From Chondrosia reniformis (Eukaryota > Porifera > Demospongiae > Chondrillida > Chondrillidae), in the NCBI GenBank assembly GCA_947172415.1, contig OX359202.1, forward strand, positions 3,694,001-3,758,000: a stretch of 64,000 nucleotides of DNA. Reading direction: 5' to 3'. Below, piece after piece: positions 1-64,000 of this stretch; position 1 is the stretch's first letter, and each line of letters opens with the position of its first letter. The position numbers were made by a program, and so were the translations under genes. The notes under the pieces were generated by a model. The model was not told the origin of the DNA, did no database searches, and saw nothing but the letters and a program-made list of their open reading frames with translations.

Positions 1-1829
1 ATTGTACCTACCTAGTATATAATATAACTAGTACTAGAACCTACAAATATTACATACAATTATTGCATACAATTTGTACACACAAATAGTACATACAGCT
101 AGTAAATATAACTAGTACATACTATGAGTACATAAAACTAGTATATATGACTGGTACATATAACTAGTACATATAAACAGTACATACAACTAGTTCATAC
201 AACTAGTACATGCAACAAGTATCTAGTACATACAAATACAACCTACCTGGTACATAGTATAACTATATAGTACAAGATCACCAACTGGTACATACACATA
301 GTACATACAACTAGTACATAAATTAATAGGTACAACTAGTTCACACAACTAGTAACTAGTACATATAACTATTACATGCGACTATGACATACAACTAGTA
401 CATACAACTAGTACATACAACTACTTCATAAAACTAGTATATAGCTAGTACAAACGACTAGTGCATACATCTTGTACATGCAACTGGTTCATATCTAGTA
501 CATACAACTAGTACATACAACTAGTATATACAATAAGTACATACAACCAGCACATACAGCTAGTGCATACAAGTGGAACATATACCTAGTACATAAACAT
601 ATAAATAGTACATATAAATAGTACATACAACTAGTACATAAAATTAGTATCTATTACATACAACTAGCACCTCCCTAGTACCTAATATAACTAGGCCTTG
701 AACCTACAACTAGTACATACAACTAGTACATACAACTAGTACATACAACTAGTACATACAACTACTTCATAAAACTAGTATATAGCTAGTACAAACAACT
801 AGTACATACATCTTGTACATAAAACTGGTTCATATCTAGTACATACAACTGGTTCATATCTAGTACATACAACTAGTACATACAACTAGTATATACAATA
901 AGTACATACAACCAGCACATACAGCTAGTACATACAAGTGATACATATACCTAGTACATAAACATATAAATAGTACATATAAATAGTACATATAACTAGT
1001 ACACACAATTAGTATCTAGTACATACAACTAGCACCTCCCTAGTACCTAATATAACTAGGCCTTGAACCTACAACTAGTACATACAATTAGTACATAAAA
1101 CAAACAAGTAGTATATAGAACACCTTCCTTCCTAGTTCCTAGTATTACTTGTACCAGAACCTACAACTAGTTAAAAAATCTAGTACATACAACTAGTACA
1201 TACAACTAGACTATACAACTATTAATTAGTACATTCAAAGAGGACATACGAATCGTAATTGCAACTAATAAATACAACTAGTACCTACAACTAGTACATA
1301 TAACTGGAACAAGTACATAAAACTAGTACATATAGCTACTACTATCAACTAATAACGAGTACATACAACTAGTACATTGAACTAGTACGCACAACATGTA
1401 CATGCAACTAATACATACAACTTGTGCACACAACTAGTGCATGCAACTAGTACACACACCTAGGACATATAACAAGTACATTAAGCTACTACAAATAACT
1501 ACTACATACACATATACCTAGTAAATATAAATAGTACATACAACTAGTACATTTAACTAGTACACACACATATAAATAGTACATACAAATAGTAAATATA
1601 ACTAGTACATACAACTAGTACATATTTACAACTAGTACATAAAATTAATATATAAAACTAGTTCATACAACTAGTAACTAGTACATATAACAGTACATGC
1701 GACTAGTACATGCAACTAGTACATACAACTAGTACATACAACTAGTTCATAAAACTAGTAAATAGCTAGTACAAAGAACTAGTGCATACATCTTGTACAT
1801 ACAATTGGTTCATATCTATTACATACAAC
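1..1829 (+). repeat. 13-bp satellite array, forward sense, block 1
   Basis: Degenerate tandem copies of the 13-bp unit ACTAGTACATACA, with common variants such as ACTAGTACATATA and ATAGTACATATAA. The unit carries ACTAGT and GTAC palindromes. A roughly 300-bp stretch starting near 421 is repeated near 762 almost unchanged, which indicates a recent local duplication. No gene is visible. Confidence 0.95.
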
Positions 1830-1831
1830 TA

Positions 1832-2333
1832 CAGTGCAGTCCACTCAATTCGAATACGTTTTCGACGAAATTTTGCCTATTTCATATAGAACTCCGGTTC
1901 CCTGTATAGTCCCAGTACATCAATTTCGTTCGGAAATTTCGTTTATTTCGTAGAGAATACAGAAGTATTTCAACACAAATAAGCGAGCTCAAAGTCATTT
2001 AGGAGGCAATCGTACTTAGCTAAATCGTCATTAATCATTCTCAGTACCGTGTTATTCTCCAGCTTAGCAATGTTCACGTTACCAATCACTTATTCTGGAA
2101 TGAAAAACTAAAGATTATCAATCTCTTGGACAACGCTTCATCTGGAAATAAGAAAAAGGACATTTCTACTGCTACTTGGCCGCGTAATTTTCTCTTTTTC
2201 ATTATATTTCAAATGTATATTTGGTGTTTAGACATCACTTGGCTAATTTGTACAGAATCCTGATAATTCAAAATTCCTATTATTTCAAATTTTTCCTGAT
2301 TCCCTGGAGATTCGAATTAGGTGGACTGCACTG
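1832..2333. mobile_element. Non-autonomous TA-flanked DNA transposon (MITE), 502 bp
   Basis: This unique sequence is bounded by terminal inverted repeats of about 24 bp. The left end reads CAGTGCAGTCCAC and continues to ATTCGAAT at 1855; the right end is its reverse complement ending at 2333. Two internal positions of the repeat differ. Both sides carry TA (1830-1831 and 2334-2335), the target duplication expected for Tc1/mariner/pogo-type elements. There is no open reading frame of useful length, so it is a deletion derivative or MITE moved by a transposase encoded elsewhere. The inner sequence is AT-rich and unlike the satellite. Family assignment beyond the TA-duplicating superfamily is inference. 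Confidence 0.85.
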
Positions 2334-2335
2334 TA

Positions 2336-3304
2336 GAACATACAACTAGTACATAGAATTAGTAAATACAACCAGCTAATACAGCTCTGTACATAAAAGT
2401 AGTACATACACCTAGTACATACACACATATATAGTACATATAAATAGTACGTACAACTAGTATATAACTAGTACAAACAACTAGTACATACACCCAGCAC
2501 ATACAAATGAAATGAGTACATATAAGTAGTACATACAACCGGTACATACAACTACTACATATCAATAGTACATACAACTAGTATATACAACAATTACACA
2601 AAACTGGGACATACAATTAGTCAAAATAGTACATTCAACTAGTACATACAACAATTACACACTACTTATACATTCCACTAGTACAAATAACTACTACATT
2701 CGACTAGTACCTACAAATAGTATTGAGTACATACAACTAGTACAAACAACCAGGGCATACAATTAGTACACACAAATAGTACATAGAGCTAGTAAATATA
2801 ACTAGTACATACTACTAGTACATAAAACTTGTACATATAACAGGTACATATAACTAGTACATATAAACAGTACACACAACTAGTTCATAAAACTAGTTCA
2901 TACAACTAGTAAATGTAACAAGTATCTAGTATATACAACTAAAACCTACCTAGGACATAGTATGAGTAGTACAAAAATCAACAACTGGTACATACACATA
3001 GTACACATAACTAGAACTTACAACTAGTATATACAACTAGAAACTAATAAATACTACTAGTTCATAGAACAAGTACATAATACTATATATAACATACAAC
3101 TTGAATAGATATCTAGTACATAGCAAATATTAACAACTAGTATATACATACAACTTTTACGTACAACTGGTTCAAATGTAGCATGTACATACAACTAGAA
3201 ACTATTAAATACTACTATATAGTTCATAGAACGAGTACATAATACTGTATAGAACATACCACTTGAATATACTTCTAGTACATAGCAAATATTAACAACT
3301 AGTA
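2336..3304 (+). repeat. 13-bp satellite array, forward sense, block 2
   Basis: Continuation of the same array on the right of the DNA-transposon relic. A module near 3,040-3,110 (aaactaataaatactactag, then a TTCATAGAAC variant) is repeated near 3,190-3,260. Apart from the satellite nothing is seen. Confidence 0.93.
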
Positions 3305-4047
3305 TCAGAGAATACATTAGTACTCTCTATGTAGGGATGCTACGGGTTGTTTCGTTTTCCGTATACATTTGTATATGAGCGAAAATTCGAAATAGGCTGA
3401 AAATTGCCGAAAAAAGGCTATGTATAGTTAAACATGCTATAAACATGCTATAAACTGGCCTTTAAGAGAGGCAACCGTGTTCCCCTATCAAATGAACAAA
3501 GTTTGAAATTTCCCATTTTCATTTTCTTCTTCTTCATCTTCTTCTTCATCTTCTTCGCCCGCTGTAACTAAAAAACGAAATAAGCCTTCGGACTACTACT
3601 TCAGCGAAAATACTCTAAATTTCGTAGCTGTATTCTTTTGTATAAGCGAGAGCGCTAATGCAATTATTGAGTATGACGATTTTCATGGCCTCCGAGTCAA
3701 GGCCTCAATAAATTCTCCATTTTAATGACGTCATATTCAGTCGACGATTGCGTAACCAAAATGGGTTTAGAATTTCTAGCTTATTCTCCATAAAAAGAAC
3801 AGAAACTAGAGAACAATAAAAATTTTCTACAAAAATAGTGAAGATGTAGGTATGGCACAAAAAGCACAGAAACAAGAAAGGGATGTTACATAGTGAAGCA
3901 TTAGCTATGCATGAATCCTACAGGCAAAGGTGTTGTATGATTCATGCATATATAGCTAATGCTTCACTGTGTAAAATCCCTTTCTGGTTTCTGTGCTTTT
4001 TGTGCCATCCCAACATCTTCACTATTTTTGTAGAATTTTTTTTATTC
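3305..4047 (+). mobile_element. Foldback element, copy 1 (5' hairpin end, 3' palindrome)
   Basis: The unique block begins TCAGAGAATACATTAGTACT, a decayed form of the short terminal hairpin that is perfect at 28,095-28,116. A CTTCTTCTTCAT-type microsatellite follows at about 3,523-3,557. The 3' end is a large palindrome with arms at about 3,815-3,917 and 3,939-4,044, separated by about 20 bases. The arms carry matching segments such as ACAGAAACAAGAAAGGGATG and its complement. The whole block recurs in the same orientation at 51,346-52,097. No protein is encoded; the short frames inside are products of the palindrome. No target duplication could be defined, so the transposition mechanism is unknown. 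Confidence 0.8.
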
Positions 4048-4332
4048 TTTATATACATACAACTATTACGTACAACTGGTACATAACTAGTACATACAAA
4101 TAGTAAATACAACTAGTACATACCAAATAGTAAATACACATACAATTAGTACATACAACTAGTACATTCAACTAGTCCATACAATTAGGACAATAACTGG
4201 GATATATAACTAGTACATACATCTACTACATTTAACTAGTAAATACACATATACCTAGTAATTATAAATAGTAAATACAAGTAGTACATAAAGCTAGTGC
4301 ATAATGCAAGTACATATAACTAGTAGACAAAC
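4048..4332 (+). repeat. 13-bp satellite array, forward sense, block 3
   Basis: Short stretch of the same satellite between the foldback element and the LINE. It ends where the GATA-type microsatellite tail of the LINE begins. Confidence 0.9.
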
Positions 4333-5709
4333 ATAGATAGATAGATAGATAGAATTTTATTTTACAACAGGAATGCTGTATCTACAGTACACAGTCGATT
4401 TTCATACAGGTCCTGGAAAAAAACAGAGACAAAAAGTTTTGTACTAAACAGTTAACAACAACAATATCAAAAGTAATGAAAATAGTGATCCAGCTAATTC
4501 TACAAGTCAGAATCTCTTCTATGTCTAAGCACGGCATCCCTGAATAGCTTCCTCTCCTGTAACGCTCGGATAGTCGTGGGTAGATTGTTAAACATCTTGG
4601 CACCTTGAAACTCAAAACTTGCATGATAAAACTTAGTCCTAGGATGTGGTAGATGTAGTTTGGTTGAACCTCGAGTCTTTGCATAGTGTAGACTTGAGTT
4701 AGATGTGAACTTAGAGGAGAAGTAAGATGGTGCTTGATTTGTAACACAACGATGGACCTGACAGACCAATGCATTTCGTCTTCTCACTTCCAGGGTAGTC
4801 CACCCCAGTGTCCGTCTAAGCAATTCGCTACTTGTAAGTGGTGGCTTCCGCAAAATCAACCTGAGGGCATAGTTCTGCACCCTCTCTATGCGCTTGCCCA
4901 GTGTTGCCCCACAGGAGTGCCATACCACCGAGCAGTAGTCCAGGTGTGGAAGCACAAACGCTTGGTATAACAGCTTCCTGATGTGGCAGGGCAGGTATGA
5001 CCCAGCTTTTCTGATTGCTGCCAGCTTTCCCATGCACTGATTGTATACCTTCTGAATATGGGCCTTCCACGTCAGATCCCCTGTCGATCTCAACTCCAAG
5101 GTACCTCACACAACTTTGTTGTTGTAGCTCCACTTCCCCAATCTTCACCCGTACAGAGTCAGCCTCCTCACGCCTCCCTCTTCTGCTAAGGACCATCAGC
5201 TGTGTCTTTGCCACATTCAGTCTTAGTCCATTGGAGTGAATCCAAAGGGCTACTCTGCCTAGGGCCTTCTCCACTCTCTCTCCAAGCACCGTTGGGTCAG
5301 AGTCCGCTGAGTAGATGGCTGTGTCGTCTGCAAAAAGGTTAATGGATGTCTCCTGTACAACATCCGGTAAGTCATTCACAAACAACAGAAACAGTAGGGG
5401 TCCGAGGATAGATCCTTGGGGGACACCCATGGTGACCCTTGCCCACTCTGATGGAACACTGTTCAATACCACCCTCTGTTTCCTCCCTGACAAGTAGTCA
5501 GTGAACCATGCCAATTCTGCACCTTGTATGCCATAGGCATTCAGTTTCCTCAGCAGCAGGTCGTGATTGATGGTGTCAAAAGCTTTACTGAGATCAATCA
5601 TTACTGTGGCTACAATCTGGCCAAGATCCAGGGCTTTCTTCCAGTCATCAGTTGCTCTTAACAACACGTCTTGGGTTGATCTGTTTGGTCTGAACCCAGC
5701 TTGCCAGTA
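4333..5709 (-). mobile_element. 5'-truncated CR1/jockey-like LINE
   Basis: The fragment reads on the minus strand. Its 3' end is a 3' UTR of about 160 bp finishing in an (ATCT)n tail, seen on the plus strand as repeated ATAG at 4,333-4,353. Short microsatellite tails of this type are typical of CR1/L2/jockey-group LINEs. The 5' end stops at about 5,709 inside the reverse transcriptase, just upstream of the residues QAGFRPNRST, where satellite resumes abruptly. Truncation at the 5' end is what incomplete target-primed reverse transcription produces. The endonuclease and the first ORF are absent. Confidence 0.9.
4500..5709 (-). pseudogene. CR1/jockey-like reverse transcriptase, frameshifted fragment
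   Basis: This is the reverse transcriptase domain of a non-LTR retrotransposon, which copies element RNA at a nicked chromosomal target. Motifs appear in the expected order: GFRPNRST, DLSKAFDTINHDLL (first catalytic aspartate), GVPQGSILGPLLF, then LFADDTAIY with the catalytic AD-D pair, then YLGVEID. The reading frame changes once, at the run of four C on the plus strand (5,078-5,081). Downstream the second frame carries LTWKAHI and the long C-terminal thumb/tail region, ending with a stop at 4,500. One extra base in this run explains the break. Upstream parts of the protein are missing by 5' truncation. The catalytic residues that remain are intact, so decay is recent or slight. Confidence 0.9.
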
Positions 5710-6738
5710 ACTACACATATAACTGGCACTTATAGATAGTACATACACATAGTACATACATAGTACATACAACTAGTACATACAACTATAAACTGGTACA
5801 TACAACTAGTTTACAGAATGAGTACATAATACTAGAATGTTCAACTTGTATATACAACTAGTGCATAGCAATTATTTATTACTAGTATATACATAAAACT
5901 AGTACATACAACTGGTACATAACTAGTACATACAACTATTACATACAAATAGAACAAACAATTTGTTCATACAACTACTAAATACAATTTTATATGCAGC
6001 TAGTATCTAAAACTACTAAATATAATTAGGACTAGTACATAAAACTTGTGAATACAACTAGTACATACAATTAGTACATACAACTAGTACATGAAACTAG
6101 TACATACTACTAGTACATATCAAATAGTACCCACAACTAGTACATACAATTAGTACATACGACTAGAACATTCAATTAGTCCATGCAACTAAGACAAACA
6201 GCTAGGACATATAACTAGTACCTACACCTACTACATATAACTAGTAAATACACCTACCTTGTAAATATAAATAGTACATACAACTAATACATTCAACTAG
6301 TACATAAAACTAGTACATACAACTAGTAAATACAACTAGAAACTAGTATGTACAACTAGCTCACAAAATAGTATATAATACTAGAACGTACAACTTGTAT
6401 ATTCAACTAGTACATAACTACTACACACAACTAGGAAAAACCACTGGGACATATAAATAGTACATACACCTACTACATATAACTAGTACATACACTATTA
6501 CCTAATACTTATAAATAGTACATACAACTAGTATCTACTTCATACAACTAGTACCTTCCCAGCACCTAGTATAACTAGTACATGAACCTACCACTTGTAT
6601 ATACAACTAGTACATACAACTAGAACATACAACCAGTACATAACTGGCATATACAACTAGTATATACATACAACTAGTACATACAACTAGTACCTACAAC
6701 TAGTAAATATAACTAGTACATACAAGTAGTATATACAA
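5710..6738 (+). repeat. 13-bp satellite array, forward sense, block 4
   Basis: Same satellite as before. It includes the recurrent variant block around 6,540-6,600 (CAGCACCTAGTATAACTAG, then an ACTTGTATA variant) that also appears near 15,600, 22,000, 28,880 and 31,030. No gene is seen. Confidence 0.93.
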
Positions 6739-7915
6739 TGGAAAAACCTCCTTATGGACCTACCTCCATAGAACCATTCCACAGTGTGGTCCCTGCCTTC
6801 AGCCTCTGGAGAATGTCATCCACCAAAAGTTCATCCCTGCACTGACTGGACGATCGCCTTGCTCAAAAGTGGAGAGAGCACTACTGGCCCTCCCAGCAAG
6901 ACTGGGGGGAATGGGTCTTGTGAACCCATTCGCAGTGTGCAACCATGAGTATGAAGCATCCAAACAGGTAACAGCCCCCTGGTTAATTCCATCATTGCAC
7001 AGGAAAGCACCTTCACAGCGGACCCTACAGCAAACAACCTGGCCAAGGCTGCAGTGAGAAAAGCAAGGATTGAAAGGCAAACAGACGAGGCAAATGAGTC
7101 TACGACCAGCTGCAACCAGCAGCATGTAGATTGCTCGAATGTGCTGGCGAGACAGGTGCATCATCTTCCACTCTCTCTGTTGAAGAGCATGGTTTCTGCC
7201 TCAGCAAGGGTGCCTTTAGGGATGCCATCAGCTTGCGCTACGCTGGACCATACAGAACGTGAGTTCAACATGTGCATGTGGTACTCCATTCTCAGTTGAT
7301 CACGTAATGTCTTGCCACAAGGGTGGTCTACCTACCCTACGGCACAATGAGATCCGTGACTTAGCGTCAGAACTGCTGAGGGAAGTATGCCACAACGTTT
7401 CTGTGGAGCCAGGGCTGCAGGCCCTAGATGGTGAGCACATCCGACCACGTACCGCCAATAGGGAGGATGAGGCAAGACTGGACATCAGAGCAAACGGTTT
7501 CTGGAGCAGAGGTCAGGAGGCCTTTTTTGACGTAAAGGTTTTCCACCCAAATGCCCCACCTACCACAACAGAGACCTGGCAGCTGTGTACAAGATGCATG
7601 AAGGATCAAGAAGAGAGAGTATGGCGAAAGAGTGAGGGAAGTTGAACGAGGAGTGTTCAACTCCCTAGTCTTGTCAACTACAGGGGGTATGGCAAGAGAT
7701 TTCACTGTCTTTTTCAGAAGGGTGGCTGATGCCATTGCAAAGAAAAGAAAACTGCACTACTCCCAAGTGATGGGGTGGCTTCGATGTTGGACCTTTTTTT
7801 TTTCGCGTTGATCAGATCAGCAATCATGGCCATCAGAGGCTCCAGATCCAAAAGACCATGTGGTTTCTCCAGCGACATTCCCCTTGCCACCTCTGAGGGC
7901 AAGGTTGGTCCTTAG
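6739..7915 (+). pseudogene. Retroelement Pol C-terminus with CCHC and nuclease-like domain
   Basis: The frame at about 6,741-6,980 reads WTYLHRTIP, then a region with LPARLGGMGLVNP, a conserved post-reverse-transcriptase motif. Further on there is a CCHC-like finger, CACGTPFSVDHVMSC (C-x-C-x7-H-x3-C). It is followed by GGLPTLRHNEIRD and then ARLDIRANGFW with FFDVKVF about 15 residues later, which looks like the acidic core of a PD-(D/E)XK restriction-type nuclease. R2-group elements place a CCHC finger before such a nuclease in the same order. The frame breaks several times: near 6,980 (run of C), between about 7,100 and 7,160, near 7,257, near 7,610 and near 7,795 (run of T). It is a clear pseudogene. 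Nuclease function is inferred from motif spacing only. Confidence 0.75.
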
Positions 7916-8222
7916 ACGATTAGGCATGTAACTTTTAAAACAATATGACTTGAGCTGTTTTTGTCCCTTTAACTGAAACTTTTCAGTATGTACGTGCATT
8001 GTACTTTTCAATGTAATAATTATTAGTTATTTATGTGTACAAATTTATTCATTGATTGCATTTAAACGATAAATTTATGTTAATATTGTATTTTAATTTT
8101 CACAGATTAGTTTCTACAACATTTTTCTTATTTGTTGTAAAAAGATGGGTTAATTATTATTGAGAGAGAAATAAAAAAAATAAAATAAAAATAAAAATAA
8201 AAAATAAAAAAATAATAAAAAC
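6739..8222 (+). mobile_element. 5'-truncated retroelement tail with A-rich 3' end
   Basis: Unique sequence whose coding part runs to a stop at 7,913-7,915. It is followed by about 250 bp of AT-rich 3' UTR and an A-rich tail of AAATAA-like units at about 8,165-8,222. The left junction with satellite is abrupt and lies inside coding sequence. An A-rich tail and 5' truncation suggest a LINE-type insertion. The protein resembles a family common in invertebrate genomes as the C-terminal part of reverse-transcriptase proteins; this recognition is from memory of the motif pattern, not a search. Confidence 0.75.
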
Positions 8223-9216
8223 TAGTATATGCATAAACCTAGTACATACAACTAGTATCTACAACAAGTAAATATAACTCAACCTTACAACTAGTGTATA
8301 CAACTAGTACTTGCAATTAGTACATACAACTAGTACACACATCTATCACATATAACTAATACATAAAAATATATCTAGTACATATAAATAGTACATAAAC
8401 ATAGTACATACAAGTAGTTCATACAACTACTAGTTCATACAACGAGTACATAAAACTAGGACCTATAACTAGCACCCACCTACGACATATTATTAGTACA
8501 TTAATATATAACTAGTACATATTAATAGTGCATCCACATAGTATATATAACTAGTTCATACAACTATTATATACAAACAACTAGTTCATACAACTAGTGT
8601 TTACAATTAGGTCGTACAACTAGTTCACACAACTATTAACTAGTACATATAACCAGTACATGCAACTAGTACATACAACTAGTACATACAACTAGTTCAT
8701 AAAACTAGTACATACAACTAGTTCATACAACTAGTATTTACAATTAGTACGTACAACTAGTTCATACAACTAGTAACTAGTACGTAAAACTAGTACATTC
8801 AACTAGTACCTACAACTAGGAAAAACAACTAGGATATATAACTAGTACATGCATCCAACTACATATAGCTAGTAAATACACATATACCTTGTAATTATAA
8901 ATAGTACATACAACGAGTACATACAGCTAGTGCATACAACTAGTATATATAACTAGTTCACAAACATATAACTACTATATACATATAACCGGTACTTATA
9001 AAAGGTATATACAACTAGTACATACAACTAGAATATACAACCAGTACATAGCTAGTACATACAACTAGTATATACATACAACTAGTACATACAACCAGTA
9101 CCTACAACTAGTAAATATAACTAATACTTGTCCATACAACTAGTACATACAACTAGTACTTGCAATTGGTACATATAACTAGTACACACATCTACCACAT
9201 ATAACTAATACATAAA
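8223..9216 (+). repeat. 13-bp satellite array, forward sense, block 5
   Basis: Same satellite. It includes variants with ATATACCTTGTAATTATAAA and TCCATATAG-like words that recur elsewhere. No gene is seen. Confidence 0.93.
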
Positions 9217-9590
9217 ACAAGTAGTTCGAGTTTAAAAACTCGTTGGGCTGAGGCCCCCAGAATTTACTTGAACTACTTGGCCGCATCGTTGGGCTTTGAT
9301 ATACTATTCTTAATCCTAATGATTGAGGACACTTAAGTGTCCTGAAAATTATAAATAGTGACAGAAAGGCTTCATTAACTAAAGCTTCCTGAACACCGCC
9401 CTTTGCAAAAATGATGCATTGATGTATAAATTAAGTGTTACAATAGTTGGTTTGAACTCGTATTATACATATATCGACGTAAAATGTGTTATAATAGTTA
9501 CGTATGAACTCGTATTATATATATTTAATTATATATATATATATATTTGTAACATGAAGCCATGCATAGATGGCTACAACACATAAATAG
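9217..9590. mobile_element. Structured insertion A, unclassified
   Basis: A unique block inserted in the satellite after the word CTAATACATAAAA. Its first 60 bases can fold. AAGTAGTTCGAGT (9,219-9,231) pairs with ACTTGAACTACTT (9,266-9,278), and a GGGC-TGAG-GCCC hairpin lies between at 9,245-9,256. The 3' part has a TA microsatellite (about 9,515-9,547) and a short hairpin, AGCCAT-GCATAG-ATGGCT. There is no ORF. Insertion B at 26,573 shares the layout of the first 60 bases and the TA-rich/GAAGCCAT end, but the middle is not alignable by eye. The type of element is unknown. Confidence 0.55.
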
Positions 9591-12500
9591 GAAATAAATA
9601 TAACTAGTACATATGAATAGTGCATCCATATAGTATATATAACCCGTACATAAAAGTAGTTCATACAACTAGTAACTAGTACATATAACTAGTACATTCA
9701 ACTAGTACAAACAACTAGAATATATAACTAGTACATACACCAACTACATATAACTAGTAAATACACATATACCTTGTAATTATAAATAATACATACAACT
9801 AGTACATACAGCTAGTGCATACAACTAGTATATATAACTAGTTCACAAACATATAACTACTACATACATATAACTGGTACTTATAAATATAACGTACACA
9901 TAGTACATAAAAATAGTACATACAAATAGTACATACATCTGCTACATATAACTAGTACCTACAACTTGTAAATATAAATAGAACTACTTAATAAAACTAG
10001 TGCATACAACTAGTACATGCAATTAGTACATACAACAAGTACATCCTAACAGTACACACAAATAGAACATACAACTAGTACATACAACTAGTACATTCAA
10101 TTAGTCCATACAACTAGTACAAACAACTAGGACATATAACTAGTACATACACCTACTACATACAACTAGTACATACGCATATACCAGTAATTATAAATAG
10201 TACATACAACTAGAACATAGAACGGCTACATAAAACTAGTACATACAACTAGAAACTAGTACATAAAACTAGTATATACATGCAAAGAGTACATACAACT
10301 AGTACATAAAATTAGTAGGTACAACTAGTTCACACAACTAGTAACTAGTACATATACCTAGTACATGCGACTATGACATACAACTACTTCATAAAACTAT
10401 TATAAAGCGAGTACAAACAACTAGTGCATACAACTAGTACATACAACTAGTACATCAAACTAGGACATACAATTAGTACATACAACTACCACATACAACT
10501 TGAACATACAACTAGCACCTACAACTAGTAAATATAACTAGTATTAGTACATACAACAAGTACATACAACCAGCACATACAGCTAGTACAAACAAGTAGT
10601 AGATATACCTAGTACATAAACATATAAATAGTACATATAAATAGTACACACAACTGGTACAATTAAACACAACTGGTACATACAACTAGTCACCAGTACA
10701 TACAACTAGTACATACAACTAGTACATCCAACTAGTACATACAATTTATCACTAGTACATACAACTAATACATACAACTATTACATACAACTACTACATT
10801 TGATTGGTACATACAAATAGTATCGAGTACACACAGTACATTAAACTAGTATATACAACTACTACATAAACAGGAAATTAGTTCTAACAATTAGTACATA
10901 CAACTAAAGCCTACTTAGTACCTAATATAACTAGTTCTAGAACCTACAACTAGTACATACAGCTAGCGCATACACGTAGTAGAGGTAACTTGTACATACA
11001 ACTGTTACATACAACTACTACATATAACCAGTACATAGACATATAACTGGTATATAAAATAGTACATACACCTGGTACATACAACAAGTACATACAAAAC
11101 GTACATACAACTAGTACATACAACTAGTACACACAACTAGAAACTAATACATACACCTAGTTCATAGAACGTGTGCATAATACTAGAACATACAACATGT
11201 ATATACAACTAGTACATAGCAACTGCATACAACTAGTATATACATACATTTAGTACGTACAACAGGTACATCACTAGTACATACAACTTGTACACAAGTA
11301 GTACATACAACTTGTACATAGTACGAGTTCATAAAACTAGCATATACAACTACTACATAAACAACAAACTAGTATATTAATACAACTAGTACATAGCTAG
11401 TACTTACAATTAGTGTAAACATACAACTAGTACATACAACTAGTACAAACAATTAGTACAGACCACTACTATATCCAACTACAACATACAACCAGAACCT
11501 ACGTCTAGTAAATATAACTAGTACTAATACATAGAACTAGTATATATATACAACTAGTACGTTAAAGTTGTACTAACAACTAGTACATACAACTAATTTC
11601 TTATTTAGTCCTAACTACAGCTAGTACTAGAACCTACATTTAGTACATACAGCCAGCACATACAACCAGTACAGGAAACTAGTACACACAACTTGTACAT
11701 ACAACTACTACATGTAAACAGTACATACACATATAACTAGTTTATAAAAATAGTACATGCATTTAGTTCTTAAAACTAATACATAAACATATAACTAGTA
11801 TATATGAAAAGTACATACACACAGTACATACAACTAGAAACTAGGACATACAACTAGTATATATATAAAATTAGTACAATTAACTAGTACATACAGTTTG
11901 TATATACATACAATTAGTACATAAAATTAATAGGTACAACTAGTTCATACAACTAGTAACTAGTACATATAACTAGTACATGCGACGAGTACATGCAACT
12001 AGTACATACAACTAGTACATTCAACTAGTTCATAAAACTAGAATGTAGCCAGTACAAAGAACTAGTGCATACATCTCGTAGATACAACTGGTTTATATCT
12101 AGTACATACAACTAGTACACACAAATGTAATGAGTACATATAAGTAGTACATACAACTAGTACATATAAATAGGTCATAAAACTAGTACATACAACAATT
12201 ACACAAAACTGGTACATACAACTAGTACATATAACTAGTACACAGAACTATTACATATGACTAGTACATACGCATATAACTAGTGCATAAATATAATACA
12301 TACAGCTAGTACAGAAAACTAGTTCACACTAACAAACAAGTAGTTCATAGAACTAGTTTATTCCTAGTACCTAGTATAACTTGTACTAGAACCTAAAACT
12401 AGTTCAAACATCTAGTACATACACCTAGTACATATAACTAGTACATACAACCGTTACACACTACTTATACATTCTACTAGTCCAAATGACTACTACATAC

Positions 12501-15500
12501 AACTAGTACATACAACTAGTGCATACAATTAGTACACACAAATAGTACATACAGCTAGTAAATTTAACTGGTATACACTCATAGTACATAAAACTAGTAC
12601 ATATAACTGGTACATATAACTAGTACATATAAACAGTACATACAACTAGTTCATAAAACTAGTTCATAAAACTAGTACATGCAACAAGTGTCTAGTACAT
12701 ACAAATAGAACCTATCTAGTACATAGTATAAGTAGTACAAAAATCAACAACTGCTGCATACACATAGTACATACAACTAGTACTTACAACTAGTACATAT
12801 ATACAACTAGAAACTAGTAAATACTACTAGTTCATAGAACGAGTACATAAGCCTATATAGAACATACAACTTAAATATACATCTAGTACATAGCAAATAT
12901 TAACAACTGAAATATACATACAACTATTACCTAAAAATGGTACATAACTAGTGCATACAATTAGTACACCAAAATATAACATACAGCTAGTGAATATAAC
13001 TAGTATACACTACTAGTACATATAACTGGTACATATAACTAGTACATGCAACAAGTATCTAGTTCATACAACTAGAACCTCATAGGTACATAAGTAGTAC
13101 AAGAAGCAACAACTGGTACTTACACATAGTACATACAACTAGAAACTAGTAACTACTACATACCTAGTACATACAATAAGTTCATAGTCCTAGTTCAAGC
13201 AATTAGAACATACAACCACTACATGCACGTAGTACATCCAACTATTACACACAACTGGTACATAACTAGTACATAAAAATAGTACATACAACTAGTACAT
13301 ACACATATACCCAGTAATTATAAATAGTACATACAACTAGTACATAGAACAGGTACATAAAACTAATATATACAACTAGAAACGAGTCCATACAACTAGT
13401 ATATATATAACACCAGTACATTTAACTAGTACATAAAACTAGTATATACATACAAAGAGTACATACATCTAGTACATAAAATTAGTAGGTACAACTAGTT
13501 CACACAAGTAGTAACTGGTACATATAATTAGTACATGCGACTATTACAAACAACTAGTATATACAACTAGTACATACAACTAGTACATACAACTATTTCA
13601 TAAAACTGGTATATAGCTAGTACAAACAACTAGTGCATACATCTTGTACATACAACTGGTTCATATCTAGTACATACAACTAATATATACAATTTTTACA
13701 TACATCTACCACATACAACTTGTACATACAACTAGCACCTACACTCTAGTAAATATAAATAGCATTAGTACATACAACTAGAACATACAATTAGTATATA
13801 CAACCAGCACAAAGAGCTAGTACATACAAGTAGTACATATACCTAGTATATAAACATATAAATAGTCCCTATAAATAGTACATACAACTAATACAATTAC
13901 ACACTACTGGTACATACAACTAGTACATACAACTATTACATACAATTTGTACATAAAACAAGTTCAAACAAACAAACAAGTAGTATATAGAATGAGTTCC
14001 TTACTAGTTCCTCGTATAACTTGTACTAGAACCTAAAACTAGTTCAAAAAACTACTAAATTCCACTAGTACATACAATGTTTCACTAGTACATACAATTA
14101 TGACATACAACTAGTCCATATAGATACTACATTTTATTGGTACATAAAAAGAGTATCGAGTACAAACAACTAGTATATACATCTAGTACATTCAACTAGT
14201 ACATACAACCACTACATAAACAGGAAACTAATACATACAACTAGTAAATAGCTACTAAATACAACTAGTATACACATACAACTAGTGCATACAACAAATA
14301 CATACAATTAGTACATACAACCACTACATACAACTACTACATACAACCAGTACCTACAACCTGTAAATATAACTAGTACTAGTACATAGAACTAGTACAT
14401 ACAACTAATACGTTAAAGTAGTACTAACATCTAGTACATACAACAAATGCCTACTTAGCTCCTAATATAATTAGTACTAGAACCTACAACTAGTACATAC
14501 AGCTAGCGCATACACGTGGTACAGCAATTTGTACATACAACTGTTACATACAACTACTATATATAACCAGTACATACACATATAACTAGTATATAAAAAT
14601 AGTTCATACACCTAGTACATACAACAAGTACATACAAAACGTACATCCAACTAGTACATACGACTAGTACATACAACTAATACACACAACTAGAAACTAG
14701 TACATACACCTAGTTCATAGAATGAGTTCATAATACTAGAACATACAACCTGTATATACAACTAGTACATAGCAACTGCATACAACTAGTATATACACAC
14801 AACTAGTTAGTACAACTGGTACATAACTAGTACATTCAACTTGTACATAAGTAGTACATACAACTTGTACATAGTACGAGTACATAAAACTAGCATATAC
14901 AACTACTACATAAACAACAAACTAGTATATACATACAACTAGTACTTAGCTAATACTTACAATTAGTATATATATATAGAACTAGGGCATACAACTTGTA
15001 CAAACAATTAGCACAGACAACTACTACATCCAACTAACACATACAACCAGTACCTTCATCTAGTAAATATAACTAGAACTAATACATAAAACTAGTACAT
15101 ACAACTAGTATGCTAAAGTAGTACTTAGAACTAGTATATACGACTATTTCATACTCAGTACCTACTATAACTAGTACTAGAACCTACAATTAGTACATAC
15201 AGCTAGCACATACAATAAGTACAGGAAACTAGTACATACAACTGGTACATACAACTACTACATATAACCAGTACATACACATATAACTAGTATATACAAC
15301 TAGAAACTAGTATATACAACTAATTCATAGAAAGAGTACATAATACTTGAAGATACAACTAGTACATTCAACTCGTACGTCCAATTAGCAAAAAAACTAG
15401 GACATATAACTAGTATATACACCTACTATATAATTAGTACATACACATATACCTAGGATATATAAATAGTACATACACCTACTCCATATAACTAGGACAT

Positions 15501-18262
15501 ACACTTTAACCTAATAATTATAAATAGTACATACATGTAGTTCATACAACAAGTACATACAACTAATATCTACTACATACAACTAGTACCTTCCCAGCAC
15601 CTAGTATAACTAGTAAAAGAACCTACCACTTGTACATACAATTATTACATACAAATAGAAGATACAACCTATACATAGCTAGGACATACAACTAGTATAT
15701 ACATACAACTAGAACATACAACTAGAACATACAACTAGTACTTGCAACTAGTACATATAACTAGAACCTCCAACTAGTAAATATAACTAGTACTAGTCCA
15801 TAAAAATACTACATACAACTAGTACTTGCAACTAGTACATATAACTAGTACACACATCTACCACATATAACTAAACATGAACATATAACTAGTACATATA
15901 AATAGTACATAAATATATAACTAGTACATATGAATAGTGCATCCATATAGTAAATATAACTAGTACATTTAGCTAGTTCATTCAACTATTATATACAAAC
16001 AACTAGTACATACAACTAGTATTTAAAATTAGGTCGTAAAACTAGCTCACACAACTATTAACTAGTACATATAACCAGTACATACAACTAGTACATACAA
16101 CTAGTTCATAAAACCAGTACATACAACTAGTATTTACAATTAGTAAGTACAACTAGTTCATACATCTAGTAACTAGTACATATAACTAGTACAATCAACT
16201 AGTGCATACAACTAGGACAAACAACTAGGATATGTAACCAGTACATACACCAACTACATATAATAGTAAATAAACATATACCTTTTCATTCAACTAGTAC
16301 ATAGAATGGATACATAAAACTAGTACATACAACTAGAAACTAATCCATACAACTAGTATATATATAACACTAATACATTTAACGAGTACCTAAAACTAGT
16401 TTAAACATACAATGAGTACATACAACTAGTACATAAAATTAGTAGGTACAACTGGTTCACAACTAGTAACTAGTACATATGACTAGGACATGCGACTATT
16501 ACATACAACTAGTACATACAATAACTTTATAAAACTAATATATAGCTAGTACAAACAACTAGTGCATACATCTTGAATATACAACTGGTTTATTTCTAGT
16601 ACATACAACTAGTACATACAACTAGGATATCCAACTAGTACATACAATTAGTACATACAACTACCACGTAAAACTTGAACATACAACTAGCACCTACAAC
16701 TAGTAAATATAACTAGTATTAGTACATACAACAAGTACATACAATTAGCATATACAACCAGCACATACTGCTAGTACATACAAATAGGATATATACCTTG
16801 TACATAAACATATATATAGTACATATAAATAGTACATACAACTAGGACAATTACACACAACTGGTACATACAACTAGTACATGCAATTAGTATCTAGTAC
16901 ATACAACTAGCACCTCCCTAGTACCTAATATAACTAGGACTTGAACCTACAACTAGTACATACAACTAGTACAAAGAATTAGGACATAAAACTAGTTCAA
17001 ACAAACAAACAAGTAGTATATAGAACGAATTCCTTCCTAGTTCCTAGTATAACATGTACCAGAACCTACAACTCGTTCAAAAAACTAGTACATACAACTA
17101 GTACATACTACTAGTACAAAGTTAGTACATACAACTAGTATAAACATACAACTAGTACAGAGTACGTGTACATTCAATTAGGACAGACAACTAGTACATA
17201 CAACTAGTACATACAAGTAAAACATAAAATTCGTAGATATAACTAGTTCATAAATTAGTAACTATATTGTAAATATAATTAATGTATGCGATTAGTTCAT
17301 ACAACTAGTACATACGATTAGTATCTAGTACGTCCAACTAGCACCTCTCTATTACCTAATGCAACTGGGACTTGAGCCTACAACTAGTACATGCAAATAG
17401 AACAAACAATTAGTACATACAACTATTACATACAACTTTTACATACAGCTAGTACCTACAACTACTAAATATAACTAGGACTAGTACATAAAACTAGTGA
17501 ATACAACTAGTTCTTACAATAAGTACTTAAAACTAGTACATGCAACTAGTATATACAACTAGTACATACAAAATAGTACCCTAAACTAATACACACAATT
17601 AGTACATACAACTAGCACATTCAACTAGTCCATACAACTACATATTATTAGTACATAAATATATAACTAGTACAAATGAATAGTGCATCCATATAGTATA
17701 TATAACTAGTACATAAAACTAGTACATGCAACTAGAAACTTGTACATGCAACTGGTATATACATAAAACTAGTACATTTAATTAGTTCATACAACTATTA
17801 ACTATTACATATTGCAACTAGTACATACAACTAGTACATACGACTAGTTCATACAACTAGTCACTAGTACATATAACTAGCACGTTCAACTAGTACATAC
17901 AACTATGACAAACAACTAGTTTTTACAATTAGTTCGCACAATTAGTTCATACAACTAGTAACTACTATATACAACTAATACATACAACTAGTACCTAAAA
18001 CTAGTAAATTAAGCTAGTTCTAGTGCATACCACTAGTACATTCAACTACTACTTTTAACTAGTACATTTAACTAGTACAAACAAGTACTACATATAACTA
18101 ATACATAAAAATGTAACTAGTTAAAATATATATTGCATCCACATAGTACATACAACTAGTACATAAAACTAGTAAATACAACTAGAAACTAAAACATACA
18201 ACTAGTGTATATATAAAATTAGTACATTTAGCTAGTATATACTACTGGTATATACATACAAC
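9591..18262 (+). repeat. 13-bp satellite array, forward sense, block 6 (8.7 kb, higher-order)
   Basis: Longest uninterrupted satellite block of the left half. A module with CAAAGAGTACATAC followed by AAAATTAGTAGGTACAAC recurs at about 10,283, 13,453 and (one base changed) 16,409. Another module with TACAGCTAGCGCATACACGT recurs near 10,960 and 14,500. These spacings of about 3.0-3.5 kb show a loose higher-order unit over the 13-bp monomer. No gene is seen. Confidence 0.92.
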
Positions 18263-18276
18263 TAGTACATAACAAC

Positions 18277-18597
18277 AATCAATTTATCACAAAAGTATAT
18301 GATAAGCGAGAGGACTTTAACTTTGATATGGTAAATTTCCCCCATATAGATAGTAATATTCCTAATACCGCAGCCTATGGTGTCTTTATTTCACAACTAA
18401 TTAGGTATTCCAGAATATGCAGTGACTTCTCCAGTTTTCAGGCTAAAAGTTTGCTGTTATGCAGTAGGCTTATTAAGCAGGGTTACAAATACTTTAAGCT
18501 AAAATCAACCTTTAAAACCTTCCTATCCCGGCAGCCTCTAGTTAGAATCAAGTATAAGCAAAAAGTAGCTAGTATGCTTAAGGACTGTCTTGTGTAA
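18277..18597 (+). pseudogene. C-terminal fragment of a reverse-transcriptase-type protein
   Basis: The open frame extends upstream of the first methionine (18,328) and reads VYDKREDFNFDMVNFPHID, then SNIPNTAAYGVFISQLIRYS and a basic tail ending in MLKDCLV. A DKR-DFNF, NFP, YGVYISQLIRY pattern is, from memory, found at the C-terminus of retroelement proteins in many invertebrate and amphibian genomes. No catalytic reverse-transcriptase motif and no GIY-YIG nuclease motif is present in this piece. The fragment is cut on the left by satellite near 18,263, so it is a 5'-truncated insertion. The remaining frame is uninterrupted for about 107 codons. Its exact element class is not settled by the sequence. 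Confidence 0.6.
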
Positions 18598-18842
18598 CCC
18601 CATATTGTGTTACCCCACCTCCAAAGAAATGTTACTACTAGAAGACCTAAGGGTTGACTTATGTAATATGTCCTACTTGTGTCTATAGTTATGCTGAGTC
18701 TGTTTTACCTGTACAAGCAAGAATACTAATAGATTTATAATTAATTCATAAAAGTTAATTGGACCTACATTCCTTTCATAAAATTAAATTTCATCATGTG
18801 TCTTAGTTAACACCTTATTTAACTTTTGGCGCCAAAACAGTG

Positions 18843-18850
18843 TATATAAG
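18843..18850 (+). promoter_or_regulatory. TATA box of hammerhead element, copy A
   Basis: TATATAAG stands 59 bases before the ribozyme. A start about 25 bases downstream would fall near AGCCAAGGATTCAC (from 18,867). That is close to where the inverted copy at 54,064 begins, which supports a transcription start there. Copy B has the same box at 32,610-32,617. Confidence 0.55.
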
Positions 18851-18908
18851 GCCCCTAGCATAGAGAGCCAAGGATTCACAGAAGATCAAGATAAAGAAAA
18901 AGACAAAG

Positions 18909-18968
18909 ACTCCAAGGATCACTGATGAAGGGTGGAATTCCCAGAAACGGCTGTCTGACCCAGTGGAG
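18909..18968 (+). ncRNA. Hammerhead ribozyme, copy A (type I layout)
   Basis: Hammerhead ribozymes cut their own RNA backbone. The core CTGATGA is at 18,922-18,928. Stem II is GGG (18,930-18,932) with CCC (18,940-18,942), followed by GAAA at 18,944-18,947. The very short stem III is A-C/G-U around a GGCT loop, and cleavage is expected after GTC (18,953-18,955). Stem I pairs 18,910-18,921 with 18,956-18,968: ATCA-side pairs, then CTCCA with TGGAG, with an internal mismatch and bulge. A short stem III is typical of hammerheads in Penelope-like elements and retrozymes. Odd point: the base of stem II is an A-A mismatch rather than the usual G-C, so activity may be low. Confidence 0.75.
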
Positions 18969-19107
18969 AAGAAGATGAAAGAAGGGAAAAGAAGGAAGAA
19001 AAGACTCCTGTATCTTCATCTTAAGCTCTCTTTAGGTTTAGTTCCCCTATAGGCTCTTTTACAGACTAGGCATATAGCATGTAGGAAAATGGTATCTCAG
19101 ATTTTTC

Positions 19108-22100
19108 ATACAACTAGTACATAAAATTAATAAGTACAACTAATTCATACAACTAGTAACTAGTACAAATAAATAGTACATGGGACTAGTACATACAAGT
19201 AGTAAATATACCTAGTACATACACATATATAGAACATATAAATAGAACGTACAACTAGTATATATAACTAGTACAAACAACTAGTATATACACACATACA
19301 AATGTAACGAGTACATATATGTAGTACATACAACTAATACATACAACTATTACATTTAAAGAGTACATACAACTAGTACATACAACAATTACACAAAACT
19401 GTTATATACAACTAGAACATATAACTAGTACAAATAACTAGTATATACAACTAGTGTCCAGTATATACTACTAGTAACTCCTTAGTACCTAGTATAATTT
19501 TGACTAGAACCTACAACTAGTATATACTACTAGTACATGCAACTAGTACATGCAACTAGTACCTATACCTAGTACATATAACTAGTACATATGACTAGTA
19601 CATACACATATAACTAGTACATAAATATAATACATACAACTAGTACAGAAAACTAGTTCACACAACCAAACAAGTAGTTCATTCCTAGTACCTAGTATAA
19701 CTTGTACTAGAACAAAAAAACTAGTTAAAACATCTAGTATATACAACTATTACATACAATTAGGCAATAGTACATACAACTAGTACATACAACTAGTATA
19801 TGCAAATAGTACAGACAACCAGTTCATATAACTAGTACATACAACAATTACACACTACTTATACATTCAACTAGTACAAATAACTACTACATTCGACTAG
19901 TACATACAAATAGTATTGAGTAAATATATACAACTAGTACATAAAACTAGTACATATAAAGAGTACACACAACTAGTTCATAAAACTAGTTCATACAACT
20001 AGTACAAGAATCAACAACTGGTAAATACACATACTACATACAACTGGTACTTACAACTAGTTCATATGACTAGTACATAACTAGTATATCCAACTGGTAC
20101 ATTGAACTAGTACGCACAACATGTACATGCAACTTGTACATACAATTAGTAGATAAAATTAGTACATATAACTAGTACATACAAATAGTAACGAAAACAT
20201 TCAACCAGTACATTGAACTACTACGCACAACTTGTACAGAAAACTAGTAAATAGTACAATCAGCTAGGACATGCAACTGGTACATTCAACTGGTATATAC
20301 AACAAGGTCATAAAACTACTTTATATAAAAAGTATTTACAAGTAGTTTCTTGTACATATAACTATATAGTACCTACTGAGTACCTAGTTTAACTAGTACT
20401 AGAACCTACAACTAGTACATACAACTAGTGCATACAATTAGTACACACAAATAGTACGTATTGCTAGTAAATATAACTAGTACATACTACTAGTACATAA
20501 AACTAGTATATATAACTGGTACATATAACTAGTACATATAAACAGTACACACAACTGGTTCATAAAACTAGTTCATACAACTAGTACATGCAACAACTAT
20601 CTAGTACATACAAATAGAACCTACAAAGTCCATAGTATAAGCAGTACAAGAATCAGCAACTGGTACATACACATAGTACATACAACTAGTCGATACAACT
20701 AGTACAAAGAACTAGTAAATACTACTAGTTCATAGAACGAGTACATAATACTATAGAGAACATACAACTTGAATATACATCTAGTACATAGCTAATATTA
20801 ACAACTAGTATATACATACAACTATTAAGTGCAACTGGTACATAACTAGTACATACAAATAGTACATACAACTAGTACATACCAAATAGTACACACACCT
20901 AGCACATACAATTAGTACATACAACTAGTACATTCAATTAGTCCATACAACTAGGACAAACAACTAGGACATATAACTAGTACATACATCTACTACATAT
21001 AACTAGTAAATACACATATACCTAGTAATTATGAATAGTACATTCAACTAGTACGTACAGCTAGTGCATATAACTACTACATATAACTAGTACACAAAAA
21101 TATAACCAGTAAATATACATATAACTGGCACTTATAAATAGTACATACACATAGTTCATACAATTAGAACATACAGCTATAAACTAGCACAAACAACTAG
21201 TTCATAGAACGAGTACATAATACTAGAACGTACAACTTGTATATACAACTAGTGCATAGCTATTACTAAAAACTAGTATATACATACAAGTAGTACATAC
21301 AACTGGTACATAACTAGTACATACAACTAGTACACACAAATAGAACAAACAATTACTACCTACAACTATTACATACAACTTTTACACACAGCTAGTTCCT
21401 ACAACTACTAAATATAACTAGGACTAGTACATAAAACTAGTGAATGCAAGTAGTATATACAATTAGAACATACAACTATATAGTACATGCATCTAGTACA
21501 TACAACTTGTACATACCAAATAGGACCCACAACTAGTACATACAATTAGTACATGCAACTAGAACATTCAACTGGTCTATACAACTACGACAAACACCTA
21601 GGACATATAACTAGTACATACACCTACTACAGATAACTAGTAAATACACATACCTTGTAATTATTTATAGTACATACAACTAGTAAATACAACTAGTACA
21701 TAAACTAGCACATACAACTAGTACATACAACTAGAAACTAGTATGTATAACTAGCTCACAGAATGAGTACATAATACTAGAACATACAACTTGTATATTC
21801 AACTAGTTCATAACTACTACACACAACTAGGAAAAGCAACTTGGACATAAAAAGAGTACATACACCTACTACATATAACTAGTATATAAACGTTTACCTA
21901 ATAATTATAAATAGTACATACCACTAGTACATACAACTAGTACATACAACTAGTACCTAGTACATACAACTAGTACCTTCCTTGCACCTAGTATAACTAG
22001 TACAAGAACCTAGCACTTGTACATACAACTAGTACAACAACTAGAACATACAACCAGTACATAGCTAGTTCATTCAGCTTGTATATACATACAACTAGTA

Positions 22101-25100
22101 CATACAACTGGTACCAACAACTAGTACATATAACTAGTACTAGTCCATACAACTAGTACATACAACTAGTATTTGTAATTAGTACATATAACTAATACAC
22201 AATCTACCATATATAACTAATACAGAAAAATATAACTAGTACATATAAATAGTACATAAACATAGTACATAGTGGTAGTTCATACAACTACTAGTATAGT
22301 GCATACAACTAGTATATATAACTAGTTCACAAACATATACCTACTACATATATATAACTGGTACTTATAAATAGTACATGCACATAGTACATACAAATAG
22401 TACATACAAATAGTAGATACAAATAGTACATACATCTGCTACATATAACTAGTACCTACAACTAGTAAAAATAGAACTACTTCATAAAACTTGTGCATAC
22501 AACTAGTACACACAAATAGTACATACAACTAGTACATAGAATGGGTACATAAAACTAGTACATACAACTAGAAACTAGTCCATACAACTAGTATATATAT
22601 AAGACTAGTACATTTAACTAGTACATAAAACTAGTATATACATACAAAGAGTACATACAACTAGTACATAAAATTAGTAAGTACAACTAGTTCACACAAC
22701 TATTACCTAGTACATATAATTAGTATATGCGACTATTACAAACAACTTGTATATACAACTAGTACATACAACTACTTCATAAAACTAGTATATAGCTAGT
22801 ACAAACAACTAGTGCATTCATCTTGTTTATACAACTGGTTTATTTCTAGTACATACAACTAGTACATACAACTAGTACATCCAACTAGTACAAACATTTA
22901 GTACATACAACTACCACATACAACTTGTACATACGACTAGCACCTACAACTAGTAAGTATAACTAGTTTTAGTACATACAACAAGTGCATACAATTTGCA
23001 CATACAAACAGCACATACAACTAGGACAATTACACACAACTGGTACATACAACTAGTACATTCAATTAATATATAGCACCTCCCTAGTACCTAATATAAC
23101 TAGGACTTGAACCTACAACTAGTACATACAACTAGTACAAAGAATTAGAACATAAACTAGTTCAAACAAACAAACAAGTAGTATATAGAAGGGGTTCCTT
23201 CCTAGTTCCTAGTATAACTTGTACTAGAACCTACAACTAGTTCACAAAACAAGTACATACAACTAATACATACAACTAGTAAATATTAATACTACATTTG
23301 ATTGGTACATACAAATAGTATCGATTACATACAACTAGTATATGCAACCACCACATAAACAGGAAGCTACTACATACAATTAGTTTATACATACAACTAG
23401 TGCGTACAACTGGTACATAACTAGTACATACAACTTGTACATAACTAGTACATACAACTTGTACAAAGTGCGAGTACATAAAACTAGCATATACAACTAC
23501 TACATAAACAACAAACTAGTATATACACACAACTAGTACATAACTAGTATTTACAATTAGTATATACATACAACTAGTACACACAACTAGTACAAACAAT
23601 TAGTACATACAACTACTACATCCAACTACTGCAAACAACCAGTACTTACATCTAGAAAATATAACTAGTACCAGTACATAGAACTAGGACATACAACTAA
23701 TTCCTACTTAGTACCTACTATAACTGGTACTAGAACCTACAATTAGTACATACAGCTAGCACATACAATAAGTACAGGAAACTAGCACAAACAACTGGTA
23801 CATACAACTACTACATATAACCAGTACATACACATATAACTACTATATAAAAATAGTCACATACACCTAGTACATAAAACTAGTACATACAAAACTTACA
23901 TACAACTAGTATATACAACAAGAAACTAGTACATACAACTAATTCACAGAACGAGTACATAATACTTGAAGATACAACTAGTACATTCAACTCGTATGTA
24001 CAACTAGCACAAACAACTAGGACATATAACTAGTACAAACACCTACTACGTACAACGAGTACATATGCATATATCTAGAAAATATAAATAGTACATACAA
24101 CTAGTACATATAGTTAGTGCATACAACTTGGATATATAACTAGAAAAAACACGTACTACATATAACTAGTACATAAAAATATAACTAGTTCAAATAAATA
24201 GTGCATCCACATAATACATACAACTAGTACATAAAACTTGTGAATACAACCAGAAACTAGTACATACAACTAGTATATATACAAAATTAGTACTTTTAAC
24301 TAGTACATATAACTGGTATTTACATTCAACTAGTACATACAACTAGTACATAAAATTAATAGGTACAACTAGTTCATACAACTAGTAACTAGTACTTATA
24401 ACTAGTACATGCCACTAGCACAAACAACTAGTACATACAACTAGTACATTAAACTAGTCCATACAACTAGGACAAACAACTAGGCCAGATAACTAGTACA
24501 TATATCTACTACATATAACTAGTAAATACACATATACCTAGCAATTATGAATGGAGCAGTCAACTAGTACATACAGCTAGTGCATACAATTAGTACATAC
24601 AACTAAAACATACAACTGTAAACTAGTACATATAACTAGTTCATAGAACGAGTACATAATATCAAAAAGTACAACTTATATATACAACTAGTACATAACT
24701 ACTACACATAACTAGGAAAGACAACTAGAACATATAAATAGTATATACGCCTATATACTACATGTAACTAGTACATACAGTTTTTCAAAATAATTATAAA
24801 TAGTTCATACAACTAGTATATTCTTGGCACTTAATATAACTAGTACAAGAACCTACCACTTGTACATACAACTAGTATATACAACTAGAACATCCAACCA
24901 GTACATAGCTAGCACATACAACTAGTATATACCTACAATTATTACATACAACTAGTACTTGCAATTAGTACATATCACTAGTACACACATCTACCACATA
25001 TAACTAGTACAGAAAAATATAACTAGTACATATAAATAGTACATAAACATACTACATGCAAGTAGTTCATACAACACGTACATCCTAACAGTACACACAA

Positions 25101-26572
25101 ATAATACATACAACTAGTACATTCAACTAAACCATACAACTAGTACAAACAACTAGGACATATAACTAGGGCATGCACCTACTACATACAACTAGTACAT
25201 ACACATATACCTAGTATTTATAAATAGTACACACAACTAGTATATAGAACGGGTACATAAAACCAGTACATACAACTACAAACTAGTCCATACAACTAAT
25301 ATATATAACACTAGTACATTTAACTAGTACATAAAACTAGTATATATATACATACAAAGAGTACATACAACTAGTACATAAAATTAGTAGGTTCAACTAG
25401 TTCACACAACTAGTAATTAGTACATATAACTAGTACATGAGACTATGACATACAACTAGTACCTACTTCATAAAACTAGTATATTGCCAGTACAAACGAC
25501 TAGTGCCTATATATTGTACATACAACTTGTTCATATCTAGTACATACAACTAGTACATACAACTAGAACATCCAACTAGTACATAAAATTAATACATACA
25601 ACTACCACATACAACTTGAACATACAACTAGTACCTACAACTAGTGAATAAAACTAGTATTAGTACATACAACAAGTACATTCAACTGGCACATACAACT
25701 AATACATACAATTAGTACATAAAACTAGTTCAAACAAATAACACAAGTAGTATAGAGAATGCGTTCCTTCCTGGTTGCTAGTATAACTTGTACCAGAATC
25801 TACAACTAATTCAAAAAACTAGTACATACAACTAGTACATACAACTAGTACAAAGCTAGTACCTACAACTAGTATAAACATACAACTAGTGTATACATAC
25901 AACTAGTACACAGGACGTGTGCATACAATTAGCACGTACAACTAGTACTTTCAACTAGTACATATAACAAGTACACACACCTACTGCATATAACAAGTAC
26001 ACACACTCACTACTGATAACTTAATACATAACCATATAACTAGAATATGTGAATAGTACATACACATTGTACATACAACTAATATACATATAAAGCTAGT
26101 ACCTTTAAATAGTACATACAACTAGTACATACAAGTAGTACACAAAATTCCTCGGTACAACTAGTTCATAAAATTTGTAACTAGTAAATTTAATTAGTAC
26201 ATGCGACTAGTATATACAACTAGTACATACAACTAGTGCATGCAATTAGTACATGCAACTAGGACATATACCTGGTACATAAACCTACTACATATAACTA
26301 GTACATACACGTATACCTAGTAAATGTAAATAGTACATACAACTAGTACATAAAGCTAGCGCTTCAACTAATACAAATAACTAGTGCAAACACTTATAAT
26401 TAGAACATACAAATAGTAAATACAACTAGTACATACAACTAATACATACAACTAGTACCTAAAACTAGAAAATATAGCTAGTTCTAGTACATACAACTAC
26501 TTCTTACAACTAGTACTTTCAACTAGTACATAAACTAGTACACGCACATAATACATATAACTAATACATAAA
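19108..26572 (+). repeat. 13-bp satellite array, forward sense, block 7 (7.5 kb)
   Basis: Same satellite, with the recurrent modules at about 22,644 and 25,354 (CAAAGAGTACATAC) and the AAACAAACAAACAAGTAG word near 23,165. A module with GAACTAGTACGCACAACATG near 20,105 also recurs at 1,379 and 34,254. No gene is seen. Confidence 0.92.
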
Positions 26573-26970
26573 ACAAGTGTTTTGAGTATAAAAAACTTGT
26601 GGGGCGCCAGGCGCCCCTAAGTAAACTCAAACTACTTGGCTGGTTCCCATAGGTATCCGGTGAACCGATTTTTGGTCGACTCTTAATGGCCGTCAATTTT
26701 TCAAGGCCGTATTTCGTAGAAAACGTTTTTGCGCAAGCTTTACGTTACATAGTATTAGTAAGGGTGGTTATTAAATCCATTTCGTTCATTCAATGTTGTA
26801 CGCTAAGAAAAATAAATTTAATTTTAAGCTAGAAAACCAAAGCTAGCCGAACGTCTGCCATATTTTGACAGACAAATATATATATTTATATATATATACA
26901 CAAGACTACGAACAGGAAGCCATAAGTTAACATAATTTCTGAAATAACTATAGGGGGCCTATGGTGCCCA
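26573..26970. mobile_element. Structured insertion B, unclassified
   Basis: A unique block inserted after the same satellite word as insertion A (CTAATACATAAAA), with the same downstream satellite words (AATAGTGCATCCATATAG). It opens with AAGTGTTTTGAGT, which can pair with ACTCAAACTACTT, enclosing a strong GGGGCGC-CAG-GCGCCCC hairpin (26,601-26,617). The middle is unlike insertion A. The end again has a TA-rich tract (about 26,875-26,900), then GAAGCCATA and a GGGC/GCCC hairpin near 26,954-26,968. No ORF. Confidence 0.55.
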
Positions 26971-27165
26971 AATAATATAACTAGTTCAAATAAATAGTGC
27001 ATCCATATAGTACATACAACTAGTACATAAAACTAGGAAATAAAACTAGAAACTAGTAGAAACAACTAGTATAGAAAAATGATGATGACACAACTAGTAT
27101 ATATATAAAATTAGTACATTTAACTAGTATATAAAACTGGTATATACATACAACTAGTATATACA
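26971..27165 (+). repeat. 13-bp satellite array, forward sense, block 8
   Basis: Short satellite stretch between insertion B and the large foldback element. It contains one local GATGATGA word at about 27,080. Confidence 0.88.
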
Positions 27166-27545
27166 ACAAGTAAATAAAAAACATTTACAAAAATGATGCT
27201 AGAAGTAGAAATGGCAGTGTTCACTAATACATCTGCAAAAAGTATCGAAACAAGACACTAATTATATGATAAGGCTAATCATACAGAAGTTGCATATATA
27301 CTGAAATTTAAGTAACTTAACCATACACTTCTGTGTTTGGGCGCACTAACCTTAAGTAGGAATGGTGCGCCCAAACACAGAAGTGTATGGTTAAGTTACT
27401 TAAATTTCAGTATATATGCAACTTCTGCATGATTAGCCTTATCATATAATTAGTGTCTTGTTTCGATACTTTTTGCAGATGTATTAGTGAACACTGCCAT
27501 TTCTACTTCTAACATCATTTTTGTAAATGTTTTTTATTTACTTGT
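27166..27545. repeat. Near-perfect 181-bp inverted repeat with 18-base spacer
   Basis: The two arms are 27,166-27,346 and 27,365-27,545. Only two mismatches were found when the arms were compared base by base (near 27,200 and 27,289). RNA from this segment would form a hairpin of about 180 bp, a plausible small-RNA precursor. That function is inference. Confidence 0.95.
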
Positions 27546-27838
27546 ATTCCCCCTTTTTTCCTCTTAATATTACTTGTTTTAAATTGATTTGAAAGTTTTC
27601 TTGGCGAAGATCTCAAAATAACGTCTTAGACAAGAGAAATATGCCGAAAACCATGATCTCTTAATTAAAAAATGGCGTCCGAGAAGACCACAATTTTCGC
27701 TCTTCACAATTAACATGTTTATTGTAGGGCGCATCCAGATTTAGGGCTGTCTATTCCCTAGTTCCGAAATATTTATGACGATTTATAACTAGTACGTGCC
27801 CGCACAAGTTCGCATATTAGCGCTAGTCTATTCAATAA

Positions 27839-27876
27839 AAGAAGAAGAAGAAGAAGAAGAAGAAGAAGAAGAAGAA
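27839..27876 (+). repeat. (GAA)n microsatellite
   Basis: Run of GAAGAAGAA units inside foldback copy 3. The equivalent tract in copies 1 and 2 is CTTCTTCTTCAT-like in the other orientation, so it is an inherited part of the element. Confidence 0.95.
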
Positions 27877-28118
27877 AAAATGAATTTTGGAAGTGGGTCT
27901 ATTCCTAGTTAGCCGCTTTTTGAACGCTATAGAGCGTGTAGAGCGTCGAAACATGTTTTGGCATTTAGGAAAGCGTGCATTAATCGCTGCAAATAACCGA
28001 ATATAACCGAAAATCGCTTCGTTGGCGATTTATTAGGTGTTGATTGCTAATACATTGGATAGGGCGGCCATTTTTTTTCCGGCCATTCCTACTTAGAGAG
28101 TACTACCGTACTCTCTGA

Positions 28119-31100
28119 TTAGGCGATAGTACATACAACTAGTACATACAATTAGTACATACAAATAGTATTGAGTACATACAACTAGTACATACAACTA
28201 GTGCATACAATTAGTACACACAAATAGGACATACAGCTAGTAAATATAACTGTTACATGCTACTAGTTCATAAAACTAGTTCATACAACTAGTACATGCA
28301 ATAAGTATCTAGTACAAACAACTAGAACCTACCTAGTACATAGTATAAGTAGTACAAAAATCAACAACTGGTACATACACATAGTCATACAACTGGTACA
28401 TACAAATAGAAACTAGTAAATACTATTAGTTCATAGAACGAGTACATAATACTATATAGAGCAAAGAACTTAAATATACATCAAGTACATAACTAATATT
28501 AACAACCACTATATACATACAACTATTACGTTCAACTAGAACATACCAAATAGTACCCACAACTAGTACATACAATTAGTATATACAACTAGTCCATTCA
28601 ACTAGTCCATACAACTATGACAAACAGCCAGGACATATAAGTAGTAAATACAACTACTACATATAACTAGTAATTACACATACCTTGTAATACTAATACT
28701 AGAACCTACAACTTGCGTATTCAACTAGTACATAACTACTACACACAACTAGGAAAAACAACTAGGACTTATAAATAGTAAATACACCTACTACATATAA
28801 ATAGTACATACACTTTTACCTAATAATTATAAATAGTACATACAACTAGTATCTACTACATACAACTAGTACCTTCTTAGCACCTAGTATAACTAGTACG
28901 AGAACCTACTACGTGTACATACAACTAGTACATACAACCAGAACATACAACCAGTACAAAGCTAGTACATACAAGTAGTATATACATACAACTAGTAAGT
29001 ATAACTAGTACTAGTCCATACAACTAGTACATAGAACTAGGACTTGCAATTAGTACATATAACTAGTACACATATCTCCCACATATAACTAATACATAAA
29101 AATATAACTAGGACATATAAATAGTATATAAACATAGTACATACAAGTAGTTCATACAATTACACATACAACTAGACTTAATACAACTATTAACTAGCAC
29201 ATACAACTAGTACATGCAAATAGGACATACGAATCGTACTTTCAACTAATAAATTCAACTAGTACCTACAACAAGTACATATAACTGGAACTAGTACATA
29301 AAACTAGTACATACAACTACTACTAACAACTAGTAACGAGTACATACAACTAGTACATTAAACTACTATACACAACTTGTAAATAAAACTAGTAAATAGG
29401 ACAATCGGCTACGACATACAACTGGTACATACAACTAGGACATACAACTGGTATATAAAACTAGGTCATATAACTACTTTATAAAACAAGTACATCCAAG
29501 TAGTTTCTAGTACATATAACAATATAGTACCTACCTAGTACCTATACTAGAACCTACAACTAGTACATACAACTAGTGCATACAATTATTACACACAAAT
29601 AGTACATACAGCTAGTAAATATAACTAGTACATACTACTAGTACATAAAACTAATACATATAACTGGTACATATAACTAGTACATATAAACAGTACACAC
29701 AACTAGTTCATAAAAGTAGTTCATACAACTAGTACATGCACCAAGTATCTAGTACATACAAATAGAACCTACCTAGTAAATAGTATAACTAGTACAAGAA
29801 TTAACAACTGGTACATACACGTAGTACATAAACTAGTACTTACAACTAGTACATACAACTAGAAACTAGTAAATACTACTAGTTCATGGAACGAGTACAT
29901 AATACTATATAGAACATACAACTTGAATATACATCTAGTACATAGTTAATATTTACAACTAGTATATACATACAACTATAAGTAGAACTGGTACATAACT
30001 AGTACATACAAATAGTACTTACAACTAGTACATACCAAATAGTACACACACCTAGCACATACAATTAGTACATACAACTAGTCCATTCAAATAGTCTATA
30101 CAACTAGGACACAACAAGGACATATAACTAGTATATACATCTACTACATATAACTAGAACATATAACTAGTACACAAAGATATAACCAGTAAATACACAT
30201 ATAACGGCACTTATAAATAGTACATACACATAGTACATACAACTAGTGCATACAACTACTACATACAACTATAAACTAGTACATATAACTATTTCATAGA
30301 ACGAGTACATAATACTAGAACGTAAAACTTGTATATACAACTAGCGCTTTACTATAATTTATAACTAGTATATACATACAACTAGTACATACAACTGTTA
30401 TATAACTAGTACATACAACTAGTACACACAAATAGAACAAACAATTACTACATACAACTATTACATACAACTTTTACATACAGCTAGTATCTACAACTAC
30501 TAAATATAACTAGGACTAGAACATAAAATTAGTGAATACAACTAGTACATACAATTAGTACATCAAACTAGTACATGCAACTAGTACATGCAATTAGTAC
30601 ATCTAACTAGTACATGCAACTAGTACATACAACTAGTACATTCAACTAGTCCATGCAACTACGACAAATAGCTAGGATATATAACTAGTACATACAACTA
30701 CTACATATAACTAGTAAATACACATACCTTGTAATTATAAATAGTACATACAACTAGTCCATAAAACTAGTACATAAATCTAGAAACTAGTATATACAAC
30801 CAGCTCCCAGAATGAGTACATAATACTAGAATGTACAACTTGTATATTCAACTAGTACATAACTACTACACACAACTAGGACATATAAATAGTACATACA
30901 CCTACTACATATAACTAGTACATACAGGTTTTCCAAATAATTATAAATAGTATATACAACTAGGACATACAACTAGTACATACAACTAGAATGTAGATTC
31001 TAGTTGTATGTACTAGTACCTTCCCAGCACCTAGTATAACTAGTTCAAGAACCTACCACTTGTACATACAACGAGTACATACAACTAGAAGATACAACCA

Positions 31101-32574
31101 GTACATAGCTAGTACATACAACTAGTAAATACATACAACTAGTACATACAACTAGTACCTACAACTAGTACTTGCAACTAGTACATATAACTAGTGCCTA
31201 CAACTAGTAAATATAACTAGTACTAGTCCATACAACTAGGACATACAACTAGTACTTGCAACTAGTAAATATAACTAGTACACAAATCTACCACATATAA
31301 CCAATACATGAAATTATAACTAGTACAGTTAAGTAGTAAAATAAGCTAGGAACTAGTACATACAACTAATATATACATAAAACTTGTACGTTTAACTAGT
31401 TCATACAACAAACAACTAGTTTAAACAACTATTAACTAGTACATATAACCAGTACATGCAACTAGTACATGCAACTAGTACATACAACTAGTTCATACAA
31501 CTAGTATCTACAATTAGTACGTACAACTAGTTCATACAACTAGTAATTAGTACATATAACTAGTACATTCAACTAGTACATACAACTAGGCCAAATAACT
31601 AGGATATATAACTAGTACATACAATAAAATACATATAACTAGTACATACAAATATACCTAGTAATTATAAATGGTACATTCAACTAGTACATAGAACGGA
31701 AACATAGAACTAGTACATACAACTAGAAACTAGTCCATACAACTAGTATATATTTAACACTAGTACATTTAACAAGTACATAAAACTAGTATACACATGC
31801 AAAGAGTACATACAACTAGTACATAAAATTAGAAGGTACGACTAGTTCACACAACTAGTAACTAGTACATTTAACTACTACATGCGACTATGATATACAA
31901 TTTATACATACAACTAGGACATACAACTACTTCATATGACTAGTAAATAGCTAGTACATACAACTAGTACATACAACTAGTATTTACAATGAGGTCGTAA
32001 AACTAGTTCACACAACTATTAACTAGTACATATAACCAGTACATGCAACTAGTACATACAACTAGTACATACAACTAGTTCATAAAACTAGTACATACAC
32101 CAAATACATATAACTAGTACATACACCAAATACATATAACTAGTACATACACGTATACCTAGTATTTATAAAGAGTACATACAACTAGTACATAGAACGA
32201 GTACATAAAAGTAGTACATACAACTAGTACATAGAACGAGTACATAAAACTAGTACATACAAATGGAAACTAGTCCATACGACTATTATATATATAACAC
32301 TAGTACATTTAACTAGTACATAAAACTAGTATATACATACAAAGAGTACATTCAACTTGTACATAAAATTAGTAGGTACAACTAGTTCACACAACTAGTA
32401 ACTAGTACATTTTACTACTCCATGCTACTATGACATACAACTAGTACATACAACTAGTACATACAACTAGTACATACAACTACTTCATAAAACTAGTATA
32501 TAGCAATTACAAAGAACTAGTGCATACATCTTTTACAAACAATTGGTTCATATCTAGTACATACAACTAGTACA
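28119..32574 (+). repeat. 13-bp satellite array, forward sense, block 9
   Basis: Same satellite after about 8 non-satellite bases (28,119-28,126). It contains a perfect local palindrome at 30,972-31,017 and a tandem duplication with an offset of about 540 bp (module at 31,691 repeated at 32,231). No gene is seen. Confidence 0.92.
30972..31017. repeat. Perfect 21-bp inverted repeat inside the satellite
   Basis: The arms 30,972-30,992 and 30,997-31,017 are exact reverse complements around the 4-base spacer GTAG. The right arm is a miniature strand switch: one to two satellite units in reverse sense within a forward-sense block. Confidence 0.95.
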
Positions 32575-32871
32575 TAACACCTTATTTAACGTTTGGTGAC
32601 AAAATAGTGTATATAAGGCCCATAGAGAGCCAAGGATTCACAGAAGATCAAAATAAAGAAAACAACAAAGACTCCCAGGATCACTGTTGAAGGGTGGAAT
32701 TCCCAGAAACGGCTGTCTGACCCAGTGGAAAAGAATATGAAAGAAGGGAAAAGAAGGAAGAAAAGACTCCTGTATCTTCATCTTAAGCTCTCTTTAGGTT
32801 TAGTTCCCCTATAGGCTCTTTTTACAGAATAGGCATATAGCATGTAGGAAAATGGTATCTTAGATTTTTCA
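32575..32871 (+). mobile_element. Hammerhead-bearing terminal segment, copy B
   Basis: This segment matches the 18,808-19,107 part of copy A closely. It starts AACACCTTATTTAAC, carries the TATA box at 32,610-32,617, the ribozyme, the purine tract and the same 3' end at AGATTTTTC. It lacks all coding sequence. The satellite on both sides differs from that around copy A, so this is a separate insertion rather than part of a duplicated block. Confidence 0.8.
32672..32730 (+). ncRNA. Hammerhead ribozyme, copy B, mutated core
   Basis: Same layout as copy A: stem I 5' strand CTCCCAGGATCA (32,672-32,683), stem II GGG/CCC, GAAA at 32,706-32,709 and GTC at 32,715-32,717. The core reads CTGTTGA (32,684-32,690) instead of CTGATGA. 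The changed A is one of the conserved catalytic-core bases, so this copy is expected to be inactive. Confidence 0.65.
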
Positions 32872-34361
32872 AACAATTAGTACAGAAAACTAGTTGAAAC
32901 AAACAAACAAGTAGTATATAGAACGAGGTCATTCCTAGTTCCTAGTATAACTTGTACCAGAACCTACAAGTAGTTCAAAAAACTAGTACATACAACTAGT
33001 ACATAACACTACTAAAAACCTAGTACATACAACTAGTATAAACATACAACTAGTACACAGAACTTGTGCATACAATTAGCACATACAACTTATCCTTTCA
33101 ACTAGTACATATAACAAGTACAAACACTTACTACTTATAACTAATACATAAAATATAACTAGTTCAAATAAATAGTGCATCCATATTGTACATACAACTA
33201 GTACATAAAACTAGTAAATACAACTAGAAACTAGTACGTACAACTAGTATATATATAAAATTAGTACATTTAACTATTACATACAAATGGTATATACATA
33301 CAACTAGCACATACAACTAGTACATAAAATTAATAGGCACAACTAGTTCATACAACTAGTAACTAGTACATATAACTAGTACATGCGACTAGTGACTAGT
33401 TTAAATATACAACGGGTACCTCCCTAGTACCTAGTATAATTAGGACTAGAACCTACAACTAGTATATACTACTAGTACATGCAACTAGTACATGAAACTA
33501 GTACATATAACTAATACATTTGACTAGTACATACACATATAATTAGTACATAAATATAGTACATACAACTAATACAGAAAACTAGTTTACACAAACAAAC
33601 AAGTAGTTCATAGAACTAATTTATTCCTAGTACCTAGTATAACTTGTACTAGAACCTAAAAATAGTTCAAACATATATTACATATAACTAGTACATACAA
33701 TTAGGCAATAGTACATACAACTAGTACATACAAGGAGTACATACAACTAGTAGATACAACTAGTACATATAACTAGTACATACAACAATTACACACTACT
33801 TATACATTCAACTAGTACAAATAACTACTCCATTCGAATAGAACATACAAATAGTAATGAGTACATAAAACTAGTACATATAACTGGTACATATAACTGA
33901 TACATATAAACAGTACACACAAATAGTTCATAATACTAGTTCATACAACTAGTACATGCAACTAGTTCAAACAATTAGAACATGCAACTACTAAATAAAC
34001 CTAGTACTTACAACTGGTACTTAAAACTAGTTCATATAACTAATACATAACTAGTACATACAATTAATACATAGACCTAGTTCAAACAATTAGAACATAC
34101 AACTATTACCTACACCTAGTATATACAATTTGCACATACAATTAATACATACAAATGGTACATAAAACTAGTACATATAATTGGAACTAGTACATGAAAC
34201 TAGTACATACAACTACTGCTAACAACTAGTAACGAGTACATACAACTAGTACATTGAACTAGTACGCACAACTAGTACATTGAACTAGTACGCACAACAT
34301 GTACATGCAACTAGTACATGCAACTTGTACATACAATTAGTAGATAAGATTAATACATACA
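32872..34361 (+). repeat. 13-bp satellite array, forward sense, block 10
   Basis: Same satellite. It includes the AAACAAACAAACAAGTAG word at 32,898 and a variant at 33,591. A short tandem duplication of GAACTAGTACGCACAAC lies at about 34,256-34,291. No gene is seen. Confidence 0.92.
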
Positions 34362-34718
34362 CACTTTATCTTTTTCTTCATTCATTCCTATAATGCAATG
34401 GTGATACCAACCATGCTGTATGGCAGTGAAACATGGACAATGATGAAGAGGTTCGAGAGCAGACTAGGGACAACAGAAATGGCTTATCTTAGAAGAGTAG
34501 AAGGAGTGTCAAGGATTGACAGAGTAAGGAATGCAGATGTGAGGGAGGCAGTAAGGCAAGAGGACGTGATGGAGAAGGTGAAAAGGAAACAAAGAACATG
34601 GAAGGAGAAGTTGGAGAAGATGGAGGATGACAGACTAGTGAAGAAGGTGTACACTGAGGAAATTGTAGGGAAAAGGCCAAGAGGAAGACCGAGAAAGAAA
34701 TGGATAGACAATTTCTAG
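34362..34718 (+). pseudogene. LINE reverse transcriptase C-terminal tail, copy 1
   Basis: The frame is open through the left boundary. It reads MLYGSETWTM, then LRRVEGVSRIDRVRN, RQEDVMEKVKRKQRTW and GKRPRGRPRKKWIDNF at the end. YGSETW and the arginine-rich RPRGRPRK-W ending are typical of the region after the reverse transcriptase in many animal LINEs. The catalytic domain is missing by truncation. The piece has no internal stop over 107 codons from the methionine at 34,398, so it is young or simply short. Confidence 0.85.
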
Positions 34719-34820
34719 CTATAATATAAACTCAATTGTAGTATTAATTATTGTATGTATATAGCGGCGACCTCCTGCATAGGAGATAAGCTATGGTGCA
34801 GATTGATTGATTGATTGAAT
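34362..34820 (+). mobile_element. LINE 3' end with hairpin and GATT tail, copy 1
   Basis: 5'-truncated LINE insertion. The coding end is at 34,716-34,718. A 3' UTR of about 100 bp follows, finishing with the hairpin CTCCT-GCAT-AGGAG (34,772-34,785) and a (GATT)n tail. Copy 2 at 46,982-47,341 ends in the same hairpin and tail. A 3' stem-loop followed by a simple repeat is the recognition signal of several L2/RTE-type LINEs. Confidence 0.85.
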
Positions 34821-34889
34821 TAGTACATATAACTAGTACATACAAATAGTAATGATAACATAAAACTAGTACATTGAACTACTACACAC
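34821..34889 (+). repeat. 13-bp satellite remnant between two LINEs
   Basis: About 70 bases of forward-sense satellite separate the LINE tail from the R2-like element. Confidence 0.85.
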
Positions 34890-34927
34890 TTGAAAAACAA
34901 AAGCCTTAACGGAGAACCTTGTTACTT

Positions 34928-34951
34928 CTTGCCTTAGTGTACTAAGGCAAG
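34928..34951 (-). promoter_or_regulatory. 3' UTR stem-loop of the R2-like element
   Basis: CTTGCCTTAG and CTAAGGCAAG are exact complements around the loop TGTA. Position near the 3' end suggests a structure recognised by the element's reverse transcriptase, as in R2; this role is inferred. Confidence 0.55.
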
Positions 34952-35158
34952 GAGTATCTGGCTTGGACAACCCTCAGTCAGTTATGTTTTCCTTTCTTTG
35001 GGTTTTTAGCCAGAAGCCTCGGCTTTTCCTCCTTCCGACAGCAGCAGACGGGTGCATGTCGGGCCAAAGTTGACCGTCATAATAGGAGGGAGTACCTCCA
35101 TACACCAATCCACCACTGCTTTCCAGAGGTCGACAGGCAAGGACTGGGACAGGACTAC

Positions 35159-36619
35159 TTATCGTCCAGGCCCCAATCCCTCAACAGATAGATGTCGCCT
35201 CAATATCCTCACAGCTGAACAGAGAACAGTTCTCTGCATGGCTCTCATCACTTCTACTGCACTTTTTGACAGCTTTGGAATTCCCCTAAGGTCTTCCAGG
35301 AGCGTCTCCACTGTCCCCAAAGCACCAATTATCATCGGGACTACCTTAATTCGGTAGCCCCTAAATTGTTCCCTCATATCAGCTGCCAGCTTCTGGTACT
35401 TTTGGAACTTCTCTTGCCATCTTCCATTAATATTGCTGTCAGTAGGAACTGACATCTCAATAATGTAGATGGACTTACATAGCCGATCCTCAACCACTAA
35501 GTCTGGCCTTCTTTCTGTCATTTCATCATCTGTAGGGAGACTAGGATCCCACAAGATTTTGACAGACCTATTCTCATAGACTGGTTTTGCTTCTAGTTTG
35601 TACCAGGGCTCTTCCTGCTTGAATCCATATTCTTTCAACAGTCTCCACAACACTATCAGTATTGCCCGGTCATGTCTCTCTTTGTAGAGAGAAAATCCCT
35701 TGGGCTCACACATGTTTAGTATGTGTTTGACCGTTTCCATAGCCTTGCCACATTCTCTGCACATTAGGAGGCTAGAATTCTTCAGAATCCTATTTTGGTA
35801 CCACCTAGTGTGCAGCACATCATCTTGGGCTGCGAGAATCAGAGCCTCAGTTTGAGGTCTGAGTCTCCCCTCAGAAAGCCACACATAAGACTCCCTATTT
35901 GTGACTTGTCTGTGGTATGAGCCCTGGTGAGACTTTTCGGCTAGGTTACTTTTTAACCTTTCAGTCTGAGCCTCCCGGAGCTCACGTGCCACTCTCCTCC
36001 ATTCTCTTACACTATTTTGTGAGGGATCTGTCTTCAGCCACATTTCCGGTTCTAGTTCTATTCCGTGGCTTCTCAGTATCAATCTGGCTTCTTTCAAGAC
36101 AGTCCTCCCCTGCTTTGAGCACTCCAGCCACTTTTGGTGTTTAACCAAAACAGCTATGAGTGGATCATTGGCAGTATGGAGGTATCTTGCCAGATTCACA
36201 ACAGCCCTGTCGTGATCCAAAGGAAAACTACAGAGCCCTCTACCACCTTGAGAGCGAGGCAAATTCACTCTTTCAATGGCAGAGTTATAGTGATGACACT
36301 GGTACTTTCTCATGATCTTTCTCACCATTCGGTCCAGTTTTGGAAGCTCACTTTGAGTCCACTTCAAAAATGGGTAAGAGTATCTCAATAGAGAGGCACA
36401 CAACATGTTAGAGGCTTCTGCAGCATTCTTACCATTGAGGTGAGAGCCCCACACTTTGTGGTGTCTCCTCCTCAATTCGTTGATCAAGCAAGCTTTGACC
36501 TTCCTGTCATCTACCTCAAACAGTTGTTCTAGCCCTAGGTACTTATACCCTCCGTAGTACATTTGCCAAGGCAGACTGTGCAGAGGGGAGTGCTTTCCAC
36601 CAAAAAGTGTGGATGCCAT
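35159..36619 (-). pseudogene. R2-like Pol C-terminal half (thumb, CCHC finger, nuclease)
   Basis: This uninterrupted frame of 486 codons starts just upstream of the residues YKYLGLEQ, which match the motif following the reverse-transcriptase catalytic core. It runs through a thumb-like region (RSQGGRGLCSFPLDHDRAVV) to a finger, CRECGKAMETVKHILNMC (C-x2-C-x8-H-x4-C). Next come RRPDLVVEDR and, 14 residues after the PD, IIEMSVPTD with EKFQKYQKL beyond, matching the PD...(D/E)...K pattern of the restriction-like endonuclease used by R2-group elements to nick their target. The tail VVPMIIGALGTVETLLEDL and a basic end complete the domain. The intact length suggests recent activity in trans or recent deletion. 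Confidence 0.85.
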
Positions 36620-37241
36620 CCGGCCCAGGGGCTGACCAGCTTTTTGCCTTTTTCAAGGCTTTCCTCAGTTTGGTCTCATCAATGCTATCGAGACCTTCAG
36701 AGGAGGTTCTACCCACCCTCTTCTTGATTTCCTTTAGCATTTCTTTCACCCCTGGGTCGTCCTTGTTGACCTTACCAACAGTACCTGCAATCTCTGTCCA
36801 AAAGTCTCTTACTGCCTCAATTGAGGGAGCTTCATTGGAGGTTGGAATATTGCCATTCATCCGGAACTTCCTTTGGGTATTCCAAAGGTGGTTTTGTTCC
36901 TGGAATTTCCCGCGTTCAGCCGATCTTCGCTCTTGTAGGGTCCAGACCCTGAGTTTCCCCAGTGTCTGTTCCCGAGCTCTAATCAGCACATTCAGGTTTA
37001 ATGAATGGAACTCCCTCCTAAGCTTTCTTCGGAGTACTTTCTGGCGTTTGGTCATAGGATTATTACTCTGTTGACGCGCTATTTCCACATCCAACCAGGC
37101 AAGCAGTCTTCTAAACCTAAGGCCTTTGGCCTTCCTGTCACTTATGTGACCTTCCTGTCTCTTACTTCCCTTCTGATTATCTGATTTCCTTCCCTGGTTG
37201 CATGGCTGCGATTCGGAGGTTGTTTTTCCCCTCACAGCCAT
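36543..37241 (-). pseudogene. R2-like Pol central part up to reverse-transcriptase start
   Basis: The frame begins in a basic linker and passes a long charged helical stretch. It reaches LRKALKKAKSWSAPGPDGIH and TFWWKAL, the conserved entry of non-LTR reverse transcriptases (PGPDGI, then FWWK). Within about 15 codons the sequence shifts into the frame that carries YKYLGLEQ. All catalytic motifs between (the first aspartate, GxPQG, YADD) are missing. The normal distance between these landmarks in this family is a few hundred residues, so this is an internal deletion rather than simple decay. Confidence 0.8.
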
Positions 37242-37255
37242 AGCAACAGAGTAGA

Positions 37256-37990
37256 CTAGGTAGTTGAGGTGCCAGGCCGACCTGGGGCCTTCCTACCACT
37301 CTTACTCCACCCAATCATAGGCCTCCTGAAGCAGTGCCGTATCAACATGGTTGAACCGCACCGCCCCACAGGGTTTCTATCAGAGAAATCTCCAGGTTTC
37401 TTTCGGAGACAGGCATCTTTTGCTTTTCCTAAAAGTTGCATCAGTTGATCATTGCCACTTGTCCTGGGACTAGGATGATCATTTACAGGAGTTTCAACAG
37501 GGGCTGCAGGCAGCTCACCATTTTGTTCAGTCACAGCCTGAACTTGGTGAAGCTTATCCTGTCCCTGGGCTCCCACACCTTCCTCCACAGTCCCAGTTAA
37601 GGTGACTAAACCACAAGAGTCAGGTTCCACAAGGTTTAGTCTCGAGAGACCTTGACCTCTTCGGATTCTACTAATTCTCGTAGTTAGCGCTACCTTTGTG
37701 GTTTTATGGTCTGGCATTTTAGCATTCCAAGCCTGGTACAACCGCTCGGTATACCCCTTTTCCATGGGCTTACTTTCTCGGTAGAGCTCCATGAGGATAT
37801 AATCCCTCTGAAGGTTCCAGATCACCCCTTGGATCCTTCTCCTTCTAGAGGCACCTTGTGGTGCATCATTAACCAAATCTAAATCTCGGCTACCAGTTAC
37901 TTGCATTACTTCGTCTCCTACCAAGTTCCTTGTGGCTTGGAAGCAAGGGTTCGACCGGTTTGAGGCAAATGTGGGTATTTGCTCAGCCAT
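37256..37990 (-). pseudogene. R2-like N-terminal region, second Myb-like segment
   Basis: Residues near the start are out of frame with the preceding piece. From ASRRRRIQGVIWNLQRDYIL the segment reads like a Myb/SANT-type helix bundle, continuing LMELYRESKPMEKGYTERLY and TTKVALTTRISRIRRGQGLS. A linker rich in Pro, Gly and Gln follows. Near the end an alternative frame around 37,310-37,350 reads FNHVDTALLQEAYDWVE, which looks like the authentic continuation, so another frameshift lies at about 37,360. R2-type proteins use N-terminal fingers and a Myb domain for target binding. Confidence 0.6.
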
Positions 37991-38247
37991 TCCCGCTCTA
38001 AACGCTTCTGATAGCCACCTCTTTTGGGTTCAGATCGCTCATAGCAATCAATTAGTGTCCTAACCATTTCCTCGGTCCATAGGGCTGGTTGGCCCATCAT
38101 GCGGACCGAAGAAAGGCTATTACATTCAGGTACATCTACCTGTGAGGCACCAGTGGAATCACCTATTCTGGTTGACCTAGGGTTTTCTTCACCACTGGTG
38201 CACCTAGGCCACAGCCTGTCTTGAAAATTGTCATTCTCATGGCGCAA
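37918..38247 (-). pseudogene. R2-like N-terminal region, first Myb-like segment
   Basis: The first methionine is at 38,247. After a low-complexity start, the residues ALWTEEMVRTLIDCYERSEP and YQKRLEREWLSKYPHL resemble a Myb/trihelix-like DNA-binding fold (W-T-x-E-M followed by spaced aromatic residues). The frame breaks at about 37,935, where the next piece takes over. The assignment rests on pattern only; no zinc finger is evident upstream. Confidence 0.55.
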
Positions 38248-38417
38248 CGTAACCCAGTGAATCTGCCAGACTGGGGTTAGCCCATGCTGACAGGGAGTCT
38301 GATTTAGTCACAGGATGCCACATGAGGGGCTAAGCACCCTGCTCCATCGGGGGGTTGAACTGGACAATACACATCCTCTTGTCAGCTCGGAACCACAGCC
38401 TCCAATTCCCACGACTG
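38248..38417 (-). other. 5' leader of the R2-like element
   Basis: GC-richer untranslated leader of about 170 bp. R2 elements often carry a self-cleaving HDV-like ribozyme here. Inspection did not give a convincing nested double-pseudoknot, so none is called. Confidence 0.4.
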
Positions 38418-41400
38418 ACACCTACTACATATAAATACTTAAAAAAATATAACTAGTTTAAATAAATAGTGCATCCACATAATACATACAACTAGTACTT
38501 AAAACTAGTAAATACAACTAGAAACTAGTACATACAACAAGTATATACATAAAATATAGTACATTTAACTAGTACATACGACTGGAAAATACATACAACT
38601 AATACATACAACTGGTACGTTAAATTACTAGGTACAACTAGTTCATACAACTAGTAACTAGCACATATGACTATTTCATGCGACTAGTACATATAACTAG
38701 TACATACAACTAGTACTTACAAACAGTTCATAAAACTGGTATATAGCTAATACAAAGAACTAGAGCATACATCTTGTTCATACAACTGGTTCATATCTAG
38801 TATAAACAACTAGCATATACAACCAGTACATAGAATTAGTAAATACAACCAGTTAATACAGCTAGTACATACAAGTAGTACATATACTGAGTACATACAC
38901 ATACGTACAACTAGTATATATAACTAGTACAAACAACTAGTACGTACACTCAGTACATACATATGTAACGAGTACATATAAGTAGTACATACAATTAGTA
39001 CATACAACTAGTACATATAAATAGTACATACAACTAATAAATAACACAATTACACAAAACTGGTACATACAACTAGTACATAAAACTGGTTCTTATAACT
39101 GGTACATACAACTAGTGTCTAGTATATACAACTAGTCCCTCCCTGGTACCTAGTATAATTAGGACTAGAACCTACAACTACTAGTACAAAGAACTAGTAC
39201 GTGCAACTAGTACATACAAAGAGTACATAAAACTAGTTCATAAACCTAGGACATAGTACTAGTTCATACAACTAGTATTTACATTTAGTACGTACAACTA
39301 GTTCATACAACTAGTAACTAGTACATATAACTAGTACATTCAACTAGTACAAATAACTACTACATTCGATTAGTACATACAAATAGTATTGAGTACATAC
39401 AACTAGTACACACAACTAGTACCTAAAACTAGTAAATACAACTAGAAACCATTACATACAACTAGTATATTTATAAAATTAGCACATTTAACTAGTACAT
39501 ACAACTGGTATAAACATATAACTAGTATATAAAACTAGTACATAAAATTAATAGGTATAACTGGTTCATACAACTATTAACTAATACATATAACTAGTAC
39601 ATGCGACAAGTACATACAACTAGTGCATACAACTAGTACATAAAACTAGTTCATAAAACTAGTATATAGCTAGTACAAACAACTAGTACATACACCCAGT
39701 ACATACATATATGTACATACATATATTTACTAGTATCTTGTGCATACAGCTGGTTCATATCTAGTACACACAACTAGTACATACAATGAGTACATGGAAT
39801 TAGTAAATACAGCCAGCTAATACAGCTAGTACATACAAGTAGTACATATACCTAGTACATACACATATATAAATTACATATAAATAGTACGTAAAACTAG
39901 TATATATAACTAGTACAAACAACTAGTACATACACCCAGTACATACATACATGTACATACATATATTTACTAGTACATACAATTAGTACATACAACTAGT
40001 ACATAAAACTAGTACATATAATTAGTACATCCAACTACTTACTAGTAAATACAACTAGAACATAAAACTAGTGACATACAATTTGTGAATAGAACTAGAA
40101 TACACAACAAGTACAAACAACTAGTGTATAGAACTAGTTACTAGTACATACAACTAGTACATACAAATAGTAACTAAAACTAGTAAGTATAACTAGTACT
40201 TACAACAATTACACTCAACTAGTACATAAAACCAGTACATAAAACTAGTACCTACAACTAGTACATACAACTAGTACATACAACTAATTATTACAACTGT
40301 TAAATATAATTAGTACATACACCAATTACACACAACTACTACCTGCAACTAGTTCATATAACTACATACAACTACTACTTACAACTAGTACATACAACTA
40401 GTACATACAACTAGTACTTACAACTAGTACTTACAACTAGTACATACAACTGGTACATACAATTAGATCACACAACTACAACTACAAGTAGTACATATTA
40501 CCAGGGCATAAAAGTTTCACATACAACTAGTACACACAAATAGTACACATAACTAGTTCTATATAGTACCTACAACTAGTACATATAACTAGTACATACA
40601 ACTAGTATTTAAAACTAGTTCATACAACTAATGCATACAGCTACTCCATAGAACTAGTACATACAACTAGTACGTACAACTAATACATGCATCTAGTGCA
40701 TACAACCACCACTAGAACTAGTACATAGAACTAGTATATATAACTAATACATATAACTAGTACATACAACTAGTACATATAACCAGCACATACAAATATA
40801 ACTAGTACATATAAACATACATAAAACCATAATATACTACTAGTCCATACAATTAGTAAATACAACTGGTACATACAACTAGCATATAACTATTACATAC
40901 AATTAGTACATACAATTACAACATGCAACTACTACTAACAATTCAAAACATACAACTAGAAACTCCAGCTGGTAAATATAACTACTCCTAGTACATACAA
41001 CTAGAACATACAATAGTAACGAATACTTATAACTAGTACATACAACTAGTAACTACAACTGGTAAATATAACAAGTACAAACAACTATTTCAGACAACTA
41101 GTACATCCAAGTAGTACCTACAAGTAGTACATACATATGGTTACAAGTTCATACAACTAGTACATACAACTAAGTACATTCAACTAGCACATAACTAGTA
41201 CATACAACTAGTTACTCGTACATATATACGACTAGTAACTACAACTAGTAAATATGACTAGTACATAGCACAATTACACACGATTAGTACATACAACTAG
41301 TACATATAACTAGTATATAGAACTAGTATATAAAACTAGTATCTAGTACATGAAACTAGTACATAAAACTAGTACATACAATTAGTACATACAACTAGTA

Positions 41401-42411
41401 ACTACAACTAGTAGATATTACTAGTACATACAACAATTACACATAAGTCTTACATACAAGTATTACATATAACTACATAAAGCTAAAACATACAACTAGT
41501 ACATACATTTAGTACATACAGTTAGTTACTAGTACCTACAACTAGTGCATAGAACTAGTACATAGAACTAGTACATACAACTAGTACATATAAGTAGTAA
41601 AATCTACTAGTTGAACTTGTTGAAATATACAACTAATATATACAGCTACTACATACTACTAGTTCATACAACTAGTACATAAAACTTGTACATACAACTA
41701 GTGCTTACAATTAGTACATATAACTAGTGCATCCAAGTAGTACATATAACTAGGATATATACGTATAACTAAAAATACACATATAACTAGTACATAGAAA
41801 GAGTTCATACAACTAATACATACAACTAGTAAAGACAATTAGTGCATGCAACTAGTATACACAAAAAGTAAATTCAACTAATTCATTCAACATGTACATA
41901 TAACGAGTACATACAACTTGGTTCATACAACTAGTGCATGCAACTAGTACATACAACTAGTTCATAACTAATATATACATTCAACTAGTACATTAAAGGA
42001 GGCTATACAACTAGTACACACTACTAGAACATATAACTAATACATACAAATAGTGTACACAACTAGAAACTAGCACATAAAACTTGTATCTAGGACAAAC
42101 AGAATGATTCCATAACACTAGAACATACAACTAGGGCATACACAAATAACTAGTACATATAAATAGTAGTACATACAACTAGTTCATACAACTAGTACAT
42201 ACAACTAGCGCATACAACTGGTACTACAACTAGTACATACAACTAGCACATAAAACGATTCCATTACACTAGAACATACAACTAGTACATACAACGAGTA
42301 CATACAACTAGTACATGCGACTAGTACATAAAACTAGTACATACAACTAGTACATTCAAGTAATACTTACAACTAGTACATACAACTAGTACATTAAACT
42401 AGCGTATTTGA
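38418..42411 (+). repeat. 13-bp satellite array, forward sense, block 11
   Basis: Same satellite, less regular after about 40,000, where the recurrent higher-order words become rare. It ends at the strand switch near 42,402-42,412, where the non-satellite word GCGTATTTGATG lies. No gene is seen. Confidence 0.92.
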
Positions 42412-43887
42412 TGTTTGTCCTAGTTATATTTTCTAGTTGTAGTTAGTGGCTGCATGTATTAGTTGTATGTACTAGTTGTATGTACTAGTTGTAAGTTCAA
42501 GTTGTATGTACTTCTAATATGTACTAGTTGTATGTACTAGTTGTATATACTAGTGCTTATGTACTGATATGTACTACTCGCCAGCACAAGATGTGTGTTA
42601 TTATTGAATGTACTAGTTATATTTACTAGTTGTAGTTACTGGTTTTAGTTACTTGTTGTATGTATTAGTTGTTAGTGCTAGTTGTATGTAAAAGTTGTAT
42701 GTACTTTTTGTGTGTTCTAGTTGTACGTTCTATTAACTGGTTGTATGTACTAATTGTGTGTACTAGTTGTATGTGCAACTTCTATGAACTGGTTATATGT
42801 ATTAGTACTATGTACTAGTTGTAGAACTAGTTGTATGTACTAGTTATATGTAATAGTTGTATATACTACTAAATTGTTCAATGTATTAGTTGTATGTGCT
42901 AGTTATGTGTACTAGTTTTATGCACTAGTTGTATGTTCTAGTTGTATGCACTAGTTGTATGTACTAGTTGTAAATACTAGTAGGTGGTTGTATGTACAAT
43001 TTATACGTACTAGTTGTATGTACTAGTTGTATGTATAGTTGTGTGTACTAGTAACTAGTTGGATGTACTAGTTAGATGTACTAGTTGTATGTACAAGTTT
43101 TATGTACTAGTTGTAGGTACTAGTTGTATGTATTAGTTGTATGTAGTTATATGTCCTATTTGAATGTACCAGTTGTGTGTAATTTTTGTATACTAGTTAT
43201 ATTTACTAGTTGTAGTTACAAGTTGTATGAAGATGTGGTATGTAAAAGGTGTATATATAGTAACTAGTTGTATGCACTAGTTGTATTTACTACTTGTATT
43301 TACTACTTGTATGTACTAGTAACAATCTTTATTTACTAGTTGTATGTAGAAGTTGTAGTTATATGTACTAGTTGTATGAACGAGTTTTGTGTAATTTTTT
43401 TTGTAACAGTTATATTTTCTAGTTGTAGTTAGTAGTTGTATGTAATTATTGTAAGTACTAGTTGTAAGTACTAGTTGTAAGAACTAGTTGTATGTACTAG
43501 TTGTATGTACTAGTTGTATGGACTAGTTGTATGTAGTTATATGTACTACTTGCTTGCACTAGTTGTGTGTTATTGTTGTATGTACTAGTAATATTTACTA
43601 GTTGTAGTTACTAGTTGAATGTACTAGCTGTTTGTACAAGTTGTATGTTGTAGTAACTAGTTCTGTGTACCAGTTGTATGTACTATTTGTGTGTTCTAGT
43701 TGTAAGTACTAGTAACTAGTAGTGTATACTAATTGTTTGTACTAGTTGTATGTGAAACTTATATGTATAGTTTTTATGTAGGAGTTCTCTATACTAGTTG
43801 TAGTACTAGTTGTATGTACTAGTTGTATGGGGTAGCTGTATGTACTAGTTGTATGAACTAGTAACTAATTGTATGTACTAGTTGTAT
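42412..43887 (-). repeat. 13-bp satellite array, reverse sense, block 12
   Basis: The unit here reads TGTATGTACTAGT on the plus strand, the reverse complement of the preceding block. The base composition flips from A-rich to T-rich. The right edge is the short palindrome GTTCTAGAAC at about 43,886-43,895. Confidence 0.93.
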
Positions 43888-46657
43888 GTACTAGTTCTAG
43901 AACCTACAAATAGTACATACAATTAGCACATACAACAAGTACTTTCAACTAGTACATATAACAATTAGGGTTAGTATATATGAATAGTGCATAAACATAG
44001 TACATACAACTAGAAACTAGTACATTTAACTAGTACATACAACTGGTATATACATACAACTAGTACATACAGTTAGCGCATACAATTAGTACATGTAACT
44101 AGTTCACACACATATAAATAGTACATGCAAAAAGTAAACACAACTAGTACATACAACTAGTATCTAGTACATACAACTAGAACATACAACGAGTACATAG
44201 TTAGTACATACAACTAGTATATACATGCAACTAGTACACAGAATGTGTAAATACAATTTGCACATGCAATTATTGTATACAACTGAAACCTATAACAAGT
44301 ACCTAAAACTAGTAAATATAGCTAGTTCTAGTATATACAACTAGTACATACAACTAGTACTTTCAACTAGTACATATAACTAGTACACACACCTACTACA
44401 TATAACAAATACATAAAAATATAACCAGTTCAAATAAATAGTGCATCCAAATAGTACATGCAACTAGTGCCTAAAACTAATACAACTAGAAACCAGTATA
44501 TACAACTAGTATATATATAAAATTAGTACATTAAACTGGTACATACATCTGGCATATACATACAACTAATATACACCTAGTTCATAAAATTAATAGATAC
44601 AACTATTTCATTAAACTAGAAACAAATACATATAACTAGTACATGCGATTTGTACATACAACTAATACATACAACTAGTACATTAAACTAGCTCATAAAA
44701 CTAGTATATAGCTAGAACAAAGAACTAGTGCATACATCTTGTACATACAACTGGTTGATATCTAGTATATACAAGTAGTAAATACAACTAGTACATACAA
44801 TTAGTACATAGAATTAGTAAATACAACCAGGTAATACAGCTAGTACATACAAGTAGTACATATACCTAGTACATACACACATATATAGTACATATAAATA
44901 GTACATGCAACTAGTATATATAACTAGTACCCACAACTAGTACATACACCCATTACATACAAATGTAACGAGTACATATAAGCAGTACATACAACTAGTA
45001 CATACAACTAGTACATATAAATAGTACATACAACTAATACATACAACAATTACACAAATCTGGTACATACAACTAGGATATATAACTAGTACATACAACT
45101 AGTACCTACAACTAGTGTCTAGTATACACAACAAGTACCTCCGTAGTGCCCAGTATAATTAGGACTAGAACTTACAACTAGTATATATTACTAGTACATA
45201 AAACTAGTACATGCAACTAGTACATATAACTAGTACATAAAACTATTATATTTGAATAGTATATACACATATAACTACTACATAAATTCAGTATATACAA
45301 CTAGTACAGAAAACAATAACACAAAACTGGTACATACAACTAGGATATATAACTAGTACATACAACTAGTGTCTAGTATATACAACTAGTACCTCCCTAG
45401 TACCTAGTATAATTAGGACTAGAACCTACAACTAGTATATATTACTAGTACATACAACTAGTACATGCAACTAGTACATATAACTAGTACATATAACTAT
45501 TACATTTGAATAGTACATGCACATATAACTACTACATAAATTTAGTATATACAACTAGTACAGAAAACTAGTTCACACAAACAAACAAGTAGTTCATAGA
45601 ACTAGTTCATGCCTCGTACCTAGTATAACTTGTACGAGAACCTAAAACTAGTTCAAACATCTAGTACACACAACTAGTACTTACAATTAGGCACGTACAA
45701 CTAGTACATACAACAATTACACACTACTTATACATTCAACTAGTACAAATGACTACTACATTCGACTAGTACATACAAATAGTTTTGAGTACATACGACT
45801 AGTACATACAACTAGTGCATACAATTAGTACACACATATAGTACATACAGCTAGTAAATATAACTAGTACATACTACTAGTACATAAAGCTAGTACATAT
45901 AACTGGTACATATAACTAGTACATATAAACAGTACCCACAACTAGGTCATAAAACTAGTTCATACAACTAGTACATGCAACAAGTATCGAGTACATACAA
46001 CTAGAACTTACCTAGTAAATAGTATAACTAGTACAAGAATCAACAACTGGTATATACACATAGTGCATACAACTAGTACTTACAACTAGCACATACAACT
46101 AGAAACTAGTAAATACTAGTAGTTCATAGAACAAGTATATAATACTATATTGAACATACAACTTGAATATACATCTACAACAAAGCTAATATTAACAACT
46201 AGTATATACATATAACTAGTACATACAACTGGTACATAACGAGTACACACCACTAGTACATACCAATAGAACAAACATTTAGTAAATACAATTATTACAT
46301 AAAACTTTTACATACAGCTAGTACACTACAACTACTAAATATAACTGGACTAGTGAATACAACTAGTACAAACAACTAGTACATACAACTTATACATGCA
46401 ACTAGTACATAAAACTAGCACATTCAACTAGTCTATACATCTACGACAAAAAGCTAGGACATATAACTAGTACATACACCTACTGCATATAACTAGTAAG
46501 TACACATACCTTGTAATTATAAATAGTACATGCAACTAGTACATACAACTAGTACATAACTACTACACACAACTAGGAAAAACAACTAGGACATATAAAT
46601 AGTACATACACCTACTACATATAACTAGTACATACATATTTACCTAATAATTATAAA
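43888..46657 (+). repeat. 13-bp satellite array, forward sense, block 13
   Basis: Forward sense returns for about 2.8 kb, with the higher-order words seen in the left half (for example AAACAAACAAGTAGTTCATAG at about 45,580). A tandem duplication with an offset of 267 bp begins at 45,061 and 45,328. No gene is seen. Confidence 0.92.
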
Positions 46658-46981
46658 TAGGTGTATGTACTAGTTGTATGTTCTAGATGTTTGAACTAGT
46701 TTTAGGTTCTAGTTCAAGTTATACTAGGTACTAAGAATGTACTAGTTCTATGAACTACTTGTTTGTTTGTGTGAACTAGTTTTCTGTACTAGTTGTATAT
46801 ATTAAATTTATGTACTAGTTATATGTGTATGTACTAGTCATATGTACTATTTATAAGTAGCAGTTATATTTATGTAGTAGTTATATGTTTGAGAAGTAGT
46901 TATATATTCTAATTGTATGCAGTAACTGTATGTACTAGTTGTATTACTATTTATATTTACAAGGTATATGTGTATTTACTA
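46658..46981 (-). repeat. 13-bp satellite array, reverse sense, block 14
   Basis: The strand switch lies at about 46,657, between ATTATAAATAG and GTGTATGTAC. Reverse-sense satellite runs to the second LINE tail and includes the inverted word CTTGTTTGTTTGTGTGAAC near 46,764. Confidence 0.9.
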
Positions 46982-47188
46982 ATGGACAGGATGAGAAGCG
47001 ATGACATTAGAGAGAGACTGAGGCAAGAAGATGTTATAGATACTGTAATAAGAAAGAAGAAGCAATGGATGAAGAAGATTGAAGAGATGCCAGAAGAGAG
47101 ACTAGTGTAGACGGTGTATATAGAGGAGCTGCCAGGAAAGAGACCAAGAGGGAGACCGCGGAAAAGATGGGAAGATGACTTGAATTAA
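46982..47188 (+). pseudogene. LINE reverse transcriptase C-terminal tail, copy 2, with stop
   Basis: The frame reads DRMRSDDIRERLRQEDVID and EEMPEERLV, then an in-frame TAG at 47,107-47,109. It continues after the stop as VYIEELPGKRPRGRPRKRW to TAA at 47,186-47,188. Copy 1 has a lysine codon at the stop position. The two copies differ at many residues, so they are not recent sisters. Confidence 0.85.
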
Positions 47189-47341
47189 TGATAAAACTTA
47201 TACAGAACTGTGCATGCATATATCTAAGTTCGTATATCTTTATTTTAAAGCAAAAGGTCCAGTAGGTATTATAACAATATGTATTCTGGCTACCTCCTGC
47301 ATAGGAGAAACGCTGTTGTGATTGATTGATTGATTGATTGA
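46982..47341 (+). mobile_element. LINE 3' end with hairpin and GATT tail, copy 2
   Basis: Second, more 5'-truncated copy of the LINE at 34,362. It has the coding end, a 3' UTR, the same hairpin CTCCT-GCAT-AGGAG (47,294-47,307) and a tail of five GATT units. It lies on the plus strand within reverse-sense satellite. Confidence 0.85.
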
Positions 47342-50300
47342 TGTGTATTTACTAGTTATATGTAGCTTATGTATGTACTGGTTATATATCCTAGTTGTTT
47401 GTCCTAGTTGTGTGTACTAGTTGAATGTACTAGTTATATGTACTAGTTACTAGTTGTATGAACTAGTTGTACGTACTAATTGTAAATACTAGTTGTATGA
47501 ACTAGTTGTATGTACTAGTTGTATGTACTAGTTGCATGTACTGGTTATATGTACTAGTTAATAGTTGTATGAACTAATTGTACGACCTAATTGTAAATAC
47601 TAGATGGATGAACTAGTTAAATGCACTAGTTTTATGTATATATCACTTGTATGTTCTAGTTTCTAGTTGCATGTACTAGTTTTATGTACTAGTTATATAT
47701 TCTATATGGATGCACTATTCATATTGTACTATTTAAATATTTATGTACTAATTATATGTATTAAGTGTGTACTAGTTATAGGTCCTAGTTTTATGTACAC
47801 GTTCTATGTACTAGTAGTTGTATGAACTACTTGCATGTACTATGTTTATGTACTATTTATATGTACTAGTTATATTTTTAATTATTTGTTATATGTGGTA
47901 GATTTGTGTACGAGGTATATGTACTCATTGCAAGTACTAGTTGTATGTACTAATTGTATGGACCAGTACTAGTTATATTTACTAGTTGTATGTCCTAGTT
48001 GTATGTTTATACTAGTTGTATGTACTAACTATGTACTCGCTGTATGTTCTAGTTGTATGTACTAGTTGTATGAACAAGTGGTAGGTTCTTGTACTAGTTA
48101 CTAGGTGCTAGGAAGGTATTAGTTGTGTGTAGTAGATACTAGTTGTATGTACTAGTTGTATGTACTAGTTGTATGTACTAGTTGTATGTACTATTTATAA
48201 TTATTAGGTAAAGTGTATGTACTAGTTATATGTAGAAGGTGTACTATTTATATATCCTAGTTGTTTTTCCTAGTTGTATGTAGTAGTTATGTACTAGTTG
48301 TATATACAAGTTGTACGTTCTAGTATTTTGTACTCATTCTGTGAGCTAGTTGTATATATTAGTTTCTAGTTGTATGTACTAGTTTAATGTACTAGTTGTA
48401 TGTACTAGTTGTATATACTATTTACAATTACAAGGAATGTGTATGTACTAGTTATATGTCTAAGCTGTTTGTCGTAGTTGTATGGACTAGTTGAATGTAC
48501 TAGTCTTATGTACTAATTGTATGTGCTATATGTGTGTACTATTAGGTATATACTAGCAGTAATAACTATTTTTATGTACTGGTTATGTACCAGTTGTACG
48601 TAATAGTTGTTTTTATATACTATTTGCTAATATTAGCTATGTACTAGATGTATATTCAAGTTGTATGTTCTGTATTGTATTATGTACTCGTTCTATGAAT
48701 TAGTAGTGTTTACTAGTTTCTAGTTGTATGTACTAGTTGTAAGTAGTAGTTGTATGTACTAGTTGTAAGTAGTAGTTGTATGGACTATGTGTATGTACCA
48801 GTTGTTGATTCTTGTACTAGTTATACTATGTACTAGTTAGGTTCTAATTGTATGTACCAGATACTTGTTGGATGTAATAGTTGTATGAACTAGTTTATGT
48901 ACTAGTAGTATATACTAGTTGTATTTTCTAGCTGTATGTACTATTTTTGTGTACTAATTGTATGCACTAGTTGTATGTACTAGTTGTATGTTCTAGTACT
49001 AGTTAAGCCAGGTACCAGGTAGGTACTATATAGTTATATGTACTGGTAACTACTTGTGTGTACTTGTTATATAAAGTAGTTATATGACCTAGTTGTATAT
49101 ACCAGTTGCATGTCCTAGTTGTATATACCAGTTATAAGTCCTAGCTGATTGTACTATTTACTACTTTTATGTACAAGTTGTGTGGAGTAGTTCAATGTAC
49201 TAGTTGTATGTTTTGGTTACTATTTGTATGTACTAGTTATAAGTACTAATTATATCTACTAATTGTATATACAAGTTGCATATTCTAATTGCATGTACAT
49301 ATTGTGCGTACTAGTTTAATGTACTAGTTGTACGTACTCGTTTCTAGTTGTTAGTAGTAGTTGTATGTACTAGTTTTATGTTCTAGTTTCAGTTATATGT
49401 ACTAGTTGTGGGTACTAGTTGTATTTATTAGTTGCAAGTACGATTCGTATGTCCTATTTGCATGTACTAGTTGTATGTACTGGTTAATAGTTGTATAGTT
49501 TAGTTGTATGTACTAGTCGTATGTACTAATTGTATGTACAAATTGTATATACTAGGTGTATGTAGTAGTTGTATGTTCTAATTGTTTGAACTAGTTCTAT
49601 GTACTAATTTTATGTACTAGTTATGTACTAGTTATATGACCTAGTTTTAAGTACTAGTTCTGGGTACTCTTTGTATTTTCTAGTTGTATGTACTAGTTGT
49701 ATGTACTAGGTGTATGTAGTAGGTGTATGTTGTAATTGTTTGAACTAGTTCTATGTACTAATTGTATGTGCTAGGTACGTAGAAGTTACTAGTTTCTAGT
49801 TGTTGTACCACTTATATGTAGTAGATGTATGTAGTAGTTGTATGTTCTAATTGTTTTAATTAGTTCTTTGTACTAATTGTATGTACTAGGTGTGTAGTAG
49901 TTACTAGTTTCTAGTGGTATGTTCTAGTTGTTAGTAATAGTTGTATGTACTCAATACTAATTGTATGCACTATTTGTATGTACTAGTTGTATGTACTAGT
50001 TGTATGTACTATTGACTAGTCGTAAGTACTAGAAATTTGAACTCCTAGTACAAGTTATACTAGGTACTAGGAATGTACTAGTTCTATGAATTCCTTGTTT
50101 GTTGTGTGAACCAGTTTACTGTACTAGTTGTAAGTACTAAATTTATGTACTACATATATGTGTATGTACTAGTCATATGTAATAGTTATATGTACTAGTT
50201 GCATGTACTAGTTGCATGTACTAGTAGTATTTACTAGTTGTAGGTTCTAGTCCTAATTATAGTAGGTACTAGGGAGGTACTAGTTGTATATACTACACAC

Positions 50301-51345
50301 TAGTTGTATGTACTAGTTATATGTACTAGTTATATGTACTAGTGTATGTCACAGTTTTGTGTTATTGTTGTATGGACTAGTTGTATGTACTATATATATG
50401 TACTAGTTGTATGTACTAGTAGTATGTACTACTTATATATACTTGTTACATTTGCATTTACTGGGTGTATGTACTAGTTGTTTGAACTATTTATATATAC
50501 TAGTTATACGTACTATATATATATACTATATATATGTGTATGTACTAGGTATATGTACTACTTGTATGTACTACCTGTATTAGCTGTTTGTATGTACTAA
50601 TTCAATGAACTATTTGTATGTACTGGATATGAACCAGTTGTATGTACAAGATGTATGCACTAGTTCTTTGTACTAGCTATATACTAGTTTTATGAACAAG
50701 TTGTGTGCACTAGCTGTTTGTACTAGTTGTATGGACTAGTCGCATGTACTAGTTGTATGTACTAGTTACTAGTTGTATGAACTAGTTGTACCTATTAATT
50801 TTATGTACTAGTTGTATGTACTAGTTGTATGTATATACCAGTTGTATGTACTAGTTAAAAGTACTAATTTTATATATATACTAGTTGTATATAATAGTTT
50901 CTAGTTGTATTTACTAGTTATGTGTACTAGTTGAAAGTGCTAGTTGTATGTATTACTTGTATGTACTAGAACTCGCTATATTTACTAGTTGTATATACTA
51001 ATTGTAAGTACTATATAGTTGTATGTGCTAGGTGTGTGTACTATTTGGTATGTACCATTCATATGTGTGTCTACTAGTTATTTGTACTAGTTGTATTCGT
51101 TAGCTGTATGTACTAGTTGTATGTACTATTTACATTTACTAGGTATAGGTGTATGTACTAGTTATATGTTAGTAGGTGTATGGACTAGTTATATGTCCTA
51201 GTTGTGTGTACTAGTTGCATTCACTAGTTGTATGTACTAGTCGAATGTACTAGTCGCATGTACTAATTATATTTACTAGTTACTAATTTTATGAACTAGT
51301 TGTACCTATGAATTTTATGATTACTAGTTGTATGTACTATTTGTA
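47342..51345 (-). repeat. 13-bp satellite array, reverse sense, block 15
   Basis: Reverse-sense satellite. Inverted equivalents of left-half modules are found, for example ATTGTGCGTACTAG near 49,312 (compare CTAGTACGCACAAC at 1,381). No gene is seen. Confidence 0.92.
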
Positions 51346-52097
51346 TCAGAGAGTACGGTAGTGCGCTCTATGTAGGGATGATACCGTTTTTTTTGTTTTC
51401 CCTATACATTTGTATATGAGCGAAAATCTGAAATAGGCTGAAAATCGCCGAAAAAGGCTATGTCTAGTTAAACATAGACCAGCCATGCTATAAACTGGCC
51501 TTTAAGGAAAATGACCATGTTCCGCTGTCAAATGAATGAACTTTGAAATTTCCCATTTTCATTTTCTTCTTCTTCATCTTCTTCTTCATCTTCTTTGCCC
51601 GCTGTAACTAAAAAACGAAATAAGCCTTCGAACTACTACTTAAGCGAAAATACTGTAAATATTCCGAGCTGTATTCTTTTGTAGAAGCCAGAGCGATAAC
51701 GCTATTATTGAGTATGACGATTCTCATGGCCACAGAGTCAAGGCCTCAATAAATTCACCATTTTAATTATGTCATATTCAGTCGATGATTGCGTAACCAA
51801 AATGGGTTTAGAATTTCTAGCTTATGCTCCATAAAAAGTACAGAAATTAGAGAATAATAAAAAATTTCTACAAAAATAGTGAAGATGCAGGGATTACACA
51901 AAAAGCACAGAAACAAGAAAGGGATGTTACACAGTGAAGCATTAGCTATGCATGAATCCTACAAGCAAAGGTGTTATATAATTCATGAATATATAGCTAA
52001 TGCTTCACTGTGTAACATCCCTTTCTTGTTTCTGTGCTTTTTGTGCCATCCCTACACTCTTCACTACTTTTGTAGAAAATGTTTATTATTCTCTTGT
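51346..52097 (+). mobile_element. Foldback element, copy 2
   Basis: Close match to copy 1 (3,305-4,047) along its whole length and in the same orientation, although the surrounding satellite is inverted. It begins TCAGAGAGTACGGTAGTGCG (terminal hairpin with two mismatches), has the CTTCTTCTTCAT tract at about 51,564-51,598, and ends with a palindrome whose arms span about 51,850-51,958 and 51,982-52,095. No protein is encoded. Confidence 0.8.
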
Positions 52098-53822
52098 ATA
52101 TACCAGTTGTATGTACTAGTTAAATGTATTAGTTTTATATATATACTAGTTGTATTTACTATGTGTATGTACTATTCAGATATACTAGTTATATGTATAT
52201 GCATTAGTTATATGTAGTAGGTGTGTGAACCTGTTATATGTACTAGTTGAAAGTACTAATTGTATGTGCTAATTGTATGTACACGTTCTGTGTACTAGTT
52301 GTATGTACTAGCTTTGTACCAGTTGTATGTTCTAGTTGTATGTACTAGATACTAGTTGCATATACTATTTGCATGCACTAGTTGTACGCACTAGTTGTAT
52401 GTTCTAGTTGTATTTACTATTTGTATGTACTAGTTATATGTTTGTGTACTAGTTATATGTTCTAGTTTTATGCACAAGCTGTATGTACTAGTTGTATATA
52501 CTATTAATATTTTCTAGGTATATGTGTACGTACTCGTTATATGTAGTAGTTATATGTACTAGTTATATGTCCTAGTTGTTTGTGCTAGTTGTACGTACGA
52601 GTTGAATGTACTAGTTGTATGTTCAAGTATTATGTACTCTTTCTATGAATTAGTTGTATGTACTAGTTTGTAGTTGTATACACTAGTTGTATGTACGTTT
52701 TGTATGTTGTATGTACTAGGGGTATGTACTTTTTTAAATACTAGTTATATGTGTATGCTCTGGTTATATGTAGTAGTTGTATGTAACAGTTGTATGTACA
52801 AGTTGCCTATACTACGTGTATGCACTAGCTGTATGTACAAGTTGTAGGTTCTAGTACTAGTTATATTAGGTACTAAGTAGGCATTAGTTGTATGTACTAG
52901 TTGTTAATACTACTTTAAAGTATTAGTTGTATGGACTAGTTCTATGTACTAGTACTAGTTATATTTACTAGTTGTAGGTACTGGTTGTACGTAGTAGTTG
53001 GATGTAGTAGTTGTATGTACTAATTGTATGTATTAGTTGTATGAGTTTCATGTATAAATGTCCTAGTTGTATGTAGTAGCTATGTACTAGTTGTATGTAC
53101 TAGTTTCCTGTTTATGTAGTAGTTGTATATACTATTTGAATGTACTAGCTATATATACTAGTTGTATATACTCGATACTATTTGTATGTACCAATCAAAT
53201 GTAGTATTTATATGTAAAAGTTGTATGTATTAGTTGTATGTACTAGTGATTAATTGTATAAGTACCAGTTATGTGTTTATAGTAGTTATATGTTTGTGAA
53301 CTAGTTAAATATACTAATTGTATGCCCTAGCTGTATGTACTAGTTGTATGTACTATTCATAATTACAAGGTGTATGTGTATTTACTAGTTATACATAGTA
53401 AATGAATGAGCTAGTTATATGTCCTAGTTGTTTCTCTTAGTTGAATGGACTAATTGAATGTACTAGTTGTATGTACCATTTGTATGTACTAGTTATGTAC
53501 CAGTTGTACTTAATAGTTGTATGTATATACTAGTTGTTAATATTAGCTATGTACTAGATGTATATTCAAGTTGTATGTTCTATATAGCATAATGTTCTCG
53601 TTCTATGAACTAGTAGTATTTACTAGTTTCTAGTTGTATGTACTAGTTTTAAGTACTAGTTGTAAGTTCTATGTGTATGTACCAATTGTTGATTTTTGTA
53701 CTAGGTATGCTATGTACTAAGTAGGTTCTAGTTGTATGGCCTAGATACTTGTTGCATGTACTAGTTGTATGAACTAGTTGTGTGTACGGTTTATATGTAT
53801 CAGTAATATGTACCAGTTATAT
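52098..53822 (-). repeat. 13-bp satellite array, reverse sense, block 16
   Basis: Reverse-sense satellite without other content. Confidence 0.92.
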
Positions 53823-54064
53823 GAAAAATCTAATATACCATTTTCCTACATACTATATGCCTATTCTGTTAAAAGAGCCTATAGGGGAACTAAACCTAAA
53901 GAGGGCTTTAGATGAAGATACAGGAGTCTTTTCTTCCTTCTTTTCCCTTCTTTCATCTTCTTCTCCACTGGGTCAGACAGCGTTTCTGGGAATTCCACCC
54001 TTCATCAGTGATCCTGGGAGTCTTTGTCTTTTTCTTTATCTTGATCTTCTGTGAATCCTTGGCT
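53823..54064 (-). mobile_element. Hammerhead-bearing terminal segment, copy C
   Basis: Minus-strand copy of the 18,867-19,107 part of copy A. Its 3' end (AGATTTTTC, at 53,823) is the same as in copies A and B. Its 5' end is AGCCAAGGATTCAC at 54,064, so the TATA box is not included. This end lies about 24 bases after the TATA start in copy A, close to an expected transcription start. Confidence 0.8.
53963..54020 (-). ncRNA. Hammerhead ribozyme, copy C
   Basis: On the minus strand: stem I 5' strand CTCCCAGGATCA (54,020-54,009), core CTGATGA (54,008-54,002), stem II GGG/CCC, GAAA (53,986-53,983), stem III A-C/G-U with a 3-base loop GCT, GTC (53,978-53,976), and stem I 3' strand (53,975-53,963). 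The core is intact. The stem III loop is one base shorter than in copy A, and the A-A mismatch at the base of stem II is present again. Confidence 0.68.
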
Positions 54065-57000
54065 ATGTACTAGTTTTATGTACAAGTAGTATGTACTAGT
54101 TATATTTACTAGCTGTATGTACTCTTTGTATGTACTAATTGTATGCACTAGTTGTATGTACTAGTTGTATGTATTCAATACTATTTATATGTACTAGTCA
54201 AATGGAGTAGTTATTTGTACTAGTTTAATGTAAAAGTAGTGTGTAATTGTTGTATTTACTAGTTATATGTACTGGTTGTATGTACTATTTGTATGTACCA
54301 GTTGTATGTACTGATTGTATGTATTATTGCCTAACTGTATGTACTAGTTGTATGTACTAGATGTTTGAACTAGCTTTAGGTTCTAGTACAAGTTATACTA
54401 GGTACTAGAAATGAACTAGTTCTATGAACTACTTGTTTGTTTGTTTGTTTGAACTAGTTTTCAGTTCTAGTTGTATGTTCTCAATTTATGTACTAGTTAT
54501 ATGTGTATGTACTAGTCATACGTAATAGTTATAAATACTAGTTATATGTACTAGTGGCATGTACTAGTTGTATGTACTAGTTGTATGTACTAGTTATATG
54601 TACTAATGGCATGTACTAGTTGTATGTACTAGTAGTATATACTAGCTGTAGGTTCTAGTCTTAATTATACTAGGTACTAGGGAGATACTAGTTGTATATA
54701 CTACTTATATGTAGTAGTTGTATGTACTAGTTGGATGTACTACTTATATGTACTCTTTACATTTGTATGTACTGGGTGTACGTACTAGTTGTATGTACTA
54801 GATATATATATTCTAATTGTACGTACTATTTACATATACTATATATATGTGTATGTACTAGGAATAATTACTACTTATATGTACTAGCTGTATTATCTGG
54901 TTGTATGTACTACTTCTATGTACTAGTTGTGTGTACTAGTTGTATGTACTAGATATGAACCAGTTGTATGTACAAGATGTATGCACTAGTTCTTTTACTA
55001 GCTATATACCACTTTTATGAACTAGTTGTATGTACTAGTTGTATGTACTAGTTGGAAGTACTAGTCGCATGTTCTAGTTATATGTACTAATTACTAGTTG
55101 TATGAACTAGTTGTACCTATTAATTTTATATACTAGTTGTATGTTTATACCAGTTGTATGTACTAGTTAAATGTACTATATCTTATATATATACTAGTTG
55201 TATGTACCTGTTTCTAGTTGGATTTACTAGTTTTATGTACTAGTTGTATGTACTCTGTGGATGTTGAACTAGTTACATTTTTTTGTATTAGTTATATGTA
55301 GTAGGTGTGTGTACTAGTTATATATACTAGTTAAAAGTACTAGTTGTATGCATTAGTTGTATGTACTAGAACTAGCTATATTTACTAATTTTATGAAATA
55401 GTTGTATGTATTAGTTGTGTGTAGTAGTTGCATGTGCTATTTGTATATACAAGGTCTGTGTACTAGTTGTATGTATATACTAGTTGTATGTACCAGCTAA
55501 GTACTATTTGTATGTTCTAATTGTATGGACTAGATACTAGTTGTATGTACTAATTATACGTACTAGTTGTATGTACTAGTTGTATTTTCCATTTGTATGT
55601 ACTATATATATGTGTATGAACTCGTTATATGTAAAAGGTGTATGTACTAATTGCATGCATTGGTTGCATGTACTAGTTGTATGTACTAGTCGAATGTACT
55701 ACTTATTTTTTCTAGTTACTAATTCTATGAACTAGTTGTACCTACTAATTTTATGTACTACTTGTATGTACTAGTTGTATGTACTAGTTGAATGTATATA
55801 CCAGTTGTATGTACTATATATGTACTGGTTGTTTGTATTAGTTTCTAGTTGTATGTACTAGTTTCTAGTTGTATGTACTATTCATATATACTAGTTATAT
55901 GTTTATGTTTTAGTTATATGTAGTAGGTGTGTGTACTTGTTGTATGTACTAGTTGAAAGTACTACTTGTATGTGCTAATTGTATGTACACGTTCTGTGTA
56001 CTAGTTGTATGTACTAGCTTTGTACCAGTTGTATGTTCTAGTTGTATGTACTAAATATTAGTTGCATATACTATTTGCATGTACTAGTTGTACGCACTAG
56101 TTGTATGTTCTAGTTGTATTTACTATTTGTATGTACTAGTTATATGTTTGTTCACTAGTTATATGTACTAGTTGTAAGCACTTGCTGTATGTACTAGTTG
56201 TATGTACTATTTATATTTTCTAGGTATATGTGTACGTACTCGTTATATATAGTAGTTATATGTACTAGTTATATGTCCTAGTTGTTTGTGCTCCTTGTAC
56301 GTACGAGTTGAATGTACTAGTTGTATGTTCAAGTATTATGTACTCTTTCTATGAATTAGTTGTATGTACTAGTTTCTAGTTGTATATTCTAGTTGAAAGT
56401 ACTTTTTTTATTTACTAGTTTTTTATGAACTATTTGTATGTTACTATTTTTATATACTAGCAATATGTGTATGCACTGGTTATATGTAGTAGTTGTATGT
56501 TCCAGTTGTATGTACTAATTGTAGGTTTTAGTACTAGTTTTGGTAGGCACTAAGTAGGAATTAGTTGTATGTACAGGTTGTTAGTAGTACTTTAACATAC
56601 TAGTTGTATGTACTAGTTCTCTTTACTAGTACTAGTTATATTTACTAGATGTAGGTATTGGTTGTATGTAGTAGTTGGATGTAGTAGTAGTATGTACTAA
56701 TTGTTTGTACTAGTTGTATGTACTTGTTGTATGTATATACTAGTTTGTTGTTTATGTAGCAGTTGTTTATGGTACTTTTATATACTCGTACTATTTACAA
56801 GTTGTATGCACTAGTTATGTACAAGTTATGTATACTAGTTATGTACCAGTTGTACGTCCTAGTTGTATGTATATACTAGTTGTATGTAGTTGCTATGAAC
56901 TAGTTTTATATATAAATTGTATGTTCTAGTTTTTCTATGAACTAGGTGTATATACTAGTTTCTAGTTGTGTGTACTAGTTGTATGTACGTTTTATATGTT

Positions 57001-58551
57001 CTTGTTTTATTAACTAGGTGTATGTACTATTTTTATATACTAGTTATATGTGTATATACTGGTTATATGTAGTAGTTGTATGTGACAGTTTTATGTACAA
57101 GTTTCGCGTTCTACGTGTATGTGCTAGCTGCATGTACTAGTGTGTAGATTCTAGTACTAGTTAAATTAGGTACTAAGTAGGCATTAGTTGTATGTACTAG
57201 TTGTTAGTACTACTTTAATGTATTAGTTGTAGGTACTGGTTGTATGTAGTAGTTGTATGTAGTAGTTGTATGTACTAATTGTATGTATTAGTTGTATGCA
57301 CTAGTTGTATGTTTATACTAGTTGTATGTAGTAGCTATGTTCTAGTTGTATGTACTAATTGTATGTACTAGTTGTATGTACTAGTTGTATGTACTCGTTG
57401 TAAGTTGAAGTCCTGGTTATATTAGGTACTAGGGAGGTGCTAGTTGTATGTACTAGATACTAATTGTATGTACTAGTTGTATGTACCAGTTGTGTGTAAT
57501 TGTACTAGTTGTATGTACTATTTATAAGAACTATTTATATGTTTATGTACTAGGTATATGTCCTACTTTTATGTACTAGCTGTGTGTGCTGGTTTTATGT
57601 ACTAAATGTATGCACTTGTTATATGTACTAATACTAGTTATACTTACTAGTTGTAGGTTCTAGTTTTATGTACAAGTTGTATGTGGTAGTTGTATGTTTT
57701 TATTGTATGTACTAGTTGGATGCACTAGCTGTTTGTTCCTGTTGTATATACTAGATTTGAACCAGTTATATGTACAAGATGTATGCACTAGTTGTTTGTA
57801 CTAGCTATATACTAGTGTTATGAAGTAGATATATGTACTAGTTGTGTGTCAGAGTCTCATGTATTAGTTATATGTACTAGTTACTAGTTGTGTGACCTAG
57901 TTGTACCTTCTAATTTTATGTGCTAATTGTGTGTACTCTTTGTATGTATATACTAGTTTTATGTACTAGTTAAATGTACTAGTGTTATATATATACTAGT
58001 TGTATGGACTAGTTTCTAGTTGTATGTACTGGTTTTATGTACCCCTTCTATGTACTAGTTGTATGTACTATTTATAAATACTAGGTATATGTGTATGTAC
58101 TAGTTGTATGTAGTAGGTGCATGTACTAGTTATATGTCCCAGTTGTTTGTATTAGTTGTATGTTCTAGTTGAATGTACTATTTGTATGTACTCGTTGTAT
58201 GTACTATTTGTGTGTACTGTTAGGATGTACTAGTTGTATGTACTAATTGCCTCTACTAGTTGTATGTGCACTAGTTTTATGAAGTAGTTCTATTTATATT
58301 TACTAGTTTTAGGTACTAGTTATATGCAGCAGATGTATGTACTATTTATATCTACTATCTGCATGAACTATGTGCATGTACTATTTATAAGTACGAGTTA
58401 TATGTATGTAGTAGTTAAATGTTTGTGAACTAGTTATATGTACTAGTTACAAGTTGTGTGAACTAGTTGTTCCTACTAATTTTATATACTAGTTGCATGT
58501 ACTAGTTGTATGTACTAGTTGTAAGTACTAGTTGCATGTACTGGTTATATG
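54065..58551 (-). repeat. 13-bp satellite array, reverse sense, block 17
   Basis: Reverse-sense satellite. It contains the inverted word ACTTGTTTGTTTGTTTG at about 54,431. No gene is seen. Confidence 0.92.
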
Positions 58552-58553
58552 TA

Positions 58554-59055
58554 CAGTGGAACCTCGCAAATGCGACCACCTATGGGACCACATTTTTTGG
58601 TCTTAATTTTGAGGTGGTCCTAATTCTGAAATTATTACGTACTGTATCCGTAAGAAATATTGTCAACAAAATGGCGGACGCTCGGCTGGCTTTCGTTTTC
58701 TACCTTAAAAATAAGCTTTTCCTTCCTTAACGTCGAGCATTGAACCAGTAAAAGGGATTTAGAAAGCACATTTACCAAGGTAAAGCTTGCAAAAACGTTT
58801 TCAATGAGATATGGCATTGGGGACGACCGGAACTCGAACTTTGTTTTCACACCTGGTCGTTATACCGAGGTTATTTGCCGGTTATTTAATAATATCGGTC
58901 CGAAAAGAGTGGTCGGAAAATTGAATTCTGAGGTGGTCGCTTTTCTGAACACCTAAAGTACAGCGCGAGATACAAGAATTATTCGGGACCAAAAAATGTG
59001 TTGCAATTTTGAGGTGGTCTTAATACTGAGGTGGTCGTTAAGCGAGGTTCCACTG
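58554..59055. mobile_element. Pogo/Tigger-like MITE, 502 bp
   Basis: Terminal inverted repeats begin CAGTGGAACCTCGC at 58,554 and end with its complement at 59,055, with TA on both sides (58,552-58,553 and 59,056-59,057). CAGTGGAACCTCG-like ends and TA duplications are typical of pogo/Tigger elements. The word GAGGTGGTC occurs four times on the plus strand (about 58,611, 58,930, 59,011 and 59,029) and could be transposase-binding subrepeats. There is no transposase frame. An ATG-started frame crossing the left end is chance. Confidence 0.88.
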
Positions 59056-59057
59056 TA

Positions 59058-62000
59058 CTAGTTAATAGTTGTGTGAACTAATTGTAGGACCTAATTGTAA
59101 AAATACTAGTTGTATGAACTAGTTGTTTGTATAAAATAGTTGTATGAACTAGTTAAATGTACTAGTTTTTTGTATATATAGTAGTTGTATGTACTAGTTT
59201 CTAGTTGCATGTACTAGTTTTATGTGCCCGTTATATGTACTCGTTATATGTACTCGTTCTATGTACTAGTAGTTGTATGATCTACTTGTATGTACTATGT
59301 TTATGTACTATTTATATGTACTAGTTATATTTTTATGTATTAGTTATATGAGGTAGATGTGTGTACTAATTATATGTACTAGTTGCAAGTACTAGTTGTA
59401 TATACTAGTTGTAGGGACTAGTACTAGTTATATTTACTAGTTGTAGTTACTAGTTGTATGTACTAGTTGTATATACTAGTTGTATGTACTATTTATAATT
59501 ATTAGGTAAAAGTGTATGTACTAGTTATATGTAGTAGGTGTATGTACTATTTATAAGTCCGAGTTGTTTTTCCTAGTTGTGTGTAGTAGTTATGTACTAG
59601 TTTTATATACAAGTTGTACGTTCTAGTATTATGTACTCTTTCTATTAACTAGTTGTATGTATTAGGTTATTATTATATGTATTAGTTGTATGTACTCGTT
59701 CTATGAACTAGTTGTATGTACTAGTTTATTGTTGTATGTACTAGTTTTATGTACTAATTATATGTACTAGTTGTATGTATGATTGTATATGCTAGGTGTG
59801 TGTACTATTTGGTATGTACTAGTTGTATGTACTAGTTGTATATACTATTTGTATGTACTAGTTATGTACCAGTTGTACTTAATAGTTGTATGTATATATA
59901 TACTAGTTTTTAATATTAACTCTGTACTAGATGTATATTCAAGTTGTATGTTCTATATAGTATTATGTAATTGTTCTATGAACTAGTAGTATTTACTAGT
60001 TTCTAGTTGTATGTACTAGTTGTAAGTAGTAGTTGTATGTACTATGTGTATGTACCAGTTGTTGATTCTTGTACTAGTTATACGATGTACTAGGTAGATT
60101 CTATTTGTATGTATTATATACTTGTTGCATGTATTAGTTGTATGAACCAGTTTTATGAACTAGTTGTGTGTACTGTTTATATGTACTAGTTATATGTACT
60201 AGTTGTATGAACAAGTTTTATTAACTAGTTGTATGTGCTGTTTGTATGCACTAGTTGTATGCACTAGTTGTCTATACCATTCCTTAATTGTATGTCCTAG
60301 TTTTACGTACTAGATGTTTGAACTAGTTCTAGGTTCTGGTACAAGTTATGCTAGGTACTAGGAATGAACTAGTTTTCTGTACTAGTTGTATGTATTATAT
60401 TTATGTACTAGTTATATGTCTTTTTACTAGTGATACGTAATATTTATATGCACTAGTTATATGTACTCGTTGCATGTACTAGTTGCATGTAGTAGTAGTA
60501 TATACTAGTTGTTTGTACTAGTTATATATAGTAGTTATACGTACTATTTATATGTACTTTATATATGTGTATGTACTAGGTATATGTACTACTTGTATGT
60601 ACTAGCTGTATTAGTTGGCTGTATTTACTAATTGAATGTTCTAGTTGTATGTACTAGTTAGATATGAACCAGCTGTATGCACAAGATGAGTGCACTAGTT
60701 CTTTGTACTAGCTGTATACTAGTTTTATGAACTAGTTTTATGTACTAGTTGTATGTACTAGTTGTATGTACTTGTCGCATGTACTAATTATATGTATTAG
60801 TTACTAGTTGTATGAACCAGTTGTACCTATTAATTTTATATACTAGTTGTATATGCTAGTTATATGTTTATACCAGTTGTATGTACTAGTTAAATGTGCT
60901 AATTTTATAAATATGCTAGTTGTATGTACTGGTTTCTAGTTGTATTTACTAGTTTTAGGTACTAGTTGTGTGTACTAGCTGTATGTACTCAATACTATTT
61001 GTATATACTAGTCGAATGTAGTAGTTATTTGTACTAGTTGAATGTGCTAGTTATATGTACTAGTTCCTAGTTGTGTGAACTAGTTGTACATACTAAATGT
61101 AAATACTAGTTGTATGAACTAGTAGTAGGTCCTAGTTTTATGCACTAGTTGTATGTACTCTTTGTATGTACTAGTTGCACGTACTAGTTCTATGTACTAG
61201 TAGTATATACTAGTTGTAGGTTTTAGTCCTAATTATACTAGGTACTAGGGAGGGACTAGTTGTATATGCTAGACACTAGTTGTATGTACCAGTTATATGA
61301 ACTAGTTATATGTACTAGTTGTATGTACCAGTTTTGTGTAATTGTGTTCTTTATTAGTTGTATGTTCTATTTATTTGTACTAGTTGTATGTACTAATTGT
61401 ATGTACTAATTGTATGTACTACTTATATGTACTCGTTACATATGTATGTACTGGGTGTATGTACTAGTTGTTTGTACTAGTTATATATACTAGTTGTACG
61501 TAATATTTAAATGTACTATTTAAATTTACTATATACATGTGTATGTACTCAGTATACGTACTACTTCTATGTACTAGCTGTATTAACTGGTTGTATTTAC
61601 TAATTCTATGTATATACTACTTGTATATACTAGTTGTATATCCTAGATATGAACCAGGTGCATGAACAAGATGTATTCACTAGTTCTTTGTATTAGCTAT
61701 ATACCAGTTTTATGAACTGGTTGTATGTACTAGTTGTATGTACTAGTTATATGTACTAGTCGCATGAAATAGTTATATGTACTAGTTACTAGTTGTAAGA
61801 TCTAGTTGTACCTAGTAATTTATCGTACCAGTTGTATGTATTAGTTGTATGTATTTTCCAGTCGTATGTACTAGTTAAATGTATTATATTTTATATATAT
61901 ACTTGTTGTATGTACTAGTTTCTAGTTGTATTTACTAGTTATAAGTACTAGTTGTATGTACTCTGTGGATGCACTATTTATTTGAACTGGTTATATTTTT

Positions 62001-62484
62001 ATGTATTAGTTATATGTAGTAGGTGTTTGTACTAGTTATATGTACTAGTTGAAAGTACTAGTTGTATGTACTATTTGTATGTACTAGAACTAGCTATATT
62101 TACTAGTTTTAGGTACTAGTTATATGTATTGGTTGTATGTAGTAGTTGCAAGTGCTAAATATATGTACAAGTTCTGTGTATTAGTTGTATGTAAATACTA
62201 GTTGTATGTACTAACCATGTACTAGTTGTATGTTCAAGTTGTATGCACTAGATACTAGTTGCATGTACTAGTTGTAAGTACTAGTTGTATGTACCAGTTG
62301 TATTTACCATTTGTACGGACCATTTATATGTGTGTGTACCAGTTATATGTAGTAGTTGTATGCACTAGATGTATGAACCAGTTGTATGTACTATTTACAT
62401 TTACTAGGTGTACGTGTATGTAATAGTTATATGTAGTAGGTGTATGTACTAGTTATATGTCATAGTTGTATGTACTAGTTGCAG
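59058..62484 (-). repeat. 13-bp satellite array, reverse sense, block 18
   Basis: Reverse-sense satellite without other content. Confidence 0.92.
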
Positions 62485-62518
62485 TTAAAAGGGAGTTAAT
62501 TGCACTGCAAGGGCTAAA

Positions 62519-62766
62519 ATGATCAAAAATAATCACTGGAAATTATTACACCAAACCAGACAAGTGATTGAAGTGTACCACACTGATGAGCCCAAATGAG
62601 GGCGAAACAGCTGTCTGTGGTTCTTTGATGAATTTTTCCATCTTTGGATGACTGGGAGGCGATCACTGGTTGCCATCTTAATAGGACTTCGGTCCCCCAG
62701 CCAAGATAAGACTTCGGTCACTTGGCTGGTTTGGTGTAATAATTTCCAGTGATTATTTTTGATCAT
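62519..62766. mobile_element. Terminal-inverted-repeat element enclosing a hammerhead ribozyme
   Basis: The outer 40 bases (62,519-62,558 and 62,727-62,766) are exact reverse complements. Pairing continues inwards to about 62 bases per arm with only a few mismatches. Between the arms lie a canonical hammerhead ribozyme (62,576-62,622) and short GACTTCGGTC-type hairpin words. About 34 further non-satellite bases sit on the left (62,485-62,518). No ORF of significance is present. This could be an inverted pair of Penelope-type terminal repeats, a retrozyme-like RNA element, or a foldback element that captured a ribozyme. The sequence alone does not decide. Confidence 0.8.
62576..62622 (+). ncRNA. 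Hammerhead ribozyme, canonical
   Basis: All conserved parts are present. Stem I pairs ACCACA (62,577-62,582) with TGTGGT (62,616-62,621). The core CTGATGA is at 62,583-62,589. Stem II is GCCC (62,590-62,593) with GGGC (62,600-62,603) around a 6-base loop. GAAA is at 62,604-62,607. The short stem III is A-C/G-U around AGCT, and the cleavage triplet GTC is at 62,613-62,615. The first pair of stem II is the standard G-C. The element is type I with a two-pair stem III, the form known from Penelope-like elements and retrozymes, which usually cut as dimers. Confidence 0.9.
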
Positions 62767-64000
62767 GACCTAGTTGTATATACCAATCGTATGTACCAGT
62801 TGTATGTCCTAGCTGATGGTACTATTTACTAGTTTTATTTAGAAGTTGTGTGTAGTAGTTCAATGTACTAGTTTTATGTTTTCATTACTATTTGTATGTA
62901 CTAGTTATATGTACTAATTTAATCTACTAGTCGTATGTACAAATTGCATGTACTAGTTGCATGTACATGTTGTGCGTACTAGTTCAATGTACTAGTTGTA
63001 TGTACTCGTTACTAGTTGTTAGCAGTAGTTGTATGTACTAGTTTCATGTACTAGTTCCAATTATATGTACTAGTTTTATGTATCATTTGTATGTATTAAT
63101 TGTATATGCAAATTGTATATACTAGGTGTAGGTAATAGTTGTATGTTCCAATTGTTTGAACTAGGTCTATGTACTAATTGTATGTACTAGTTATGTATTA
63201 GTTATATGAACTAGTTTTAAGTACCAGTGTAAGTACTAGGTTTATGTAGTAGTTGCCTGTTCTAATTGTTTGAACTAGTTCTATGTACTAATTGTATGCA
63301 CTAGGTATCTACCAGTTACTAGTTTCTAGTTGTTTGTACTAGTTGTAGTACTCGTTGTATGTACTCTGTGTATGTACCAGTTGTTGATTCTTGTACTCCT
63401 TATACTATGTACTAGGTAGGTTCTGGTTGATTGTACTAGATACTTGTTGCATGTAATAGTTGTATGAATTAGTTTTATGAACTATTTGTGTGTACTGTTT
63501 ATATGTACTAGTTATATGTACCAGTTATATGTACTAGTTTTATGTACTAGTTATATTTACTAGTTGTATGTACTAGTTGTATGTACTAGTTGTATGTATG
63601 TAGATCTTAATTGTACTAGTTATTAGTTGTGTGAACTAGTTGTATGAACTAGTTGCATGTACTGGTTATATGTACTAGTTAATAGTTGTGTGAACTAGTT
63701 TTACGACCTAATTGTAAATACTAGTTGTATGAACTAGTTGTTTGTATAAAATAGTTGTATGAACTAGTTAAATGTAATAGTTTTATGTATATATTAGTTT
63801 TATGGACTAGTTTCTAGTTGCATGTACTATTTATTTGAACTATTTATATTTTCATGTATGAGTTTTATGTGGTAGATTTGTGTTATAGTTTTATGTACTA
63901 GTTGCAAGTACTAATTGTAGGTACTAGTTGTGTATACTAGTTGTATGTATTTACTAGTTGTATGAACTAGCTATGTACTGGTTGTATGTACCAGTTTTGT
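62767..64000 (-). repeat. 13-bp satellite array, reverse sense, block 19
   Basis: Reverse-sense satellite to the end of the window, including the inverted module with TGTTGTGCGTACTAGTTC near 62,970. The array continues beyond the window edge. Confidence 0.92.

What the first reader, a model, noticed from the sequence alone, without database searches (positions are those of the whole stretch)
62519..62766. Canonical hammerhead ribozyme inside a 248-bp element with perfect 40-bp terminal inverted repeats
All conserved hammerhead bases, a G-C closed stem II and a 6-bp stem I are present. The ribozyme lies between inverted arms of about 62 bp. Hammerheads are known from Penelope-like terminal repeats, retrozymes and satellite RNAs, but a hammerhead framed by long terminal inverted repeats is not a common description. 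RNA from it would combine a self-cleaving core with a long closing stem.
Basis: partly seen in the sequence, partly recalled or inferred. Interest (0 to 1): 0.85.

Follow-up and report, generated by a model that had tools for sequence, protein, structure and literature searches.

The report
Ribozyme retroelement with Penelope-type ends
The hammerhead ribozyme is real and sits in one copy of a small non-coding jumping element that recurs through the genome; its inverted arms look like the imprint of how it was pasted in, an imprint shared with Penelope retrotransposons of the same genome, which points to the machinery that may move such animal elements.

Summary
The hammerhead (62577-62621, +) is confirmed by Rfam (RF00163, 34.6 bits, cut-off 34) and so are the inverted arms (56 nt, 95%). 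But this is not a symmetric TIR transposon: the element runs from about 62485 to 62766 and only its left end has a 34-nt tail. It belongs to a 356-bp repeat of metazoan-retrozyme type whose ribozyme core occurs at 203 places in an animal genome, probably a sponge (inference). Of 39 inverted-pair insertions in two families, 30 have one outer end at site A and one at site B (42 or 57 nt apart), 1 is A/A, 0 are B/B, 8 have an end at neither. 28 of 29 automatically called A/B copies have a target duplication spanning both arms. Three of three fully read inverted pairs of an RT/GIY-YIG Penelope-like family show the same rule. This fits the two RT start sites and both-strand priming published for a Penelope element in vitro. 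Best reading: a Penelope-type enzyme primes from both nicked strands at two sites of one retrozyme RNA, perhaps the circle. The driver had been proposed in print; I found no report of this signature. No RNA or biochemical evidence was available.

The parts
62485..62766 (.). whole insertion: inverted-pair copy of a 356-bp retrozyme unit (BLAST puts the left limit at 62482-62485)
   Evidence: BLAST of the L006 unit on the window: 62567-62766 (+, 98.5%) and 62574-62482 (-, 87%); outer ends called A and B (L001)
62485..62574 (-). left arm (A arm): inverted copy of the unit's 3' part, outer end at site A
62485..62518 (-). 'tail', the stretch between sites B and A (34 nt here, 42 nt in L006), unpaired with the right end
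   Evidence: shorter than in L006 by an internal deletion
62519..62574 (-). left half of the inverted repeat
62711..62766 (+). right half of the inverted repeat, outer end at site B (..TTTTTGATCAT)
   Evidence: site B recurs
62567..62766 (+). right arm (B arm), unit positions 115-314, carries the ribozyme
62577..62621 (+). type I hammerhead ribozyme, cleavage site 62615/62616
   Evidence: Rfam RF00163 34.6 bits
62474..62483 (.). left copy of a possible target-site duplication (8 of 10 with the right copy)
   Evidence: read by eye; uncertain because the target is itself a 13-bp satellite
62769..62778 (.). right copy of the possible target-site duplication
   Evidence: read by eye; uncertain, same reason

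Best explanation
The feature is one insertion of a non-autonomous metazoan-type retrozyme (unit about 356 nt, type I hammerhead), placed by the RT/GIY-YIG enzyme of a Penelope-like element. Proposed steps: (1) a multimeric transcript self-cleaves at the hammerhead and is closed into a circle (inferred from published retrozymes, not shown here); (2) the enzyme nicks both target strands about 9-15 bp apart (shown as duplications; the enzyme is inferred); (3) each nicked 3' end primes reverse transcription, one at site A and one at site B, on the same RNA molecule (the A/B rule is shown; initiation at both sites and the shared molecule are inferred); (4) the two cDNAs, copied in the same direction, are joined head to head, giving inverted arms of variable length, one outer end with the tail and one without (structure shown; joining inferred). 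The window copy has a 90-nt A arm and a 200-nt B arm.
For: Type I hammerhead. The 34-nt ribozyme core has 203 places with up to 3 mismatches, control 0. Unit 356 bp, tandem in L078 and L090. Of 39 inverted-pair insertions in two families, 30 A/B, 1 A/A, 0 B/B, 8 with one end elsewhere (with L007 merged into L004 and L008 called B by eye); binomial p 1.5e-8 for 30 of 31 if ends were independent and equally likely. 28 of 29 automatically called A/B copies have a duplication score of at least 9, against 2.3% of mismatched flank pairs and 6 of the 25 other copies. A Penelope-like family of the genome (RVT_1 and GIY-YIG in one frame in L050) gives A/B ends with duplications of 12-13 bp, read by eye, in 3 of 3 inverted pairs with both ends read: L054/L050, L098, L099. 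A purified Penelope-like enzyme starts RT at two adjacent internal sites, equal to the genomic 'tail', and cleaves and extends both strands (PMC11167929). Circle: 20 of 50 and 8 of 33 arms exceed one unit by more than 14 nt; family-1 arms end within -15/+85 nt of one circuit 18 times against 4.2 expected, a range chosen after seeing the lengths; inner ends are not enriched at the ribozyme cleavage site (4 of 50, expected 5.8; 4 of 33, expected 3.8; +-20 nt).
Against: No RNA data, so circles, self-cleavage and expression are not shown. The one-circuit excess is not significant in family 2 (7 against 3.8, p 0.09), and a long uncleaved multimer could also template arms longer than a unit. No sequence similarity between the retrozyme unit and the GIY-YIG loci was found except a retrozyme fragment in L046 and a 19-nt match in L058 at E 0.68 (20 of 38 listed GIY-YIG matches had letters), so the driver family is unknown. 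Eight of 39 inverted pairs have an end at neither site and one is A/A. The query that found the Penelope-like pairs carried the tail, so B/B pairs would have been missed. The window copy's duplication is imperfect and lies in a satellite. A and B were located on the same copies that were then counted (tolerance 14 nt).
Confidence: 0.73

Rival explanations
1. A MITE or foldback DNA transposon with terminal inverted repeats moved by a transposase; the hammerhead is a passenger.
For: Inverted ends plus target duplication in many copies.
Against: The two ends differ in all 30 inverted pairs with a duplication score of 9 or more; arms range from 48 to 1778 nt; duplication length varies, about 9-15 bp; tandem and single-arm copies exist.
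Confidence: 0.03
2. Twin priming by a LINE: the second nick primes internally at random on a linear RNA, giving a 5' inversion.
For: An inverted 5' part plus a duplication is the known LINE twin-priming product (recalled); a reverse transcriptase fragment lies in the window (RVT_1 103 bits).
Against: Both outer ends are at fixed sites; many arms exceed one unit; a Penelope-like family shares the pattern. LINE 3' ends of this genome were not compared.
Confidence: 0.08
3. Self-priming (snap-back) on one cDNA: only one site is an RT start and the other is where copying of the first strand stops; self-priming on an antisense template was proposed in 2013 for Penelope of a rotifer.
For: In L002 and L072 both arms meet at almost the same unit position; published proposal (PMC3846280, passages).
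Against: Single-arm copies with a duplication score of at least 9 end at B (L082, L012, L034) as well as at A (L006); in vitro both sites are RT starts (PMC11167929); in many pairs the arms meet at different unit positions.
Confidence: 0.12
4. The window copy is a decayed solo pLTR of an RT-encoding Penelope-like element rather than of an independent retrozyme.
For: ORF-less Penelope-like inverted pairs with hammerhead-like cores exist (L098, L099) and have the same layout.
Against: The unit has no BLAST similarity to the GIY-YIG loci examined apart from a retrozyme fragment in L046 and a 19-nt match in L058 (20 loci); it forms its own tandem arrays.
Confidence: 0.05

Closest known systems
Metazoan non-LTR retrozymes (Cervera and de la Pena 2020, PMC7229834; seen: outline, one passage, results part 1 of 3, discussion)
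   Same: Type I hammerhead, units of 150-450 bp, tandem and dispersed copies, GC below 50%, duplications longer than 4 bp when present
   Different: Its main text has no occurrence of 'inverted' and leaves the driver open, naming PLEs as a strong candidate; here inverted pairs with fixed A/B ends are the commonest form, 39 of 54 insertions
Penelope-like elements: Anolis PAc (PMC11167929, parts 1-3 of 4 read) and Adineta Pen2a (PMC3846280, passages)
   Same: Two adjacent internal RT start sites (tail of 30-40 bp), both strands primed in vitro, head-to-head inverted arms with the tail on one of them, duplications of 8-10 bp in Adineta
   Different: The window element has no RT/EN gene and no similarity found to the genome's GIY-YIG loci; the rule is measured here over many small insertions
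Plant LTR retrozymes (PMC4918200; search listing and start of abstract only)
   Same: Small non-autonomous hammerhead elements proposed to spread as RNA circles
   Different: Type III hammerheads, LTRs, 4-bp duplications (as told in PMC7229834)

Membership tests
metazoan non-LTR retrozyme | canonical type I hammerhead | tested here: met
   RF00163 34.6 bits, just over the cut-off of 34
metazoan non-LTR retrozyme | repeat unit of 150-450 bp, tandem and dispersed copies | tested here: met
   356-bp unit; 1624-nt tandem in L078; 203 core places
metazoan non-LTR retrozyme | no protein-coding capacity | tested here: inconclusive
   one 89-codon antisense ORF of at least 40 codons in the L006 unit, not tested further
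metazoan non-LTR retrozyme | GC below 50% | tested here: met
   42.7% for the L006 unit
metazoan non-LTR retrozyme | target duplications longer than 4 bp when present | tested here: met
   about 9-15 bp in other copies; the window copy's own is uncertain
metazoan non-LTR retrozyme | no LTR, primer-binding site or polypurine tract | not tested
   none
metazoan non-LTR retrozyme | expressed as linear and circular RNA | not testable with these tools
   no RNA data
Penelope-like element | ORF with RT and GIY-YIG domains | tested here: not met
   unit has only an 89-codon antisense ORF; such ORFs exist elsewhere in the genome
Penelope-like element | insertion signature: tail on one of two inverted ends, short target duplication | tested here: met
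   30 A/B, 1 A/A, 0 B/B, 8 unresolved of 39; window copy A/B; 3 of 3 pairs of a Penelope-like family alike
TIR DNA transposon / MITE | same sequence at both termini and fixed-length duplication | tested here: not met
   34-nt tail on one side only in the window; duplications about 9-15 bp
plant LTR retrozyme | type III hammerhead in LTRs | tested here: not met
   type I model is the only match at the gathering threshold

The most novel reading that the evidence does not exclude
Penelope-type enzymes integrate by priming both nicked target strands on one and the same RNA molecule, at two start sites on either side of a short palindromic stretch, so that each insertion takes A on one strand and B on the other; the ribozyme-made RNA circle is the natural template, which would explain why Penelope-like elements and animal retrozymes keep hammerheads and why both leave inverted, one-tailed insertions.
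Probability: 0.43. Interest if true: 0.75.

Novelty: new variant of a known kind. Interest (0 to 1): 0.56.

Why it matters
Which enzyme moves animal retrozymes, and whether their RNA circle is the template, was proposed but left open in the papers I could read. The A/B end rule is a DNA-level fingerprint that ties these retrozymes to Penelope-type insertion, needs no RNA, and can be checked in any animal genome. It also adds a constraint to the in vitro Penelope work: in a single insertion the two strands use different start sites, which suggests that one RNA serves both primers.

Tried and rejected
TIR transposon, LINE twin priming, snap-back and solo pLTR readings were weighed (see rivals). 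Similarity between the retrozyme unit and the GIY-YIG loci was sought and not found beyond L046 and a 19-nt match; a likeness of the pyrimidine-rich A ends was seen by eye only. L095 has a tail-only Penelope-like insert beside a retrozyme insert with three near-identical copies of a 12-13 nt target; an anecdote, not counted. The search that gave the Penelope-like pairs used a query with the tail and scored 40 of 1730 candidates; I looked at 5 minus/plus pairs from it: 3 with both ends read are A/B, 2 (L100/L101, L102/L103) have an A end on the left and an unread other end. The hairpin between B and A is weaker than I first thought: family-2 tail folds as a hairpin alone and in the whole unit, family-1 tail folds as a hairpin alone (-6.5 kcal/mol) but pairs elsewhere in the whole unit, linear or circular; so I write 'palindromic stretch'. 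Inner ends near A or B are only modestly enriched (14 of 50, expected 8.7, p 0.043; 13 of 33, expected 5.8, p 0.0025; +-15 nt). That 72 of 93 arms span the ribozyme cut was not used, because loci were chosen for holding a ribozyme; ribozyme conservation could not be tested for the same reason. Rows dropped before the census: L003 (same locus as L002), L010 and L013 (distant relatives of family 1), L007 (merged with L004), the retrozyme fragment in L046. Single-arm calls (15 of 54) are an upper bound: by eye L018 has a short A arm (about 20 nt) and an exact 11-bp duplication, so it is a further A/B copy, and L020 has a short B arm opposite its A end but no adjoining duplication; neither was moved in the counts. 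The organism is inferred: contig C15 holds a COX1 with 8 in-frame TGA and five AGR codons, compatible with code 4; 'probably a sponge' is recall. Papers PMC8557442, PMC522041, PMC4209133 and PMC5850863 were not held, so older Penelope papers that may state the one-tail rule more fully were not read. One search's BLAST was swamped by the satellite; only its printed sequences were used.

Full report
WHAT IS THERE. The window lies in an animal genome of 117.4 Mb in 15 contigs and is dominated by a degenerate 13-bp satellite (capped list). At the gathering threshold Rfam finds one RNA in it: a type I hammerhead at 62577-62621 (+), 34.6 bits with a cut-off of 34. The arms 62519-62574 and 62711-62766 are 95% complementary over 56 nt, identical in the outer 41. 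The left arm continues to about 62485 with a 34-nt tail lacking at the right end, so the element is about 62485-62766. Stem III is the palindrome ACAGCUGU, which I draw as two pairs and an AGCU tetraloop (reading); PMC7229834 describes two pairs with a tetraloop as the invertebrate form (passage). The RNA of the element folds with z -13.1; stems I and II form, but the program pairs CUG of the core with CAG, so it does not draw the catalytic fold (likewise for the L006 unit).

COPIES. The 34-nt ribozyme core has 203 places with up to 3 mismatches; the control has none. A second family, alike only in the ribozyme, was reached with RF00163: 65 matches listed from 73 scored of 11921 candidates, 51 over the cut-off. 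I had letters for 54 insertions of the two families after merging by flank identity. Family-1 loci came from the best DNA matches, the first 30 perfect core matches and 8 clusters that I chose; family-2 loci are 28 of the 30 best RF00163 loci, L010 and L013 being set aside. The units are 356 bp (L006) and 354 bp (L022). Some copies are tandem, such as L078 and L090, the usual form of animal retrozymes.

THE END RULE. 39 of the 54 are head-to-head inverted pairs with 3' ends outward. Outer ends fall mostly on two points of the unit: A (unit 356..CTCCCTTTTAA or ..CCCTTTTTTCA) and B (unit 314..TTTTTGATCAT or ..TTTTGCTTATCA) in family 1, A2 (about 236) and B2 (about 179) in family 2. Of 39 inverted pairs 30 are A/B, 1 is A/A (L011, duplication score 7), none is B/B, and 8 have one end at neither point: L064, L065, L089, L093, L009, L025, L027, L028 (tolerance 14 nt; L008 counted as A/B by eye because a small deletion hides B). 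If ends were independent and equally likely, 30 or more of 31 has p 1.5e-8. Duplications flank the pair as one insertion: score at least 9 in 28 of 29 automatically called A/B copies, against 2.3% of mismatched flank pairs; of the 25 other copies 6 reach it (L006, L008, L082, L012, L034, L028). So 30 inverted pairs carry a duplication by that score, of which 29 are A/B and one is A/unit 154; some lie in the satellite, where chance matches are easier, the window copy among them. The stretch between B and A is partly palindromic in both families; it folds as a hairpin alone in both, but within the whole unit only in family 2.

PENELOPE-LIKE FAMILY. GIY-YIG matches over the cut-off number 38 (150 of 382 candidates scored). 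L050 has RVT_1 and GIY-YIG in one open frame of 549 codons; whether a full-length intact copy exists was not tested. A hammerhead-like core, found by pattern only, follows the ORF in L048, L049, L050, L054, L055 and L056. L054/L050 is an inverted pair of ORF-bearing copies; L098 and L099 are short pairs of the same family without the ORF. In all three, one end has a tail of about 34 nt and the other has none, with duplications of 13, 12 and 12 bp read by eye. Two further pairs have an A end and an unread end. The query carried the tail, so B/B pairs would have been missed.

READING. A purified Penelope-like enzyme of Anolis starts reverse transcription at two adjacent sites inside its RNA, the stretch between them being the genomic 'tail', and cleaves and extends both target strands; its authors saw no difference in start site between strands (PMC11167929, parts 1-3 of 4). 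In Adineta the tail is optionally on one of two inverted pLTRs (PMC3846280, passages). The retrozymes here carry the same signature, so a Penelope-type enzyme is the likely driver. PLEs were proposed as strong candidates in PMC7229834 (discussion) and PMC7761336, which also says that the repeats show no motif that tells the driver (passages). The A/B rule adds that the two strands of one insertion use different start sites. If each strand had its own RNA, A/A and B/B should occur; their near absence suggests one RNA for both.

CIRCLE. Arms longer than a unit by more than 14 nt (20 of 50 and 8 of 33) need a circular or multimeric template. In family 1, arms end around one full circuit 18 times against 4.2 expected from the rates before and after (p 4e-7; 7e-6 against the rate before alone), in family 2 7 against 3.8 (p 0.09); the range was chosen after seeing the lengths. 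Inner ends show no excess at the ribozyme cut. This favours the circle in family 1 and is inconclusive in family 2.

NOVELTY. Searches: 13 papers; 2; 5; 2; 10; 25 papers with 'retrozyme' since 2021, listing only; 5; 0; 1. None of the listings, passages or sections that I saw describes one-tailed inverted retrozyme insertions; I did not read most of the listed papers, and several older subscription papers were not held. The one-tail layout itself is known for Penelope.

VERDICT. The window copy itself is an ordinary member of its family.

Noticed in passing
window 1-64000: Much of the window is a degenerate 13-bp satellite (ACTAGTACATACA-like) whose strand switches more than once between about 42 and 46 kb (GC skew), interrupted by retroelement pieces.
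   Followed up: no
window 4500-5772 (-): Reverse transcriptase fragment in two overlapping frames; RVT_1 103.4 bits in one.
   Followed up: partly
window 35159-38029 (-): Three long frames in a row with no Pfam match at E 0.001.
   Followed up: partly
L095, about 1230-1300: A 38-nt Penelope-like 'tail' alone lies directly beside a retrozyme insertion, with three near-identical copies of a 12-13 nt target: same nick used twice, or one chimeric event.
   Followed up: partly
L064, L065, L089, L093: Four family-1 inverted pairs without duplications have their odd outer end in or at the edge of the hammerhead (unit 128-166).
   Followed up: no
L009, L011, L019, L020, L021, L022: Family-2 inner cDNA ends pile up at unit 337-340, about 15 nt upstream of the hammerhead: 6 of 33 by my count of the list; cause unknown.
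   Followed up: no
L004, L005, L007, L064 (contig C1, 6.44-6.57 Mb): The same retrozyme insertion, or close relatives of it, recurs with shared flanks, as in segmental duplications.
   Followed up: partly
L006 1431-1700 (-): An 89-codon antisense ORF in the retrozyme unit, possibly chance.
   Followed up: no
G000 (own genome): The Penelope-like tail motif occurs 311 times (167 forward, 144 reverse) in two main sequence variants among the 100 listed.
   Followed up: no
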